Shown here: positions 1 through 64,000 of the stretch, piece by piece
How the letters are laid out: every line of letters begins with the position of its first letter
Numbering within the stretch: position 1 is the stretch's first letter
Assembly (NCBI RefSeq): GCF_001422245.1
Contig: NZ_LMMM01000001.1
Coordinates: 373,422 to 437,421, forward strand
DNA: 64,000 bases
Direction: 5' to 3'
Source of the DNA: Rhizobium sp. Leaf262
Lineage (GTDB): Bacteria; Pseudomonadota; Alphaproteobacteria; Rhizobiales; Rhizobiaceae
Program-made: the position numbers and the translations under genes
The notes under the pieces: model-generated
What the model was told of the DNA's origin: nothing
Seen by the model: the letters and a program-made list of their open reading frames with translations, nothing else
Databases searched by the model: none

Positions 1-396
1 TGTGTCTTCAATCCATATTTTGATGACTGGCGTGGCTACTCCTTACTCCATGCCAGTGTTTTCCTGACGCCAGAAGCTGTTGTTCATTTCAGGATTGATC
101 AACCGCACGGTTGCCCTGACGAAATCTTCGAGCGTGCAAAAGCTACTTTCATTGCGTTCAACTTCGAAGAAACCCTTTCGGTAGCAGCCAGTGGCATGAT
201 GAAAGACGTTAAAACCAACTGCCAGCGCTTCTCGGATCTCGGCGAGCCCCAGCGGTCGGAGGCCGTTCGGAGTTGGCTACAAGATCAATTCAATGGTCAC
301 GTGGCGGATTATCCTAACGGCTGGAGAGCTGCGATGTATAAGGCGTATCTTGAAAGCGATCAGTTTGTAGAAGGCGGCTACAACTTGCTGCCTTAG
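1..396 (+). CDS. 3' end of an unrecognised gene (5' end outside window)
   Basis: Reading frame 1 is open from the first base to the TAG at 394-396, so this is the C-terminal 131 residues of a longer protein. The first in-frame methionines (from 196) are internal, because good coding continues upstream of them. The visible part is acidic-aromatic and soluble, with no membrane segment. It includes a segment around residues 90-115 rich in W, Y and D. I do not recognise the family. The following gene starts close by on the same strand, so the two are probably co-transcribed. Confidence 0.6.
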   Translation, partial: CVFNPYFDDWRGYSLLHASVFLTPEAVVHFRIDQPHGCPDEIFERAKATFIAFNFEETLSVAASGMMKDVKTNCQRFSDLGEPQRSEAVRSWLQDQFNGHVADYPNGWRAAMYKAYLESDQFVEGGYNLLP

Positions 397-450
397 ATGA
401 CCGATCGGCAAGGGTTTCAACTTTCCGCAGAGCGTAGATCCGGAGTGCCA

Positions 451-1161
451 ATGAAAGGTCGGCCAGAATTTTTGGTGGACGAGAGAGTGATCGTTGCGGC
501 TCATGATCGCATGATAGCGAGCGACGGGGACTTGTCGCGCCATTTGCGTTTGATCAACACATGTCTGGAATGCCTTAGCCGGTTGCCTGAGTACCACGAA
601 GAGAAGGATTACAACGAGATTACCGTTCTTCGATTGGGGGTCCGCTGTTTCAACTCGGGCGCCGCAGCGTTGCGACTCTTGCGGTGCGGCTATTTCCAGC
701 CGGCTGTGACCATGATGCGAGATATGCTTGAAGTCTGCTGTTTGATGGATTTGTTCACGAAAGAGCCAAACGCTCTCACTGACTGGCTATCGATGACCGA
801 CAGAGAGCGGATGAAGCACTACAAACCTGCCCGTGTGCGCGAGCGGCTGGAAAAGTTTGATGGCATCAGAGTTAAGGAGCGCCAAGCGGCCTACAATATG
901 TTCAGTGAGATCGCCGCCCATGTGAATCCAAACGGGCACCATTTGATATCGCCAGATAATCTCACCCGCATTGGTCCGTTCGTGGAATACAGCTATTTTC
1001 GTCCAGGAATTGAAGAGCTGGCTTCGTGGCTGTCCTCGGCGACTGCTTCATTCTGCAATTTAGTCGACACAAACGAGACCGCTGCTTTAGAGGTCAAGGA
1101 AAAGTTCGTGGATGATCTAATGGAGTGGCGACAGCGATACTTCCGTCCCAAAGCGGACTGA
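451..1161 (+). CDS. Hypothetical protein, 236 aa
   Basis: The reading frame is open from an ATG at 397, which directly abuts the stop of the previous gene. The ATG at 451 has a better ribosome site (GGAG five bases upstream), so I prefer it; 397 adds 18 residues. The protein looks all-alpha and soluble, with a central hydrophobic helix containing the motif MMRDMLEVCCLMDLF and a C-terminal half rich in aromatic and charged residues. The general pattern recalls uncharacterised proteins of mobile islands, but I cannot name a family. No catalytic motif is visible. Confidence 0.6.
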   Translation: MKGRPEFLVDERVIVAAHDRMIASDGDLSRHLRLINTCLECLSRLPEYHEEKDYNEITVLRLGVRCFNSGAAALRLLRCGYFQPAVTMMRDMLEVCCLMDLFTKEPNALTDWLSMTDRERMKHYKPARVRERLEKFDGIRVKERQAAYNMFSEIAAHVNPNGHHLISPDNLTRIGPFVEYSYFRPGIEELASWLSSATASFCNLVDTNETAALEVKEKFVDDLMEWRQRYFRPKAD

Positions 1162-1300
1162 AATATATTAGGGCTCGGCCTCTTACGCATACGTGCTTGC
1201 TCGGATAGGCCAGACCAGTTCGGAAGCAGTCCGGTCGCCCATGGTGAAAGCAAACCACTTTGCGCATCAGCCCGAGCCGTTGGGCGAACTGGGGTTGATC

Positions 1301-1319
1301 GGCCCTCTTCCGGGCCTTT
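1301..1319 (+). terminator. Possible weak terminator
   Basis: GGCCC at 1301-1305 and GGGCC at 1312-1316 form a short GC stem with a 6-base loop, followed by only three T. It lies 140 bp after the preceding gene. The stem is short and the T-run poor, so this is tentative. The rest of the 446-bp gap before 1608 holds one small ORF at 1508 and otherwise nothing I can identify. Confidence 0.3.
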
Positions 1320-1507
1320 GCGGTACCTTCATTTAGGACAGCCGCTTAGTTCGACAAGTCAAACGCTTCAAACGTTGAGAAGCATCTACTCCCCGAGTGA
1401 AAGCAGAGAGCCGCCGTAGGATCAGAGTGTGCTAACGCTTTCGAGGTATCGAAGATTGAATCTCCAGTCGGAGTGCTCTCGTTTCGCTGGTTTTGAGGAG
1501 AAAACCA

Positions 1508-1579
1508 ATGTTGATTTCGGTAAAATACCGGGGGACAGCGCTGGGCACGGCTGTTGAAAACTCCTTCTACCAGCTATGA
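1508..1579 (+). CDS. Small ORF/leader peptide, 23 aa
   Basis: ATG at 1508 is preceded by a strong GAGGAG Shine-Dalgarno sequence at ideal spacing, and the frame stops at TGA 1577-1579. The product (MLISVKYRGTALG...) has no recognisable domain. It sits 28 bp upstream of the two-gene cassette at 1608-3983, and that cassette's first gene has no obvious ribosome site of its own. It may therefore be a leader peptide or a real microprotein. Support is the ribosome site and position only. Confidence 0.4.
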   Translation: MLISVKYRGTALGTAVENSFYQL

Positions 1580-1607
1580 TTGAGGAAAATCACTGGAACT
1601 CACGTGC

Positions 1608-2882
1608 ATGGCAGAAACGTACACGCCTATGGACCCAAAGGTGACCGGATCTTGGTTGGTCCATCACACTAACAAACTTCAACATTTTACAGGTGCGTCG
1701 GGGTTCGATCGAATTCTGAGTGCTGGCAAGGCGACGAAGCTTCTTTCTTCTCTCTCCGCAACCCAGCAGAACGTGGTGGACATGCCGCGAGTGGAGGCTC
1801 TGGCTACTGCGGCCAATATGACCACGTTTGAGTTGCAGGGTGCGCTGGGACAGTTGGAGCGGCAACAACTGCTTCAACGGGGCGCTTCAGGCGTGGAAGT
1901 GTACGGCGTTACAAGTGCGACTGTCCTGCAGCGTGGCGCAGAGATCTTTGCCGCGCTTTCTCCTCGTCCGGAAGAATTAGCTGCCATTTCCCTTGCGGAG
2001 CTTGCCTCTGCGGAACCGCTGGAAAAAAAGGAGGCCACACGCTGGATATCGGATACCTACGGACTGACCTCATCGGCGACGGCCGAATTTTTGGAGGACA
2101 CAGAGCGTACCCGTCTGGTTGATTGGGAAAAGCACGACGCGGGTGCAGTTGTCTACTTCAACGGTAACCTATTCAAGGGAGGGGACATTAGGAGGGTTTC
2201 CGCCGTACTGAGTCAGTTGAATGCGACGCAACGCGCGTTGATGTCCGAGGTCGAGGAAAAGTTACGAAAGCAAGGCTGTCTTGCAGTCAAAGAAATTGAG
2301 AAGATAATAGGCGCTCAACTATTTGAACGGCTGAATTCTATTGGCTTCTTCGATGTCAATCTGGTCAGCAATCGAACAGAGAGCGTTTCATTCGCGACCC
2401 GACCAGCCGCATTCGGCAAGTATGCCAATGGCAATAGTGACGAAGGTCTTGATCTTGCGAAGGCGTTCGTGAGTTCGCTTACCTATGGCATCACACGCCG
2501 ACATCCAAAGCAAGGCAGGATACGAAGCATTGAGGATCTACTCGGGCGCCTCCTTAAGGGGGAATGGACTGCGGCTGCAACCGCTATTGGCGAGGATTAT
2601 GTGGCCTTAGAATTGCGCGGGGTTGTCGAGCTCCGCAGGGGGCCTTCCTACGGTCACCAGATGCGCCTGAGGAAACAAGACGTGGGCCAAATGGCGCTAC
2701 AGGTCCTTCAGTCCGGCGACGCGAGCGACATGCCGCTGCTTAGGGAAATCCCCTCCGCTCAGGTCACGGGGTATAGCGGACCTGAGGAAACCCGTACTCT
2801 GGTAAGAAAGCAGCAGCTACCGGAGAGCCAAAGAGCGGTCAGAAACATGTTGGAAGTTCTGCGGACAGGGGGCGGACGATAG
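1608..2882 (+). CDS. Hypothetical protein with predicted winged-helix region, 424 aa
   Basis: Soluble protein of 424 residues. Residues about 45-110 (LATAANMTTFELQGALGQLE and following) read like a winged-helix DNA-binding unit: helix, recognition helix, then a short beta wing. A second helical region around 165-260 may repeat the fold. No enzyme motif is visible. The stop codon TAG at 2880-2882 directly abuts the ATG of the next gene, a nuclease-like protein, so translation is very likely coupled and the two products probably act together. I infer a DNA-sensing or DNA-targeting partner of that nuclease; the family is not recognised. Confidence 0.65.
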   Translation: MAETYTPMDPKVTGSWLVHHTNKLQHFTGASGFDRILSAGKATKLLSSLSATQQNVVDMPRVEALATAANMTTFELQGALGQLERQQLLQRGASGVEVYGVTSATVLQRGAEIFAALSPRPEELAAISLAELASAEPLEKKEATRWISDTYGLTSSATAEFLEDTERTRLVDWEKHDAGAVVYFNGNLFKGGDIRRVSAVLSQLNATQRALMSEVEEKLRKQGCLAVKEIEKIIGAQLFERLNSIGFFDVNLVSNRTESVSFATRPAAFGKYANGNSDEGLDLAKAFVSSLTYGITRRHPKQGRIRSIEDLLGRLLKGEWTAAATAIGEDYVALELRGVVELRRGPSYGHQMRLRKQDVGQMALQVLQSGDASDMPLLREIPSAQVTGYSGPEETRTLVRKQQLPESQRAVRNMLEVLRTGGGR

Positions 2883-3983
2883 ATGGCTGTGACGCTGGAT
2901 AAAGGCATGTCGATGGAGGAGCGCGTACGGAACTACTTCATCAAAAGCGGCTACTATACCCTCAGAGGAGTGCCATTCACATATGGAAAATTCGACGTAA
3001 CTGATGTGGACCTTTGGCTGTACGACAGACCCTCACCAGTCTCGCGGCACAGGATTGTCGTGGATATAAAGAACAAGAAAACCCCTCAAGCCATCGAGCG
3101 AATATTCTGGGCGAAGGGGCTGGCTGCAACACTCAACCTAGATCAAGCGATCGTAGCGACGACTGACAAACGCCCCGATGTGGCCGAGTTCGGAAGACAG
3201 CATGGGGTTGTAGTATTGGATGGCAACTTCCTCAGTCGCCTTGCAAACCTGTCCGTGAGCGATCGCATGTCTGAGGAGGACTTTCTGCAAACGATTGATG
3301 CCTTCGCTGATCAGAGAGTGTCAGGCGACTGGAAGGGGCGACTACGTTCCGCCAAGTCTCGCGTCCTGAACGGTCTAGGCTACAACGAAGTAAATTCTTG
3401 GCTCACGGACGGCAGGTTCTTTGCTGAACAAACTCTCATAGTGCCTTTGCACAAGACTACCGCTTGCCGATTGCTCTACATGCTCGCGTCGTTGATTGCT
3501 GTTGGATTTGACTTCGTCTTAAGAGATTTGGCATTCGTGGATCAGGACGCAAAGGTCGGCGAACTTAACAATGGGCTTCAGTTCGGTTCGTCGGGGGCGA
3601 AAGGTACTGCGCACGTTATTGATATCGCAATCGGTTTAGTTGATCAGTACGCACCTGATATGCGGGGACTAGGTGGGAAGATTCGGCGGGGCGTCGAGAG
3701 CGACTTGGAGGCGGTGCAAACCCATATCCCCGCAGAGTATTTTGGGCGCCCCAGCACCGCACAAAGCCTCTACAACATCGCTCGGGAACTTGAACACGCG
3801 GCTTTCATGACCACATTTCGAGGTCCTAGTGACCTGAGTGTTGATGCCAAAAGTATGCTCTCGGTGCTGCTCGACTTTTGGGAAATTGATCGCTCTAGGT
3901 TTTTTTCCAATCTGAAGGGTGTGGATCTCGACAAAGTGGTCCGTGAAAAAGATCTGCCAGAGTCCCCCTCGCGGCTCCTGTAG
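2883..3983 (+). CDS. Putative PD-(D/E)XK nuclease-like protein, 366 aa
   Basis: The N-terminal third resembles the restriction-endonuclease-like fold. A cluster DVTDVDLW (D41/D43) is followed 18 residues later by VVDIKNKK (D61-x-K63), fitting the D...(D/E)-x-K metal site. A helix QAIERIFWAKGLAATL follows, then strands IVATT and GVVVLDG, as in Mrr-like nucleases. The C-terminal two thirds are helical and unrecognised. It starts immediately after the stop of the winged-helix gene, so it is probably translated with it. I infer a DNA-cleaving effector of a two-gene accessory or defence cassette; the nuclease assignment rests on motif reading only. Confidence 0.6.
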   Translation: MAVTLDKGMSMEERVRNYFIKSGYYTLRGVPFTYGKFDVTDVDLWLYDRPSPVSRHRIVVDIKNKKTPQAIERIFWAKGLAATLNLDQAIVATTDKRPDVAEFGRQHGVVVLDGNFLSRLANLSVSDRMSEEDFLQTIDAFADQRVSGDWKGRLRSAKSRVLNGLGYNEVNSWLTDGRFFAEQTLIVPLHKTTACRLLYMLASLIAVGFDFVLRDLAFVDQDAKVGELNNGLQFGSSGAKGTAHVIDIAIGLVDQYAPDMRGLGGKIRRGVESDLEAVQTHIPAEYFGRPSTAQSLYNIARELEHAAFMTTFRGPSDLSVDAKSMLSVLLDFWEIDRSRFFSNLKGVDLDKVVREKDLPESPSRLL

Positions 3984-4120
3984 TCCCCCAATTTTGGGCC
4001 AAAAATCCGAGGGGTCGAACTCGACAATCGCAGAGGCGCGATACCCCCCCGTCCCCTCCGGTTGCACCCGTCGAGGCCGCATATTAGCCTTCGCTTTGAC
4101 TGAGGCTTGGGGAACTGCGA

Positions 4121-4660
4121 ATGAAGTACGCGCTGGTTGATGGGCATCGCCATTAGGCTGCTGTCGGGCTTCGGGGTGTCTGTCAGGCGTGTGGTCTACC
4201 GATGACGCCCCGCTGTGGCCAGCAGAGGGTTCACCATTGGGCGCACAGAGCGGCAAACTGTGACGAATGGTGGGAACGGGAAACTGCCTGGCTTCGTGAT
4301 TGGAAGAACGAGTTCCCGCAAGAATTACATTCCGGAGTTTTCTGTCAGCCGATATTCCGGACTACGGTGCGGCGCGGGGCTGGCGATTGCCGTTGCGTCG
4401 TTTCCCGCTGATTGATCATTGGATATCCGCGACCCGTCCTGTGTTCTTGGACTTTGGTGATACGAACTTCGTAGGCTGGGGACGTCCTGCCATTCGGCTA
4501 CTCTGGCGGATCAGCAAATCCCTAGCTTTCGCATTGTCGTCACACCGTTCACGAAACAGAACGTCATTGATCACTTCATGCAGGGTGTTCCGCTCGAAGG
4601 GTTCAATCACTCCCGAAGCCGCCAATTCGGGCAATGGACTATCGCGCAATGGACTGACCG
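4121..4660 (+). pseudogene. Decayed CoiA-like gene
   Basis: Starting at ATG 4121 the frame reads MKYALVDGHRH, then a TAG stop. It continues in the same frame through a CxxC pair and HHWAHRAANCDEWWERETAW, closely resembling the N-terminal part of CoiA-like proteins (competence/nuclease-like). After about 4330 the match moves to another frame (ATRPVFLDFGDTNFVGWG at about 4423-4480). It moves again to a third (FRIVVTPFTKQNVIDHF near 4520-4580, then MQGVPLEGF). So there is at least one nonsense mutation and two frameshifts in one ancestral gene. The 783-bp space between 3984 and 4766 is otherwise empty. Confidence 0.7.
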
Positions 4661-4695
4661 TTGCACCGCGCCGATCTGTCCACAAACGTACACGT

Positions 4696-4772
4696 TAGTG
4701 CACATAGGTCTTGACGTGTGCATTAATCGTGCACTAAATGCTGTTCACGAAACATCATAGAGAATAGTGCAC
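4696..4772 (+). promoter_or_regulatory. GTGCAC repeat cluster upstream of serine recombinase
   Basis: TTAGTGCAC at 4696-4704 and its inverted copy GTGCACTAA at 4729-4737 flank a GTGTGCATTAAT segment. A third TAGTGCACAT lies at 4765-4774 and overlaps the start of the recombinase gene. Three GTGCAC hexamers within 75 bp at a recombinase start suggest an operator or a resolution (res-type) site. Function is inferred from position and symmetry only. Confidence 0.45.
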
Positions 4773-5351
4773 ATGGGGACGATTGTAGGATATGCGCGAG
4801 TAAGCTCGACAGGGCAGGACTACCAGACGCAAGTTGACAGGCTAATCGCGGAAGGGGCCACCAAGATATTCAGTGAGAAGCAATCTGGTCTTGACGACGA
4901 CAGGCCGGAGCTTGCCAAGTGCCTCGACTATGTTCGAGAGGGCGACACACTCATGGTCACGAAGCTGGACCGTCTAGCACGTTCCGCCGTTCATCTTCAC
5001 CAGATAGTAGACAGTTTGAATAAGGATAACGTCGGCTTCAAGGTGCTGGACGACGCCAGCCTCGACACGACGACACGCACAGGAAAGCTGGTTTTTGGCA
5101 TCCTTGCCAGCATTGCACAGTTTGAAACTGAATTGCGAAAAGAGCGTCAGCTTGAGGGTATAGCCAAGGCTAAGGCCAAGGCGGAGAAGGCTGGAACCCC
5201 GTGGATCACCGGACGGCCTGTCTCACTCGATCACGAGGAAATCAGGAAGCTCCGGGCCGATGGACTGTCTGTAAGGCAGATCGCTAAAGAGGTCGGTTGC
5301 TCCTCATCAGCCGTACAAAAGGTGCTTAATTCTGCCAAAGCGGAGGCGTAA
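4773..5351 (+). CDS. Serine recombinase (resolvase/invertase family), 192 aa
   Basis: Site-specific DNA recombinase of the small serine family. The N-terminus GTIVGYARVSSTGQD carries the catalytic serine in the YARVS motif. TKLDRLARS and IAQFETELRKERQLEGI are the usual active-site and E-helix segments. The C-terminus (DHEEIRKLRADGLSVRQIAK and onward) is a helix-turn-helix of the Hin/resolvase type. Length is typical (about 180-200 aa). An in-frame GTG at 4767 is possible, but ATG 4773 gives the canonical N-terminus. It may resolve or invert element DNA; the GTGCAC repeats just upstream are the obvious candidate site. Confidence 0.9.
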   Translation: MGTIVGYARVSSTGQDYQTQVDRLIAEGATKIFSEKQSGLDDDRPELAKCLDYVREGDTLMVTKLDRLARSAVHLHQIVDSLNKDNVGFKVLDDASLDTTTRTGKLVFGILASIAQFETELRKERQLEGIAKAKAKAEKAGTPWITGRPVSLDHEEIRKLRADGLSVRQIAKEVGCSSSAVQKVLNSAKAEA

Positions 5352-5353
5352 TC

Positions 5354-5449
5354 ATGGAATTCTTGATCCTCATTGCGTGCTGGATCGCGCTGGGCGCTTT
5401 GGCGTTTGGCGGCATCGCTTCCGTTTTGAATAGTCTGTTCGGTCGGTAG
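5354..5449 (+). CDS. Small single-span membrane peptide, 31 aa
   Basis: ATG at 5354 lies two bases after the recombinase stop and is preceded by GGAGG at 5342-5346, a strong ribosome site. The product starts MEFLILIACWIALGALAFGG and ends NSLFGR: one hydrophobic span of about 22 residues with a basic end. The position suggests co-translation with the recombinase. Holin-like, toxin-like or regulatory peptides have this shape, but nothing here fixes the role. The following 200 bp up to 5649 hold no gene I can support. Confidence 0.5.
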   Translation: MEFLILIACWIALGALAFGGIASVLNSLFGR

Positions 5450-5649
5450 GGTGCGACAATTTGGCGTGTCGTCGCCTTCGGGTGACTATCTAGGCACAAA
5501 CTCTGCATCATCCTCAGTCCCCGCAGGAAACCCGCAGTCACCCTTGAGTGTCCACCGACAACCGTCACCTACAGGTGTCTTTATCCCTTGTTGTGCCGAT
5601 TGTTTTCCTGGCTATTAAGGAGGCCTCGTTTCTCAACAGGGGGCTTCCA

Positions 5650-5883
5650 ATGCAAACCAGTCGACAACAGAAATCCGCCGTCCCGCTCGACTACAGCGTG
5701 TCGGACATGACCATTGCCGCAGAGTTCATCATGACGGCCATGCGGGCGGCAGTGAACGGGCATCCGGTCATGAGCGCCGACGTGGTGCGACCGTTGAAAT
5801 GGGCGCGTGCCAAGATCGATGAGGTGTTGGCACAGGCCGAAAGTGCCGCCGCAGTCGTTCCCCTCGCCAACAGGGAGGCGTGA
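5650..5883 (+). CDS. Hypothetical protein, 77 aa, upstream of integrase
   Basis: Small soluble protein (MQTSRQQKSAVPLDYSVSDM...) with a helical core ending in an alanine-rich tail. A GTG at 5548 in the same frame would add 34 residues, but ATG 5650 has a purine-rich GGGGG ribosome site and gives a compact product. Its stop lies one base before the integrase ATG, so the two are translated together. The position just upstream of a tyrosine integrase is where excisionase or other accessory directionality proteins often sit. No excisionase motif is evident, so this stays an inference. Confidence 0.6.
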   Translation: MQTSRQQKSAVPLDYSVSDMTIAAEFIMTAMRAAVNGHPVMSADVVRPLKWARAKIDEVLAQAESAAAVVPLANREA

Positions 5884-5884
5884 T

Positions 5885-6955
5885 ATGGCCCGACAGAGAG
5901 GCAATAAGTGGCAAGCAGACGTCACCCTTGAGGACGGCAATCGCTTCCGGCCTACATTCCCGACAGAGGAACATGCAACCAAATGGGAGGTTGCTGCCCG
6001 CCACGCGATAGAAATGGGGAAACCTCTCCCGCCTGTTAGCATCCATATCAGTGGGTCTAAGACCCGCGACCTGTCTCTACTCGGATCATGCTTCGATTTC
6101 GTTAAGCGAACGGTCTGGTCTACACAAGCGCGGGGCGGCTCTGCGCAAATCCGCAACGGTCAGGCCGCTGTAGATTATTGGGGTAGAAACAAACCACTCG
6201 ATGAAATCAATTCCGCCGACGTTGCCGATTGGAAAGTCGATCTGGCTGACGAGGGCTATGCCCCGGCCACCATCAATCGCAAGGTCGCTGCGCTTTCTAA
6301 AATCCTCAAGACTGCTCGGGACGCCGGGGCCATTGAAAAGGTCCCGCCGATCAAATGGAACCGCGAGGAGAAGACACGCTTTCGGTTCCTTGACGAGATG
6401 GAGGAGCGCGCCATGCTGGCCTACTGGTCGGCACAGAACGATCAGGACAACTACGACCTCACGGTCTGCCTAATCGACACTGGAGCGCGCTGCTTTGCCG
6501 AGCTTATGCCAGTCAAGTGGAGTGCCTTCGGTCCGCAGTTCTCGACGGTCACTTTCTGGAAGACCAAGAGCGGCAAGCCGCGCACCGTTCCGCTCACCAA
6601 GCGGGTCCGTGAAATCCTCACTCGCCGCCAGAAAGAACACCGTGAACAGGTCGGCCCGTTCGGGATGCACAATCAGCACAAGATGCGCGACCGTTGGGAT
6701 GAGATGCGGGAGGTCTTGAACTTCCACGACGTCACACCCCACGTCCTCCGCCATACATGCTGCACTCGTCTGGTGCTGGCTGGTGTCGATATCAAGCGCG
6801 TCATGGAATGGATGGGCCACTCGGCCATTGTGACCACCATGCGCTACATGCAGATCAAGCCGAGAGGGCTGGAGGATATCCTTCACGTTCTGGAGGGGAC
6901 GCCTCAGAAGCCGAAGCGCGCACCGAAGATTGTTGCCAATCGCGCCGATCATTGA
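5885..6955 (+). CDS. Tyrosine-type site-specific integrase, 356 aa
   Basis: Phage-type integrase. The N-terminus (MARQRGNKWQADVTLEDG) is an arm-binding-like segment, followed by a SAM-like core-binding domain (about residues 60-150). The catalytic domain shows LIDTGARCFAELMPVKW (first catalytic Arg), the HVLRHTCCTRLV box (H-x-x-R), WMGHS (G-H) and TTMRYMQ with the nucleophilic Tyr. ATG 5885 has GGGAGG seven bases upstream; an open frame further upstream (from 5807) overlaps the previous gene and is unlikely to be used. It should integrate and excise the element in this accessory region. Confidence 0.93.
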   Translation: MARQRGNKWQADVTLEDGNRFRPTFPTEEHATKWEVAARHAIEMGKPLPPVSIHISGSKTRDLSLLGSCFDFVKRTVWSTQARGGSAQIRNGQAAVDYWGRNKPLDEINSADVADWKVDLADEGYAPATINRKVAALSKILKTARDAGAIEKVPPIKWNREEKTRFRFLDEMEERAMLAYWSAQNDQDNYDLTVCLIDTGARCFAELMPVKWSAFGPQFSTVTFWKTKSGKPRTVPLTKRVREILTRRQKEHREQVGPFGMHNQHKMRDRWDEMREVLNFHDVTPHVLRHTCCTRLVLAGVDIKRVMEWMGHSAIVTTMRYMQIKPRGLEDILHVLEGTPQKPKRAPKIVANRADH

Positions 6956-6958
6956 CTG

Positions 6959-6995
6959 CCTCGCCCTCGCTTAGTGACGGGGGCGAACTTTTTTG
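6959..6995 (+). terminator. Rho-independent terminator after integrase
   Basis: TCGCCC near 6961 pairs with GGGCGA near 6981, allowing an internal bulge, and is followed by a run of T (CTTTTTTG). It lies a few bases after the integrase stop. Confidence 0.6.
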
Positions 6996-7090
6996 TGGCA
7001 CAATTCATGGCACACTTTGCGCACAACGGGCCTTAACACATTCATTAAGCTAGATTTCTCAGCGGACTTAAAGTCTGTTGCGTCTAAGTC
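6996..7090. other. Candidate attachment/integrase-binding region
   Basis: Two TGGCAC copies 12 bp apart (6996-7001, 7008-7013) precede an imperfect 21-bp palindrome at 7060-7080 (CAGCGGACTTAAAGTCTGTT). The core resembles the anticodon arm of a tRNA-Leu(TAA). This lies directly 3' of the integrase, where phage att sites often are. The stretch from 7091 to 7714 has only short unsupported ORFs and no feature I can name. Confidence 0.35.
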
Positions 7091-7714
7091 ATTGAAATTT
7101 ATGATCTTGACGTTCGAAGATGCCACTGTCATATGACGCTTATGAGACGCTAATTCTCACTCCCGCATACCTGATGGCGTGGCAATATCAGCCTGACGTC
7201 ATAACCCCATGCACTAGGAAGCCCCGGCTTTCCATGTGCGGTTCCGAAAACTACAAACCCCACTCTCTTTGTCTGTTCCATGCGAACAGGCCGGTTCACT
7301 GTATCCAGACGCCTTGGTTGAAAGCCGAGATCGAACCGTTATGGGCGGAAGACGATATACGCCCAACCGAGCCATATTCTGGAGCGGGTTAGCCTCACGT
7401 GACCGCAAAAGCGGACGAGACTAGCGCCGTGTAGCCGCCAATCCGGGTAGTCACCGGTGAGGGTAGCGGAGCTTTGTGCGCGTTGTGTCGCCAAAGTGGA
7501 ACCGATCAAGGGCGCGGGTCAGCACGACCTTCCACGGCGAAATCTATCACAACACAACACTTATCATGCGTCATCGTCAAACAGGTTTGCCACGCTCACT
7601 AGGAGGCAAGCCCGAAACAATAGCGCCGTCCGTCTGGGTTTATCTGTTTCATGCCCGTCGGCACCCCGATGACGCCCACCAACAATCTCATTCTCAACAC
7701 CATCAAGGAATCCC

Positions 7715-8203
7715 ATGAACTCATCCTCTACACCTACAATGGACCGCCTCCAGACCCCACAGAAAGCCTCCCACTTGTCCCGCTGCCTTTCCGAGGAACT
7801 CCGGGGTGGCAAGAGGGCTAATCCCAACGTCAGCCGCGCCGTTGCTGTGGCCGATCAACTCAACGCCCGACTACTGGAAATTCAGCAGCTTTGGCCGCAT
7901 CTGCAAAACCGGAAAGGTCAGCCGACAAAGCGCCCCGACGTCCTCCCGAACAGTGACCTTCCGACCATTATAGGTTCCGCTTCGTCAGATGCCCGATACG
8001 TCCAGCGCTTAAATGCCGGTGGAATTGGCATGTCGGTCAACGTGGTCGAACCTCTCCGCGTCCTCGCGGAGCTTCGCCGGAAGCTGGACTTCATTCAAGA
8101 TCGGTGGCCGGAGCTACAGACCGATCATCATGTCAGCGACCGCCCGACCCGTGATGACAAAATCTTTCAGCAGTTGGTTGCCTCCGGGGAGGTCACTCTT
8201 TGA
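7715..8203 (+). CDS. Hypothetical phage-type protein, 162 aa
   Basis: Soluble, basic protein with alternating helical segments (VSRAVAVADQLNARLLEIQQL and PLRVLAELRRKLDFIQDRWP). I do not recognise it. The ATG at 7715 has AAGGAA five bases upstream. Its TGA overlaps the TTG start of the next gene by four bases (8200-8203), so the two form a translationally coupled pair at the start of the phage-like block. Confidence 0.6.
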   Translation: MNSSSTPTMDRLQTPQKASHLSRCLSEELRGGKRANPNVSRAVAVADQLNARLLEIQQLWPHLQNRKGQPTKRPDVLPNSDLPTIIGSASSDARYVQRLNAGGIGMSVNVVEPLRVLAELRRKLDFIQDRWPELQTDHHVSDRPTRDDKIFQQLVASGEVTL

Positions 8204-8664
8204 CGGTGCGGACTACAAACGCCACCATCGCCGCCAAGGACGATGCCGACTTCGCTCACAAGGCGTCCCACGTCTTGGCCGCCCGTGACTACCCGAGGTC
8301 CGCCATAGCCTCACTGCTGGGTCTGTCCGAACGGAGCATCCGCCGACACCTTTCGCGGCCCTGTGCGGCGTTTGAGCAGGAGAAGGCGGAACGTGCTGCT
8401 AGACGTGAGATCGAGAACCGAAATCGAGCAACCAATCGGGGGTTCTGTCGAGCCGACGACTACCTCTCAGACAAGACCATCTACCTCCGGGGGCTGCAGA
8501 AGAACATCGCTCGCATGTGGTCCGGGGGCATGTCAGCCAATGAGATCAGACATGAACTCGGTATTTCCCGGCAGGTTGTTCAGTACCATGTCGGACTTAT
8601 GGTTCGTGGCGGTAGGGTGGCCAATCCGTTGCCCCGGAAACAGGCCGCTCTATCGAGTAAGTAA
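8200..8664 (+). CDS. Small protein with two helix-turn-helix segments, 154 aa
   Basis: A GGGGAGG ribosome site at 8186-8192 selects the TTG at 8200 as start, overlapping the previous stop. The sequence has two HTH-like units: YPRSAIASLLGLSERSIRRH (about residues 30-50) and MSANEIRHELGISRQVVQYH (about 109-128). A charged KAERAARREIENRNR linker lies between them. It is probably a DNA-binding regulator or recombination accessory protein of the element; the family is not known to me. Confidence 0.65.
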   Translation: MTVRTTNATIAAKDDADFAHKASHVLAARDYPRSAIASLLGLSERSIRRHLSRPCAAFEQEKAERAARREIENRNRATNRGFCRADDYLSDKTIYLRGLQKNIARMWSGGMSANEIRHELGISRQVVQYHVGLMVRGGRVANPLPRKQAALSSK

Positions 8665-8707
8665 CTGATATCATATAACTTTAATCGTTCTTCGGAGAGG
8701 CAAAAAA

Positions 8708-8893
8708 CCTATATATAGGACACCCGTATGGCCACAGGCCGTTGACCCGCTGACTTTGTTCAGTTCTCCGACACTCGCCATCTTCCAACTACGTCAGTCT
8801 GACGACATACAGGAAGGCCCCGAGAGTGGGCCGAACAGTCCCTTGATCTGACGACGACGGACGCCGGAAGGCGAACCGTCATATACGACACCC
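8708..8893 (+). promoter_or_regulatory. Palindrome and repeated 13-bp motif in phage intergenic region
   Basis: CCTATATATAGG (8708-8719) is a perfect 12-bp palindrome. Overlapping it, ATATAGGACACCC (8713-8725) recurs as ATATACGACACCC at 8881-8893, differing at one base. Both copies are in the 383-bp gap (8665-9047) upstream of the RNase H and virion genes. Repeated AT-rich motifs ending in GACACCC in a T7-like phage remnant could be phage-polymerase promoters or operators. This is not proven. Confidence 0.4.
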
Positions 8894-9047
8894 CTCACAC
8901 CATCTTAACAATGCGGACAGGACGCCAACTACAGTTTGGTGTCTTTGGGCGGAACGCCGCCCTAGTCCGTCTTCCTCTTTCTGGAACCTGCTTCCGCCTT
9001 GTTCCACTCCCTTACGATCCCTCTATTCAATCAAAGGAGAGCGCCCA

Positions 9048-9544
9048 TTGGCCTCATCTAACACTACCTCTATGCGCATTGTCGTCCACACTGACGGGTC
9101 TTGCCTTCACAATCCGGTCCCGGCGGATGGGGCGCAATTGTCTCCTTCTGGAATGGCGACACTCTGATAGAGCGTGTCGAACTTTCCGACGCCGATCTAG
9201 TCACCACAAACAATAAGATGGAATTGTCGGCAGCGATTGCAGCCCTTCAGCACATCCGCGCACTTCCACATTTCAGCCAATCCACTCCCATCACCGTCGT
9301 CAGTGACAGCCAATATGTCGTCAACGGTGTCAACGTCTGGCTACCGAATTGGGTCCGCAATGGCTGGCGGGCGTCGGACAAGAAACCTGTCAAAAATCAG
9401 GATCTATGGAAAGCCTTCGAATTCGCCACAGCGGGCCTGTCGGTGGCCTTCGAATGGGTCAGAGGCCACGCGGGCAACCCGGACAACGAAGCCGCTGATG
9501 CACTTGCTAGGGCCGCTGTAGAGCGCCTTCTTGCCCGTACCTGA
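9048..9544 (+). pseudogene. rnhA: Phage RNase HI gene with one frameshift
   Basis: RNase HI cleaves the RNA strand of RNA-DNA hybrids. TTG 9048 with AAAGGAGA upstream (or ATG 9072) reads RIVVHTDGSCLHNP, the first catalytic Asp segment. The rest, GPGGWGAIVSFWNGD onward, lies one frame away, so one base is missing near 9114-9117 (an expected GGG reads GG). Downstream the remaining catalytic positions are intact: KMELSAAI (Glu), VVSDSQYVVNG (Asp) and GHAGNPDNEAADALAR. The product would be about 165 aa if the base were restored. Either a natural inactivating deletion or a sequencing error in a G-run. Confidence 0.8.
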
Positions 9545-9577
9545 TCCGCACCAGCTATCAACCGTCACCACCCTTCC

Positions 9578-9611
9578 AGCCTCCTTCGCAATCCTGCGCA
9601 GGGGGCTTTTT
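9578..9611 (+). terminator. Rho-independent terminator
   Basis: AGCC..CC at 9578 pairs with GG..GGCT at 9601-9607 with an inner GCA/TGC stem, followed by TTTTT. It separates the RNase H gene from the virion protein gene. Confidence 0.6.
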
Positions 9612-9627
9612 CATTTCAGGAGAAACA

Positions 9628-12600
9628 ATGAACACGAGACTTGCAGACGCCATCAAGGCCGAGGCACAACGAATTGGCGCTAATCCCGCAGACCTTGCCA
9701 CCGTCATGTCCTACGAAACCGGCGGCACCTTCGACGTGTGGAAGAAAGGCCCGACGACGCAATGGGGCGTCCACCGTGGCCTGATCCAGATGGGTGAGCC
9801 GGAACAGCGCAAATATAACTACCACAAGGACATGCCCGTTCAGGACGCCGTTGCGGCTTCTGCGAACTACCTCGTGGATCGCGGCTTCAAGCCCGGAATG
9901 GGTCTTCTCGAAATGTATTCGGCTATCAACGCCGGTTCCATTGGGGAGAAGTATTATGGACGCAGTGACGCCAACAACGGCGGCGCTCCGGGCACCGTTC
10001 GGGACAAGGTGAACAACCAGATGGAAGGCCATAAGGCTAAGGCTGTGGCGCTTCTCAACGGTGAGTTCCAGCCTTCCGAGCGAACCTATTTCGACACCCC
10101 GGCTGGCGAGAGCCGACCGGAGTCAAATCCATACCAGTATCAGGACGTGTCAGCGCCATCCCCGAAGACGGTGGTCGATATCAACACGCAGCCCGCAGGA
10201 CCGTCCAACAGCGGCTTTTGGGGCGACTTCAAGGACAGTTTTCTGTCCTCTTCGATCACCGCTCAGACGATCCGGTGGATGACCGAGGGTGGCATAGATC
10301 CCGATTTCCAGATTGGCGAGGAGCGCGGAATGAAGCTCTCCAAGCAATACCCGGAAATGTACCACGACTTCCTCTTCTCCTCGTCCTCCGATCTGGTTCT
10401 ACGCCAGCGAATGCAATGGGCTGATCAGGATGCAAAGCGACAGGAGCGCCTCGCAGGGGGGCGGCTGGAGAGCAACAGGTGCTGGCCTACTGGCTGGTGC
10501 TGCTGACCCTCTACCACTCGCTCTAGGTATCGCCACGGGCGGTATTGGCGCGGGTGCGGTGGCTGGTATGGGGATGGCTGCGAGAGTGGGTATCGGTGCG
10601 GCCTCTGGAGCCATATCGAACGCCTCCGTCGATTGGGCCTCTGCTGCCCTGACAGACAACCCTTACGCCGACCCGTTCTTGGCCGGTGGTGCCGGTGCAA
10701 TCTTCGGTGCCCTTGGCGGCGCTCTTGCCCGCTCGGCTGGCTCACAGTTCGAAAGCTCTCTCGCTCACGAGATCGGCAATCGCTTTGAGGCGGAGAACCG
10801 GCGACTGATCCCGCCACGCTCAGAGACTCCACGGTTCGATGACGACGATATCCTTCCAGTCTCCGGCCCAACAGGCAGCGGCGGCGCGGCTCGCAACACG
10901 CAGAAGCGGGACAGCCTGATCGGTGACGATGCGGGCGAACTCATTCGGATGCGTGACGAGGACGTCGGGCGCGGTTTCGGCGGCTGGCTCCGCAAGGGTG
11001 ACGTCACGGGTCAGATGACCACTGACGCAAACCCCGTCACCCGCATGATCGGTGCGAACTTCTTCGAAGAGACAGCGGGCTTCACCGATCACTCGGTAGT
11101 CCCCGATAGCGTCAACTCTAAGATGACCGCCATGCACCGCAAGTACGTCGGTGATTTCAACGTCGAGTTCATCCCGGCGAAGAAGGCGTATATCTCGGAA
11201 GGTGGACAGTTCTCTCTCAACCTGGCCGCACGGGGACGCCGTGGGGATGAGTTCAACAGTCTCGTCTCGGCCTACATTCGTGATCCCGCTCCGTCACCCG
11301 ATACAAGCCCTCATGTGGTCAAAGCGGGTAACGCACTGCGCAAAAGCATGGCGAACTTTGCGCGGGAAATGAAGGAAGCTGGACTGTGGTCTGGCAGCGC
11401 AGATGAGAACTATCTGCCCTACATCGCCAACCACGCGAAGATTTCTCAGCTTGACGAGCTGATCCACCAAGACGCCATGGAAGCCTTCTTCAAGGCGGCG
11501 ATCATCAAGCACTCACCGGAGCTTGGAGACGACCTCGCAAAGCGCATGGCTCGGGGCTATTGGGGCAACATTCGCAAGGCCGGATACGGTATTGACGACG
11601 GCCTTTCTCGGTCGCTTCATCTGAACGATCGTGAAGCCTTCAAGCAGTCCTTCTTCGAAAACCTCGACAACAAGAACCTGCTCACCGACGAGGAGCTTGA
11701 GAAAGTCTTTGATACCCTCTCGGGGCTGATGGATGAAACCAAGAAGTCGGTCGAACCGAGCAAGGGCGTTGGCTACCTCAAGCGTCGCACACTGATGGAC
11801 TACAACGAGCAGTTCTCGGTGCCTCTCAGGGTCCCGAGCAACGGCCAGACGCATATGAAGCTCAAGGTCAGCGATCTCTTCGAGGACGACGCCGAGCTTC
11901 TATTCCACCGCTACGCTCGCACCATGTCGGGCCGCGTATCGTTCGCCAAGCAGCAGTTCATCAACCCTACCTCCGGGGAAGTGATGATGGATGGCATCAA
12001 GTCCGAAACGGACCTAGCCAAGCTGATGAACATGGTCCGCGAGAGCTACCGGCTCATGCCGGGGAACTACAATGACAAGAAGGAAGCTATGGAAAATGCA
12101 CTTAGAAATATCGAGTTCGGTTGGAAGCGCATCAATGGCATTCCTGTCTTCGACAACTCTGGGGCCTACGCGAAGTGGGCGCGTCGCATCAAAGCCGCAC
12201 AGTTCATCCGACTCATGTCGAACATGGGCTTGAACCAAGTCCAAGAGGGGTGGAAGCTGATCTCTCTGACGGGCTTCCGGGCGTCGTTGAGCCAACTTCC
12301 GGCTATCCGCACTATGGTCGCGGGGATCAACTCCGGGGCCTTCAAGCAGGACAAGTTGCTTAGAGAGCTTACGGACATGACCGGCATTGGTCTGGAGGGT
12401 CTTTGGAACAAGTTCGATTTCCGTCTGGACGAAGACCGGATAGGGGAGGGGTTGTCCAGCAGGATCGGCCAGAAGGTTGATGCAGCCCTTGAGGCTGGTC
12501 AGCAGTTGACGGCGCAAGTCTCATTCATGCGTGCCATCAGCGACTATCAGCAGCGGTGGGCGATGAAGGCGATCACTCAGCAGATTGCGGCGATGGCTCG

Positions 12601-13425
12601 AAAGGCGAAGATCGGGGACGACGCTTTTGACTTCTCCAAGATCAAGCTCAGGGACCGCGAACGACTGGCCTCCATCGGTCTCGGGGACAGGGATGCGCAA
12701 CTGCTGTTCAAGAACTTGCTGAACCATAGCGAATTTGACGGCGGAAAGATCGTCGGCGTCAACGTCGGCAAGTGGGATGCCGAAGCAGTCTCGAAGTTCC
12801 GCACCTTCATGGGCCGCTATACCGACCGTCTGGTTCAGGCGAACGATTATGGGGCCTTGTCCAAATGGATGAGTCACCCTGTCGCCAGCATGTTCACACA
12901 GTTTCGATCCTTCGTTTTCGGCGCTTGGGCCAAGTCCACCCTTTGGACTGCCAACCATGGCATCCTAAAGGACCCCCGAATGATGGTCATGGTCATGGGT
13001 GAATTGGCTGCTGGAACGGCGACGTATGTGGTTCGTCAGGCTGGCCAGACTTCCACTGACGACGGCTTCGACAAGTTCTGGGAAGAGGACATGAAGCCCG
13101 AGAACCTGATCAAGAACGGCTTTGCCCGCACTGCGACCGCTTCGGTGGTCCCAATGTTTGCCGATAGTCTGCTTATGATGACCCCGATTGGCCCGCAGTT
13201 TGGCAATGCGCGTTCGTCAGGCTCGCCGACAGAGACGTTCTTCGGCACTCCCGCCGCCGACCAGATCAACTCGGCTAGGGCGTTTTCGTCCGGGCTGATG
13301 GATATAGCGTTTGGAACGACCGGGACTTGACCCAGAGCGAAATCAGGTCTGCCGTCAGGGCGTTCGTTCCGCTTGCAAATTGGGTGCCGTTCACGGCAGC
13401 GCTTGGGGCGCTGATTGAGGACTGA
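9628..13425 (+). pseudogene. T7-like internal virion protein/transglycosylase, two frameshifts
   Basis: Residues 1-110 form a lysozyme-like transglycosylase domain, with MSYETGGTFDVW (Glu30 the likely catalytic residue) and SAINAGSIGEKYYG, as in podovirus internal core proteins that pierce the cell wall during DNA ejection. The frame breaks near 10456, where a run of six G should be five. It continues in the second frame (GGWRATGAGLLAGAADPLPL onward) to 13330. There a missing C (ACCGGG for ACCCGGG, near 13320) returns it to the first frame, giving DLTQSEIRSAVRAFVPLANW to the TGA at 13423-13425. The restored length, about 1,265 aa, matches T7 gp16-like proteins. The middle has Gly/Ala-rich hydrophobic segments (about 285-360). 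No capsid, portal or tail genes are nearby. Confidence 0.8.
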
Positions 13426-13498
13426 CCAGTTTCTAGAAGGTGAGAGTCTAGGGTCGGTTTGCACAGGGCACTCATTCCAGAGTTCTAAAATCGGGAAA

Positions 13499-13521
13499 AA
13501 AGTTCACTGACAGCGAACTTT
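13499..13521 (+). terminator. Hairpin after virion gene
   Basis: AAAGTTC (13499-13505) and GAACTTT (13515-13521) form a 7-bp AT-rich inverted repeat with a 9-base loop, 70 bp after the virion gene. It could be a weak terminator or a 5' boundary element of the retron region. Confidence 0.35.
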
Positions 13522-13559
13522 ATTCTTGCGTAAAAGCATTCGATGAACTATCTATGATC

Positions 13560-13800
13560 TCGTTAGTTAAACGGAATTAAGTTCATCACACCTTGGACTC
13601 TTCGGAGTTCGCGGAGGGGCAACCCTCTACTGCTTACCCGGCCCACGGCCCTTGGACCCTCCGAGGACGATGGCGGGCGAAGCGAGACCCCGGATGACCT
13701 GGGGTCTCTTGGTATATTGGTTAAGTCGTCGTGTTCCGCGCGATCTGTCGAGATGACCCCAAACCACAATCCCGTGGGGAGGGCGACAGAGAGGAGGTCA
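13560..13800 (+). ncRNA. Candidate retron msr-msd RNA region
   Basis: Several hairpins are packed in non-coding DNA just upstream of the retron genes. GAGGG-GCAA-CCCTC (13614-13627) has a GNRA loop. CGGAGGG (13612-13618) can alternatively pair with CCCTCCG (13657-13663). GAGACCCC (13684-13691) pairs perfectly with GGGGTCTC (13701-13708). A GACCCC at 13755-13760 could compete for the same GGGGTC. CCTTGGAC occurs twice 59 bp apart. Retrons keep their msr-msd upstream of the RT operon, which fits. I could not identify the a1/a2 repeats or branching G, so exact ends are unknown. Confidence 0.4.
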
Positions 13801-13802
13801 AA

Positions 13803-13967
13803 ATGACCTTAGAAACTAACGAACGACGACAGCGACTGAAAAGGACGCGAAACTTTCCCAAGTGGGTTCGTGGCGCTGCCCTGCTAAAATGGACTTTCCG
13901 ATTGGGGACGTTCCTATACCGCCTTTGGCGTATTTGGAATTGGTTCAACGGTGATCCCGACAGCTAA
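13803..13967 (+). CDS. Small cationic Trp-rich peptide, 54 aa (retron-associated?)
   Basis: ATG 13803 has a very strong GAGGAGGT ribosome site; a GTG at 13731 in frame is far less likely. The product begins MTLETNERRQRLKRTRNFPK. Its second half (WVRGAALLKWTFRLGTFLYR and then LWRIWNWF) is cationic and amphipathic, with many W, F, L and R. That profile fits a membrane-active peptide or small effector. It lies 38 bp upstream of the HTH gene and the RT, downstream of the structured RNA region, so it is probably part of the retron operon. No homologue is known to me. Confidence 0.6.
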   Translation: MTLETNERRQRLKRTRNFPKWVRGAALLKWTFRLGTFLYRLWRIWNWFNGDPDS

Positions 13968-14005
13968 GTCGCTTCCAATGTATTCTCACTGGAAAGGACC
14001 GTATC

Positions 14006-14293
14006 ATGTTATCCGAGGCGTTGCGGCTTATCCGCGTCTACCACGATCTCAAGCAGCAGGACCTTGCCGAGAAGCTTGAGATATCGAAATCGTATCTTTC
14101 CGAGATTGAAAGCGGCAAGAAAACTCCAACAATTGAATTGATCGAGAAGTATGCCTCCCAATTTGGCATACCTGCGTCGTCCATATTGTTTTTCTCTGAG
14201 AACCTTGAGGACCCGAGTAAGGCATCAAAAGTGAAGGGCGCCATAGCTGGTAAGGTTTTGCAGTTCCTTCAATTCGTTGAGGCTCGTACGTAA
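14006..14293 (+). CDS. XRE/Cro-type HTH protein, retron partner, 95 aa
   Basis: Residues 1-65 form a classic lambda-repressor-like HTH: LKQQDLAEKLEISKSYLSEI followed by ESGKKTPTIELIEKYASQFG. The remaining 30 residues are a short helical tail. The ribosome site is GGAAAGGA. Its TAA directly abuts the TTG start of the reverse transcriptase, so the two are strongly coupled. In retron systems such an HTH protein occurs as the RT partner (to my recollection, the HTH-associated class called type VI). It may repress the operon, bind msDNA, or act as an antitoxin-like subunit. Confidence 0.85.
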   Translation: MLSEALRLIRVYHDLKQQDLAEKLEISKSYLSEIESGKKTPTIELIEKYASQFGIPASSILFFSENLEDPSKASKVKGAIAGKVLQFLQFVEART

Positions 14294-15202
14294 TTGACGG
14301 ATCGGCGCACGTACTCTCTTCGCGACAGCCCATTTTTCCGCCTTCGGTCGAAAGCGAAGCTCGCAAGCCTTTTGTACGTGTCGCGTGAAAAATTGGAAAC
14401 GCTCTCCGTCGGCGAGCATCGGTATTTCGAGTTCACCAAGCCTAAGAAATCAGGCGGCGTTAGGAAGATCAGTGCGCCCAACGCACCTCTCAAGGCGGTG
14501 CAATCGCGGATTGCCGACCTGTTGAGGCGGGTTACTCCACCTGACTATCTATTCGCGCCCGTGCCGGGGCGGTCATACGCAGATAATGCGGCATTTCATA
14601 TCGGTGCGCGATCAATCCGGCTACTAGATATTGAGGACTTCTTCCCAAGTTGCACCGTGAAAAAAGCCATCTGGTTCTTCCGCACTCGGATGGAATGCTC
14701 TGACGACGTAGCGGTGATTTTGGCGAACATCGTAACCTTCAACGGCGCTTTGCCCCAAGGAAGCCCATGTAGTCCTATTCTCGCGTACCTTTGCTATGTC
14801 GACATGTGGGCGGAAATTGCCAAGCTCGTAGAGAACTGTGGGTGCAAACTCAGCGTCTACGCAGACGATCTCACCATTTCCGGTGTGTCAGTCCCAGAGG
14901 CTCAGATATGGGAGATAAAGAAGACCCTGTATCGTCATGGCCATCGATACGCACGAAGCAAGGAGCGATCAGTACGCGACAAGTCAGTCGAGGTGACCGG
15001 CGTAGTCCTTTTGAGGAGCGGTGTGGTGGCCCCCAATCGTCAACATGCGAAGATCGCCAAGGTGCGGGAAGAAATCACCCGCACTGCATCTGCTGACCAT
15101 AAGAAGGCACTTGAAAGCCAGCTTCGTGGTCGATTGGCTCAGGTCGGGCAAATCGCAGCAGCCGATCAGCGGCGAAGGGCATCTGAGGCGGCAAAAACGT
15201 AG
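14294..15202 (+). CDS. Retron-type reverse transcriptase, 302 aa
   Basis: RNA-directed DNA polymerase that would make msDNA from the retron RNA. Visible motifs: VRKISAPNAPLKAVQSRI (RT0-1 region, about 56-73), LDIEDFFPSC with catalytic D112, LPQGSPCSPILAYL (about 153-166), YADDLTISG with D191/D192, and VTGVVL (about 234-239), the VTG signature of retron RTs. No maturase, primase or variable-repeat features are present. The start is TTG 14294, immediately after the HTH stop; the conserved N-terminus FFRLRSKAKLASLLYVSREK supports it. Length (about 300 aa) is normal. It is the last gene before the tRNA boundary of the element. Confidence 0.95.
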   Translation: MTDRRTYSLRDSPFFRLRSKAKLASLLYVSREKLETLSVGEHRYFEFTKPKKSGGVRKISAPNAPLKAVQSRIADLLRRVTPPDYLFAPVPGRSYADNAAFHIGARSIRLLDIEDFFPSCTVKKAIWFFRTRMECSDDVAVILANIVTFNGALPQGSPCSPILAYLCYVDMWAEIAKLVENCGCKLSVYADDLTISGVSVPEAQIWEIKKTLYRHGHRYARSKERSVRDKSVEVTGVVLLRSGVVAPNRQHAKIAKVREEITRTASADHKKALESQLRGRLAQVGQIAAADQRRRASEAAKT

Positions 15203-15309
15203 GCCTCAAAAACTTGGTCGGAAATGTTGGTTGGAGTTGGTCGGACGAATTAGCGGATCTGGCCACTAAGAAATTGATATCTCTATCAAATCCATACGTG
15301 TGGAAAATT

Positions 15310-15385
<76 letters not shown>

Positions 15386-15490
15386 ATAAGGGTTCCGGTA
15401 TTCTTCAATCCGGTTCCGGGAACCGAAGCAGTTGTCTGCGTCGGTGGCGGCTTGATACTTGTGGTTCGGGAAGATGGCAAGCCGAAAATT

Positions 15491-15522
15491 TCGCCCGACG
15501 ACATTTTTTTGACGTCGGGCGA
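15491..15522 (-). terminator. Terminator of the TIGR02300-family gene
   Basis: TCGCCCGACG (15491-15500) and CGTCGGGCGA (15513-15522) form a perfect 10-bp stem. On the minus strand it is followed by AATTTTC. It lies 16 bp after the stop of the minus-strand gene. Confidence 0.6.
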
Positions 15523-15537
15523 GGAATTCTGTGGAAA

Positions 15538-15924
15538 TCAGGTTTCGTCGTCGTCGCCGTTCACGCCGATGATGCCCGAAACGTCATCGTCGTCTTCGTC
15601 TTCGTCTGCTTCCAGGAACGTGTCGTCGTCATCGTCCAGTTCGACATCGTCGTCACCTTCGATATCGGGGATATCGTCGCCGTTGGAATCGCTGTCGGCA
15701 TCTTCCAGAGGCACGAGCTCGACTTCCGTGTTCTCGGTATCGACTTCTGCGACTTCCTCTTCTTCAGCCTGCTCCATCTTCTTTGCTGCTGTGGTTTCCT
15801 CGAAGAAGGAAAGCGGCCAGGACTTGCCGGAGTAAGGAGATACGATGGGGTCGCGGTTCAGGTCGTAAAATTTCTTGCCGGTATCAGGGTCTGTACGCTT
15901 GGTTCCAAGGTCCGCTTTTGCCAC
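15538..15924 (-). CDS. TIGR02300 family protein, 128 aa
   Basis: The N-terminus MAKADLGTKRTDPDTGKKFY continues as DLNRDPIVSPYSGKSWPLSF, the conserved head of this alphaproteobacterial family of unknown function. From residue 48 the chain becomes extremely acidic, with long D/E runs (DDDVELDDDDD, ADEDEDDDD), typical for the family and probably disordered. In relatives the head carries cysteines in a zinc-ribbon-like arrangement; here those positions read D and T (KRTDPDTG), so metal binding seems lost. It is transcribed away from cmk. Confidence 0.85.
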   Translation of the reverse strand: MAKADLGTKRTDPDTGKKFYDLNRDPIVSPYSGKSWPLSFFEETTAAKKMEQAEEEEVAEVDTENTEVELVPLEDADSDSNGDDIPDIEGDDDVELDDDDDTFLEADEDEDDDDVSGIIGVNGDDDET

Positions 15925-16094
15925 TGTCTAAGCCTCGAATTGTAAGGTGGGTTCGGTGTTTGTGCCGTATTTCCGGCAGTACACGGTAAATTTCTAGCCG
16001 GTCCCATTAATCGCTGATGCCTTTCCTGTCAAAGATAAACTTTAAAGAGCGACGTTGCGTGATATGTCCGGCGTGTCTTGATGATCGGCGGCAT

Positions 16095-16109
16095 GGCTTA
16101 TAATAAGCC
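16095..16109. promoter_or_regulatory. Palindrome upstream of cmk
   Basis: GGCTTAT-A-ATAAGCC is a perfect 7+7 inverted repeat containing TATAAT, 48 bp before the cmk start. It could be the -10 region with an overlapping operator. Confidence 0.4.
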
Positions 16110-16156
16110 TTTGCCAAGCAGACAGGCCCCAGTCCAAAGCAGCAGGATATATTATA

Positions 16157-16789
16157 ATGACATTCACGATCGCCATCGATGGTCCCGCCGCTGCAGGCAA
16201 GGGAACGCTGTCTCGCCGGATCGCCGAGGTCTATGGTTTTCATCATCTCGATACCGGACTGACCTACAGGGCAACAGCGAAAGCATTGCTGGATGCCGGT
16301 CTGCCGCTTGATGACGAGACGATTGCGGAAAAGGTGGCGCTGGATCTGGAGCTTGCCGGACTTGACCGCGCGGTGCTGGCCAAGCACGAGGTCGGCGAGG
16401 CCGCCTCAAAGCTCGCAGTCATGCCTGCGGTACGGCGCGCACTGGTCAAGGCTCAGCGTTCTTTTGCCGACAGGGAGCCAGGAACGGTTCTGGATGGCAG
16501 AGACATCGGCACGGTTGTTTGCCCGGACGCAGCGGTAAAACTCTACGTCACTGCTTCTGCCGATGTGCGTGCGCGACGTCGCTATGACGAGATGATCGCA
16601 GCTGGAGAGAGCGCGGATTACGAGTCGGTTTTCGAAGATGTGAAAAAGCGTGACGAGCGGGATATGGGGCGTATCGACAGTCCTTTGAAACCGGCCGCAG
16701 ACGCACACTTGCTTGATACGTCTAAAATGGGTATAGAGGCGGCGTTTCAGGCAGCGAAGTCGATTATCGATGTTGCTTTGAAGCGGTGA
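16157..16789 (+). CDS. cmk: (d)CMP kinase
   Basis: Cytidylate kinase phosphorylates CMP and dCMP with ATP in pyrimidine nucleotide metabolism. The P-loop [11 protein letters not shown] is at residues 7-17. [13 protein letters not shown] and [15 protein letters not shown] form the CMP-binding segments, and RRRYDEM with KRDERDMGR form the lid and substrate loops. Length 210 aa is standard. It is followed by rpsA, the usual bacterial pairing, with 164 bp between them. The gene aroA, often directly upstream in Rhizobiales, is not here: only 232 bp separate cmk from the divergent TIGR02300-family gene. Confidence 0.95.
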
Positions 16790-16833
16790 AATTTGCGGGG
16801 GCCGGTCAGCGGCGCTCGTCTAGACTGGAATAT

Positions 16834-16892
16834 CCCGAAAGCATGCCCTGCACCGGTAAGCCTCATTGAAAGAGGCGGGCATATATTTCGGG
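16834..16892 (+). promoter_or_regulatory. Structured rpsA leader (nested hairpin)
   Basis: Three nested stems share one axis: CCCGAAA/TTTCGGG (16834-16840 with 16886-16892), ATGCCC/GGGCAT (16843-16848 with 16877-16882) and GCCTC/GAGGC (16860-16864 with 16872-16876). There is no T-run after it and it lies 61 bp before the rpsA start. It is best read as a structured 5' leader, possibly for S1 autoregulation. Confidence 0.55.
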
Positions 16893-16953
16893 AATGATCA
16901 ACACGAACCCCCGGTGCTTCGTATCCATTGTTTGGATACTCTCAGGAGATTGA

Positions 16954-18654
16954 ATGTCTGTAGCTACTCCCACGCGCGACGATTTCGCAGCGCTGCTCGA
17001 AGAGTCCTTTTCTTCCAATGACCTTGCTGAAGGCTATGTAGCCAAGGGTATCGTCACGGCGATCGAAAAGGACGTTGCGATCGTTGACGTCGGCCTCAAG
17101 GTCGAAGGCCGCATCGCGCTCAAGGAATTCGGCGCCCGTTCGAAAGACGGCGGCCTGAAGGTCGGCGACGAAGTCGAAGTTTACGTTGAGCGGATTGAAA
17201 ACGCTCTGGGCGAAGCCGTTCTGTCGCGCGAGAAGGCTCGCCGCGAAGAGAGCTGGGTCAAGCTCGAAGCCAAGTTCGAAGCTGGCGAACGCGTCGAAGG
17301 CGTTATCTTCAACCAGGTCAAGGGTGGTTTCACCGTCGATCTGGATGGCGCTGTTGCGTTCCTTCCACGTTCGCAGGTCGACATTCGTCCGATCCGCGAC
17401 GTAACGCCTCTGATGCACAACCCGCAGCCCTTCGAAATCCTCAAGATGGACAAGCGTCGCGGCAACATCGTTGTATCGCGTCGTACGGTTCTCGAAGAGT
17501 CCCGCGCCGAGCAGCGTTCTGAAATCGTTCAGAACCTCGAAGAAGGCCAGGTTGTTGACGGCGTCGTCAAGAACATCACCGATTACGGTGCGTTCGTTGA
17601 CCTCGGCGGAATCGACGGCCTGCTGCACGTCACGGATATGGCTTGGCGTCGCGTCAACCATCCTTCGGAAATCCTCAACATTGGCCAGTCGGTCAAGGTT
17701 CAGATCATCCGCATCAACCAGGAAACCCACCGTATCTCGCTCGGCATGAAGCAGCTCGAGTCCGATCCTTGGGATGGCATCTCTGCCAAGTATCCAGTTG
17801 GCAAGAAGATTTCCGGTACGGTCACGAACATCACCGACTACGGTGCATTCGTTGAGCTGGAGCCAGGCATCGAAGGCCTGATCCACATTTCCGAAATGTC
17901 CTGGACCAAGAAGAACGTACATCCCGGCAAGATCCTGTCCACAACACAGGACGTCGACGTTGTCGTTCTCGAAGTCGATCCTTCCAAGCGTCGTATTTCG
18001 CTGGGCCTCAAGCAGACCCTCGAGAACCCATGGCAGGCATTTGCGTTCAGCCATCCGGCCGGCACTGAAGTCGAAGGCGAAGTCAAGAACAAGACCGAAT
18101 TCGGCCTGTTCATTGGTCTCGAAGGCGACGTTGACGGCATGGTTCACCTGTCCGATCTCGACTGGAACCGTCCAGGCGAGCAGGTTATCGAGGAATACAA
18201 CAAGGGTGACACCGTTAAGGCTGTCGTTCTTGACGTTGACGTCGAGAAGGAACGCATTTCGCTCGGCATCAAGCAGCTCGGTAAGGATGCCGTCGGCGAC
18301 GCCGCGACATCTGGCGAACTGCGCAAGAACGCCGTTGTTTCCGCTGAAGTTATCGGCGTGAACGAAGGTGGTATCGAAGTGAAGCTCGTTGCCCACGAAG
18401 ATCTCACATCCTTCATCCGCCGCAACGACCTAGCACGTGATCGTGATGATCAGCGTCCAGAGCGTTTCTCGGTTGGCCAGGTTCTCGACGCCCGCGTCGT
18501 CAACTTCTCCAAGAAGGACCGCAAGGTCATGCTTTCGATCAAGGCTCTGGAAATCGCAGAAGAGAAGGAAGCTGTTGCTCAGTTCGGTTCGTCCGACAGC
18601 GGCGCTTCGCTCGGCGACATCCTTGGCGCGGCTCTGAAGGGTCGCACCGAGTAA
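16954..18654 (+). CDS. rpsA: 30S ribosomal protein S1
   Basis: Ribosomal protein S1 binds mRNA and helps 30S initiation on structured messages. The 566-aa chain contains serial S1 (OB-fold) repeats, recognisable by motifs such as [40 protein letters not shown] (about 196-215), [20 protein letters not shown] (about 290-309) and [26 protein letters not shown] ribosome site precedes ATG 16954. Codon use is strongly biased, as expected for a highly expressed gene. The structured leader upstream and the strong terminator downstream frame it as its own transcription unit, possibly with read-through from cmk. Confidence 0.97.
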
Positions 18655-18684
18655 TCGGTCTGATTGATATCCGAAATAAAGAAT

Positions 18685-18710
18685 CCGCCGGAGCGATCCG
18701 GCGGGTTTTT
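18685..18710 (+). terminator. Strong terminator of rpsA
   Basis: CCGCCGGA (18685-18692), a GCGA tetraloop, TCCGGCGG (18697-18704), then GTTTTT. It is a perfect 8-bp stem right after rpsA. Confidence 0.9.
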
Positions 18711-18727
18711 CATTTAATCCTGTCGGT

Positions 18728-20338
18728 TCAGGAAAATCCGCTCATTTTCAAATAATAGGATTCGGCGTTGCCGAGCGAATTGTCATCATTTGCGCCTTCC
18801 GACAGGGAATGATCGATGGCTTCATCATTGGCGGCTGTGCGTTCTTCCTTAGGAGGGTCCTGGTCCTCATCGTCGCTACCATTTTCGGAATCTTCGGAGC
18901 CACCTTCGGAAGACGGCAGGCGTCCACGGGGTGGCGTATCGGATTCGTCTTCGTCCTTTGCCATTGGATAGGCAATGAAGGGCAGTGCCGTTCCCTCCTT
19001 TGCTATCATGGCAGCCACTGCCGCCTGAAGCGTTGGCTGTTCCAGGATGGCGGCCTTTACATCGTGCACAATGGCGGCCTTTTGAGCCGCGACGATGTCG
19101 GGGCGCTGCGAGGAGGGGATGTCATCTGGGTTTCCGTCGCCAGGATCAGACTTTGCCTGAGAGACTGGTACCTGAGGCGTTTGCGATTTGACCGGATGCT
19201 CCAACTCCTCCCCAGCCATTGCCGGTAATGGTGCAGCAGCGAGCGTTGATTTGACATCGGCGCTTTCCGGTAACCTGTCGAGAAGCACCGCAAGCAAGAG
19301 ATTTTCCATCTCCTTTGGAGATGCCTTGGAAAAGGCATTTGATATGGCCGACTTCGACGGACCTTCGATCAAAGGTGTCAGGAGTTGCGGCTGGAGGCGC
19401 GGAACGTCCGCCTCATCCATGTGTTGCGGCGCTGGCGGCAAGGGCGTGACCGTCGCAGCGTGTGATGTCACAGGCAGTGAGGTGGCCGAATTTTGCGGGG
19501 TCTGCCCGCCTCCAGTCGTAGCTGATTGTGCGTGCCGAGTGTCTGGTGAAGGCAGCTTCTCAGTCATGTCAGCTTGCGCGGCAAGGCCGGTTTGCGCGCT
19601 ATTGGTTGTCGCGGCGGGCGCCATGCCCGTTGCAGGCTTCGGTGTGAGCGGAAGCGTACCGTTGTCCACCTGCGGCTCCGAAACGGATGGCTGTAAGGGA
19701 AGCGTGCCGAACTTGATGCCATCAGCATCTGAAGGCGCGGTTGACATGCGTTGTGGCAGCGCGGTCAGTACCTTGTCTGCAGTGCCGGCAGAAATCTGCG
19801 GTGTTGGCTTTATCTGGGCGAGGACGGGGCTCTCAGGCAGGATGTCTTGCAGGTAGGCAGGGATAGACGGCTTTGTCTGGCGTCCCGCCGGGCCGGAACG
19901 GGATAGCTCGAACATGACTGCCAATCGTGCCGCTTCAGGCCCCGCCGAACTTTTCAAGGCGGCAGCGAGAATGTCGAGCGTTATGCCGCGCATAATGCTG
20001 CCCAGCGCCTTTTCAAGCGTTGCCTTCTGGTCAGCGGGGAACGTTTTTATGCTCTCTACCAGACGTGCGACATAGGCGTCGGCGGCTTCCCCGTCCATGC
20101 GGGCGATGTTCAGCAGCTTTCCAAGCGTTTCCGCTAACACACCGGCATTGTTGGAAAGCTGAAGCTCTCCCGATACAGCGCGTATCCCCGTGTTGGATGC
20201 GAGATTGGTCACAGCACCGTGTTGCTCGCGGATAGTGGTGGGGGCTGGTGTCGTGGGGCTGGTGACTGCATCCTGACGCGGTGTGGGGGTGGCAAACGAC
20301 ACATCCACTGCACTGACCGGGCTGACAGGCGTTAGCAT
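18728..20338 (-). CDS. Hypothetical protein, low complexity, 536 aa
   Basis: The frame opens at 20362, but ATG 20338 (MLTPVSPVSAVDVSFATPTP) has an AAGGGAG ribosome site, so I choose it. Residues 1-170 hold a helical region (LAETLGKLLNIARMDGEAAD). The long middle is Pro/Thr/Ala/Gln-rich, followed by a helical patch (EMENLLLAVLLDRLPESADV) and an acidic tail (SENGSDDEDQDPPKEE). No signal peptide or catalytic motif is seen. The layout, with ordered ends and a Pro/Gln-rich middle, vaguely recalls FliK-type hook-length proteins, but there is no flagellar context here, so I leave the function open. Confidence 0.6.
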   Translation of the reverse strand: MLTPVSPVSAVDVSFATPTPRQDAVTSPTTPAPTTIREQHGAVTNLASNTGIRAVSGELQLSNNAGVLAETLGKLLNIARMDGEAADAYVARLVESIKTFPADQKATLEKALGSIMRGITLDILAAALKSSAGPEAARLAVMFELSRSGPAGRQTKPSIPAYLQDILPESPVLAQIKPTPQISAGTADKVLTALPQRMSTAPSDADGIKFGTLPLQPSVSEPQVDNGTLPLTPKPATGMAPAATTNSAQTGLAAQADMTEKLPSPDTRHAQSATTGGGQTPQNSATSLPVTSHAATVTPLPPAPQHMDEADVPRLQPQLLTPLIEGPSKSAISNAFSKASPKEMENLLLAVLLDRLPESADVKSTLAAAPLPAMAGEELEHPVKSQTPQVPVSQAKSDPGDGNPDDIPSSQRPDIVAAQKAAIVHDVKAAILEQPTLQAAVAAMIAKEGTALPFIAYPMAKDEDESDTPPRGRLPSSEGGSEDSENGSDDEDQDPPKEERTAANDEAIDHSLSEGANDDNSLGNAESYYLKMSGFS

Positions 20339-20564
20339 TGCGCGCTCCCTTCGTGGTGACATATGCCCACGTCAAGCGCTTGCACATATCAGCTGGAACC
20401 GGCCCGGCTTCGATGGGGCCTTGGCGACGAGGCAGGTGTCATTTTCGTCCGCTCATGCGGCGCAGTGCTGTGTCGATCCTGCGTCTTTGAGAGAACAGGT
20501 GCGAATCATCTGTCTAAGCATGCAGTGGAATGTTTAACGATGTGCTAACCACGTCAGCACCCGC

Positions 20565-21191
20565 TCAGCTATGCGCGAAGATGTCCGTATCGTCCCAGCC
20601 CAAAAGGTCCAGCTTGGCGCGGGTTGGCAGAAATGCAAAACAGGCCTCGGCATGCTCATAGCGACCATCGCGGATCAGGCGTGTCGTCAACTTGTCGCGC
20701 AGGGCATGGAGATGAAGCACGTCGGAGGCTGCATATTCCAGTTGCGCCTGTGACAATTTTTCCGCAGCCCAGTCGGAAGACTGCTGCGCCTTGGAGATGT
20801 CGACGTCCAGCATCTCGCGCAGATTGTCTTTCAGCCCATGGCGATCCGTATAGGTACGGCAAAGCCTGGAGGCGATTTTCGTGCAGAAGACCGGTGTGCA
20901 GGTCACGCCAAACGTATGGAAGAGAACCGCGATGTCGAAGCGACCGTAGTGGAAAATCTTCTGGCGGGAGGGGTCTTCCAGCAGCATGACGAGGTTCGGT
21001 GCTTCTGTCTGACCGGCAGCGATACGGATGACATCAGCACTCCCGTCGCCAGGTGACAGCTGAACGACGCACAGCCGGTCGCGTCTCGGTATCAAGCCCA
21101 GCGTTTCGGTGTCGATGGCCACTGCACCGGTGTAACGGGCCGCATCGTTTTTCGAAATATCGCCTTCGTGATAACGGATCGTCGCCGCCAT
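20565..21191 (-). CDS. Ribonuclease D-like 3'-5' exonuclease, 208 aa
   Basis: DnaQ-type 3'-5' exonuclease of the single-domain RNase D class found in alphaproteobacteria. Exo I reads VAIDTETLGLI, Exo II HYGRFDIAVLFHTF, and Exo III LEYAASDVLHLHAL, giving the DEDDy-type acidic residues. No HRDC domain follows, unlike the longer RNase D of E. coli (about 375 aa). A GGTGGAG site favours ATG 21191 (MAATIRYHEGD) over the frame start at 21203. It probably trims 3' ends of stable RNAs. Confidence 0.85.
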   Translation of the reverse strand: MAATIRYHEGDISKNDAARYTGAVAIDTETLGLIPRRDRLCVVQLSPGDGSADVIRIAAGQTEAPNLVMLLEDPSRQKIFHYGRFDIAVLFHTFGVTCTPVFCTKIASRLCRTYTDRHGLKDNLREMLDVDISKAQQSSDWAAEKLSQAQLEYAASDVLHLHALRDKLTTRLIRDGRYEHAEACFAFLPTRAKLDLLGWDDTDIFAHS

Positions 21192-21354
21192 GTATTGCTC
21201 CACCCTTGGATCATCGAGGAGGCTATAACCGAAACTGCGTGAGCGCGATACCGCCTCACCATGCTTTTCTACATGACTGGCGGCCTTGCACAGCGAAGGA
21301 GCGACAGGCTAAGCTGTGCGTCACACATTGTTTTTCGAAAGAGTAACGCGTTTC

Positions 21355-21939
21355 ATGCCAGTCAAAATCTATCTCGCGGGGCCGGAAGTTTTTCTGGCCA
21401 ATGCTCGTGATATGCTCGATGCCAAAGCCGATCTTGCCCGTGAGGCCGGGTTTGTTCCTCTTTCCCCGGGAGATCTGCAAATACCGCCTGCGGACACAAA
21501 AGTCGCACACGGCTGCAACATCAACGCGGTCGATGAGCAGATGATGATGGAGGCCGATGCTATCATCGCCAATATCACGCCCTTTCGCGGCATTGCGGCC
21601 GATACCGGCACGAGCTACGAACTGGGCTTCATGTGCGCGCTGGGCAAACCTGTCTTTGCCTATACGAATGTGACCGCCAACCATTTTTCCCGCATCATGC
21701 GCCATTACGGCGATGTCGCCACGCAGGATGAAACGGGCCGCTACCGCGGCTCTGACGGGCTTTCCATCGAAAATTTCGACATGGCAGACAATCTCATGCT
21801 GCACGGCGGTATTCTGCGCCGGGGCGGCGTCGTGGTGATTGGCGACGCGGCGCCGGGCGATGTCTATACGGACCTGACGGCGTTCAGGGAATGTCTTGCC
21901 CACGCCGCGCGGGCGCTGCTGAAAAAAGAAAACGAATAG
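21355..21939 (+). CDS. Nucleoside 2-deoxyribosyltransferase-like protein, 194 aa
   Basis: MPVKIYLAGPEVFLANARDM opens the Rossmann-like NDT fold. MEADAIIANITPFRGIAADT and GTSYELGFMCALGKPVFAYT supply the Asp and Glu segments that form the active site (the catalytic Glu lies in the YELG motif). The family exchanges or hydrolyses bases of deoxynucleosides/nucleotides. The frame is open from 21316, but the conserved N-terminus begins at ATG 21355. The SDR gene starts 12 bp downstream on the same strand, so they form a small operon. The substrate cannot be read from the sequence. Confidence 0.85.
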   Translation: MPVKIYLAGPEVFLANARDMLDAKADLAREAGFVPLSPGDLQIPPADTKVAHGCNINAVDEQMMMEADAIIANITPFRGIAADTGTSYELGFMCALGKPVFAYTNVTANHFSRIMRHYGDVATQDETGRYRGSDGLSIENFDMADNLMLHGGILRRGGVVVIGDAAPGDVYTDLTAFRECLAHAARALLKKENE

Positions 21940-21951
21940 AGTGGAGATCAT

Positions 21952-22704
21952 ATGATGAGCGGTACAATTCTAATCACTGGAGCAACGTCCGGTTTCGGCC
22001 ATGCGACGGCAAAACTCTTTGCAAAGAACGGCTGGAAAGTCATCGGTACCGGTCGCCGCGCCGAGCGCCTCGCCGCGCTGAAAGACGAGATCGGTGGTGC
22101 CTTTCATGGCATGGTGTTCGATATTACCGACGAGGCTGCCATGGCCTCTGAATTTGCTGCGCTTCCGGCAGAGTTCCAGGAGATCGACGTTCTCGTCAAT
22201 AACGCCGGACTGGCACTCGGCACCGCTACAGCACCGAATGTGCCGCTGAAGGACTGGCACACGATGGTCAACACTAATATCACAGGCCTCCTCAACATCA
22301 CGCATCACTTGCTGCCGATCTTGATCGAACGCCGTGGCATGATCGTCAATCTTTCATCGGTCGCCGCCCATTGGCCTTATGCGGGCGGCAATGTCTATGC
22401 AGGCACGAAAGCATTTCTGCGTCAGTTTTCGCTGGGTCTGAGATCGGATATGCATGGTAAGGGCGTGCGCGTCACATCCATCGAGCCAGGCATGTGCGAA
22501 ACCGAATTCACCGTTGTCCGCACCGGTGGCGATCAGAGCGCGTCTGATACGCTCTACAAGGGCGTCAATCCGATCCTGCCTGAGGACATCGCCAACACCA
22601 TTCAGTGGGTCGCATCCCAGCCTAAGCATATCAACATCAACAGCATCGAGTTGATGCCCGTGAACCAATCCTTTGCCGGTTTTCAGGTCCATCGCGACGT
22701 CTGA
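21952..22704 (+). CDS. SDR family NAD(P)-dependent oxidoreductase (YdfG-like), 250 aa
   Basis: Classical short-chain dehydrogenase. ILITGATSGFGHATAKLFAK gives the TGxxxGxG cofactor site, GTGRRAERL after strand 2 suggests NADP preference, and VLVNNAGLALG is the NNAG motif. SSVAAHWPYAGGNVYAGTKAF carries the catalytic Ser, Tyr and Lys. The residues GRRAERL, LPEDIANTI and INSIELMPVNQSFAGFQVHR closely resemble YdfG, which reduces 3-hydroxy acid derivatives such as malonic semialdehyde. ATG 21952 has GGAG upstream. It is probably co-transcribed with the preceding gene. Confidence 0.9.
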   Translation: MMSGTILITGATSGFGHATAKLFAKNGWKVIGTGRRAERLAALKDEIGGAFHGMVFDITDEAAMASEFAALPAEFQEIDVLVNNAGLALGTATAPNVPLKDWHTMVNTNITGLLNITHHLLPILIERRGMIVNLSSVAAHWPYAGGNVYAGTKAFLRQFSLGLRSDMHGKGVRVTSIEPGMCETEFTVVRTGGDQSASDTLYKGVNPILPEDIANTIQWVASQPKHININSIELMPVNQSFAGFQVHRDV

Positions 22705-22827
22705 CGAATTCCCGCCAATTTTAAAATGATGAAAAACCGGGCAGTATCCCCGAAGCCATGCAAATTTGCATTGCTGCATTGCGAGACTTGCTCTGTTAAA
22801 ATTCGATGAGATCGCTATATTCAAATC

Positions 22828-22943
22828 ATCGAAGCGACGCACTCCTCCTCCCAGCGTCGCTTGATATGGATCGGCAACACTCCTCCTCCCAGTTGTCGAT
22901 CAAGTTTAAAGCCTGCCGCACCTCCTCCCGCGGCAGGCTTTTT
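22828..22943 (+). ncRNA. sRNA with three anti-Shine-Dalgarno hairpin loops (alpha-r14/cuckoo type)
   Basis: Three consecutive stem-loops each expose CTCCTCC. The first is AAGCGACGC/GCGTCGCTT (22832-22862) with loop ACTCCTCCTCCCA. The second is GATCGGCAAC/GTTGTCGATC (22869-22901) with the identical loop. The third is GCCTGCCGC/GCGGCAGGC (22911-22938) with loop ACCTCCTCCC, followed by TTTTT as a terminator. A CTATAT at 22815-22820 could be the -10 box. Alphaproteobacterial trans-acting sRNAs with such anti-SD loops are known; they pair with ribosome sites of many mRNAs. The 5' end is an estimate. Confidence 0.85.
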
Positions 22944-23000
22944 CCGTTTAAGGCTTCCAAAAGAAGCCGCTACTTGGCGCTGCTCCCCATCGTAAGCGTC

Positions 23001-24290
23001 TCAGATGTGGATTCCACGGGACTTGAGCATTGATTGAATATCGACGGCTGCGCCGGTTTCGATGGATGCATTGGCGGCAATCCCGGTCAAAATCGACCAT
23101 GCTCCCGAAATGTGATCGGATGCGCGATTGAAGCGGTCCGGTTCCATACTGTCAGGTGCGAATATATAACCGAGCATGACCGGATCTGCTCCGCCATGAT
23201 TACCTGTCGCCTTGGGAACGTCTATCATCCGTGGGGTTTCACCAGCAAGATGCAGTTCCGTCGTGATGGCTTCCTCATCGGCATGGTCGCGAACCCCGCC
23301 GAACACGCCGTGAACTTCGATGTGCTTGTGGACGATTTCGCCCTTCGTGCCCTGGAAACGTATTTCCAAACCTTCCCAGGGTGAGTAGGCGGTCAGCGTG
23401 TAGTTTGCTGTAACACCGGATGCATAGCGAATATGTGCCTGCATCGTATCTTCGATACCGATATCGGCATCGAAGACACATCGATCCCGATAGTAACCAT
23501 CCTCATCTTCTGCGTCGAGATATAGCGCCCTTAATTGCTCGTCTGCTGAAAGGTCCAGGCGGAAAACGCATCTTTCCGCCACGGGACAGTCCGTGCATCT
23601 GGGGCCGTGGTCTTGCAAACCAAGCTCCACTGCCGTCTCCGGTCGATAAAAGGCCCTCCTGCCCGACGCAAAAACCTGCGTCGGAGCCGAGGCCAGCCAC
23701 CAGTTGAGAAGATCGAAGTGGTGTGTGGACTTATGGACGAGCAGACCACCGGAGTTTTCCTTGTGCCGGTGCCAGCGACGAAAATAATCCGCGCCATGAA
23801 CGCGGTCCAGATGCCAGCGAAAATCGACAGCCGTAATGGTGCCGATCACGCCCGATGTCAGCATGTCCTTGATCTGCGTGCGCGCCGGGGAATAACGGTA
23901 ATTGAACGTCACCATCACTCGACGTCCGGTGCGCGCCTGCGCATCGACGATTTGTTTCAGTCGCGACAGGTCGATCGTCAGCGGCTTTTCGCAGATGACA
24001 TCGCACCCCGCTTCGAATGCCCGAACGATATAATCGGAGTGCAGATAATCCGGGGTGGCAACGACAATTGTGTCTGGCTTCTGTTCGGCAATCAACTGGT
24101 CGAAGTTGTCAGAGAGATAGGTCGGAACACCGTTTGTCCCCGGTTTGGAAATAGCTCGTGCCGCTTCTCCCAGACGATGCGCGTTGCTGTCGCACAGCGC
24201 CACGATCTCGTGCCGGTCTGCATAGTCTTCGGTCACGGAATCCCGGAACATCTTGTGACGTGATCCGCATCCAACAATCGCGATTTTCAC
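23001..24290 (-). CDS. Gfo/Idh/MocA family oxidoreductase, 429 aa
   Basis: NAD(P)-dependent dehydrogenase of the glucose-fructose oxidoreductase/inositol dehydrogenase family. KIAIVGCGSRHKMFRDSV is the Rossmann glycine motif; VVATPDYLHSDYIVRAFEAG and CDVICEKPLTIDL carry the family EKP motif. HKSTHHFDLLNWWL holds the catalytic His region. A cysteine cluster (CTDCPVAERCVF, about residues 240-251) is unusual and could bind a metal. Length is above the family norm (about 340-380). It stands alone on the minus strand, with a 450-bp gap upstream; the sugar or cyclitol substrate is unknown. Confidence 0.85.
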   Translation of the reverse strand: MKIAIVGCGSRHKMFRDSVTEDYADRHEIVALCDSNAHRLGEAARAISKPGTNGVPTYLSDNFDQLIAEQKPDTIVVATPDYLHSDYIVRAFEAGCDVICEKPLTIDLSRLKQIVDAQARTGRRVMVTFNYRYSPARTQIKDMLTSGVIGTITAVDFRWHLDRVHGADYFRRWHRHKENSGGLLVHKSTHHFDLLNWWLASAPTQVFASGRRAFYRPETAVELGLQDHGPRCTDCPVAERCVFRLDLSADEQLRALYLDAEDEDGYYRDRCVFDADIGIEDTMQAHIRYASGVTANYTLTAYSPWEGLEIRFQGTKGEIVHKHIEVHGVFGGVRDHADEEAITTELHLAGETPRMIDVPKATGNHGGADPVMLGYIFAPDSMEPDRFNRASDHISGAWSILTGIAANASIETGAAVDIQSMLKSRGIHI

Positions 24291-24645
24291 TTGTCTTCCC
24301 TTTACATGCCATGGGTGGATTTCACTGATGTCACGCGCTCGCGCCGTGCATAAGTGATGACAAACCGTTGGATGTTTCGAAGAAGGGGGGAGGAAGAGAG
24401 CACATGGAGGACCAACGGATAGATACTATCTAGCCATTAAAGTCATATTATGATTTTTAGGCAAGTGGATTTTCCATGCTGCGGTGCACGCTTTTAAATG
24501 CACCAGTCTCGCTCACTATTATTTCCGATCCATTGCTGCGTCACTAGGCTGGGCGCCACGTCCCGAACCGTTCGGCGATGACCAATGCTCGTCCTGAGAT
24601 TCACCAAACTCTGTCGGTCGATCCTCCAGTCCAAGATGCAGTTGG

Positions 24646-24670
24646 GGAACTCCTGATGCAACCGTTTGTT
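24646..24670 (+). promoter_or_regulatory. Candidate EcfG (general stress) promoter
   Basis: GGAAC (24646-24650), 17 bases, GTT (24668-24670) matches the alphaproteobacterial EcfG sigma-factor promoter pattern. A second, shorter-spaced GGAAC-N15-GTT lies at 24679-24701. The gene starts at 24741. The rest of the 450-bp gap after 24290 shows no gene. Confidence 0.5.
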
Positions 24671-24740
24671 CGGCGAAGGGAACATGCTTACCCGTCGCGT
24701 TATGCGTCGATAAGTTCTTTCAAGAACAAAGGAGACGATC

Positions 24741-24983
24741 ATGCCTATTTCGAAAGACGAGAAGTCTGACCTTGATGACATTCACAAGGATGCCGAGGGG
24801 CAATACGCCAAAGGGCTTGAGCGGAGCGACAACAACGGCGTCGCTAGCGCCAAACCACGTGTTATCACCGGCTCAGATGACGCGACTGTTCACAAAAATC
24901 CGCCAGGCAAAAAACCTTCAAAAAAGGAATGGGATGTCAATTACGACGAGCGTGAAACGAATGAAGGGGATTTTCGAGGCTAG
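24741..24983 (+). CDS. Small charged hypothetical protein, 80 aa
   Basis: An AAAGGAG site precedes ATG 24741. The protein is short, highly charged and glycine/asparagine-containing (MPISKDEKSDLDDIHKDAEG at the start, KKEWDVNYDERETNEGDF near the end), so probably disordered. I know no family name. Its location behind GGAAC-N17-GTT and before a DUF892 gene suggests a small general-stress protein. Confidence 0.65.
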   Translation: MPISKDEKSDLDDIHKDAEGQYAKGLERSDNNGVASAKPRVITGSDDATVHKNPPGKKPSKKEWDVNYDERETNEGDFRG

Positions 24984-25034
24984 GAACGCTTACGCAGGTG
25001 CGGCGGGTTTTTCGAACCCGGCACATGTTTATCT

Positions 25035-25059
25035 GGAACTTCCGGTCTTACTCACGGTT
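25035..25059 (+). promoter_or_regulatory. Candidate EcfG promoter of DUF892 gene
   Basis: GGAAC at 25035-25039, a 17-base spacer and GTT at 25057-25059, 35 bp before the ATG at 25094. The spacing to the gene fits a promoter with a short leader. Confidence 0.6.
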
Positions 25060-25093
25060 CGGCAGGTCCCAACACCCGAAGCAGGAGATACCC

Positions 25094-25594
25094 ATGGCCG
25101 AAAAAACACTCGACGATCTTTTTCTCGATACTCTCAAAGACATCTACTTTGCTGAAAAGCAGATTTTGAAAGCTTTGCCAAAGATGGCGCGGGCGGCCCA
25201 GTCCGACGAGGGTAAGGCTGCATTTCTTCATCATAAGGAAGAAACCGAGGGTCAGATCGAACGCCTTCAACAGGTCTTCGAACTTCTCGGCAAGAGCGCT
25301 CGTGGTAAGACCTGTGAAGCAATTCAGGGTATCATCGCCGAAGGCGAAGAGATCATGGAAGACTATAAGGGTACCGAAGCGCTCGACGCAGGTCTGATTT
25401 CCTCAGCGCAAGCCGTGGAACACTACGAAATCGCCCGTTACGGCACATTGAAGAGCTGGGCGCTCAAGCTCGGATACACGGAAGCCGCAGATCTCTTGGA
25501 TGCAACCCTTCAGGAAGAAATTGCGACGGATGCCAAATTGACGGAACTGGGCGAAGGTTCGGCAAACACCAAGGCGTCCAAAAAACGGGCGTAA
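25094..25594 (+). CDS. Ferritin-like DUF892 (YciF-type) protein, 166 aa
   Basis: The start MAEKTLDDLFLDTLKDIYFA followed by EKQILKALPKMA is the signature of the DUF892/YciE-YciF family, four-helix ferritin-like stress proteins. Candidate metal ligands are Glu/His in FAEKQ, HHKEETEGQ and AVEHYEIARYGT. The frame is open upstream, but ATG 25094 has AGGAGA and gives the conserved N-terminus. The tail NTKASKKRA is basic. In relatives these genes are induced by osmotic or general stress, consistent with the EcfG-like promoter just upstream. Confidence 0.9.
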   Translation: MAEKTLDDLFLDTLKDIYFAEKQILKALPKMARAAQSDEGKAAFLHHKEETEGQIERLQQVFELLGKSARGKTCEAIQGIIAEGEEIMEDYKGTEALDAGLISSAQAVEHYEIARYGTLKSWALKLGYTEAADLLDATLQEEIATDAKLTELGEGSANTKASKKRA

Positions 25595-25607
25595 TCAAAG
25601 CAAAAAA

Positions 25608-25634
25608 GGAAGCCCGTGATTGCGGGCTTCCTTT
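25608..25634. terminator. Terminator between convergent genes
   Basis: GGAAGCCCG (25608-25616) and CGGGCTTCC (25623-25631) form a 9-bp stem, with AAAAAA on the left and TTT on the right. It could end both the DUF892 gene and the minus-strand receiver gene. Confidence 0.85.
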
Positions 25635-25664
25635 AAAATGCATGACCGGGCATGACAATCTCCT

Positions 25665-26144
25665 TCAGCTTTGTGGTTGAAGCGCGTCGTCCACCTTTTT
25701 TAAGAGCAATTCAGGTGGGCAAGGTTTGCTCAGCCAGCTACCCTTCAGGAAGATTTCGGGGGCGCCAGTACGATCACGCCCTGTGCAAACGATAAAAGGT
25801 ATGCCCATCAATTTGAGACGTGAAGCCACTTCCGTCGCGGGTCCGTCCTTCAAGTGCACATCGAGAAGCGCAACAGATGGTCTTTTTCGCTCAAGCCATG
25901 TCAGCGCATCGCTACATGATGAGCAGATGTGAACAGCATGACCTGCGGTGTTGAGCGTATATTCGAGATCCACTGCGATAAGAGGTTCGTCTTCAAGGAT
26001 CAGGACTGAGCCAATTGCCTTATCTACGCCGGGCTGAAATTCGCCCGTGGATCGATCGCCCTGCAGTTCTAGTGCATGGAACGTCGGTTCATCCATATGT
26101 CTTGCTTCGTCGTGTTCTTGACTTGATGAATGCGATATAGTCAT
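25665..26144 (-). CDS. Single-domain response regulator, 159 aa
   Basis: After about 43 residues of leader, VLILEDEPLIAVDLEY starts a receiver domain. It has the acidic pair E51/D52, the phospho-acceptor D95 in VALLDVHLKDGPA, T at IVCTGRD and K in LSKPC. No output domain follows, so it acts by protein contact, as CheY- or FixJ-receiver-like stand-alone regulators do. A GAGGAG site supports ATG 26144. The kinase partner is not adjacent. Confidence 0.85.
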   Translation of the reverse strand: MTISHSSSQEHDEARHMDEPTFHALELQGDRSTGEFQPGVDKAIGSVLILEDEPLIAVDLEYTLNTAGHAVHICSSCSDALTWLERKRPSVALLDVHLKDGPATEVASRLKLMGIPFIVCTGRDRTGAPEIFLKGSWLSKPCPPELLLKKVDDALQPQS

Positions 26145-26345
26145 TGGTATGGCTCCTCATAATCGTCGCCAGACCCCGCCGATGAATCAGTTCTCGGGGA
26201 ATTTTCGTATGTGAATGCGAAGAGTAGACCCCAAATCGCGTAAAATCATGATTTTTTACTAATTTAGTTTTTGTGTCTGATTTCGTACAAAAACTTGAAG
26301 TTTGCCCTGCCGTTACCGTCAGCACGAGCCAGACGATAAGATTGT

Positions 26346-27080
26346 TCAATCAATAAGCTTCAGAAGACGCGGAGAAAGTCCCACAAGCCGCTCGTATTCA
26401 CGTTCCGCAACACCATAGCAGGCCCCTGCAATCTCCTCCAGCTTGGCGCGATCGAGGATGCGGATATTGCCACGTGTGGCCTTGATGGCGTTGATGCCCT
26501 CAAGCAGGTGAAGATGATCGGTCACGCCGGATCGGCGTACGCCCAGCATGACGGCGAGAAATTCATGGGTCAGTCCGATGTCGTCACCCAGCCGATCCTG
26601 ACACATGAGAAGCCAGCGCGCGAGACGCTCATAGATACTGAACCGCGCATTTGCGACCGCTGTGTAGGAAAGCTGGATATTGCTGGCCTGGACGTAGCGC
26701 AGCAACAGTGAGCCGAACATTGGGACCTGCTCGGTAATTTCTCTGATAACAGAAACTGGAACACGATAACCGAAACCTTCGCCCTGAACGAATGTTCGCG
26801 ACGGCGTCTGTTCCGAATGGAGAGTTGTGTGCAGCCCGGTTGCGCCTTCAAACCCGATATGGCCGACCTCGGTCATCTGGCTATTGGGTGTCATGACGAC
26901 GACTGAGGCAAGGCCGCTTTCGATGAAGCAAACGAACTGGGTTGGACTGTCCGGCTCCACCAGTGTCAGTCGGGAGGTCAGTTCGATGCGTTCCATATGG
27001 GAATCAAGCAGAGCAAAAGCGTCAGACGGTGCAGCACGAAGCAAGAGGTTGTGCACACGGTTCTGCGATGACAAGGCCAT
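26346..27080 (-). CDS. Crp/Fnr family transcriptional regulator, 244 aa
   Basis: The N-terminal half is a cyclic-nucleotide-binding-like beta barrel (FVCFIESGLASVVVMTPNSQ, then EVGHIGFEGATG). A dimer helix follows and a C-terminal winged HTH (LTHEFLAVMLGVRRSGVTDH then LHLLEGINAI, about 170-205). No N-terminal cysteines for an Fe-S cluster are visible, so it is not a classical FNR. The arrangement resembles the many Crp-like regulators in Rhizobiales that sit next to stress genes. Effector unknown. Confidence 0.88.
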   Translation of the reverse strand: MALSSQNRVHNLLLRAAPSDAFALLDSHMERIELTSRLTLVEPDSPTQFVCFIESGLASVVVMTPNSQMTEVGHIGFEGATGLHTTLHSEQTPSRTFVQGEGFGYRVPVSVIREITEQVPMFGSLLLRYVQASNIQLSYTAVANARFSIYERLARWLLMCQDRLGDDIGLTHEFLAVMLGVRRSGVTDHLHLLEGINAIKATRGNIRILDRAKLEEIAGACYGVAEREYERLVGLSPRLLKLID

Positions 27081-27251
27081 TATTCCTCCGGGTGGGGAAG
27101 CGTTAGCCTCAAGTCTGTGGAGGCAATGTCGGCTTATGCGTCAAACCTGCCTCATTTGCTACATTAGGATTTACTCCGTCCGGTTTCAGACAAAAGGACG
27201 AATATCCGTCTCGACGTCGTTAGCAATGCACAGCAACGTGGAGCCGCGAAC

Positions 27252-27740
27252 CTATCTCTCCAGGTCTTTCGCCACGCCCGCGAGCGCGTCGGCGCGTTCA
27301 TTGCCGTCATTGCCCTGATGACCCTTGCACCATGCGACATTCAGCATGGCATTTTTGGCCAGTTCGGCGTCGAGCCTTTGCCAGAGCGATGCGTCGGGCA
27401 GGGGGCGTTTGCGCGTCTTCGGATTGGCGGAATATCTCCTCCATCCGCTATTCTTCCAGATGGGTCGCCAGCGATTGCATCCCTCCACGACATGGTGGGA
27501 ATCCGACCAGATGGTGACGATGTGATCAAGCGCATTAGCGTTGGCCCACTCTGCGGCCTTCAGCACGGCGAAAAGCTCCAGCGTGTTGTTGGTTCCACCA
27601 TCGAAATGACCTGACGCCGTTGCAATCGTTTCATTGCCCGCAACGGCGACGAAAGCCCAGCCGCCGCGCTGCGAGGCGGGAGCGAAAGAGCCATCTGTGT
27701 AGATGTCCAAGCGGACGGTCAATGAGAGGGAACCGTGCAT
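27252..27740 (-). CDS. RNase H family protein, 162 aa
   Basis: RNase HI-type nuclease of the host backbone. LDIYTDGSFAPASQRGGWAF holds the first catalytic Asp, NNTLELFAVLKAAEWA the Glu, TIWSDSHHVVEG the second Asp, and KGHQGNDGNERADALA the His/Asp end. All four acidic positions are intact, unlike the broken phage copy at 9048. It differs from housekeeping rnhA in the basic ANPKTRKRPLPDASLW insert and could be a second, specialised RNase H. The 147-bp gap to 27887 holds nothing clear. Confidence 0.85.
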   Translation of the reverse strand: MHGSLSLTVRLDIYTDGSFAPASQRGGWAFVAVAGNETIATASGHFDGGTNNTLELFAVLKAAEWANANALDHIVTIWSDSHHVVEGCNRWRPIWKNSGWRRYSANPKTRKRPLPDASLWQRLDAELAKNAMLNVAWCKGHQGNDGNERADALAGVAKDLER

Positions 27741-27887
27741 GCTGTTATCCGTATTTCCCGCCTTGATCTGGTTTCATCGAGCTTCGCTTATCTGTGCCCA
27801 GATGACATAGACCGCCAGATCCATAAAGACTACCAACACCTCATGTCTTGTGATGCCTTCACGAAATTTGCCACTACAATCCGTTGA

Positions 27888-27989
27888 GACAGGCTAGTAG
27901 GGGCCTGTATAGTCCTGTCCTCGTCCGCGTCTACCTTCGTCAACGGCCATGTTCTCTATGTCGATGGTGGGATCACGGCATCATTATGA
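27888..27989 (+). pseudogene. C-terminal remnant of an SDR dehydrogenase gene
   Basis: The frame reads VLSSSASTFVNGHVLYVDGG then ITASL and a TGA at 27987-27989. This is the typical C-terminus of glucose-dehydrogenase-like short-chain dehydrogenases. Upstream the frame is closed by a stop at 27885 and no Rossmann part is present. Only about 34 codons of a once complete gene survive. Confidence 0.7.
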
Positions 27990-28083
27990 AAAGTGCGATC
28001 GCGATCTCGAAGACTTGAACACGGCTTGTCGCATCCCCATTCCTTTAGAAGATACGATTTCTCTTTTCGGTTTGGAGTCTACT

Positions 28084-28512
28084 GTGGCTGCTAAAACTTG
28101 GAATGCGGGCGGGGCGAAAACGCACACATCAAGCGATTTCATCGATCATGCAGAGCGTCTTCGGCGGTTGCGTCGTTTGTCCGGTATCGCGCGGTTGATG
28201 GACACGGCTGTCGGTATTCCCGGAACGCGCTTTCGCTTCGGGGCGGACTCGATCATGGGCCTTGTTCCCCTTGTCGGAGACGGGGCCGGAGCACTGGTCG
28301 GTCTCTACATCGTCAATGAAGGCCGCCGTCTCGGTGTCCCGCGTGAGAAGCTGGCGCGTATGGTCGGCAATATCGGCGTGGATGCGGTCTTCGGCAGCGT
28401 CCCGCTGGTGGGTGATCTTTTCGATGTGTATTTCAAGTCTCATCGTCGTAACGTCAACATGATCATCGATCATTTCGGCATTCAGGATGACGAGTTGCAC
28501 CGGAAACGCTGA
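28084..28512 (+). CDS. DUF4112 domain protein, 142 aa
   Basis: HAERLRRLRRLSGIARLMDT then AVGIPGTRFRFGADSIMGLV and PLVGDGAGALVGLYIVNEGR mark DUF4112, a small, probably membrane-associated family of unknown function. The ORF is open from 27949, but its first codons overlap the SDR remnant. GTG 28084 has GGAG six bases upstream and gives a family-like length. A second hydrophobic stretch (IGVDAVFGSVPLVGDLFDVY) follows at about residues 95-115. It converges with the histidine kinase gene. Confidence 0.8.
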   Translation: MAAKTWNAGGAKTHTSSDFIDHAERLRRLRRLSGIARLMDTAVGIPGTRFRFGADSIMGLVPLVGDGAGALVGLYIVNEGRRLGVPREKLARMVGNIGVDAVFGSVPLVGDLFDVYFKSHRRNVNMIIDHFGIQDDELHRKR

Positions 28513-28520
28513 TGTATGAG

Positions 28521-29906
28521 CTAGGTTTGCGGCCCGGCCGATGATCTGGCCGCTGCCGGTAGGGTGAGAACCGCACGCAGGCCGCTCGGTGATCTCCCCT
28601 TGAGAGATAGCCTCCCTCCGTAAAGCTCCGCCATCTCGTTGACGATGGTGAGTCCGAAACCCGAACCCGCAATGCGTTCGTCTTCCCGCACGCCGGGCAG
28701 CATAACTGCCTCCATGCGCGACGCGGGGATGCCAGGTCCATCGTCATCGATGCAGATGCGCAGGTGGGGGCCATCCCTGTCTGCCGTCACCGTGATCTTG
28801 GTCGCTGCCCATTTGAAAGCATTGTCGATCAGGTTGCCCAGCATTTCCTCCAGATCGTTGTCGTCGCAGGCAACGGTCAACTCTTCGGCAATCGATGTTT
28901 CGAAGCCTATGTTCCGGTCTGCATGGATCGAACTGGTCGCGAGGTGAAGATCGGAAACGGTTGCTGCGACATTAGCTCCCTTGATAGCGCCCTTCGTCAC
29001 CATGGCCTGGCGGGTCGACCCAAGGTGGTGTTTTATCCTCTGATCGATACGCCGTCCGACATCACGCAAAGAACCGTCCGGATCGTTGCTGTCATTTAAG
29101 GCCAGCAGCAGACTTGCCACAGGTGTTTTCAGCCCATGCGCCAAATTGGCGAATTGCATGCGCGTGGTGGTTAGTCGCTCTTCGTTTGCGGTCAGAAGCG
29201 CGTTTGTTTTCCCAGAAAGCGGCGCAAGTTCCGCTGTTTTCTGGGGTGGCAACCGATCCAGTTCGCCGCGATTGATCGCATCGATATCCGCCGCCATCGC
29301 GACGAGAGGACGCAGGCCGAAACGGATTTGCCACAGGGTGCCGCCCAGCAGAACAAGACCAAGCGCAAGCATGCAGGGGATCAACCACAGCAGGGCTCTC
29401 AGCGCCGGATCGATCAATGCACTCGCAGGCGCGCTTGCCGTAATGGTTGCCATTGTGCCATCGACGTCATGCATGATCTGGCGGGTGTAGAGCGAGCGCC
29501 CGTTTTCATCATGGCTTTCGCCGGGCGACGGCATTCCGCTCATCATGCGTCTCAGCGACTGGCGCGGCAGCGAGGCCTCGAGGGTGTCTGTCATCAGAGA
29601 GCGTGATGTCAGCCGTTGCGCACCGCCATCGATCTGCCAGTACCAGCCAGAACCGGCGCGGTCAAAAGGGGCGGCATCCATGGAGGCAGAGAGGGACAAC
29701 CTTCCGTCTGCCTGTTTCTGAAGAGCGCTGGCGAGCGCGTTGATCTGCGTGTCCAGCCTCTGGTCGATCTGCTCCCGTACGACTGTCTTGAGCGCCAGTG
29801 CCAAAATGACCGATGCCACCACCAGCGCTGCCGTGACGAAAATGCCCGAGAATAGCAAAAGTCTTCCCGCCAGCGAGCGTGGCGATTTCAAAACGGGCTT
29901 CCTCAA
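28521..29906 (-). CDS. Sensor histidine kinase, 461 aa
   Basis: Two membrane spans (about 14-40 and 172-192) flank a periplasmic sensor of about 130 residues. A HAMP-like linker precedes the H-box FANLAHGLKTPVASL (phospho-accepting H257). The ATPase domain follows: LGNLIDNAFKWA (N box), CIDDDGPGIP (G1), GSGFGLTIVNEMAELYGG (G2). The LAHGLKTP box is shared with PhoQ-type kinases. The start overlaps the upstream regulator stop by four bases, so kinase and regulator are a coupled pair. The signal is unknown; a PhoQ-like divalent-cation role is only a guess. Confidence 0.92.
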   Translation of the reverse strand: MRKPVLKSPRSLAGRLLLFSGIFVTAALVVASVILALALKTVVREQIDQRLDTQINALASALQKQADGRLSLSASMDAAPFDRAGSGWYWQIDGGAQRLTSRSLMTDTLEASLPRQSLRRMMSGMPSPGESHDENGRSLYTRQIMHDVDGTMATITASAPASALIDPALRALLWLIPCMLALGLVLLGGTLWQIRFGLRPLVAMAADIDAINRGELDRLPPQKTAELAPLSGKTNALLTANEERLTTTRMQFANLAHGLKTPVASLLLALNDSNDPDGSLRDVGRRIDQRIKHHLGSTRQAMVTKGAIKGANVAATVSDLHLATSSIHADRNIGFETSIAEELTVACDDNDLEEMLGNLIDNAFKWAATKITVTADRDGPHLRICIDDDGPGIPASRMEAVMLPGVREDERIAGSGFGLTIVNEMAELYGGRLSLKGRSPSGLRAVLTLPAAARSSAGPQT

Positions 29907-30571
29907 GTCGCAACCCCCGCCGTCAGCATGTATCCTCGGCCTCTGACAGTCTCGATGCGTTCGGCGCCGATCTTCTTGCGCAATCGCGCAATGATGACCT
30001 CGATCGAATTGGAATCCACTTCGGCATCGCCGTCGTAGACCTTTTCATTCAGTTCGCGCCGGTCGACGATGGTCTCCTTTCGCAGGATGAGACAGGACAG
30101 GACGCGCCATTCCAGCGCCGTAAGCTTAAGCGGAAGCCCGTCCATTTCGAAAGTTCCCAACTGTGCATCGAACAGCAGCGGGCCGCAGTTCACCCGCGCC
30201 GATGCGTAGCCGGCGGCGCGGCGTACCAGCGCACGCAGTCGCAACACCAGCTCTTCCAGCTTGAACGGTTTGGGCAGAAAATCATCAGCACCGGCTTTGA
30301 AGCTTGCTACCTTGTCAGGCCAGCCATCGCGCGCGGTCAGAACCAGGACCGGCAGGTTCCGCTCGCCGTCGCGCCACCCTTTCAAAACCGAAACACCATC
30401 GATCTTTGGTAGACCAAGGTCGAGGATGGCGACGTCGAAGAGTTCTGTAAGGCCAGCATGGAGCGCATCCTCCCCATTGCGGGCGATGTCGACCACGAAA
30501 TTCTCGAGCCGAAGCGCCGCTGCGATCCTGCCTCCAAGGTCTGCGTCATCTTCCACGAGCAGCACGCGCAT
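29903..30571 (-). CDS. OmpR-family response regulator, 222 aa
   Basis: Receiver domain with VLLVEDDADLG (acidic pocket), D51 in VAILDLGLPKIDG, T in VLVLTARDGW and K in LPKPFKLEEL. It is followed by an OmpR/PhoB winged helix (TALEWRVLSCLILRKETIVD and ELNEKVYDGD, then RLRKKIGAERIETVRGRGYM). It is the first gene of the two-component operon, 132 bp from the divergent OB-fold gene at 30704, which is a likely target. Confidence 0.93.
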   Translation of the reverse strand: MRVLLVEDDADLGGRIAAALRLENFVVDIARNGEDALHAGLTELFDVAILDLGLPKIDGVSVLKGWRDGERNLPVLVLTARDGWPDKVASFKAGADDFLPKPFKLEELVLRLRALVRRAAGYASARVNCGPLLFDAQLGTFEMDGLPLKLTALEWRVLSCLILRKETIVDRRELNEKVYDGDAEVDSNSIEVIIARLRKKIGAERIETVRGRGYMLTAGVAT

Positions 30572-30703
30572 GAGTGAACTTTCCAGTGAGAGAAAGGCTG
30601 AAAATCTAGATATGGCAGCTTAACTCAAACTGAACGGGAAGGTTCAGCGCGGTGTTCGGGTCGCTGGTCTAGATTGGTGGTGTCATTGAAAAGGAGCACT
30701 GAA

Positions 30704-31204
30704 ATGCAGACCGAAAACCACGATATTGAACATCCTCATCCCGCAACGGGTCCCGATCATCCGCCGCATAAGAAACGCAGTCGGTTGGCAATTCCCGCTA
30801 TCGCCGCTGTCGTTGCATTGGCACTTGGTGCCGCTGGGGGGGCAGGTGCCATGAAGCTGATGCGCCCGACGCCTGAGATGGCGCCGATGACGCCGGTTGC
30901 CATCTCGACCATGCCGCCATCCAGCCTTGTGACGATCAAGGGTACTGTCGCCGAAATCTATGGCAACAAGTTCCTATTGCAGGATGGCAGCGGCAAGGCA
31001 CTGATCGAAACCGGCCCAGAGGGAGAGGGCGGCATGCTGGTCCGGCCCAGCGAGCCCGTCACCGTTCAAGGACGCTTTGATGATGGCTTTGTGCATGCCA
31101 GCTATCTGGTGCGCGAAGATGGAAAGACGGAGGCACTCGGACCGCAAAAGGGCCCTCCACCGCACAAGCGTCTCGAAGACATGGCGCGCAAGCTTGCGCC
31201 ATGA
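30704..31204 (+). CDS. Membrane-anchored OB-fold-like protein, 166 aa
   Basis: ATG 30704 with AAGGAG is preferred to the frame start at 30674. A His/Pro-rich cytoplasmic head (about 35 residues) precedes one membrane span (LAIPAIAAVVALALGAAGGA). The periplasmic part reads VTIKGTVAEIYGNKFLLQDG then SGKALIETGPEGEGG and EPVTVQGRFDDGFVHASYLV, a small OB-fold of the YgiW/BOF type. The family is linked to stress and envelope functions. It is divergent from the response regulator, so probably controlled by that system. Confidence 0.75.
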   Translation: MQTENHDIEHPHPATGPDHPPHKKRSRLAIPAIAAVVALALGAAGGAGAMKLMRPTPEMAPMTPVAISTMPPSSLVTIKGTVAEIYGNKFLLQDGSGKALIETGPEGEGGMLVRPSEPVTVQGRFDDGFVHASYLVREDGKTEALGPQKGPPPHKRLEDMARKLAP

Positions 31205-31235
31205 TGCGGCCCAGACATGAAAGTTGAACCGCAAA

Positions 31236-31270
31236 AACACCCCGGTGATCACAGATCGCCGGGGTGTTTT
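31236..31270. terminator. Bidirectional terminator
   Basis: AACACCCCGG (31236-31245) pairs with CCGGGGTGTT (31259-31268). A-runs on the left and TTTT on the right let it serve both the OB-fold gene and the minus-strand ParA-like gene. Confidence 0.85.
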
Positions 31271-31276
31271 GCAGTA

Positions 31277-31969
31277 TCAGGCGGCGGAGGAATAACGGGC
31301 GACCGACTGTGCAGGCAGCAACCTCATGACTTCATCGGCAAACGCGTTTGCGTTGATCAGCGCCTTGTCAAGATTGCTGACCTGCGAAGGGTTCATCATG
31401 TGGAGATAACCGCCGAAATCGAACATGTCGCGGAATGCCGCGCGTTCGATGATGGGCGTATCAAGCACATGTACGTTCCGTTTTGCCAGCAGCACCTTGG
31501 CGGCCAATAGGGCACGCGTGGTGACCATGGAATTGACGCGCGAGAGCACGACGGAATGCGGAATCTTGATGGATGCGCGGTCGTCCAGATAGCGAAGCAG
31601 TTCAAGAACCTGTGCGCCGCCCTGTGCATCCATCGTGCTGCCCTGCACGGGGATCAGGACGTGATTGGACAGGCCGACGGCTGTTGCCAGAAGCGGCGAC
31701 TGGGCGCCGGGCAAATCCACGATGACGTGGTCGAATTTACGTCTGTTATCCAGAACATGCTGCTGAAGGCTTGTGGCCGAAACATAGGTTATGACGGAAA
31801 GATCGACCCGGTGGTCGGCGGCCTCCCGCCACTTGGAAAGCCAGCGCTGGGGGTCGGTATCGATCACACAAATTCGCAAGCCACGGCGCGCTAGTTCCGA
31901 AGCCAGCAGCAAAACTGCCGTCGTCTTGCCTGCGCCACCCTTGGTGTTTGCGAATGTAATGACCGCCAT
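31277..31969 (-). CDS. Orphan ParA-like ATPase, 230 aa
   Basis: MAVITFANTKGGAGKTTAVL is the deviant Walker A of ParA/MinD ATPases (KGGAGKT). ICVIDTDPQRWLSKW is the switch I/A' region and VIVDLPGAQSPL the Walker B. The frame is open to 32023, but ATG 31969 gives the canonical N-terminus. No ParB, parS-like repeat or MinC/E gene is nearby, so this is an orphan that may position protein complexes. It follows, on the same strand, the chemotaxis operon by 117 bp, hinting at a role in array placement. This is inference only. Confidence 0.88.
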   Translation of the reverse strand: MAVITFANTKGGAGKTTAVLLLASELARRGLRICVIDTDPQRWLSKWREAADHRVDLSVITYVSATSLQQHVLDNRRKFDHVIVDLPGAQSPLLATAVGLSNHVLIPVQGSTMDAQGGAQVLELLRYLDDRASIKIPHSVVLSRVNSMVTTRALLAAKVLLAKRNVHVLDTPIIERAAFRDMFDFGGYLHMMNPSQVSNLDKALINANAFADEVMRLLPAQSVARYSSAA

Positions 31970-32086
31970 GATTGATCCGATAAAGCTGAGACGGTCATCG
32001 CCTGTTCGACGCGCCGAAATCATGGCGCGTATCGATCATTGAACATTATGGTTAATGCTTTCCTAATGGAAAAAGCAATTTAACGC

Positions 32087-33175
32087 TCAACGTCGACGAT
32101 CTTCGGCCAGAATTTCACGGGCGATCTGGTCGAGCGGGACGATCTTGTCGACGCCGCCGTGGGCGATGGCTTCTTTGGGCATGCCGAACACGACGGAGCT
32201 TGCCTCATCCTGGGCAACGGTCAATGCCCCTGCCTGATGCATTTCCAGCATGCCGCGTGCACCGTCGTCGCCCATGCCCGTCATGATCACGCCCATGGCA
32301 TTGGCACCGGCGGCACGTGCCGCCGAGCGGAACAGCACATCCACGGAGGGACGATGACGCGATACGAGAGGGCCGGTGCGCACGGAAACATGATATCGCG
32401 CACCCTGTCGCTCCAGCAACATGTGCTTGTCGCCGGGAGCGATCAGCACATGTCCACGCAGCACCGGATCGCCGTCTGCCGCTTCCTTGATCTCCACGTC
32501 GCAGAGCGTGTTCAGGCGTCGCGCAAAGGCTGCGGTGAATTTTTCTGGCATATGCTGGACGATGACCATGCCCGGCGAGTTGGCGGGCAGCTTTTCCAGC
32601 ATTTCGCGCAGGGCTTCCGTACCACCCGTCGATGCGCCGACGCAGACCACCATTTCCGTGGTTCTGGCCATGGCTTTTCCGGAGGGGGGCGGTAGGACGG
32701 CATCTGCGGTCAACTTCGCCTGTGGTGCCATGGCTGCCGGTTGGCGGGCAGATACGCGCATTCCTTTGACACGAGCATGAGCGGCGCTTTTCACCACTTC
32801 GCATATCCGCAGGGCAGATTCTGCCAGATGATCGGCAGCGCCGATGCGCGGTTTCAAAATGATGTCGACCGCGCCTGCTTCCAGTGCCTGAATCAACGTC
32901 TCCGATCCTGCTTCCGTCAGGGAGGAGCACATGACGACAGGTATCGGATGCTGAGACATGATCTTGCGCAGAAAAGTGATGCCGTCCATACGCGGCATTT
33001 CCACATCCAGCGTTATCACGTCGGGCAGGTCTTCCTGTATCTTCTTTGCCGCCATGAAGGGATCGGACGCTGCGCCGATAACCTCGATGGCGGGATCAGC
33101 CTGAAGAACGGCGGTGAGCGTCTGCCTGACGCTGGCGGAATCATCGACGATAAGGACGCGGATTTTTTTGACCAT
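32087..33175 (-). CDS. cheB: Chemotaxis methylesterase CheB
   Basis: Receiver domain ([12 protein letters not shown], phospho-acceptor D57 in [13 protein letters not shown]) joined by a flexible linker (about 135-172) to the esterase domain. The catalytic triad is S182 in [14 protein letters not shown]208 in VQHMPEKFT and an Asp in [12 protein letters not shown]. It demethylates and deamidates receptor glutamates when phosphorylated by CheA, giving adaptation. ATG 33175 starts eight bases after cheR; the ORF extends upstream into cheR in a shadow region. It is the last gene of the operon. Confidence 0.95.
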
Positions 33176-33183
33176 GCCTGCGA

Positions 33184-34050
33184 CTATTGTTTCATGAAGA
33201 CGGTGTTGGCAACCTGCTTTATCGGAAGATCGATCCCTGTTACGGTTTCGGAATGACCGATGAGCAGGTAACCACCGGGTGCCAGACACTTGCACAATTG
33301 CGTAAGAACGTGCGTCTGGGTCTTCTTGTCGAAGTAGATCAGCACATTTCGGCAGAACAGCAGGTGGACCGGATCACCGATGTCGTAGCTCGGGTTCATC
33401 AGGTTCATACGGGCAAAGCCGATCTTGGAGCGTAGGCCCGCTACGATCCGCACTTCGTTGCGATGCTTTTCCTTGGCTTGCATGACGTATCTGCGTCTTA
33501 ACTCCGAAGGCACAGGATCAACCAGATCACGCGAGTAGATGCCGCTATGGGCTTTCTTGAGCACATCAGTGGACAGGTCTGTCGCAAGAATGGTGAAATC
33601 GGAAATGACGCCTTTTTCCACGGCATCCGCCATCACCATCGCCATGGTATAGGGCTCGGCGCCCGTTGAACATGCCGAACTCCAGGCGCGAATACGGCCA
33701 ACACCGCGCTTGGCCAGAGCCGGAAGAGCGACCTTTTCCATATAGTCGAAATGGTTCGGCTCGCGAAAGAAGTCGGTTTTGTTGGTGGTTACGACATCGA
33801 TCAGAAATATCGATTCGCTTTCCATGCCGCCTTCGCGGAACAGGAAATTGCAATAGGAGCTGAATGTCGGGTGGCCTGTTGCCCGAAGACGTTTGCGCAG
33901 CCTGCCTTCCAGCATGGATCGCTTCGTTTCCGGCATCTTGATACCGCAATAGTCGTAGATGAAACTGGAAAGTTCTCGGAAATCACGGGTGCTCAGGTTG
34001 TCGTCAAAATTTACGCTGACAGCTGTACTCAACTCTAAAATTCCTTTCAC
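33184..34050 (-). CDS. cheR: Chemotaxis methyltransferase CheR
   Basis: SAM-dependent glutamate methyltransferase. It has the helical N-domain ([20 protein letters not shown]), then [14 protein letters not shown] and the SAM site [18 protein letters not shown], with [12 protein letters not shown] and [13 protein letters not shown] at the end. It methylates the two receptors encoded in this operon. There is no tetratricopeptide extension. The start overlaps the cheW stop by four bases. Confidence 0.95.
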
Positions 34051-34541
34051 GCAGCGCGCATTGGTCCGCCATTGACCCTGGCAAGATCGCTCGCTTCGTT
34101 TGAAAACAACTGCGCAAGATCGATGATGACCACAAAATCACCTTCACGGCGAACGACGCCGGCGATGTAGCTGGAGTTCCAGCGAATGCCGATATCGGGT
34201 GCGGTTTCGATCTGATCGAGCTGAAATGGCGTGACCTCGAAGACCTTGTCGGCGACGAGGCCGAGCGCCAGCACCTTGTCGGCAAAGGGAATGTCGAGAA
34301 CGAGGATTCGAGTGTGCGGCGTCTTGACCGTTCGTGTCATGCCCAGACGTAGACGCAGATCGATGACGGGAACACCCTGACCGCGAACGTCGCGCAATCC
34401 CAGCAGATAATCCGGCCCGTGAGGAATCTTGAACGCCTCCTCGTGGTCGAGAATCTCACGCACGACATCCACGGGAACAGCGAACACTTCCTCGCCAAGA
34501 CTAAACGTCACGTACTGGGTATGAGATGATGGGCTCGCCAT
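34047..34541 (-). CDS. cheW: CheW coupling protein (second copy)
   Basis: A 164-aa CheW SH3-like adaptor that links receptors to CheA. YVTFSLGEEVFAVPVDVVRE opens the fold; GLRDVRGQGVPVIDLRLRLG and VLGLVADKVFEVTPF are typical internal strands. It is one of two cheW genes in the operon; this one precedes cheR. The 108 bp between it and the upstream mcp hold no gene. Confidence 0.93.
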   Translation of the reverse strand: MASPSSHTQYVTFSLGEEVFAVPVDVVREILDHEEAFKIPHGPDYLLGLRDVRGQGVPVIDLRLRLGMTRTVKTPHTRILVLDIPFADKVLALGLVADKVFEVTPFQLDQIETAPDIGIRWNSSYIAGVVRREGDFVVIIDLAQLFSNEASDLARVNGGPMRAA

Positions 34542-34649
34542 TTTACGTTTTCTCCAAAGTCATGGTCTTTTCGGTCGAGTGCGTCTGCGTCTGATCGATT
34601 TTCGGGGATGGGACGGCGGAGGGATCATCGCCCGCCGCTCATTGTGCGG

Positions 34650-36350
34650 TTATGCGGACTGGCGGAAATCCTGGTCGTCCGCATCCGGGCCGCCCATGGA
34701 CATATCCAGTGCAAAGCCCTTAGCACGTGCCTGCTGGCCTCCGATCGAATTGTCGCTCGGTCTGCGAACCACGACCTTCGATGACGGGGCTGCGCCCTGA
34801 CCGGAACGGCTGGATGCCTGGATTTGCGACGCTGCACGCTGAGCTGACTGTGCTGCGCGCTCGACCTTGAAGAAGGCAATGCTGGCCTGAAGCTCCTCGG
34901 CCTGTGCTGCCAGCTCTTCCGAGGTTGCCGACATTTCTTCCGATGCGCTGGTGTTTTGCTGCGTCACACGGTCGAGCTGCTGGATCGCCTCATTGATCTG
35001 GTTGGCGCCGATATCCTGCTCGCGACAGGCCGCAGAGATTTCGGCAACGAGTTCAGCCGTCTTGCGGATGTCGGGAACCAGACGGTTCAGCATGTCCCCG
35101 GCCTCAGCGGCAGCCGAGACCGTCTGGCTTGACATGGCGCTGATTTCGGCTGCGGCGGACTGGCTGCGTTCGGCCAATTTGCGGACTTCAGAGGCAACGA
35201 CCGCAAAGCCCTTGCCATGCTCACCCGCGCGGGCTGCTTCCACCGCTGCATTCAGGGCGAGAAGATCGGTCTGGCGCGCGATTTCCTGAACGATGGAAAT
35301 CTTCTCGGCAATGGTGCGCATGGCGACGACGGCGCGACCGACAGCGGCACCGCTGGCTTCGGCATCGGTGGAGGACTGGCGGGCGATCTTCTCCGTCTGT
35401 GCCGCATTTTCAGCGTTCTGGCGAATGTTGGCCGCCATCTGCTCCATGGAGGCGGATGCCTCTTCGGTGGAGGAAGCCTGTTCTGTTGCGCCTTGCGAAA
35501 CCTGCTCGGAGCTGGCAGACAGTTCCTGGCTGCCGGTCGAAACGTTATCGGCGGCAGACAGCGAGTCGGCGACAACACCGCGCAGACGCTCGATCATCAC
35601 GTTGACGTGTTCAAGAAGCTTGCCGATTTCATCACGCGACGTAATTTCGCTCAGCGTCGTCAGATCGCCATCGGCAACTTTCCGTACCGCTGATGTTGCT
35701 TTGTTCAGACCCTTAACGATGCCCAGTGCTATCATCAGCGCCGCAGCAAGAGCGACCACGATTGCGACTGCGGAAACGCTGGTGATCATAGTCCATGTCG
35801 TGTCGTAAAGCGCATCGGTATCCGTATCGGCCTGCCGCATCTGGCCTCTGTTTGCTTCTACGCGCTGGTCGATGATTTCGCCGATCTTGTCGGTCGCCTC
35901 ACGGCTTTCAGTTTTTGTCTTGACCAAAGCGGACTGAAGGTCGCCGGCTCTGACGAGCTTCCGGATCTCTTCGTCGACTTGAAACAGTTTTTCACCCAGT
36001 TCCGCAACGGTACGCCATTGCATGCGACCTTGATCTGTCGTCGCATTCTTCTGAAGCCAATCGACCTTTTCGTGAAACTGGCTGCGATATAAATCACTGT
36101 TCTGGATGGATTGTTCAGCTGCTGCGGTGTTATCGGCAGTCGACATGTTCATCTGCGAGCGGGTGAAGCGCAGCTGAATGCGGCCAAGCTCCTGCGCCGC
36201 CTCAAGGCGTGCGGCGGGGCCGGATATCACGTTGCTGATAGCCGTGTTCAAGCTGTTAAGGCTGTTGATCGAATAAACGGATATACCAGCCATCATCAAA
36301 ATAATGAGGCCAAAGGCAATTGCCAACTTAAGTTTGATGGTGAGGTGCAT
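34650..36350 (-). CDS. Methyl-accepting chemotaxis protein, 566 aa
   Basis: Two membrane spans (about 7-30 and 187-212) enclose a four-helix-bundle sensor rich in Gln and Arg. HAMP (about 213-265) and a cytoplasmic signalling domain follow, whose hairpin tip carries [20 protein letters not shown] and the invariant [20 protein letters not shown]. The C-terminus [20 protein letters not shown] is nearly identical to that of the neighbouring receptor. There is no NWETF-type CheR-binding pentapeptide. The ligand is unknown. Confidence 0.93.
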
Positions 36351-36445
36351 AATACTATTCCTTGTAAAACTTGAACCGCAAGCCAGGTCATCTCCGGGTT
36401 GCCAGAACGGTCGGATGGAATGCTTCAGTCTCGAAAAGGGTAGTT

Positions 36446-36478
36446 CCCCGCTTCGTCATCAAAACGAACGAAACGGGG
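36446..36478 (-). terminator. Intra-operon hairpin between the two mcp genes
   Basis: CCCCG (36446-36450) and CGGGG (36474-36478) with an inner TTCGT/ACGAA pairing lie just after the upstream mcp. There is no clear T-run, so it may stabilise or attenuate the message rather than end it. The remaining space to the next mcp is empty. Confidence 0.35.
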
Positions 36479-36488
36479 ATGTTTCGAT

Positions 36489-38300
36489 TCACGCGCTTTC
36501 GCGGAAGTCGGCGTCGTCTGCATCCGGTCCACCCATGGACATGTCCAGGGCAAAGCCCTTTGCGCGGGCCTGTTGTGAGTGAACCGACTGATCAGGACGA
36601 CGTGTTGGCGCGGCGGGTTTTGCGACGGGGCGAGGTGCTGGTGCAGCGGCGCGTGGCGCAGTGTAAGCCTTCTGTGCATGTCCAGAATTGCCACGTTCGA
36701 CCTTGAAGAATGCAATGCTGGCCTGCAGTTCTTCCGCCTGTGCAGCCAGTTCTTCCGATGTTGCCGACATTTCTTCGGATGCACCGGAGTTTTGCTGCGT
36801 CACAAGATCCAGCTGCTGGATCGCTTCGTTGATCTGGCTTGCACCGATGTCCTGTTCACGGCAGGCGGCGGAAATTTCCGAAACCAGTTCCGCAGTCTTG
36901 CGGATGTCGGGAACCAGACGGTTCAGCATATCGCCAGCTTCCGTCGCAACCTGTACCGTTTCGCCGGACAAGGATGAGATTTCGGCGGCTGCAGCCTGAC
37001 TGCGTTCGGCCAGCTTGCGGACTTCGGATGCTACGACCGCAAAACCCTTACCGTGTTCGCCAGCACGGGCGGCTTCAACGGCAGCGTTCAGAGCGAGAAG
37101 GTCTGTCTGACGAGCGATTTCCTGAACGATGGAAATCTTTTCTGCGATGGTGCGCATGGCGGAAACGGCACGACCAACGGCCTCACCACTGGCTTCGGCA
37201 TCTTTCGACGACTGACGGGCAATCTTTTCCGTCTGTGCGGCGTTGTCGGCGTTCTGCTTGATGTTGGCGGCCATCTGCTCCATCGAAGCCGATGCTTCTT
37301 CGGCAGAGGATGCCTGTTCGGTCGCGCCCTGCGACAGTTGTTCGGAGCTGGCGGACAGTTCCTGGCTACCGGAAGAGACGTTATCGGCAGCAGCCAGCGC
37401 ATCGCTGACGACGCCGCGCAGACGCTCCACCATGCGTTCCAGAGACAGGCCCAACGTGTCCTTGTCAGACAATGGCTTAGGCGTGATGGTAAGGTTGCCG
37501 TCGGCAATCTCATTGGCAACGCTCGCCGTGTTGCGCAGGTTGCCGGTCATGGTGTTGATGCGGGTAACCAGATCCTTGATTTCGTCGTTCGTCTTGATCT
37601 GGACGTCCTGGTCGAGGTCGCCGACCGATACAGCTTCAGCAACCGTCATGATCTTGCGAAGACCGCTGCTGATGCCGAGTGCGATCCACAGTGCGGTGCC
37701 GATAGCGATGATGACGGCGGCAACCGATGCTGCGATGAGCATCATGCGCGTGTTTTCATATTCGGCAGCGGCAGCCTGCTTTGCGTTTTCAAGGCGGGTG
37801 CGGTTGAACTTGACCGTTTCGTCGAGCTTTTGGGTCAGTTCGTTTGCCGCAGTGCGGCCTTCTCCTGCCGAGTAGGCAGCAGCGGCAGAGGTGTTGCCTT
37901 CAGCGATCAACTGGCGGACGCGGTCGTCGCTCTCCTCGAAATTCTTGGTGATCGTCATAATGCTCGTCCAGAGCGACTGCATCTCCGGTGGCGCGGTCTT
38001 TGCCATGTCGTTGATGAGGTTGTTCAGCTGTTCGCGGCTCTGGTTGCCGGCATTCTTGTACGTCTGTACTTCCGCTGGGGAGGTGGCAAGAATGATGTTT
38101 TTCTGCGACCGTACGGTTACCAGAGCCAAGGCGTTGATCTGGTGGACCTTATCCAGCCGTACGACTGTGCCGTCCACCACATCGTCCATGGCGTCCTTGG
38201 CAACGCCAAGGCTGTGAATGCCGTATCCGGCGGTGCCTGCCAGCATCAAGATCAAAAATCCGAATGCGACAGCTAGTTTCATCTTAATGGTAAATCGCAT
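36489..38300 (-). CDS. Methyl-accepting chemotaxis protein, 603 aa
   Basis: ATG 38300 ([20 protein letters not shown]) follows cheW by one base; the longer frame upstream is a shadow of cheW. It has an N-terminal span, a periplasmic four-helix sensor (about 30-190), a second span, HAMP (about 215-270) and a signalling domain with the same tip as the next receptor. The tail [20 protein letters not shown] repeats the other mcp's end. The two are paralogues that diverged in the sensor and kept the signalling half. Confidence 0.93.
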
Positions 38301-38301
38301 T

Positions 38302-38844
38302 CTAGAATTCCTTCGAGAGTTCGATGACGTTGTTGCGGGACGTGCCTTTTGCGGATGCGTCAGGCTGTGAGGTAAAGATGGCATTGAGGTTGGGAAGAAT
38401 GACGAACTCGCTGCCTCTCTTGACGAGGCAGTTGATGTAGTCAGGGCGCCACCGCATGCCCACGCTTGGTGGTTGTTCGCTGGCTGCCTTGGAGAACGTA
38501 GTGACTTCGTAGACCTTGTCGGTTCGCAGACCGACCAGCGTCCGTTCGCCCTCAATCGGCAATTCGATGACGATGATGCGGCTGTCGATGGTTTTTTCAG
38601 CAGCACCCATGCCGAAGGCCAGACGAATATCGGCGAGCGGAATGACCTTGCCACGGAAATTGATGACGCTGGCCACGAACGGCTTGCTACCGGGAACGGC
38701 AGTTTCAGGCAGAAGATCGAGAATTTCCTGGACCTGCACGGCTTCGATGGCAAAGGTTTCACCTTCGATGCTGAAGGTCAGAACTTCGAGGTCGTCGCTG
38801 CTGCCCCACACGTCTTCGGGCTGTTTCAAAAGTGGCTGGTTCAT
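38302..38844 (-). CDS. cheW: CheW coupling protein (first copy)
   Basis: A 180-aa CheW-domain protein. [20 protein letters not shown] begins the fold; [20 protein letters not shown] and [18 protein letters not shown] follow. It overlaps cheA by four bases and precedes the first mcp by one base. It shares only fold-level similarity with the other CheW in the operon, suggesting the two serve different receptor or kinase contacts. Confidence 0.93.
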
Positions 38845-40832
38845 CCGGCAATACGCATTTGCGCCTCCTGCTGCTGGCCTGCGGCCACGAGGTGTCCGAC
38901 ATCGAGAATGAGGGCGACGCTGCCATCACCCAGAATGGTTGCGCCAGAGAAGGTCGCGACATCGTGGTGGAGTTTCGACATCGCCTTGATGACGGTCTGG
39001 TGGTCACCGATGATCTGGTCGACGACGAGGCCGACTCGCTCCGACCCCGTCGAGATGACGACGACTTTCTGGAACTGATCGGGCTTTGTGCCGGTGTGGA
39101 AGAGTTCGCGCAGGCGAATGAAGGGAACGAGGCTTTCCCGCAGCGAAATGAACGAGCGGCCACGCGACTTGACGTCATTTTCGGGAGAAAGCTCGAGGCA
39201 TTCTTCTACTGCAGACAGCGGAATGACGTAGCAGCCGGAGCCGACCCGTACGAGGAGGCCGTCGATGATCGCAAGCGTAAGCGGAATGGCGAGGGTGATT
39301 TCCGACCCCGCGCCCGGCGTGCTTGTGACATTGATCGTGCCGCGCAGGGCTTCGATCGTCTTCTTCACCACGTCCATGCCGACACCGCGACCGGAAAGAT
39401 TGGTGACCTGAGCTGCGGTCGAGAAGCCCGGCTCGAAGATCATCTGCAGGAGTTCCTGGTCGGTCAGCGTGGCACCGGGTGCAACCAGACCGGAAGATTC
39501 AGCCTTTGCCCGTACTCGCTGGCGATCGATCCCGCGACCGTCGTCACGAATGGTGATGGTCACGTCGCCACCGGTCTGGCGTGCGACCAGCGTGACCTGC
39601 CCGGCAGGCTTCTTCCCTGCTGCGATACGTTCATCAGGCGTTTCAAGCCCATGATCGCAGGAGTTGCGCACGAGATGGACGAGCGGATCGGCGAGGCGTT
39701 CGATGACAGCCTTGTCGACTTCGGTGCTTTCGCCTTCCGTCACAAGCTCGATCTGCTTTCCGGTCTCGCGGGCGAGATCGTGGACGAGGCGGCGGAAGCG
39801 TCCGAACAGCTGCGTGATGGGCACCATGCGCAGCACCATCATCGTATCGCGGAGCTCGCCCGACAGGCGCTCGACATCTTCCGAGACGGAGCGAAGCTGG
39901 ATATCCACGCTGGTATTTGCAAGCTGCGACAGTCGCGACTGGGCGATGACGAGCTCACCGACGCGGTCCATCAATTCGTCAAGGCGCTCGGCGGGAACGC
40001 GAACGTTTTCGGCGCTCTTGTTCTGTTTGCCATCGGCGTTGGCCTGCGCGGCTGTGGGATTGGCCTTTGCCGCTTCTTCCACGGGTGCCGGTGGCGGCGT
40101 GATTTCAGCGGATGGCGCAGGCTCGCTCGAGATTTTTTTGACCTCGATCTCCATATCGTCCATGACGAAGATGAAGACATCATCGATGGCCGAGCGCGGG
40201 TGATCCATCGTCAGTGTGACCGACCAGGACAGATAGAGGTTGGTCGGGTCAATCGCATCGAGTGCGGGAATGGCTGCCGTGTTGACGGCAATCGTGCATT
40301 CTCCCAGTTCTGCCAGTTCATCCAGAAGGCCGAGCGGGTTCGTGCCGTTAGCCATGGCGTTGGCAGGAAGGCTGAAATCGATCTGCCAGGTAGCGGCAGA
40401 CGGTTCGTCCGCCTTCGTGGCTGTGACTGGCGAGGCTGAATGTTGAACGGTGCTTGCGCCACTGCCAACCGCTGCTTCCAGCTTGGCGAGAAGGCGATCC
40501 CCCGTTTCGGGAAAGGCGGTTGCGGGATTGTCGACGAGGCGGCGCATGTGGTCCTGCGCCTCAAGAACAGCTGCGATCAACTCGCTGCTGGCCGGTACCT
40601 CACCCTTGCGAACCCGGTCGAAAGCGGTTTCGCAATGGTGCGTGAAGGCTGCCAGCGCCTCGAATCCGAACATGGCTCCGGACCCCTTGAGAGTATGCAG
40701 GCCGCGAAAGACGGCGTCGATCTGTCCCTGATTGGACAGGTCATGCAACAGATCGAGCAGACCGCTTTCGATTTGCTCGAAAAGCTCTGCCGCCTCTGTT
40801 CTGAAAACCTGAATGGGGTCCAGTATATTCAT
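38841..40832 (-). CDS. cheA: Chemotaxis histidine kinase CheA
   Basis: The 663-aa chain starts with an Hpt domain (FRGLHTLKGSGAMFGFEALA, phospho-H46). A spacer region follows (about 140-270), then the dimerisation domain (RVPAERLDELMDRVGELVIA). The ATPase domain shows HLVRNSCDHGLE, IRDDGRGIDRQRV and GRGVGMDVVKKTIEALRG, and a CheW-like regulatory domain ends the protein (IPLTLAIIDGLLVRVGSGCY). It phosphorylates CheY and CheB. Start and stop each overlap the neighbouring genes by four bases. Confidence 0.96.
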   Translation of the reverse strand: MNILDPIQVFRTEAAELFEQIESGLLDLLHDLSNQGQIDAVFRGLHTLKGSGAMFGFEALAAFTHHCETAFDRVRKGEVPASSELIAAVLEAQDHMRRLVDNPATAFPETGDRLLAKLEAAVGSGASTVQHSASPVTATKADEPSAATWQIDFSLPANAMANGTNPLGLLDELAELGECTIAVNTAAIPALDAIDPTNLYLSWSVTLTMDHPRSAIDDVFIFVMDDMEIEVKKISSEPAPSAEITPPPAPVEEAAKANPTAAQANADGKQNKSAENVRVPAERLDELMDRVGELVIAQSRLSQLANTSVDIQLRSVSEDVERLSGELRDTMMVLRMVPITQLFGRFRRLVHDLARETGKQIELVTEGESTEVDKAVIERLADPLVHLVRNSCDHGLETPDERIAAGKKPAGQVTLVARQTGGDVTITIRDDGRGIDRQRVRAKAESSGLVAPGATLTDQELLQMIFEPGFSTAAQVTNLSGRGVGMDVVKKTIEALRGTINVTSTPGAGSEITLAIPLTLAIIDGLLVRVGSGCYVIPLSAVEECLELSPENDVKSRGRSFISLRESLVPFIRLRELFHTGTKPDQFQKVVVISTGSERVGLVVDQIIGDHQTVIKAMSKLHHDVATFSGATILGDGSVALILDVGHLVAAGQQQEAQMRIAG

Positions 40833-41197
40833 CTACCGAGAACCTTTTTAACGATTTTGACGAGATTTTCCGGGTCGAACGGCTTCGTGACCCAGCCGGT
40901 CGCGCCTGCAGCCTTCGCGCGGGCTTTCATGTCTGCGTCCGACTCCGTGGTCAAAAAGATGATCGGAATGCCGGTATGCGCAGGCGACTGGCGCAGTGCT
41001 TCGATCATTTCAAGACCATTCATGTTCGGCATGTTCAGGTCGGTAACGATGAGATCGAACGAACCACCTTTGGCCTTGTTCAGGCCATCTGCACCATCAA
41101 CTGCTTCCGTCACCTGATAACCTGCGTTCGTCAGGGCAATTTTCGTCGTCATTCTGATGCTGGCAGAATCGTCGACGGTGAGAATGTTGGCGCTCAT
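40829..41197 (-). CDS. cheY: Chemotaxis response regulator CheY
   Basis: A 122-aa single receiver domain: ILTVDDSASIRM (D9/D10), D53 in LIVTDLNMPNMNG, T in IIFLTTESD and K in WVTKPFDPEN. The real start is ATG 41197 (MSANILTVDD); the longer frame upstream is a shadow of the STAS gene. It overlaps that gene's stop and the cheA start by four bases each, so it is translated in a chain. It would signal to the flagellar motor or another output. Confidence 0.95.
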   Translation of the reverse strand: MSANILTVDDSASIRMTTKIALTNAGYQVTEAVDGADGLNKAKGGSFDLIVTDLNMPNMNGLEMIEALRQSPAHTGIPIIFLTTESDADMKARAKAAGATGWVTKPFDPENLVKIVKKVLGR

Positions 41198-41508
41198 TGT
41201 ATTTCCTTTCCATGCAGCCAGAAGAGGCGAGAGGCCTCGTCCATAGTCGTGAGAAAGCCGCCGCGGCGCAGGGTATCGACGACACCGGGCGAGGCTGGCT
41301 TCGTAAGAGTGATGTATTTGCCCTCTGCGCGCGCATAGAGCCGCGACGCTTCGATGAGCTGTATGAAACTCAGATCGGTCTGGGCATCGGCTGGGATGTC
41401 GATGGTGACAGCCTTGTTCATCTGCAGGGCTTCGAGAAGGCTCTCCTGCACGGCAGCAATTCCGCGAATGGAAAGGGAAGGGGGCAAATTGAGTATCTCT
41501 GGTGTCAT
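41194..41508 (-). CDS. STAS-domain protein heading the che operon, 104 aa
   Basis: The frame runs to 41628, but ATG 41508 (MTPEILNLPPSLSIRGIAAV) gives a compact STAS/anti-sigma-antagonist-like fold: TIDIPADAQTDLSFIQLIEA with S68 at the usual phospho-serine-like position, then YARAEGKYITL. STAS proteins at the head of che operons occur in several alphaproteobacteria; here it probably binds another operon product. It overlaps cheY by four bases and is the first gene of the operon. Confidence 0.75.
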   Translation of the reverse strand: MTPEILNLPPSLSIRGIAAVQESLLEALQMNKAVTIDIPADAQTDLSFIQLIEASRLYARAEGKYITLTKPASPGVVDTLRRGGFLTTMDEASRLFWLHGKEIQ

Positions 41509-42369
41509 CAGTGTTCCTAAATTTCCACGTTGCCTTCGAATGCAAGTCAGCCACAGTCGTCGCGCGTCCTCATCGACATTGCGGCATCCGCCGTCATGCC
41601 GACGTGTCAGCGTCGATTGACACTTCATGGATTTGGGTCCGTCTTACGCGTATCGCGGTCGGCAACGGCGTATCGCCTGTCACGGTACAACCGGACACAG
41701 CTCATCCGCCCTTGTCGGCAGAGCCCCATGCTTCGATTGACGATGAAAAGACAGCCGCGACCGCGCCGTCCTCGCCAAGCGGGAAAGCGTTTCAAATCCG
41801 TACATTCTTGAAAATCGGGCAGGCTTCATGCAACCCGTTACGACGGCGGAACCACTTCGACTGCGTGTCGTTATCTCTTGTTCCGGCCTGTCATATTAGC
41901 TTATTGATATGCGTGGAGTGGTTAAGGCGTAGTTAATAGCGGTTGCGATTAGTCGCAGTCCTTAAGACTTATGGTCGCATTGCCTTAATTGAAGTGCGCT
42001 GAAGGAGAATATAGCGCATTTTACTACCTATAATAGATACGACAATATTCGCAGGCAGCGACGAGGAGCCTCGTGTGAATACCTTGGCTGTGCTTGCTTA
42101 AATGGATGTTCAGTCTGGTCAGTTAGTTGCCGTCGGTTCAAAATTTGCTTTCTGCAAATTGTCTTGACGCCAGAGAATGAAATTCTACGCAGTTTCTTTG
42201 CATATGTCAGTTTTTTCCCAAACTCGCATCACGCGGCAGCCAATGCGTTCCATAAGTACCTGTAAAATATGAATTTTAGTGAGCTTAATTTTTTATGACC
42301 CGCGCTGTTGCAGAACCGGAATGATTCGAATAGGTTTTTACGGCAACGTTTCAGTGAGGGAGGAGACTC
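41509..42369. other. 861-bp intergenic region with candidate regulatory sites
   Basis: No ORF with credible coding signals is seen. GGAAC-N17-GTT at 41848-41872 (plus strand) matches the EcfG promoter pattern. ACGAGG-AG-CCTCGT at 42061-42074 is a near-palindrome. AATTTGC-TTTCT-GCAAATT at 42142-42160 is a perfect 7-bp inverted repeat upstream of the sugar transporter. A GAGGGAGGAG ribosome site precedes ATG 42370. The divergent promoters of the che and sugar operons must lie here. Confidence 0.5.
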
Positions 42370-43605
42370 ATGCGCATTCGTTTTATTTCGGCCGCTCTGG
42401 CGGCTGGTGTCATGTTACCGGCGGGGTTTGCCGGGGCCACTGACCTCGAGGTGACGCACTGGTGGACATCGGGTGGCGAAGCCGCCGCGGTGGGAGAGCT
42501 GGCCAAGGCGTTCGATGCAACCGGAAATAAATGGATTGATGGCGCGATTGCCGGGTCCGGCGGTACAGCAAGGCCGATCATGATCAGCCGTATCACCGGT
42601 GGTGATCCGATGGGTGCAACCCAGTTCAATCATGGCCGTCAGGCAGAGGAACTCGTTCAGTCTGGACTGATGCGTGATCTGACGGATGTTGCGGAAAAGG
42701 GCAACTGGAAAGAGGTCATCAAGCCGTCCAGTCTGTTGGATAGCTGCACCATCGATGGCAAGATTTATTGTGCGCCTGTCAACATTCACTCCTGGCAGTG
42801 GTTGTGGCTTTCCAATGCTGCCTTCAAAAAGGCTGGCGTTGAGGTTCCGAAAAACTGGACTGAATTCATTGCCGCAGCCCCAGCGCTTCAAAAGGCTGGC
42901 ATTCAGCCTCTCGCCCTGGGTGGGCAGGCCTGGCAGGCCAATGGTCTGTTCGACACGCTGATGATTTCGCTGGGTGGCAAAGACCTTTACGAAAAAGTCT
43001 ACAAGAATAAGGACGCTGACGTCGCAGCAGGCGCGGATATGCAGAAAATCTTCGCTGCGGCCGACGAAGCCCGCAAGCTGACCAAGGGTTCAAACGTTCA
43101 GGACTGGAACCAGGCAACCAATATGGTCATCACCGGTAAAGCCGGTGGTCAGATCATGGGCGATTGGGCGCAGGGTGAATTCCAGCTTGCAAACCAGAAA
43201 GCTGGCACAGACTACACTTGCCTTCCGGGTCTCGGCCTCAATGAGTATTTGACAGCCAACGGCGACGCCTTCTATTTCCCGCTGCTTAAAGATGAAGCCA
43301 AGTCCAAGGCGCAGGAAGTGCTTGCCGAAGTTATCGTCGATCCCAAGACACAGGTTGCATTCAACCTGAAGAAGGGCTCCCTGCCGATCAGGGGTGACGT
43401 TGACCTCGGTGTAGCGAATGACTGCATGAAGAAGGGCTTGGCCATTCTTGCGAAAGGCAGCGTTCTTCCCAGTACCGATCAGCTAATTTCCGCCGATACG
43501 CAAAAGCAGAAAGAAGACTTGATGTCGGAATTTTTCGCTAACGCATCTCTGACGGCTGAAGCCGCCCAGAAGCGTTTCGCTGACATCATCTCGTCTGCGG
43601 ACTGA
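42370..43605 (+). CDS. Sugar ABC transporter substrate-binding protein, 411 aa
   Basis: Periplasmic solute-binding protein. A signal peptide of about 23 residues (MRIRFISAALAAGVMLPAGF) precedes LEVTHWWTSGGEAAAVGELA, the typical start of family-1 (MalE-like) sugar-binding proteins. Many Trp/Asp/Glu residues (SWQWLWLSNAAF, GDWAQGEFQLA) line such sites. The ribosome site is GAGGAG. It is the first gene of a sugar uptake and breakdown operon and is separated from the permeases by hairpins. The sugar cannot be read from sequence; glucose/mannose-type binding proteins look similar. Confidence 0.93.
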   Translation: MRIRFISAALAAGVMLPAGFAGATDLEVTHWWTSGGEAAAVGELAKAFDATGNKWIDGAIAGSGGTARPIMISRITGGDPMGATQFNHGRQAEELVQSGLMRDLTDVAEKGNWKEVIKPSSLLDSCTIDGKIYCAPVNIHSWQWLWLSNAAFKKAGVEVPKNWTEFIAAAPALQKAGIQPLALGGQAWQANGLFDTLMISLGGKDLYEKVYKNKDADVAAGADMQKIFAAADEARKLTKGSNVQDWNQATNMVITGKAGGQIMGDWAQGEFQLANQKAGTDYTCLPGLGLNEYLTANGDAFYFPLLKDEAKSKAQEVLAEVIVDPKTQVAFNLKKGSLPIRGDVDLGVANDCMKKGLAILAKGSVLPSTDQLISADTQKQKEDLMSEFFANASLTAEAAQKRFADIISSAD

Positions 43606-43613
43606 TCCTCAAG

Positions 43614-43676
43614 GTCTGAACCGGGCTTTTCGGTTCAGACACCTCCTTGCCGGACCTTGCAACGCCGTTTTGGCGT
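43614..43676 (+). terminator. Two intercistronic hairpins after binding protein
   Basis: GTCTGAACCG/CGGTTCAGAC (43614-43623 with 43631-43640) is a perfect 10-bp stem, and ACGCC/GGCGT follows at 43662-43676. No strong T-run follows. Such elements commonly lower permease expression relative to the binding protein. Confidence 0.6.
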
Positions 43677-43752
43677 GTCTGGAAAATGTGCCGCGGAATG
43701 GCTTCCGGCTACCCGCTGCACAATCAACCATTATGATTGATAGGGAGTGGTC

Positions 43753-44655
43753 ATGGCAGTCAAAAGCCATTCTGGTCGTCCAAACCAGCTGTTCCGCAAT
43801 CTGAATTCTAAGATTGCATCGATACCCATGATCCTGACCGCGATGGTCATCTTCCTGGGCGGAACGATCTGGACGGTCGTTTATTCTTTTACAAATTCGA
43901 AATTGCTGCCTCGCGCGACTTTTATTGGTTTTGAGCAGTATGAGCGCCTGTGGGCTGCACCACGCTGGATCATTTCGATCCAGAACCTTGCCATTTATGG
44001 TATTCTTTCGCTGATTTTCAGTCTCGTCATCGGCTTCGTGCTGGCGGCGCTGATGGACCAGAAGATACGATTTGAAAATACCTTCCGCACGATCTTTCTT
44101 TATCCATTCGCACTCTCATTCATCGTCACGGGTCTGGTGTGGCAATGGCTGCTCAATCCGGAGTTCGGCGTTCAAGCCGTTGTGCGGTCTCTCGGATGGG
44201 AGAGCTTCACGTTCGACCCGCTCTATAACTCGGATTTCGTGATCTATGGCATCCTGATCGCAGCGCTCTGGCAGGGCACCGGCCTCGTCATGTGCCTGAT
44301 GCTGGCGGGTCTGCGCGGCATCGATGAGGATATCTGGAAGGCTTCGCGGGTAGACGGCATTCCCATGTGGAAAACCTACATCCTCATTGTCATTCCCATG
44401 ATGCGTCCGGTTTTCATCACCACGCTCGTCATCATCGCCAGCGGCATCGTCAAGGTTTACGATCTGGTGGTGGCGCAAACCAGTGGTGGACCCGGCATCG
44501 CGTCGGAAGTGCCGGCCAAATATGTCTATGACTACATGTTCCAGGCGCAGAATCTGGGGCAGGGCTTTGCCGCTTCCACCATGATGCTGCTCACCGTTGC
44601 TATCATCATCATTCCATGGGCTTACCTCGAATTTGGAGGGCGCAAACGTGGCTAA
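43753..44655 (+). CDS. Sugar ABC transporter permease, 300 aa
   Basis: Inner-membrane subunit with six predicted spans, starting IASIPMILTAMVIFLGGTIW. The conserved EAA loop (EDIWKASRVDGIPMWKTYIL) contacts the ATPase. ATG 43753 has GGGAG five bases upstream. The stop overlaps the start of the second permease by eight bases. Similar to the MalF/UgpA-type permease of the CUT1 class. Confidence 0.93.
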   Translation: MAVKSHSGRPNQLFRNLNSKIASIPMILTAMVIFLGGTIWTVVYSFTNSKLLPRATFIGFEQYERLWAAPRWIISIQNLAIYGILSLIFSLVIGFVLAALMDQKIRFENTFRTIFLYPFALSFIVTGLVWQWLLNPEFGVQAVVRSLGWESFTFDPLYNSDFVIYGILIAALWQGTGLVMCLMLAGLRGIDEDIWKASRVDGIPMWKTYILIVIPMMRPVFITTLVIIASGIVKVYDLVVAQTSGGPGIASEVPAKYVYDYMFQAQNLGQGFAASTMMLLTVAIIIIPWAYLEFGGRKRG

Positions 44656-45589
44656 CATCTCGACGCTCAATACCGTTGCCGCTGGCGTGGATGCCGTTTC
44701 GAAGGACGTGAGCGGACCTCGCGGACGCAAGCCGCGCAAGCGCCTGTCCCGACGCAACATCATCCTGTACGGAACGCTCACCGTCGCCGCTCTCTATTAT
44801 CTCCTGCCGCTTTACGTGATGGTCGTCACATCGCTGAAAGGCATGCCGGAAATCCGTATGGGCAATATCTTCGCCCCACCGCTGGAAATCACCTTCGAGC
44901 CTTGGGTCAAGGCCTGGGCCAATGCCTGCACGGGCTTGAACTGCGATGGCCTGTCGCGCGGCTTCTGGAACTCCGTGCGGATCATGCTCCCGTCCACCAT
45001 CGTATCGATCGTGATTGCTTCGATCAGCGGTTACGCTCTGGCGAACTGGAAGTTCAAAGGTTCGGAGCTGTTCTTCTCCATTCTCATCATCGGTGCGTTC
45101 ATTCCCTATCAGGTCATGATCTATCCGATCGTGATCGTTCTGCGCGAACTGGGCATTTACGGCACGCTGACCGGCCTCATCATCGTCCATACGATTTTCG
45201 GCATGCCCATTCTGACGCTGTTGTTCCGCAACTACTTCGCGGGCCTGCCGGAAGAGTTGTTCAAGGCGGCCCGTATCGATGGTGCGAATTTCTGGCAAAT
45301 CTATTTCCGCATCATGGCGCCCATGTCGCTGCCGATTTTCGTGGTGGCCATGATCCTGCAGGTTACCGGCATCTGGAACGACTTCCTGTTCGGCGTCGTC
45401 TTCACCAGACCGGAATATTACCCGATGACGGTTCAGCTCAACAACATCGTCAACTCGGTTCAAGGCGTGAAGGAATACAACGTCAACATGGCGGCAACCC
45501 TTCTCACCGGTGCCGTTCCGCTGCTCGTCTATTTCGTTTCAGGCAGACTTTTTGTCCGCGGCATCGCCGCAGGCGCAGTCAAGGGTTAA
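44648..45589 (+). CDS. Sugar ABC transporter permease, 313 aa
   Basis: Second membrane subunit (MalG/UgpE type). GTG 44648 (read MANISTLNTV) lies inside the end of the first permease; the longer frame upstream is its shadow. An N-terminal basic stretch (GRKPRKRLSRRNI) precedes six spans. The EAA motif is EELFKAARIDGANFWQIYFR. The C-terminus YFVSGRLFVRGIAAGAVKG is typical of the class. Confidence 0.93.
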   Translation: MANISTLNTVAAGVDAVSKDVSGPRGRKPRKRLSRRNIILYGTLTVAALYYLLPLYVMVVTSLKGMPEIRMGNIFAPPLEITFEPWVKAWANACTGLNCDGLSRGFWNSVRIMLPSTIVSIVIASISGYALANWKFKGSELFFSILIIGAFIPYQVMIYPIVIVLRELGIYGTLTGLIIVHTIFGMPILTLLFRNYFAGLPEELFKAARIDGANFWQIYFRIMAPMSLPIFVVAMILQVTGIWNDFLFGVVFTRPEYYPMTVQLNNIVNSVQGVKEYNVNMAATLLTGAVPLLVYFVSGRLFVRGIAAGAVKG

Positions 45590-45594
45590 GCTTC

Positions 45595-46683
45595 ATGAAT
45601 AAAAGCGTTTCCATTCGCGACCTGTCTTTGTCATTCGGTGCGGTCAACGTGCTGACAGACCTCAATCTCGACATTTACGAAGGTGAGTTTCTCGTTCTTC
45701 TCGGCTCGTCCGGCTGCGGAAAATCCACATTGCTCAATTGCATTGCTGGACTTCTGGAGCCGACGGAAGGGCAAATCTTCATCAAGGACCGCAACGTCAC
45801 ATGGGAAGAGCCAAAAGATCGCGGCATCGGCATGGTGTTCCAGTCTTACGCGCTCTACCCGCAGATGACGGTTGAAAAGAACCTGTCCTTCGGCCTGCAA
45901 GTGGCCAAAGTTCCCAAGGAAGAAATCGACAAGCGCGTCAAGCGCGCCGCTGGCATTCTTCAGATCGAGCCGCTGCTGAAAAGAAAGCCCGCCGAGCTTT
46001 CGGGCGGACAGCGTCAGCGTGTCGCCATCGGCCGCGCACTGGTGCGCGACGTGGATGTGTTTCTGTTCGATGAACCTCTGTCCAACCTCGATGCAAAACT
46101 GCGCTCCGAACTGCGCGTGGAAATCAAACGGCTCCACCAGTCGCTGAAAAACACGATGATCTATGTCACGCATGACCAGATCGAAGCGCTGACGCTGGCA
46201 GACCGCATCGCCATCATGAAAAGCGGTGTCATCCAGCAGCTGGATGATCCGATTTCCATCTACAATAGGCCAAGAAACCTGTTCGTTGCCGGCTTTATCG
46301 GTTCCCCGTCCATGAACTTCCTGCGGGGCGAACTGGCTGAGAAAAACGGCAAGGTCGAATTCGTGGCCAATGGCGTCAGCTTCACCCTCGATGGATATGA
46401 TGCCTCCACGCCACTCACCGCAGGAACTCCTGCCGTTCTCGGCGTGCGTCCGGAGCATGTGCGGGTCGATAACGATATCACCGGTGGCGACATCCACGAC
46501 GCCGTGGTCGACATCGAAGAGCCGATGGGTGCCGATAACCTCATCTGGCTCAAGCTTGCCGGTCACACATTGTCGGTGCGTGTCGGCGGGCATCGCCGTT
46601 TTGCGCCCGGCACGAAGGTCAAGCTCGCCTTCGATATGTCCATGGCCTCGCTGTTCGATGCGACGACGGAAGAGCGCATCTAA
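45595..46683 (+). CDS. Sugar ABC transporter ATPase (UgpC/MalK-like), 362 aa
   Basis: ATP-binding subunit. Walker A LLGSSGCGKSTLL, Q-loop MVFQSYALYPQMTV, signature LSGGQRQRVAIGRALVRD, Walker B VFLFDEPLSNLDAK and switch His in YVTHDQIEAL. The C-terminal about 130 residues form the MOI/TOBE regulatory domain (VLGVRPEHVRVDND). ATG 45595 follows the second permease by five bases. It completes a CUT1-type importer. Confidence 0.95.
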   Translation: MNKSVSIRDLSLSFGAVNVLTDLNLDIYEGEFLVLLGSSGCGKSTLLNCIAGLLEPTEGQIFIKDRNVTWEEPKDRGIGMVFQSYALYPQMTVEKNLSFGLQVAKVPKEEIDKRVKRAAGILQIEPLLKRKPAELSGGQRQRVAIGRALVRDVDVFLFDEPLSNLDAKLRSELRVEIKRLHQSLKNTMIYVTHDQIEALTLADRIAIMKSGVIQQLDDPISIYNRPRNLFVAGFIGSPSMNFLRGELAEKNGKVEFVANGVSFTLDGYDASTPLTAGTPAVLGVRPEHVRVDNDITGGDIHDAVVDIEEPMGADNLIWLKLAGHTLSVRVGGHRRFAPGTKVKLAFDMSMASLFDATTEERI

Positions 46684-46731
46684 GACAATCCTTCATTCCA
46701 CCAGACACCGTCCCAATGTCAGGAGAGACAG

Positions 46732-47493
46732 ATGACGAAACTCGGCTTTCAACTTTACAGCGCGCGTAACTTCCCGCCGCTTGCGGATATTCTCAAGAAA
46801 CTCTCAGCGGCAGGCTACGCCCATGTCGAAGGCTTCGGCGGCATTTACGGCACCATGGACGACGCTGCACTCAAGGCTCTGCGTGCCGATCTCGACGCCA
46901 ATAATCTGACCATGCCAACCGGCCATTTCGGTCTGGATATGCTGGAGAAAGAGCCGCAGAAAGCGCTGAACATCGCGAAAATCCTCGGCGTGGAAACGAT
47001 CTATTGCCCGCACCTCATGCCTGATCAGCGCCCCACCGATGCCGCCGGTTGGCTGGCTTTCGGCAAGCGTCTTCAGGAGGCTGCCAAGCCCTACCGCGAC
47101 GCAGGTCTGGCCTTTGGCTGGCACAACCACGATTTCGAATTCGTGAAGCTGGAAGACGGCTCCACACCACAGGAGCAAATCTTTGCAGGCGGGCCTGAGC
47201 TGGAGTGGGAAGCAGACATCGCGTGGATCATTCGCGGCAAAGCCGATCCGCTTGAATGGATTGAGCGTTATGCCAGCCGCATCACGGCTGTGCATGTGAA
47301 GGACATCGCGCCAGCCGGTGAAAGTACGGATGAAGACGGCTGGGCGGATGTTGGTCACGGCACGGTGGACTGGAAAGGTCTTGTCGATGTGCTGAAGAAA
47401 ACCGCCGTTAAATATTATGTCGTTGAACATGATAATCCAAAGGATGTCGACCGTCTGATCACCCGATCGATCGCATCCTTCAACAGCTACTAA
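46732..47493 (+). CDS. Sugar phosphate isomerase/epimerase family protein, 253 aa
   Basis: TIM-barrel enzyme of the xylose-isomerase-like AP-endonuclease-2 family. Metal-site positions are suggested by AHVEGFGGI, FGWHNHDFEF (His), EWEADIAWIIR and HVKDIAPAG. YYVVEHDNPKD near the end holds the last acidic ligand. It lies 48 bp after the ATPase and 22 bp before a dehydrogenase, so it probably works on the imported sugar or its oxidised form. The exact reaction is unknown. Confidence 0.88.
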   Translation: MTKLGFQLYSARNFPPLADILKKLSAAGYAHVEGFGGIYGTMDDAALKALRADLDANNLTMPTGHFGLDMLEKEPQKALNIAKILGVETIYCPHLMPDQRPTDAAGWLAFGKRLQEAAKPYRDAGLAFGWHNHDFEFVKLEDGSTPQEQIFAGGPELEWEADIAWIIRGKADPLEWIERYASRITAVHVKDIAPAGESTDEDGWADVGHGTVDWKGLVDVLKKTAVKYYVVEHDNPKDVDRLITRSIASFNSY

Positions 47494-47515
47494 TCCAAAA
47501 TCCGGAGTAACATTC

Positions 47516-48649
47516 ATGGCCAAGGAACTTGGCGTCGGCATCATTGGATGCGGCAATATCTCAACGACCTATTTTTCGCTCTCCCCGCTTTTCAGGGGCC
47601 TGAAGGTTCTGGCCTGCGCAGACCTTAACCGCAGTGCGGCAGAGCTGAGAGCCGAAGAATACGGTGTCAAAGCGCAGTCCATCGAAGAACTGCTTCAGAA
47701 CGACGAAATCGACGTGGTGGTGAACCTCACCATCCCGTCCGCCCACTTTGGTGTCTCGAAGGCCATTCTCGAAGCGGGCAAACATGTTTACTCGGAAAAG
47801 CCGCTTGTGCTCACGCTGGAAGAAGGCGAAGAGCTGCGGCGCATCGCGACGGGAAAGAAGCTTGCCGTCGGTTGCGCACCGGATACTTTCCTCGGTGGCG
47901 CGCATCAGCTTGCCCGCAAATATATCGACGAGGGTAAGGTCGGGCGCATCACCTCCGGCACATGCCATGTGATGAGCCCAGGTATGGAGATGTGGCATCC
48001 CAACCCTGGCTTCTTCTTCCTCGAAGGCGGCGGCCCGATCCTCGATCTCGGCCCGTACTATATCGCCAACCTCATCAACCTCATCGGACCGGTCAAACGT
48101 GTCGGCGCCTTGACGTCGATGGCAAACCCAACCCGTACCGTGACCAGCCAGCCGCTGAACGGCACGGTCATTCCGGTCGAGACGCCGACCAACATTCACG
48201 CGCTTCTGGAATTTGCCAATGGCGCGACGATCACGCTTTCGGCAAGCTGGGATGTCTGGTCTCACCGCCATGCCAACATGGAACTCTACGGTACCGAGGG
48301 ATCGCTCTTCGTGCCGGATCCGAATTTCTTCGGCGGTGTGGTCGAGGCGAGTGGTCGCGACAAGGATATTCAGCCGCTGGAAAACTGGGATCATCCTTTC
48401 GGCATCGCCAACCAGGAAAGCCCGCAGGGCGCGCGCGCCAATTATCGCACGGCCGGTCTTGCCGATATGGCTCAGGCGCTGATCGAAGGACGTGACGCGC
48501 GCTGCTCTCTGGATCGCTCGTTGCACGGCATCGATGTCATGACATCGATCCTGAAATCGGGTGAAGAGGGCCGCTTCATCGAGCTGACGACGACATGCAG
48601 CCAGCCGGCGGCCCTGGGTGTCGAGGAAGCCAGAGCGCTGCTGCGCTAA
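47516..48649 (+). CDS. Gfo/Idh/MocA family oxidoreductase, 377 aa
   Basis: GVGIIGCGNISTTYFSLSPL is the Rossmann glycine motif and HVYSEKPLVLTLEEGEEL the EKP motif. GGGPILDLGPYYIANLINLI carries the catalytic Asp/His-region helix. It is the last gene of the operon, with the isomerase before it, a pairing common in sugar and inositol oxidation operons. It differs clearly from the oxidoreductase at 23001. Substrate unknown. Confidence 0.9.
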   Translation: MAKELGVGIIGCGNISTTYFSLSPLFRGLKVLACADLNRSAAELRAEEYGVKAQSIEELLQNDEIDVVVNLTIPSAHFGVSKAILEAGKHVYSEKPLVLTLEEGEELRRIATGKKLAVGCAPDTFLGGAHQLARKYIDEGKVGRITSGTCHVMSPGMEMWHPNPGFFFLEGGGPILDLGPYYIANLINLIGPVKRVGALTSMANPTRTVTSQPLNGTVIPVETPTNIHALLEFANGATITLSASWDVWSHRHANMELYGTEGSLFVPDPNFFGGVVEASGRDKDIQPLENWDHPFGIANQESPQGARANYRTAGLADMAQALIEGRDARCSLDRSLHGIDVMTSILKSGEEGRFIELTTTCSQPAALGVEEARALLR

Positions 48650-48695
48650 ATCATGCGGGCGGGTGCGCTACAGCGTATCCGCCTTCGCCATCCCA

Positions 48696-49532
48696 TCAGC
48701 CGCCAAGAACGTCAGTGCGAATTGCTGCCTTTAGCGGCAGGTGGTCGGACGCAATCCTCGACAAAGCGCTATCATGCGCCGTCACATTTTCGATCAGACC
48801 TTCGCGGTTGGATATGATCCGGTCCAGGGCAAGCACTGGCAGACCCGAGGGAAAGCTCGGAACTGCCGGCGGCAAGGTGCCAAAGGCATCGCGAAACGTA
48901 TTGAGCGACGAGCCATTGCCCAGCCGCCACTCGTTGAGATCGCCCAAAAGGATGGTGGGCTGTTCGTCGCGCGTGTTCAGAAGCTCCACAAGAGCCTTGG
49001 CCTGCTGCGCGCGGGAGCGGCGCAATAGCCCGAAGTGGGCGGCAATGATCCGCAATGTCCCGCCCTGTTTCAGCTCCAGTTCAACGACCAACGCGCCGCG
49101 CGGCTCAAGACCAGGCAGCTTGAGCGGGTGCACGTCGCGCACGGACCCTTCCTTGAACAGAACCACATTGCCGTGCCAGCCATGCGCCTTGGCTCCGGCG
49201 CTGATCGGCACAGGCGTCAGTCCACATTCTCGCTCCAGGCGGATCAGATCAAGCAGTCCGGTGCGTTCTCCAAAACGGCTATCCGCTTCCTGCAGCGCGA
49301 TGATGTCGGCGCCGATTTCCTGAATGACATGGCTGATGCGATCAGGGTCGAATTTTCGATCCCGCCCCACGCATTTATGGACGTTGTAGGACGCTATGAT
49401 AGGAAGGCCGTCTTCACCGCAGCCCTTGCTCTGGGGTTGGCGTTTGTTGCGGTTGCGCAGAGATGTCACCAGAACGGAGGACAGGCTGTCGGGCTTCGTC
49501 CGTATCAATTTTCTATCTCGCATCAACGCCAC
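48696..49532 (-). CDS. Endonuclease/exonuclease/phosphatase family protein, 278 aa
   Basis: Metal-dependent phosphodiesterase fold: IIASYNVHKCVGRD, DIIALQEADSRFG, TILLGDLNEWRLG and IASDHLPLKAAI give the N-E-D-N-D-H set of the EEP family. There is no signal peptide. The N-terminus (40 residues, basic) is unusual; a later start is possible. It follows the cardiolipin synthase gene by 35 bp on the same strand, a pairing often seen in proteobacteria, suggesting a lipid-phosphodiester role, though DNA or nucleotide targets are also possible. Confidence 0.85.
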   Translation of the reverse strand: MALMRDRKLIRTKPDSLSSVLVTSLRNRNKRQPQSKGCGEDGLPIIASYNVHKCVGRDRKFDPDRISHVIQEIGADIIALQEADSRFGERTGLLDLIRLERECGLTPVPISAGAKAHGWHGNVVLFKEGSVRDVHPLKLPGLEPRGALVVELELKQGGTLRIIAAHFGLLRRSRAQQAKALVELLNTRDEQPTILLGDLNEWRLGNGSSLNTFRDAFGTLPPAVPSFPSGLPVLALDRIISNREGLIENVTAHDSALSRIASDHLPLKAAIRTDVLGG

Positions 49533-49567
49533 TCATTCCCAGTTCTATTTTTCAAGCCCGTTCACCC

Positions 49568-51028
49568 TCACAGATAGGGTGATGCCAACCACAGAACCCG
49601 TTCGAAAAGCCTGACAATGAACGGGCGGGCGCGCAAGTCTTCCAGATTTACCGGCACTGCAGTTTCCTGCGCATTGCTGATGCTCTCACCAACAGCTTCG
49701 GCAAAACCCTCATCCATAACTTCGATGTCCACCTCAAAGTTCAATCGCAACGATCTTGGGTCGAGATTGGAAGAGCCGACATATGACCAGCGATCGTCGA
49801 TAACGAGGAGTTTGGAATGATTGAAGGGGCCGGTCGCGCGCCAGATTCGGCAATAACTTTTTAACATCTGGTCGAACTGGGCGGTCATGGCATGATCGAC
49901 GAGCGTCAGATTGTTGTTGGCGGGAACGATGATGTCCACCTGCACGCCGCGCCTGGCGGCAGTCGTCAGGGCTGAAATCAACTCGCGGTCTGGTAGAAAG
50001 TAAGGCGACATGATGCGGATCGAGGATCGCGCAACGGAAAATGCGCCCATCAGCATCTTGTGGCTGGTTTCGATGCTGTTGTCCGGACCGGACGCGACGA
50101 CGCGCGCGAGAACCGGCTCTCCCGGCTCTCCTTCCGGCAGCGTCACATCCCAGACTGGACCGTCGAGCAACTCGCCTGTCGTAAACCGCCAGTCTTCGGC
50201 GGCAACCGTGAACAGATCCGCCACCAACGGGCCTTTGACCCGAAAATGGGTATCGTGTGAATGGTGCTCCTGCGCAAATTCCGCGGTAAATCCTTCGCGA
50301 ATATTCATGCCTCCGGTAAAGGCCACGCGCCCGTCCACGACAAGAATCTTCCGGTGCGTTCTCAGATTTGCATAGGGCAGGCGCAGGCCCATGATGACAT
50401 TGCCATTGAAGACGGCACCGCGGATGGCCGCTTTTCGAAGCGCCGGCAGGATGCTGGGTACCGAATAGCGCGCTCCCACGGCATCCACCAGCACTCTGAC
50501 CTCCACGCCGCGCTCACAGGCATCGGACAAGGCGTCCACGAAACGCTGGCCTATATGGTCCTGATCGAAGATGTAGGTTTCGAGGATGATCGAGCGCTTG
50601 GCGCTGGCGATGGCATCCAACATGGCCGAGTAGGCCATATCGCCCGAGTGCAGGGGATCGATGACATTGCTCGTGGTCAAGGCGGTGCGTGTAACGCGGT
50701 CCCCCACGGTTTTCATCGAAACGAAACGTCGTCCGAATCGCTCGACGACCAGTTGGTCATCGGCATCGAAACGGGCAACGCGTTCCATGATCGTTCCATG
50801 CATCAGCGATCGCTGTTGTCCGAGCGTGCTTCGCCGGATTCGGTTGATGCCGGCGACGGCGTAAATGGCCGCACCCACGACGGGCGACAGCAGGATGACG
50901 CCGACCCATCCCAGTGCCGTGCGCACCTCTTGTTTCGTCATCGTTGCATGGATGGCTGCGGCTGCGCCCATGATAACGGACAGTGTCGCCAGTATGTGCG
51001 GCCAATAGGCGGTCATCAGGTCAATCAT
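49568..51028 (-). CDS. cls: Cardiolipin synthase-like phospholipase D protein, 486 aa
   Basis: Two N-terminal membrane spans (YWPHILATLSVIMGAAAAIH and VRTALGWVGVILLSPVVGA) precede two phospholipase D domains with HKD motifs: THRKILVVDGRVAFTGGMN and NHSKLLVIDDRWSYVGSSN. This is the layout of bacterial cardiolipin synthase ClsA, which condenses two phosphatidylglycerols. ATG 51028 begins the frame; an internal ATG at 51016 is equally plausible. It would act in the inner membrane. Confidence 0.92.
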   Translation of the reverse strand: MIDLMTAYWPHILATLSVIMGAAAAIHATMTKQEVRTALGWVGVILLSPVVGAAIYAVAGINRIRRSTLGQQRSLMHGTIMERVARFDADDQLVVERFGRRFVSMKTVGDRVTRTALTTSNVIDPLHSGDMAYSAMLDAIASAKRSIILETYIFDQDHIGQRFVDALSDACERGVEVRVLVDAVGARYSVPSILPALRKAAIRGAVFNGNVIMGLRLPYANLRTHRKILVVDGRVAFTGGMNIREGFTAEFAQEHHSHDTHFRVKGPLVADLFTVAAEDWRFTTGELLDGPVWDVTLPEGEPGEPVLARVVASGPDNSIETSHKMLMGAFSVARSSIRIMSPYFLPDRELISALTTAARRGVQVDIIVPANNNLTLVDHAMTAQFDQMLKSYCRIWRATGPFNHSKLLVIDDRWSYVGSSNLDPRSLRLNFEVDIEVMDEGFAEAVGESISNAQETAVPVNLEDLRARPFIVRLFERVLWLASPYL

Positions 51029-51267
51029 AGCCGGAATATAGAGGAGTTGGGCATGGCCGCAAGCTGCATCGCCTGGACGGGCTGTAGCGATGTGTTAATG
51101 CTTTGTCAGCTATAATTCGGCCAGGAAACGAACGATACCGATGAGATCATGAGAGCCGATCAGCCGCCATTCGCTGGAAATAGACTGGCGATGACAAGTC
51201 CGCGGACTTGTATTCAAATCCGAAATATTTTACCACCTTCCGACATCCTGAAAACTGGTGCAACGCC

Positions 51268-52560
51268 ATGCGTTTGAGACATTTTGCGCTTTTTGCCTGC
51301 ACAGCTCTCATGCTGACGGGTTGCAATGAAACGCTCGAGACTGTCGAGCGTGATGTTTCCCATGTGAAAAACAAGGTCGATTACCCGCTGGCACCATCTA
51401 TTCTTGCCGAAATGGACAAGAAGAACATGGATCGCAACGCGCCGATCATGATCCGTATCCTGAAGGAAGAGGGCACGCTGGAAATATGGAAGGCCCGCCG
51501 TGACAATCGCTTCGATGTCATCGCCTCCTACGATATCTGCGCGTGGTCAGGAAAGCTGGGCCCGAAGATCAAGGAAGGTGACCGGCAGGCACCGGAGGGT
51601 TTCTATAATCTCACGCCGGGGCACCTGAACCCCAATTCCAGTTACTACCTTGCGATCAATACCGGCTTTCCCAATCGCTTTGATCAGGCGAACGGACGCA
51701 ATGGCACCAACCTGATGATCCATGGCGCCTGCTCCTCTTCGGGTTGCTATTCCATGACCGATGCGCAGGTTCTGGAAATTTATGGTTTCGCCCGCGATGC
51801 TTTCAAGGGTGGCCAGAAGACGGTCCAGCTGCAGGCGCTGCCGTTCCGCATGTCGGCGGAAAACATGGCGCGTCATCGCAACAGCGAGCACTTCGAATTC
51901 TGGAAAATGCTGAAGGTCGGCTACGATAATTTCGAGGTGACCAAGCGCCCGCCAGAGGTTAACGTCTGCGAAAAGAAATATGTCTTCAACCAGCAGGCCG
52001 AAGGCGGTCAGTTCAATGCGGCGGCTTCCTGCCCCAAGATGAGCACACCACCGGCTTTGGCCAGCGCGCTGATGAGCTACGACAAGACCTACGACCTTGC
52101 TTATGCCAAGGCATCGAAGAAACTCGATGGTATGGTCTGGTATGATCCGAGCGAAGCGGAACGCAAGGCGCTGGTGGCGGAAAAGCGTAAAGGCCGCGAG
52201 CCCGCTTACGCCCCGACCGGCTCTGCGCTGAAGGCTGGCAAGCTGATGAAAGAAACAGAGTTTGCCGCGCTGATGGAGAAAAAGGCGACCAAGGGCGTGT
52301 CGGCTCCGGCAGCAACGGCAATTGCGTCCGCCGCAAATCCGCGGGCAACGACAGCACCGACTACAACCACGCCATCGCCTGCGGTCAGCGCTGCTGCGCC
52401 CACGATGGTCGCGTCCGCCGCGCCGGTCGCAGCGCGTCCGCAGGTTGGCGCGCAACAGAGCATTCCCGTTCCTGCCGTGAACCCCCTCGCATTCTCGGCT
52501 CCGCCGCAGCCCGATGATGCGCAGAAGAAGCCATTCTGGAAATTCTGGGCCAAGGAATGA
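51268..52560 (+). CDS. L,D-transpeptidase-like lipoprotein (YafK type), 430 aa
   Basis: ATG 51268 (MRLRHFALFACTALMLTGCN) encodes a lipoprotein signal with lipobox LTGC. The catalytic domain (about 60-260) contains MIHGACSSSGCYSMTD, the HxxxxSxGC-type L,D-transpeptidase site with a nucleophilic Cys. The last about 150 residues are Ala/Pro/Thr-rich and disordered, ending WKFWAKE. The family attaches or trims peptidoglycan cross-links or outer-membrane lipoproteins. Its stop overlaps the start of the TusA-like gene by four bases. Confidence 0.88.
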   Translation: MRLRHFALFACTALMLTGCNETLETVERDVSHVKNKVDYPLAPSILAEMDKKNMDRNAPIMIRILKEEGTLEIWKARRDNRFDVIASYDICAWSGKLGPKIKEGDRQAPEGFYNLTPGHLNPNSSYYLAINTGFPNRFDQANGRNGTNLMIHGACSSSGCYSMTDAQVLEIYGFARDAFKGGQKTVQLQALPFRMSAENMARHRNSEHFEFWKMLKVGYDNFEVTKRPPEVNVCEKKYVFNQQAEGGQFNAAASCPKMSTPPALASALMSYDKTYDLAYAKASKKLDGMVWYDPSEAERKALVAEKRKGREPAYAPTGSALKAGKLMKETEFAALMEKKATKGVSAPAATAIASAANPRATTAPTTTTPSPAVSAAAPTMVASAAPVAARPQVGAQQSIPVPAVNPLAFSAPPQPDDAQKKPFWKFWAKE

Positions 52561-52790
52561 GCGCAGGCTCGATTGAAATCTACGATCTGAGGGGGCTGAA
52601 ATGCCCCCTTCCTGTTTTGCGCTGCCGGAAAAGGCTGTCATCGATGCAGCAAGGCGAGGAGTTGCTCGTGGAAACAAGTGACCCGCTCGCCATCATCGAC
52701 ATTCCGCACATGTGTCGGGAAGACGGACACAGCCTTCTTGAGATGATGCCCATCGGAGCAGGTCACAGATTTCGCATCCGCAAGGCGTGA
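52557..52790 (+). CDS. TusA-family sulfur carrier protein, 77 aa
   Basis: YDLRGLKCPLPVLRCRKRLS carries the CPxP motif of TusA-like sulfurtransferases; the Cys (residue 16) would carry persulfide sulfur. The length and beta-alpha fold are typical. The ATGA overlap with the L,D-transpeptidase-like gene implies coupling without an obvious functional link. It converges with queE nine bases away. Confidence 0.9.
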   Translation: MSAGSIEIYDLRGLKCPLPVLRCRKRLSSMQQGEELLVETSDPLAIIDIPHMCREDGHSLLEMMPIGAGHRFRIRKA

Positions 52791-52798
52791 CTGCCCTT

Positions 52799-53536
52799 TT
52801 AAACGCCGCGTTTGTTGCCCCAGAGCAGCACGTGCAATTGCGGCAGCACGCGCACGTCGAACCATCGGTCCTCGCTGACTTTCTCCACCAGCCACAGCAT
52901 ACGGTCCATGATGCCGTCCATATCGACCACGGCGGCATCGTCATCCGGCGGGGGTGGCGTATGATTTCCCGGCTGAAGATAGACCGGTAAAGCGGGATAT
53001 CGTGCGCTCGCCTCGCGGGCATATCGATAATCGACATCATCGAACACCACGACTTTAAGCGCCATCTGGGGCTTGTCTCCTGCGGCAGCAAGACAGTTGT
53101 CGAAGTCCGTCCAGTCTGTCTGCATGCCGCTGGATGGCGGCTTGGGGCTGAGCACCAGATAATCGAGCGCGCCGAACCAGTCCTTTGCTAGGCTACCCTG
53201 CGTTTCCAAGGCAAAGCGGTAGCCTTCCCTATGTCCTTTTTCGATCAGCGGTCCCAAAGGCTGGATCGCCGGATTACCACCGGAAAGCGATATGGTCAGT
53301 GGTCGTGACCCGGAAAGCCGGGTGACCTCCTGCCAGATCGCATCGACGGACATCGGCACCCAGTCTTCGCGGTACTGGCTGTCCACCGCATGCAGCGTGT
53401 CGCACCATGAACAGCGGTAGTCACAGCCGCCAGTGCGCACGAAAACCGTTGGCACACCGATTAAAAGACCTTCGCCCTGGATCGTCGGTCCGAAAATCTC
53501 GCTGATGCGGATCGGGCTTTCCCTGGGCGTGCTCAT
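52799..53536 (-). CDS. queE: 7-carboxy-7-deazaguanine synthase QueE
   Basis: Radical SAM enzyme converting carboxytetrahydropterin to 7-carboxy-7-deazaguanine. The N-terminus [20 protein letters not shown] is diagnostic; the Fe-S cluster motif is CDYRCSWC (C-x3-C-x2-C), and the GGNP box is in [16 protein letters not shown] 53536 ([17 protein letters not shown]) is preferred over the longer upstream frame, which overlaps queD. It overlaps queD by four bases. Confidence 0.95.
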
Positions 53537-53904
53537 GGCTGAGCCTGCGGTCGATATTCCGCCCAGGTCTTGGCCGTTTCGCTCACGCGCACAGCACTCG
53601 TCTCGGGCAGCCGCGCCTTGCACCAGTCGTAGAAATGCTGCGCCAGGCGCTCGGCGGTCACCATGTCATGCCCCAACACGTCGTTGAGGTGGCGATGGTC
53701 GAAACGGTCATCGATATAGTGCTTGAGCGGCGCCAGTTCATGGTAATCGCGCACGAAGCCGTGCTCGTTAAGCGTCGGGCCGGAAAGCTCCACTTCCACG
53801 ATATAATTGTGGCCATGAAGTCGCGCGCATTGGTGATCGGCGGGCAGGTTTTTCAGTTGATGCGATGCCGAAAAGTGGAACTCCTTGGTAATCCGAAACA
53901 TCAT
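53533..53904 (-). CDS. queD: 6-carboxytetrahydropterin synthase QueD
   Basis: A 123-aa enzyme turning dihydroneopterin triphosphate into 6-carboxytetrahydropterin. [11 protein letters not shown] and [11 protein letters not shown] supply the three zinc-binding His; the catalytic Cys is in DHQCARLHG. An adjacent methionine (MM) allows a start at 53904 or 53901. It overlaps queC and queE by four bases at each end. Confidence 0.95.
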
Positions 53905-54611
53905 CGCACCTCCTGCGCCGCATAGGCGCTGGTGGCAGCCACCCAGAAATCTGGATCCTCATAGCCGGTCGGATCGGAGATGCCTGCCAGATGGAAAGCC
54001 TCCCGCCGCTCCACGCAGGTTCCGCAGCGTCCACAATGGCGCATGCCGCCCTTGTAGCAGGACCATGTCTGCGCAAACGGTGTATGATGTTTGGCACCGT
54101 CGGTCACGATGTCGGCCTTGGAAACCGTCACGTAAGGTGCAAGCAGCGTAACGTCGGCATAGCCTTCAAGGGCATGTCGCTGCATGGCGTTGAAGCTGTC
54201 GATGAAGCCGGGGCGGCAATCGGGGTAGATGAAGTGATCGCCCCCATGCACAGCAATGGCAACCGCTTGCGCCTGTTGTGCTGCCGCCAGGCCGAAAGCG
54301 ATGGTCAGCATGATGGCATTGCGGTTGGGCACCACGGTGGAGCGCATCGTTTCTTCGGCATAATGCCCGTCCGGCACGTCGACATCGTCGGTAAGGGCCG
54401 AGCCGGTCAGATGCGCGCCGATGGGCCTGATGTCTATGACGTGGTGCGGCACGGAAAGCCGTTGGGCACAGAGTGCGGCGAAGTCCAGCTCCTTTTTATG
54501 GCGCTGGCCATAGTCGAAGGAGATGAGCGCGATAAGGTCGTGTTCCGCTGCCATTCTATGAGCAAGCGAAACGGAGTCCAATCCGCCGGAGCAGATGACG
54601 ATGGTTTTCAT
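53901..54611 (-). CDS. queC: 7-cyano-7-deazaguanine synthase QueC
   Basis: ATP-dependent preQ0 synthase. ICSGGLDSVSLAHRMA is the PP-loop. A C-terminal zinc site, CYKGGMRHCGRCGTCVERRE, is complete. It is the first gene of the queCDE operon and is preceded by the preQ1-I riboswitch, whose tail (AAAACAAGGG) includes its ribosome site. High preQ1 should therefore reduce translation of this gene and, by coupling, of queD and queE. Confidence 0.96.
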   Translation of the reverse strand: MKTIVICSGGLDSVSLAHRMAAEHDLIALISFDYGQRHKKELDFAALCAQRLSVPHHVIDIRPIGAHLTGSALTDDVDVPDGHYAEETMRSTVVPNRNAIMLTIAFGLAAAQQAQAVAIAVHGGDHFIYPDCRPGFIDSFNAMQRHALEGYADVTLLAPYVTVSKADIVTDGAKHHTPFAQTWSCYKGGMRHCGRCGTCVERREAFHLAGISDPTGYEDPDFWVAATSAYAAQEVR

Positions 54612-54620
54612 GGTTGGGAT

Positions 54621-54652
54621 CCCTTGTTTTGACCGGGTGGGCTGCGACCGGA
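54621..54652 (-). promoter_or_regulatory. preQ1-I riboswitch upstream of queC
   Basis: The minus strand reads CCGGTCGCAGCCCACCCGGT followed by CAAAACAAGGG. It closely follows the Thermoanaerobacter preQ1-I aptamer: a P1 stem CCGG/CCGG, loop TCGCAG and an A-rich tail AAAACAAGGG, whose end can pseudoknot with the loop. AAGGG is also the queC ribosome site, nine bases before its ATG, so binding would block translation. The rest of the gap to 54743 shows nothing further. Confidence 0.85.
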
Positions 54653-54743
54653 TTACGGTGCGGCTTCTAGTCCAAGTCGGGACCCTTGTGAAGAGGCGTC
54701 GGCATTTTTACGTTGACGCCTGCCCGTCGTGTCGGAATGGAGC

Positions 54744-56726
54744 CTATTCTACGATCACCGAAACGCCAGTGCCCGTATAGATGGGCCGAAGCTTGACACC
54801 TCCATCGGCCTCGATCGATGCGAACGTGCCTTTGAGTGTCCCTGCCGATAGAACCGGGAGTTTTGTCCCCGGAACCGGCGCGTCCTTTCCGAAGGTGACA
54901 CGAAGCGTCGCGTCTCCGATATTCACATGCCCGGCGACTTGCAGAGGGACCTTGACATCGTTGATAGAAAGCGTGCCTCCCGTCTGGGTGTAGTCGCCCG
55001 TCACTATGACGCCATCAGCGGCGTCGAGCGTCAGCGTACCGCCGCTCACCATGACGCTGCCCGTGCCAAGCGCAGTTTTAGAGGCGGCAGTCAATGTACC
55101 ATCCTCCACCGTAACACCACCGGAATAGCTATTGTTGCCTGCAAGTTCGAGCGCGCCGGTTCCCGATTTGACGAGCCTGCCGGCACCGGAGATATCGTTG
55201 GTCCAGCGGTCCTTTGCGTTGAAGCCACCTGCGGCGGCATCCATCTTCACGGTCACGTCTCCATCAAAGGCGCCGTAACCGGAGGCGGCCGCAACGAGAT
55301 TGATGCGACCCCATCCATTGCTGTCGTCGAGCAGCGGATAGCCGGATTCGATGCCGGTGGTGAACAGAACCGCGCGGCGTTGCGACGCATCGAGATAGGG
55401 AAGGCGGGTTTCCAGGAGAACCTCGGCTCCCTTTGGCACAATCATGGCAAGACGTGGAGCTGTGGCGTCGCGACTGAAGGAGTAGGTCATGCGCCTGCGG
55501 TAGTCTTGCCTGTTTGCCGTTTCATCCGCGAAAGCATCACTTGCCTTGTCGGCGCTGTGCGCGAACTCTTCGAGAGTCTGGCCCTGTGGCAGTCGCTTGT
55601 TGAAGTAAGCCTGTACTTCATCATGTGCAGCTTTTTTAACGTCGGCATATCTGCCATCCTGCAAGACGGCAGCGGCGATTGCCGTGGCGGTGATGCGCCC
55701 GCCCATGACGTCAAGCGGGGAGTGCATGCCTGCCACGATGCGCGTTTCACCCAGTTCCGACGCCTTGGTCAGCAATTCCGAAAATCGTTCCGGTACGGCA
55801 TAGGCATAGGCGAGGGCTGCCAGATAGGCGGCATTGGTGTGCCCGCTTGGAAAGCCGCCATCCTTCGCCCGCCCTCGATGCTCCCTGGCGTATCGCAGGG
55901 CCGGCACGGTCACGTCGGGAATGGAGTCATACTGCTCAAAGGTCTTGTCGCCGATTGTTTCGGTACCGGTCTGGATGACCTCACCCTTGGCGTTCATGCG
56001 CCAGGGTCGGGGTGTCGAATAGAAGTATTTGGAAGGAGAGGTTGTGGCTTCGGGGCCGCGCATGGCCTTCATGAAGGCCACGAAATTCTTCAGCTCCGAG
56101 GTGTTGGTCCCCGCTTCCGTGCCCTTGTCGTCCTCCCGCCTGGTGATGACGTGATTGACGTTGAAGTCGCTCAGCGTGTGATTGATCGTCGTCGTCGCTC
56201 CGGAACCTTCGCGATACCACGCTGCCAGCGGCCCAAGACCATCGATGACGCTGTAACCCTGGGGTCGGCGGTCGTTCAGATAGGCGTTCAAGGCCTCCGC
56301 ATCCGTGCGGTTCTTTCCGGTAACGGAAATGACGTAGCGCATGTTCTCAGCCCAGACATCTGGGTTCAAAATTTTTACCTTGCTGTAATCCGTGGGTCCA
56401 TCGCCATTGGCGCCGCCGTTTGCCCACTGGTCGTCGCCCAGTGTCCAGATGCGGTTGAACCCGGACAATATCCTGATGACGGGATTGTCTTTGTCGTCAT
56501 AGGCTTGAACCGCCGCGCCGTTTGCGGACTTGCCCGTCTGGTTGCGGTAATTGTCTGCGACGGGAAGAGGGTAGGCGACCGAGGGCTCGGGAACGGTGAT
56601 ATCATAGCCAGTGCCGACTGACCCGCCGCCTTCGAACGCCTGCACCTGGGACGCCACGCCGATGATGGCGATGGAGGCAAGCAGGCTTGATCGAACAAAA
56701 GGAAAATACGTGCGCAGATGGGCCAT
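54744..56726 (-). CDS. Secreted PAP2-type acid phosphatase fused to autotransporter-like repeats, 660 aa
   Basis: A signal peptide (about 30 residues, LLASIAIIGVASQVQA) is followed by a vanadium-type PAP2 phosphatase domain: TPRPWRMNAKG (Lys/Arg part), GGFPSGHTNAAYLAALA (PSGH) and GETRIVAGMHSPLDVMGGR (SRxxxxHxxxD-like). From about residue 500 come beta-helix repeats: GAGRLVKSGTGALELAGNNS then YSGGVTVEDGTLT, as in autotransporter passengers. The protein ends with IYTGTGVSVIVE; the beta-barrel translocator is absent. A periplasmic or secreted phosphohydrolase is expected. Confidence 0.85.
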   Translation of the reverse strand: MAHLRTYFPFVRSSLLASIAIIGVASQVQAFEGGGSVGTGYDITVPEPSVAYPLPVADNYRNQTGKSANGAAVQAYDDKDNPVIRILSGFNRIWTLGDDQWANGGANGDGPTDYSKVKILNPDVWAENMRYVISVTGKNRTDAEALNAYLNDRRPQGYSVIDGLGPLAAWYREGSGATTTINHTLSDFNVNHVITRREDDKGTEAGTNTSELKNFVAFMKAMRGPEATTSPSKYFYSTPRPWRMNAKGEVIQTGTETIGDKTFEQYDSIPDVTVPALRYAREHRGRAKDGGFPSGHTNAAYLAALAYAYAVPERFSELLTKASELGETRIVAGMHSPLDVMGGRITATAIAAAVLQDGRYADVKKAAHDEVQAYFNKRLPQGQTLEEFAHSADKASDAFADETANRQDYRRRMTYSFSRDATAPRLAMIVPKGAEVLLETRLPYLDASQRRAVLFTTGIESGYPLLDDSNGWGRINLVAAASGYGAFDGDVTVKMDAAAGGFNAKDRWTNDISGAGRLVKSGTGALELAGNNSYSGGVTVEDGTLTAASKTALGTGSVMVSGGTLTLDAADGVIVTGDYTQTGGTLSINDVKVPLQVAGHVNIGDATLRVTFGKDAPVPGTKLPVLSAGTLKGTFASIEADGGVKLRPIYTGTGVSVIVE

Positions 56727-56898
56727 GCCAATCTCCTCGTCATTGATGCAATGCGCCGAAATCCATGATCACGGTCATGACACGACGGTCTGCAAAAATG
56801 CCGGGCGATCATGACAGCTTGTTTACAGTGAAGAATGAATGCGGCGGAAAACGCGCGGATGTCGGAACGCATAAGCCAACAATCGGATTTTAGCAGTC

Positions 56899-57729
56899 TC
56901 AGCCGTTTGCGTCGAAACCGCCGGTGTCGGCGCAATGCATGCGATGTCGGCCGATGGGCAGCATCATGGGGCGGCCCGAGGTCGGGTCTGTAATGATCCG
57001 GCTTTCAAGCCCGAAGACCTCTCGCACGTTGTCCTGCGTCAAAACTTCCTCTGGCGAGCCGAAGACGTGCAGGCGACCTTGCGCCATCGCCACCAGATGG
57101 TCGGCGTATCGTGCCGCGAGATTGAGGTCATGCAGTACCATGACGATGGTGGTGCCACGACTGTGATTGAGATCGGTCAGGAGGTCGAGAACTTCGACCT
57201 GATGGCTGATGTCGAGGAAGGTCGTGGGTTCGTCGAGCAACAGAATTTCGGTTTGCTGGGCCAGCGCCATGGCGATCCACACACGCTGGCGCTGGCCACC
57301 GGAGAGTTCGTCCACGGGTCGTTCCGCCAGTTCGAACGTCTTGGTTGCCTCAAGGGCGGCGGCAACGGCATCGTTATCCTCGTTGCTCCAGCGCGATAAC
57401 ATGCCCTGATGGGGATGACGGCCTCTGCTGACGAGATCGGCAACGGTGATACCTTCGGGAGCGATGGGAGATTGTGGAAGAAGCCCCAATGTCTTCGCCA
57501 GTTTTTTGGGCGCGATACTGTGAATGGATTTGCCATCCAGCAGAACCTGGCCCCGACGTGGCGAGATCAGCCGTGACATCGTGCGTAAAAGCGTTGATTT
57601 TCCGCAGGCATTGGCCCCCACGATCACTGTGATCTTCCCCTGCGGGACGACGAGATCCAGGTTTTCCAGAATGACGGCGTCGCCATATCCGGCGGAAAGT
57701 TGGTTGACGGCAAGGGAATGAATGGTCAA
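56899..57729 (-). CDS. Iron-siderophore ABC transporter ATPase, 276 aa
   Basis: FepC/FhuC-type ATPase. VIVGANACGKSTLLRTMSRL is Walker A, GLLPQSPIAPEG the Q-loop, VDELSGGQRQRVWIAMALAQ the signature, ILLLDEPTTFLDISHQ Walker B and MVLHDLNLAARYADHL the switch His. It overlaps the permease stop by four bases. With the next three genes it forms a complete siderophore importer. Confidence 0.94.
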   Translation of the reverse strand: MTIHSLAVNQLSAGYGDAVILENLDLVVPQGKITVIVGANACGKSTLLRTMSRLISPRRGQVLLDGKSIHSIAPKKLAKTLGLLPQSPIAPEGITVADLVSRGRHPHQGMLSRWSNEDNDAVAAALEATKTFELAERPVDELSGGQRQRVWIAMALAQQTEILLLDEPTTFLDISHQVEVLDLLTDLNHSRGTTIVMVLHDLNLAARYADHLVAMAQGRLHVFGSPEEVLTQDNVREVFGLESRIITDPTSGRPMMLPIGRHRMHCADTGGFDANG

Positions 57730-58766
57730 AGCGAGCCTCCGGTCCGGTTGGCGCGGATGATGAGGAAAATCAGGTAAGGCGCTCCCAGCGCACCGGTGAT
57801 GACACCCACGGGGTAGCGGCTCGGTAGCAGGAATTGCCCGCCATAATCACCGGCCAGCACCAGAAGCGCCCCGATGAGCGCAGAGGGCAGCAGCAAAGAG
57901 CCGTTGGCTCCAACGATTCGTGCCGCGATGGGCCCCGACAGAAATGCCACGAAGGCGATCGGCCCGGTTACGGCGGTTGCGATGGCAATCATTCCTACGG
58001 CAGCGATGATGACGACGATACGGGTCAAGCCGACGCGCACACCCAAAGCCGCAGCCGTATCGTCACCCAGACGCAGCGCATCGAGATCCCGCTGTCGGCC
58101 CAGCAGCATTCCGCCGAATACGACAAGTCCGATCAGCAGCGGAGCGACCTGCGACAATTGCGCGCCGTTGACGCTCCCCGTCAGCCAGCGCATGGCCTCC
58201 TGCAGGCTCCAGGCAGGGGCGTTGGACAGAATATAGGCGATGACGCTTTCCAGCATGGCTGAAATGCCGATGCCGACAAGAATAAGGCGTGTTCCTGCCA
58301 CGCCATTGCGGGACGAAAGGGCATAGACCGATAGAGCAACGCCAAGCCCGGCGACGACAGCGAAAACCGATACGATCGGTCCCTTCAGGGACAGCACGAC
58401 GATGGCGAAGACGGCTGCTGCACTGGCGCCAGAGCTGATGCCGATAATATCGGGGCTGGCGAGAGGATTGCGCAGCATGATCTGGAATGCGACCCCTCCG
58501 AGACCGAAGCTGAGGCCGGCCAGAATGCACAGCAGCGCCCTTGGCAACCGCAATTGTCCCACGGTAAAGCCCGCCCCCGGAACGTCATGGCCCAGCAACA
58601 CCCGCAAGACGTCCATTGGTGGCGTGAATGACTGCCCCAAAACGAGGGTCAGCGAGAAAATCGCAAGCGTCAACGCAACAAGAAGTGCGATGATACGCAG
58701 ACGTCGCTGCCCCTGCCGGGCGCGTTGTCGCAACAGGTCCTGAATGATGACAGGGCGCGCCGTCAT
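57726..58766 (-). CDS. FecCD-family siderophore permease, 346 aa
   Basis: About nine to ten hydrophobic spans of the BtuC/FecCD fold. FTVGQLRLPRALLCILAGLS and NPLASPDIIGISSGASAAAV are conserved. The cytoplasmic loop contacting the ATPase lies in DLDALRLGDDTAAALGVRVG. It overlaps both neighbours by four bases. It pairs with the adjacent paralogue to form a heterodimeric channel. Confidence 0.93.
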   Translation of the reverse strand: MTARPVIIQDLLRQRARQGQRRLRIIALLVALTLAIFSLTLVLGQSFTPPMDVLRVLLGHDVPGAGFTVGQLRLPRALLCILAGLSFGLGGVAFQIMLRNPLASPDIIGISSGASAAAVFAIVVLSLKGPIVSVFAVVAGLGVALSVYALSSRNGVAGTRLILVGIGISAMLESVIAYILSNAPAWSLQEAMRWLTGSVNGAQLSQVAPLLIGLVVFGGMLLGRQRDLDALRLGDDTAAALGVRVGLTRIVVIIAAVGMIAIATAVTGPIAFVAFLSGPIAARIVGANGSLLLPSALIGALLVLAGDYGGQFLLPSRYPVGVITGALGAPYLIFLIIRANRTGGSL

Positions 58767-59806
58767 AGATCACGCACCCGCTGTCGCCTGACGATCCAGA
58801 TGAAAAAAGGTGCGCCGATGAGTGCTGTGACGATACCGACATCCAGCTCAGCGGGTCGCGAGACGACGCGCCCGACGATATCCGCGACCAGCAACAGACA
58901 CGCCCCGCAAAGGGATGAGAATGGCAGCAGCCAACGATGATCGACCCCCACCAGCAAGCGGCAGACATGCGGGACGACCAGCCCCAGAAAACCGATCGGT
59001 CCGCACACCGCTGTCGTTGCTCCACACAATAGAATAGCGCCAAGTGCCGCAAACCCTCGGGCAAGTGCCACGCGTTCGCCCAGTCCAGCCGCCAGTTCGT
59101 CGCCCAGGGCCAGAGAATTCAGCTTGCGGGCAGACAGAAGGCTGATCAGAAAGCCGACCGCGAGAAACGGAATGACATGGGAAATTCTGTCGAAGGTCGC
59201 CCCGCCGACGCCTCCGATCTGCCAGGAGCGGATGCCACCTGCAATATCGTTCCGGGGTAGTACGACCGCAATCACCAGTGATGAAAAGGCCACGGATGTC
59301 GCTGCACCCGCCAAAGCGAGTTTGAGCGGGTTCGCACCACCGCGCCCCAGCGAACCGATCGTATAAACAAAAATTGCAGAACAGGCCGCACCCAGGACAG
59401 CGCACCAGATGAAGGCGTTGGCAGAGGCGATATTGAACCAGGCGACACCGATGACGACGGCCAGGGACGCCCCCATATTCACGCCCAATATGCCAGGGTC
59501 GGCCAGCGGGTTGCGCGTCACGCCCTGCATCACGGCGCCCGCCAGCCCAAGAGCTGCACCGGCAACGAGTGCGAGAACGGTGCGGGGAAGACGCACGGCA
59601 ATGGCCGCCTGTTCGATGGTGTCGGTACGTCCGCCAAGTCCTGAAAGAATATCGGCCCAGGCCACATCGCGCGTGCCCACGGCAACGGAGAGAATGCACA
59701 ACAGCACCAGCGCGGCCAGCAGTCCCACGAGCCAGAGAGATCTGACGCTGTTGGAGCGCCCGACGATCACGGTCGGGGCGCTCTGCCTGACGTATCTGAA
59801 AGTCAT
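58763..59806 (-). CDS. FecCD-family siderophore permease, 347 aa
   Basis: Second permease of the pair. AAIAVRLPRTVLALVAGAAL and NPLADPGILGVNMGASLAVV are the matching conserved blocks, and SLALGDELAAGLGERVALAR the coupling region. Its ATG directly follows the binding-protein stop without a gap. The two permeases share a common ancestor but are well diverged. Confidence 0.93.
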   Translation of the reverse strand: MTFRYVRQSAPTVIVGRSNSVRSLWLVGLLAALVLLCILSVAVGTRDVAWADILSGLGGRTDTIEQAAIAVRLPRTVLALVAGAALGLAGAVMQGVTRNPLADPGILGVNMGASLAVVIGVAWFNIASANAFIWCAVLGAACSAIFVYTIGSLGRGGANPLKLALAGAATSVAFSSLVIAVVLPRNDIAGGIRSWQIGGVGGATFDRISHVIPFLAVGFLISLLSARKLNSLALGDELAAGLGERVALARGFAALGAILLCGATTAVCGPIGFLGLVVPHVCRLLVGVDHRWLLPFSSLCGACLLLVADIVGRVVSRPAELDVGIVTALIGAPFFIWIVRRQRVRDL

Positions 59807-60814
59807 TTACGGCTTTTCGGTCGACTTTTCGACCGCCTTCGCAAGCAGCGCCGCGTAGTCCTTCAATACCCAGGAAATCGAAAGCGGCGTAGGGTTGGCG
59901 GCCGTTCCCAGTGGATTGCGACCCAGCATGACGATGGAGTCGTGTGCCACGGCGGGCATTTTGGACAAGAGTGGATCTGATTTCACCGCATCGAGCAATG
60001 GCTGACCGCCATAGGTCACGACGATATCGACGTCATCGAACGCATCGACCCGCTCGGCACTTACGGCGGACGCGAATTGGCCGGGCTTCGTCGCTTCCTT
60101 CACGCTTTTGGGGGATGTCAGGCCCAGATCGGTAAAGAATTTAACGCGTGTGTCGTTGGCCGTGTAGAAATTGACCGTGCTGAGATTGGTCGTGTCGAGA
60201 TGGGTAACGAACATCGCAGTCTTGTTCTTGAGTTGGGGAAAGCCTGCGACGACATCTGCGATCTCCGCATCGATCCGTTTGATCAAAGCCTCTCCCTCCT
60301 GCGCCATCCCCAGCCCAAGGCTGTTGAAGCGTATCATCTCGCGCCAGTCGGTCGCCCACGGCGACTCCGGGTAGGCGATCACGGGTGCGATCTGGTTCAA
60401 CGTATCATAGTCCGATTGGCTGAGGCCCGAATACGCAGCGAGGATCACGTCGGGTCTGGTCTGAGCCACGGCTTCGAAATCGATGCCATCGCCTTCGTCG
60501 AACAAGACCGGCTTTTCGGAACCCAGCGCCTTCAGTTTCTCGGCCACCCAAGGCAACAGGCCGTCACCGTCATCATCACCGAAATTGGCAGCGGCAAAGC
60601 CTACCGGCACGATGCCCAGAGCCAGAGGCACCTCGTGATTGGCCCACGCCACGGTCGCCACCCGCTCGGGCTTTTTGGAAATCGTCGTCGTGCCCAGAGC
60701 GTGTTTGATGACAAGCGGGTAGGTGCTGCCATCCGCTGCCGCGACGCCGGTGAAAGCGACAAGACCGACGCATGCGACGATGAAGGATGATAAGGCGCGG
60801 GTGAAGCGCAACAT
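59807..60814 (-). CDS. Iron-siderophore substrate-binding protein, 335 aa
   Basis: ATG 60814 (MLRFTRALSSFIVACVGLVA) begins a signal peptide that ends near GVAAADG. The mature part has the FepB/FecB-like fold: VATVAWANHEVPLALGIVPV, DFEAVAQTRPDVILAAYSGL and DDVDIVVTYGGQPLLDAVKS. It is the first gene of the minus-strand uptake operon; 48 upstream bases read as a longer frame but give no better start. It delivers Fe-siderophore to the permeases. Confidence 0.93.
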   Translation of the reverse strand: MLRFTRALSSFIVACVGLVAFTGVAAADGSTYPLVIKHALGTTTISKKPERVATVAWANHEVPLALGIVPVGFAAANFGDDDGDGLLPWVAEKLKALGSEKPVLFDEGDGIDFEAVAQTRPDVILAAYSGLSQSDYDTLNQIAPVIAYPESPWATDWREMIRFNSLGLGMAQEGEALIKRIDAEIADVVAGFPQLKNKTAMFVTHLDTTNLSTVNFYTANDTRVKFFTDLGLTSPKSVKEATKPGQFASAVSAERVDAFDDVDIVVTYGGQPLLDAVKSDPLLSKMPAVAHDSIVMLGRNPLGTAANPTPLSISWVLKDYAALLAKAVEKSTEKP

Positions 60815-60840
60815 GGAAAAACTCTCTTCATATTGAAACT

Positions 60841-60855
60841 TGACTTGAACTCTCA
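60841..60855. promoter_or_regulatory. Candidate IRO box (iron regulator RirA site)
   Basis: TGA-N9-TCA (TGACTTGAACTCTCA) matches the iron-responsive operator known in Rhizobiales. It is 27 bp upstream of the binding-protein start in the divergent region shared with the receptor gene. Short motif, so moderate confidence. Confidence 0.45.
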
Positions 60856-60903
60856 GCTTCATGGTGCGAGGTCAAGACCGTTTTCCCTCGCCTCGATAAG
60901 GAC

Positions 60904-60941
60904 CCACGAAGTTTCCGTGGTTTTTTACAAAACCGTGGTTT
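60904..60941. promoter_or_regulatory. Candidate AraC-regulator operator
   Basis: CCGTGGTTT occurs twice (60915-60923 and 60933-60941), 18 bp start to start, and CCACG at 60904-60908 is inverted to CGTGG at 60916-60920. Direct repeats about two turns apart in a siderophore divergent promoter fit an AraC-type activator such as the one encoded at 63184. Confidence 0.45.
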
Positions 60942-61043
60942 CATACAATACCAGACTATATGGCTCAAGTTATCAGGCGATACGGGGGCGCGACGGGTTT
61001 CAACCCAGGCTGCCAAAACAGCACTTACATCTGGAATTTGATC

Positions 61044-63164
61044 ATGAGCATTGAGATGACACGCGCCAACCAAAGGTACACGCGAGGCCGCTACGGCAAA
61101 GCCGCTTTGTTGGGATGCTCGGCTCTCGTCGCATTGACGCCACTGCGCGCGCTTGCACAGGACGCAACGACCCAAAGCGGCGGCACCGTGCTCGAAACGA
61201 TCACTGTTCAGGGTTCGGGTGGCGATGATGACGCAAAATCGATCGTGGCCAGACAGGCAACGAGCGCCAATAAGATGGCGACCGATATTCTCAACACGCC
61301 TGCATCGATCTCCGTCATAACGGCCAAGGAAATTGAGCAGCGCGGCGCATCGAATGTCGAGAAAGTTTTGCAGTACACATCCGGCGTCAACGCAGATTTT
61401 TATGGATCGGATGATCGCTACGATTTCTTCAAGATCCGTGGATTTGACGCCTACACATCCCGCGATGGATTGGCACTCGGCCGGCCTTTCGGCGCACCGC
61501 GTGAAGAAACTTACGCGTTCGAGCGTGTCGAGGTCCTGAAGGGAGCGAATTCGACATCCGGCGTTTCGGACCCGGGAGGCTCCGTTAATTTTGCGACGAA
61601 AAGGCCGAAATCCGAACGGTTCGGTGAGGCATATGTTACCGGGGGCGTAAACAGTCGTGCCGAAACCGGGTTTGATTTCGGCGACAATATCACGTCCGAC
61701 GATACGCTGTCCTATCGCCTGACCGGCAAATTAAGAAATGCCGATGCTGAATACGACTACTCTCGCGATGACCAGAAATTTTTCATGGGCGGGCTGACCT
61801 GGCGTCCAACCGATGCCACCTCGCTGACGGTGGTTTACGACCATTTGAACGGCGACGGTGTTCCCGGTAGCGGGGGGCATCCCGTTGGCTCGAATTTTGA
61901 CCGCAGCCGTTTCTTCGGCGAACCCGACTTCAATTACCGTGGAACGAATCGTAACACTGTAAGCGTAATGTTCGACCATGATTTCGGCTCAGGTCTGAAG
62001 TTTGGGGCGAACGCCCGCTACAGCAACACCAACACCAATTTTGGCTATGCCTATATTGCCAGTACGCCTACCAATGGCTCCACCATCGCGGAAAGGAGCT
62101 TTTTCGGAAACGAATTTTCTTCTGAAGATTTTATCATCGATGCACACCTTCAGTACGACACGACGTTCGATAATATCGAAAGCCGTACGCTGGTTGGTGC
62201 TGAATACAACGCGTACTCGTCCACGAACGATACTTATTTCGGCCCGGCTCCGGACATCGACTGGACCAACCCGGTCTATAGTGGCCGACCTGCGTCCGTT
62301 CCACTTTATGCCAGCACCTCATCCGATCAGAAGTCGAATGCTCTTTATCTTCAGCAGGAGTTGACCTTTGCGGAGAAGTTTATCGTATCCGTCGGTCTGC
62401 GAAATGACTGGATGGATATTGACGAGACCAACGAGTTGACCCGCATAAAGGGCTCCAGCAGCAATAGTGAGTTCACCAAGAGGATTGGGGCGAGCTACAA
62501 ACTCACTGAAGAAGTTGCTGCCTACGCAAGTTACGCTGAGTCCGTTGCTCCTCCATCTGTTGGCCTTGATCCAGAAACAGGGAAGCAGGTCGAAGTTGGT
62601 TTGAAATATAGGCCGGATGCTTTTCCCGCCCTTTTTACAGCCTCGGTTTTCGACCTGACCCGGCAGAATTATGCCGTGTCTGATCCGGTCACACGTGTTC
62701 AATATACTGTCGGAGAAGCCAAATCCCGTGGATTTGAGCTCGAGGCAAAAGCTGAAATCACCGATAACATCAACCTCAACGCGTCCTACACGTATCTTGA
62801 CACGGAAATTACCGAAAATATCGGAGGAACCAATGTCGGCAATCGTTTAGCGCTCGTTCCCAAACACATGGCATCGCTCTGGGCAAGCTATACGCTCGAA
62901 GGGCAGGATAAGCGCGGAGATATGACGTTCGGCTCTGGGGCTCGGTATGTCGGGTCTTATTATTACGGTGACGCAAATACATCGGGCGTAGGAGGGACCG
63001 TCGTGTTCGACGCGGCCTTCTCCTATGACATCCAGGACAATACCAAGCTTGAAATCAGCGCCAGCAACATTTTCAATAAGAAATATGTCGCAAACGGCGG
63101 TTTCGGAGCAGACTTTTATAATCCCGGTCGCGAGGTCTGGGCCACTTTGCGCAGAACATGGTGA
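61044..63164 (+). CDS. TonB-dependent siderophore receptor, 706 aa
   Basis: Outer-membrane receptor importing ferric siderophore. The frame is open from 60960, but ATG 61044 or 61056 starts a signal peptide (KAALLGCSALVALTPLRALA). A TonB box-like VLETITVQG follows, then the plug domain (PASISVITAKEIEQRGASNV; FERVEVLKGANSTSGVSDPG). The 22-strand barrel (about 230-706) ends NPGREVWATLRRTW with the usual aromatic C-terminus. It resembles hydroxamate-type receptors (FhuA/FoxA class). Substrate is inferred, not proven. No N-terminal signalling domain is seen, so control is probably by the AraC-type protein downstream. Confidence 0.93.
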   Translation: MSIEMTRANQRYTRGRYGKAALLGCSALVALTPLRALAQDATTQSGGTVLETITVQGSGGDDDAKSIVARQATSANKMATDILNTPASISVITAKEIEQRGASNVEKVLQYTSGVNADFYGSDDRYDFFKIRGFDAYTSRDGLALGRPFGAPREETYAFERVEVLKGANSTSGVSDPGGSVNFATKRPKSERFGEAYVTGGVNSRAETGFDFGDNITSDDTLSYRLTGKLRNADAEYDYSRDDQKFFMGGLTWRPTDATSLTVVYDHLNGDGVPGSGGHPVGSNFDRSRFFGEPDFNYRGTNRNTVSVMFDHDFGSGLKFGANARYSNTNTNFGYAYIASTPTNGSTIAERSFFGNEFSSEDFIIDAHLQYDTTFDNIESRTLVGAEYNAYSSTNDTYFGPAPDIDWTNPVYSGRPASVPLYASTSSDQKSNALYLQQELTFAEKFIVSVGLRNDWMDIDETNELTRIKGSSSNSEFTKRIGASYKLTEEVAAYASYAESVAPPSVGLDPETGKQVEVGLKYRPDAFPALFTASVFDLTRQNYAVSDPVTRVQYTVGEAKSRGFELEAKAEITDNINLNASYTYLDTEITENIGGTNVGNRLALVPKHMASLWASYTLEGQDKRGDMTFGSGARYVGSYYYGDANTSGVGGTVVFDAAFSYDIQDNTKLEISASNIFNKKYVANGGFGADFYNPGREVWATLRRTW

Positions 63165-63183
63165 TGACAGGCATTCGCCTCTT

Positions 63184-64000
63184 CTACGGATCGCGATGCA
63201 TTCGCCGCCATGCGGCGGGTGTTTCGCCCGCAACCTGACGGAATGTCTTGGTCAGATGGGCCTGATCTGAAAAGCCCAGTTGGGCGGCGATGGCGGCGAC
63301 GCTGAGGTCGCTTTCGGCGAGCATGGTCTGGGCGACGCCGATGCGTTTTCCCAATTGCCACTGCAAAGGTGTTTTGCCGGTTGTCTGCTTGAAGACATTG
63401 GCAAACCAGCTTTCCGAAAGGCCGACCGTTTCTGCCATCTCGCCGACCGTCATCTTATGGTCCGCGCGTCTGTTGACGACCGAGACGAGCTTGTTCAACT
63501 GCGCCTGCGTCAACCGGGCATTCGTCTGGTCATCGACTTGGCTGGACGTATCGAGCAGACCGGCAACGATGCTGCCGACGAGGCTTTCCGCAAAGACCGC
63601 GTTCTTCGAGGTCGTAGAAAGTTGGGCCACCAGCAGTCCGGCCAGCGTTTCGATTGCATCCGCATCCTGAATTTCCACTGGCCGACGCAGCGCGCTCATC
63701 GCGACAGAAGCGCCCACTGATGGTGTCAGATACTTCAACATTCGGTCGCGGTGCAGATGTATGTCGATATGCGAGAAACGGTGAAACGAGGTGAAACTGG
63801 TCCACAGCGGCACGCCCGCAGGCACGTAGATCGCACGCTTCATAGGCCGGTAGCCCGCTGAGGCGTTGCTGCCGTTGTTGCTCATCGTGATGTGCGACGA
63901 CACATCGTTGAAAAATATAACGATGCGTGGGTCCGGAGACAGGTAGTAGCCCGTGGCGCCCGCATGCCCTTCTGCATCCCAGAACACGCTGATCATGCCG
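63184..64000 (-). CDS. AraC-family regulator of siderophore genes (5' end outside window)
   Basis: The C-terminal HTH pair is clear: LNKLVSVVNRRADHKMTVGE then MAETVGLSESWFANVFKQTT (about 165-215) and LSVAAIAAQLGFSDQAHLTK with TFRQVAGETPAAWRR. The N-terminal part is a less conserved sensor. The first visible ATG is at 63996, but the frame is open to the window edge, so it may continue. It is transcribed toward the receptor gene and fits a PchR/RhrA-like siderophore-responsive activator. Confidence 0.85.
   Translation of the reverse strand, partial: GMISVFWDAEGHAGATGYYLSPDPRIVIFFNDVSSHITMSNNGSNASAGYRPMKRAIYVPAGVPLWTSFTSFHRFSHIDIHLHRDRMLKYLTPSVGASVAMSALRRPVEIQDADAIETLAGLLVAQLSTTSKNAVFAESLVGSIVAGLLDTSSQVDDQTNARLTQAQLNKLVSVVNRRADHKMTVGEMAETVGLSESWFANVFKQTTGKTPLQWQLGKRIGVAQTMLAESDLSVAAIAAQLGFSDQAHLTKTFRQVAGETPAAWRRMHRDP

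Follow-up and report, generated by a model that had tools for sequence, protein, structure and literature searches.

The type VI retron of Rhizobium sp. Leaf262 carries a small peptide gene over which its leader RNA appears to fold back, and it is preceded by a putative operator; both features are conserved among relatives, and, as read from sequence comparison, these two are what the analysis adds. An account in which a toxin mRNA is masked by its own fold, repressed by the helix-turn-helix (HTH) protein and unmasked by the reverse transcriptase (RT) is the best explanation of the locus as a whole, and we hold it with slightly better than even confidence. All positions refer to the window, the 64,000-nucleotide stretch of DNA that was analysed, and features lie on its + strand unless stated otherwise.

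From PADLOC profile matches and comparative sequence, the locus is a type VI retron with the complete set of parts: leader/ncRNA, small peptide, HTH and RT genes. The RT (14294..15202, 302 aa, TTG start) matched RT_VI at 8.4e-92, with the runner-up PADLOC model at 2e-45. The motifs LDIEDFF, YADD and VTG that a sequence-only reading of this DNA had named are all present in the ORF, together with NAAFH; NAxxH is a retron-specific RT motif. A profile built from nine type VI RTs matched the solved retron RTs Ec67, Ec86 and Ec78. That reading had also coupled an XRE-type HTH protein to the RT, and rightly so: the 95-aa Cro/CI-type HTH ORF (14006..14293; HTH_VI 8.6e-38, Pfam HTH_3 9.7e-14) has its stop at 14293, abutting the RT start at 14294. 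The structured RNA it had seen ahead of the genes is equally evident, the 245-nt leader folding at -100.5 kcal/mol (z -2.70; 0/200 shuffles as stable). Nothing distinguishes the Leaf262 locus from type VI retrons in general, and the system is probably antiviral.

For the comparative analysis, 155 loci were collected and 43 without a matching HTH were removed, leaving 112; loci with a weak, different HTH were set aside by hand (L023, L024, L026, L127, L146) and others were left out at contig edges (L095, L101, L104), giving 104 scored loci. These include Leaf262's own locus and nine pairs identical in leader, ORF and R2 (the element beyond the peptide stop codon, described below), and were thinned to 70 distinct leaders. 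The relatives from the GTDB scan are the best 80 of 143, and a first scan of viral contigs with a single RT yielded no loci. Start codon picks are doubtful in L007, L062 and L080, the last of which also contains masked bases.

The 54-aa cationic peptide ORF, our proposed effector (13803..13967), lies between leader and HTH gene with a strong ribosome site, the Shine-Dalgarno GAGGAGG at 13791..13797 preceding its ATG, as had been described. Its proposed membership in the retron was supported by co-occurrence: an ORF of 47-77 aa ending 26-76 nt 5' of the HTH gene was found in 104/104 scored type VI loci (95 distinct, Leaf262's own included), on chromosomes and plasmids, in cyanobacteria and in several phages, a range far wider than Rhizobiales. 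An ORF of matching size alone arose on average in 39.8/70 shuffled leaders; the strict combination of an ATG, a Shine-Dalgarno of at least 4 and a charge of at least +3 was present in 65/70 distinct leaders, against a mean of 3.45 and a maximum of 7 in 20 rounds of shuffling, so chance is excluded. Peptide dN/dS was 0.04-0.42 in the 20 of 21 pairs for which it was computable; L001 and L031, which form the closest pair, showed a synonymous excess that one of the shifted frames equalled or surpassed. By these measures the peptide is under purifying selection and is a conserved protein-coding gene of type VI retrons. The presence of a small gene is not new, because PMC8541194, in the part available and citing Mestre 2020, already reports 'small auxiliary proteins' for this retron type; the earlier impression that a third gene in HTH-RT retrons was unreported therefore falls away.

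The cationic make-up first noted in Leaf262 recurs across relatives: as judged from sequence composition, a cationic, amphipathic character is general among type VI peptides, the positive charge in 70/70 being partly circular because charge entered the ORF-picking score. The helical moment of the C-terminal half was 0.58 versus 0.36 shuffled, the N-terminal half is Arg/Lys-rich with a median charge of +6, and the structure model predicts a helix over residues 20-49 and a low-confidence N-terminal half without helix. A clear transmembrane segment is not supported for the Leaf262 peptide (best 19-residue Kyte-Doolittle value 0.55), and a value of 1.6 is reached in just 24/70 peptides.

Across the 70 distinct leaders, a segment just 5' of the a2 element, comprising M, T1 and a 5' arm, pairs with the Shine-Dalgarno region, with codons ~5-13 and with a post-stop element; the latter also pairs with peptide codons, so that the RNA forms a three-way junction in addition to the Shine-Dalgarno stem. 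Partner-swap tests assign the elements in Leaf262 as follows: M (GGTATATTGG, 13711..13720) pairs with R2b (CCAATGTATT, 13975-13984) beyond the peptide stop codon; T1 (GTCGTCGT, 13725..13732) with the early codons ORFa (13823..13830); the 5' arm TCTGTCG (13744..13750) with the 3' arm CGACAGA (13784..13790), which abuts the Shine-Dalgarno; and ORFb (AGCGACT, 13831..13837) with R2a (AGTCGCT, 13967-13973), whose first base is the final one of the stop codon. R2a and R2b together make up R2 (13967..13984). Pair counts in A2 also back ORFa and both arms of the Shine-Dalgarno stem.

Swap scores were -10.9 for the Shine-Dalgarno stem (0/2000), -9.7 for M with R2 (-9.4 and -10.1 in follow-up, 0/1000), -10.3 for T1 with codons (0/2000) and -9.2 for ORFb with R2a, that is, codons with the stop region (0/2000; its own controls -1.1 to 0.5). 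The numbers of window pairs scanned were 115 for M with R2, 52 in its follow-up, 42 for T1 and 34 for codons with stop, and control windows across the tests, which were chosen by the analyst, gave z -1.2 to 1.6. Some windows pairing the leader with later codons also reached z -3.2 to -3.6, and pairing of the peptide Shine-Dalgarno with later codons had no support (z 0.4). In alignment A2 (14 sequences), 24/41 pairs changed on both sides (covariation 0.378 versus 0.187; 0/500 shuffles), and in A3 (12 sequences) 40/58 did so (0.410 versus 0.218; 0/500 shuffles). In A2 helix 4 (T1 with ORFa), 93.8% of cells were paired and 6/8 pairs changed on both sides; paired-cell percentages in A2 and A3 are favoured, since individual rows (L004, L032, L010) supplied the structures. 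A matched change in the pairing of codons with R2a separates L014 from L163.

RNAalifold, run without a given structure, recovered T1 with codons and codons with stop in both alignments; of the other two helices, it found the Shine-Dalgarno stem in A2 and the M with R2 core in A3. It did not find M with R2 in A2, where part of M paired with the msr region, nor the Shine-Dalgarno stem in A3, where the 5' arm paired with a2; this stem had 65.8% of its cells paired in A3. Six enterobacterial sequences yielded the same four helices. The energy of the Shine-Dalgarno stem was weak against composition-matched shuffles (mean z -0.79, 4/38 below -2), and in L040 the stem stops short of the Shine-Dalgarno. 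Shuffle energies were uninformative here, we think since the arms are pyrimidine/purine rich, and the partner-swap test was used in their place. Taken together, the swap and covariation signals indicate that the masking structure is almost certainly real.

That it inhibits translation is likely. The modelled cost of opening the ribosome site dropped from 11.8 to 8.6 kcal/mol once RNA 5' of -50 was removed, opening becoming easier in 60/70 leaders, while a control window went from 13.3 to 12.9 kcal/mol (easier in 41/70); the 10/70 leaders predicted not to open when cut at -50 include that of coliphage retron L014.

Upstream, a putative HTH operator, the imperfect palindrome TTCAC-TGACA-GCGAA (13503..13517), is followed by a putative promoter read from the sequence (13526..13554; -35 TTGCGT at 13526-13531, 17-nt spacer, -10 TATCTA at 13549-13554). 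The family consensus TTCGC-N5-GCGAA, picked after the alignments had been inspected, occurs with at most one mismatch in 58/70 distinct leaders, all 58 with the N5 spacing, against a shuffle mean of 1.36 and a maximum of 5 in 100 rounds; by eye, a similar TTCTTGA-type -35 lies downstream of the operator in many relatives. The HTH protein, a putative autorepressor, very likely represses through this site. The operator and promoter at ~13503-13554 also place the true left end of the retron unit upstream of 13560, where the sequence-only reading had begun it.

Within the leader, a putative msr contains two small hairpins (13593..13629) that appear in the fold and covary in the A3 relatives (helices 2 and 3), and a putative msd hairpin, GAGACCCC/GGGGTCTC (13684..13708), also predicted by the fold, is paired in 98.2% of cells in A2 (helix 2). 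The loop of this hairpin repeats, at 13693-13698, the GATGAC of a2 (13752..13757), and a2 itself lies in the loop that caps the Shine-Dalgarno stem. The a1 element (13581..13587) contains TCATC (13583-13587), which can pair with either a2 or the hairpin loop. Cells of a1:a2 were paired in 97.6% (A2) and 100% (A3) of cases, covarying in both. The a1/loop/a2 triple was found in 37/70 leaders in a 5-mer version with a hairpin stem of at least 7 (shuffle mean 0.175, maximum 2 of 200), its windows being post hoc because the positions were set after the 6-mer results (14/70; null mean 0.98, maximum 4). A priming site at a1:a2 with the masking strand as template is the weakest step of our account, because the triple as defined fails in 33/70 leaders, the broad-window swap gave only z -1.7 for a1 with a2 (97/2000) and -2.7 for a1 with the loop, and the Leaf262 a1:a2 match is ~5 bp.

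On our best reading, the peptide mRNA is probably an inert mRNA of the type I toxin kind, with its masking strand in the retron template. The fold would hold the peptide untranslated, by analogy with type I toxin mRNAs, and the HTH protein would bind the palindrome and shut down transcription of the operon. The peptide would be a membrane-active toxin and the effector of abortive infection; its toxicity we consider somewhat favoured, and the likeness of the fold-back to type I toxin mRNAs speaks for that reading. The RT would prime at a1:a2, making the masking segment part of the msd, and once that segment had been copied and RNase H had removed the RNA, the peptide would be unmasked, the equivalent of 5' processing of tisB or zorO mRNA; phage attack would shift the balance between masked and unmasked peptide mRNA. 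We put unmasking by the RT, as opposed to repression, at somewhat less than an even chance. More doubtful still is reverse transcription as the toxin switch itself, with the msd as masking strand and msDNA synthesis with RNase H freeing the ribosome site. The msDNA would then reproduce, as DNA, the mRNA's own Shine-Dalgarno arm together with its early codons and its post-stop element, would carry a hairpin loop equal to a1 and could undergo strand exchange with further leaders in trans; the retron would sense how reverse transcription stands and signal this by translating a killer peptide.

The sequence-only reading had instead cast HTH and msDNA as antitoxin and sensor, which in its full form means that RT, msDNA and HTH jointly neutralise a translated peptide and that phage triggers damage the msDNA and release the peptide. 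This follows general retron logic (compare PMC12548924, in the part available), is compatible with mRNA masking and fits parts that always occur together in the scored loci; the conserved control, however, is seen at transcription (operator) and translation (fold-back), and we rate joint neutralisation as unlikely. Its individual roles are doubtful too: the HTH seems to repress transcription at a conserved putative operator rather than to serve as a direct antitoxin, and msDNA made from an msd at the a1:a2 position would share the sense of the peptide mRNA elements, which would bar it from acting as a repressor by base-pairing to the Shine-Dalgarno. A somewhat less probable alternative makes the peptide a basic RNA- or msDNA-binding cofactor, its N-terminal half on the ncRNA and its helix on RT or HTH, the mRNA fold limiting its dose. 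The charge of that half, the lack of helix before residue 20 and the peptide's association with the RT at every scored locus agree with this; against it stand the strong amphipathicity of the C-terminal half, a trait of membrane-active peptides, and the fact that toxins are the usual setting for translational masking, as far as the accessible part of PMC5668327 goes.

The small ORF could also act mainly as a regulatory leader peptide, translating ribosomes opening the stop-codon junction and thereby controlling the HTH and RT genes, as the start of R2 at the stop codon directly ahead of the HTH gene might suggest. Sequestration of the HTH Shine-Dalgarno by R2 was nevertheless unsupported (z 0.2), and dN/dS and helical moment point to selection on the product itself; we regard this role as improbable. 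Pairing of M with the HTH start was likewise without support (z 0.5). As to a phage origin, the proposed prophage edge is borne out: PHROG matches comprise an integrase (5807-6955) and, at 9628-13330, internal virion proteins of T7-like type, and a predicted tRNA-Ala (GGC; 15310..15385, - strand) marks the right edge of the prophage remnant. A tRNA-Ala lies at almost the same distance from the retron in the closest relative, L031, the only one of nine relatives scanned with a tRNA-Ala; Rfam over 12500-16500 matched the tRNA alone. A genome search for another copy of the tRNA 3' end (25-mer, at most 2 mismatches) found none, so the attachment site stays putative. The adjoining remnant could suggest that the peptide is an unrelated structural or lysis gene trapped at a prophage edge, a possibility the sequence-only reading had itself raised. 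No match of the peptide to such a gene was found in PHROG, Pfam or PADLOC, and the missing PHROG match together with its place before the HTH gene in 104/104 scored loci, chromosomes, plasmids and phages included, rules this out for practical purposes.

The preferred account, a masked toxin mRNA under HTH repression with RT-driven unmasking, would if true (reverse transcription controlling toxin translation) add a new retron mode and a link to type I toxin-antitoxin mRNAs; even with the opposite direction of RT action, peptide, operator and fold would be useful for detecting and annotating type VI retrons. The locus resembles other type VI retrons in its RT_VI and HTH_VI profiles, gene order, structured RNA ahead of the genes and small auxiliary gene, as named in the available part of PMC8541194. 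No mechanism for type VI retrons was found in the literature within reach, and neither operator nor RNA fold-back over the small gene was found described in the literature searched, the Mestre et al. 2020 classification lying outside that scope. Operator, covarying junction and a2-repeating hairpin loop give base-by-base predictions for type VI retrons, which the coliphage P2_2H1 relative (L014; RT_VI 1.1e-105, HTH_VI 6.3e-30) should make tractable in the laboratory: it and its E. coli relatives share the same four predicted RNA helices and a 51-aa peptide, with an RT diverged to 37.9% identity with that of Leaf262.

Type I toxins are described, in the part of PMC5668327 available, as small peptides of <60 aa whose inert mRNA has a sequestered ribosome site and needs a processing step. 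The Leaf262 mRNA may be likened to hok, tisB, dinQ, zorO and shoB through its small peptide and the covarying fold over its ribosome site; unlike type I toxin-antitoxins, it seemingly carries the masking strand in a retron template and has an HTH repressor and an RT encoded downstream. We do not file the locus among them, the likeness being one of peptide size, composition, predicted helix and mRNA fold. With the tripartite retron toxin-antitoxins Retron-Sen2, Eco1 and Eco8 it shares a unit of RT, ncRNA and accessory gene and a probable role in abortive infection. In tripartite retrons such as Sen2 and Eco1 the known effectors are larger proteins, and control over them lies with the RT-msDNA complex, whereas the candidate effector in Leaf262 is a peptide of ~54 aa with an RNA-masked start.

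The retron locus lies on the forward strand and comprises a leader of ~240 nt and a 54-codon peptide ORF (13803-13967), followed by an HTH gene (14006-14293; PADLOC HTH_VI, 8.6e-38) and an RT gene (14294-15202; PADLOC RT_VI, 8.4e-92), with a tRNA-Ala on the opposite strand about 100 nt beyond the RT gene end. Because the PADLOC profiles call HTH_VI and RT_VI, the locus is assigned to the type VI retrons, of which it is an ordinary member. A nine-member type VI RT profile matched 13 distinct solved-RT sequences, including retron Ec67, Ec86 and Ec78. The sequence-only reading had regarded a third gene in such a unit as unreported; small auxiliary genes of type VI retrons are already in print, as the available text of PMC8541194 documents. 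A literature search of limited reach, covering the available text of PMC12548924, PMC8934634 and PMC9122126 among others, found no description of RNA masking, an operator or a function for the type VI peptide. What is proposed as new is the regulatory architecture, apparently common to type VI retrons.

We then assessed whether the peptide gene belongs to the retron. Relatives were drawn from whole genomes, plasmids, phages, GTDB contigs (best 80 of 143) and viral contigs (45 loci). A matching HTH was present in 112 of 155 loci, of which 8 were excluded, 5 by hand (weak, different HTH) and 3 at contig edges, the weakest HTH E-value among the rest being 1.1e-28. All 104 scored loci (95 distinct, as they include the window's own and nine identical pairs) carried an ORF of 47-77 aa ending 26-76 nt 5' of the HTH gene, which bears out the expected co-occurrence of the peptide with the HTH-RT pair. 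The start was ATG in 100/104 and the Shine-Dalgarno match at least 4 bases in 101/104; named peptide-bearing loci came from alpha- and gammaproteobacteria, cyanobacteria, a Burkholderia phage and a coliphage. The loci were thinned to 70 distinct leaders. An ORF alone says little, because right-sized ORFs arose in 39.8/70 shuffles on average; ATG, Shine-Dalgarno and a charge of at least +3 occurred together in 65/70 leaders, versus a mean of 3.45 and a maximum of 7 in 20 rounds of dinucleotide shuffling. Peptide dN/dS was 0.04-0.42 among seven close relatives (20 computable of 21 pairs), and the peptide genes of two loci, L032 and L004, showed 15 synonymous against 3 nonsynonymous differences.

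The window peptide had no Pfam, PADLOC or PHROG match. Net charge was positive in 70/70 peptides (median +9), with an ORF picker that favoured charge; the N-terminal half was basic and the C-terminal half 52% hydrophobic. The helical moment of the C-terminal half was 0.58, versus 0.36 in shuffled halves, and ranked in the top 10% in 60/70. AlphaFold2, given a 28-sequence alignment, predicted a single helix at residues 20-49 (block pLDDT 71-88) and a loosely modelled N-terminus; mean pLDDT was 69.5. A transmembrane-like hydropathy of 1.6 was reached by 24/70 peptides, the window peptide scoring only 0.55. These features would fit a membrane-active amphipathic peptide.

RNA folding over the peptide gene was analyzed by a partner-swap test, in which duplex energies of a locus's own segments were set against energies obtained after swapping segments among loci, preserving composition and conserved motifs. 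With offsets counted from the peptide start, four helices stood out: [-82..-45] with the Shine-Dalgarno region (z -10.9, 0/2000); [-96..-73], element M, with the post-stop element R2 (z -9.7; repeat 0/1000); [-84..-64], element T1, with codons +12..+38 (z -10.3, 0/2000); and codons +30..+48 with the stop-codon region (z -9.2, 0/2000), the last first spotted by RNAalifold and tested by partner swap afterwards. Control windows of our own choosing gave z -1.2 to 1.6, and a few further scanned pairs, without an explanation for each, gave -3.2 to -3.9. In MAFFT alignments A2 (14 sequences including the window locus) and A3 (12 sequences), 24/41 and 40/58 pairs, respectively, had changed on both sides, with covariation of 0.378 vs 0.187 and 0.410 vs 0.218; 0/500 shuffles reached these values, and slid structures dropped to 0.07-0.19. 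The structures counted were taken from single rows, a choice that favours the paired share of cells but not the double changes. Uninstructed RNAalifold recovered the T1-codon and codon-stop helices in A2 as well as A3; the Shine-Dalgarno stem emerged in A2 but not A3, and the core of M-R2 in A3 but not A2. The three tests thus agree on a fold. As read from the sequence, the helices join the leader to the early codons and the post-stop element in a three-way junction that encloses the Shine-Dalgarno stem, and the remaining ORF loops out. In the window and its closest relative (L031), a small alternative hairpin of Shine-Dalgarno and start codon (13791-13810), GAGGUCA/UGACCUU, could form as well; judged by eye, a matched change preserves it.

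The same four helices were obtained by RNAalifold on six sequences from a coliphage, four E. coli and one Klebsiella phage. DNA resembling the retron of coliphage P2_2H1 occurred in 99/5426 complete E. coli genomes, 98 of which hold 80% or more of that DNA. The 99th, strain C5, carries a more distant type VI retron at another site near yeiP (L163 2644-4073; RT_VI 1.6e-103, HTH_VI 1.2e-29), where megablast hits of the P2_2H1 unit are confined to the leader and a portion of the peptide gene; between the two retrons, the change in the post-stop element is matched by that in the codons (GCGCA/TGCGTCC to GCACA/TGTGTCC). Shewanella phage MuM16-1 (RT_VI 3.2e-96) has a 48-aa peptide ORF at the same position (L162 689-835), unannotated in its record; p31 of that record is a separate gene on the opposite strand.

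The neighbourhood of the window retron is a prophage remnant with an integrase, a T7-like internal virion protein and RNase H. Its RNase HI gene (9101-9544; phrog_531, 1.7e-41) lies some 5 kb 5' of the RT gene; retrons are reported to depend on RNase H from the host. The virion protein gene (phrog_342, 9628-13330) is frameshifted or split, two overlapping ORFs in different frames matching the profile end to end (13-307, 301-1193). Elsewhere, the genome of loci L002 and L003 has a second, more distant 435-aa RT ORF (G000 contig C17, 27796-28749; RT_VI 1.4e-22, weak), and a TIR-domain gene (4411-5376) follows the type VI RT on a Celeribacter plasmid (locus L011). In three more distant retrons (L023, L024, L026), the same position before the HTH, itself a different one, is occupied by another ORF that is partly acidic and ends in a hydrophobic C-terminus, possibly a parallel design.

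Upstream of the peptide, the palindrome TTCGC-N5-GCGAA (at most 1 mismatch; 13503-13517 in the window) occurred in 58/70 leaders (mean 1.36, maximum 5 in 100 shuffles), by eye usually directly 5' of a -35-like sequence; several cyanobacterial loci have it too, about 390-460 nt upstream. Because this constant palindrome and a conserved HTH gene share one unit, the arrangement points to HTH autorepression through a putative operator.

Within the leader, the putative retron inverted repeat a1:a2 covaries, with 97.6% (A2) and 100% (A3) of cells paired; the helix is 5-7 bp, and a broad-window partner swap gave z -1.7. The loop of the putative msd hairpin repeats a2 (copy at 13693-13698 in the window), so that a1 could pair with a2 or the loop, and msDNA would display an a1-like loop. 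Hairpin loop, a2 copy and a1 complement occurred together in 37/70 leaders (mean 0.175, maximum 2 in 200 shuffles), in search windows fixed after an earlier version of the test. The putative msd contains, at 13676-13683, GGCGAAGC, common in relatives and including an operator half-site, GCGAA; this is possibly an HTH contact with msDNA, or simply msr-msd pairing. The usual retron layout places RT priming at a1:a2. If priming occurs there, the masking strand would be the first segment copied, the weakest link of the scheme.

From the modelled fold, the peptide mRNA is expected to be silent. The ribosome site cost on average 11.8 kcal/mol to open in the full RNA and 8.6 without sequence 5' of -50 (easier in 60/70), versus 13.3 and 12.9 for a control window (easier in 41/70); in the window locus the cut lowered it from 13.4 to 9.6 kcal/mol. 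In the proposed scheme, reverse transcription with RNase H would unmask the peptide, and the HTH would be a second lock on it; the polarity may also be opposite, RT or msDNA then keeping the peptide in check. According to the available text of PMC5668327, most type I toxins are small hydrophobic peptides, and the tisB, dinQ, zorO and shoB mRNAs are inert until 5'-end processing. By its predicted fold, the type VI peptide mRNA would share this inertness, and by analogy reverse transcription and RNase H would take the part of the 5' processing step.
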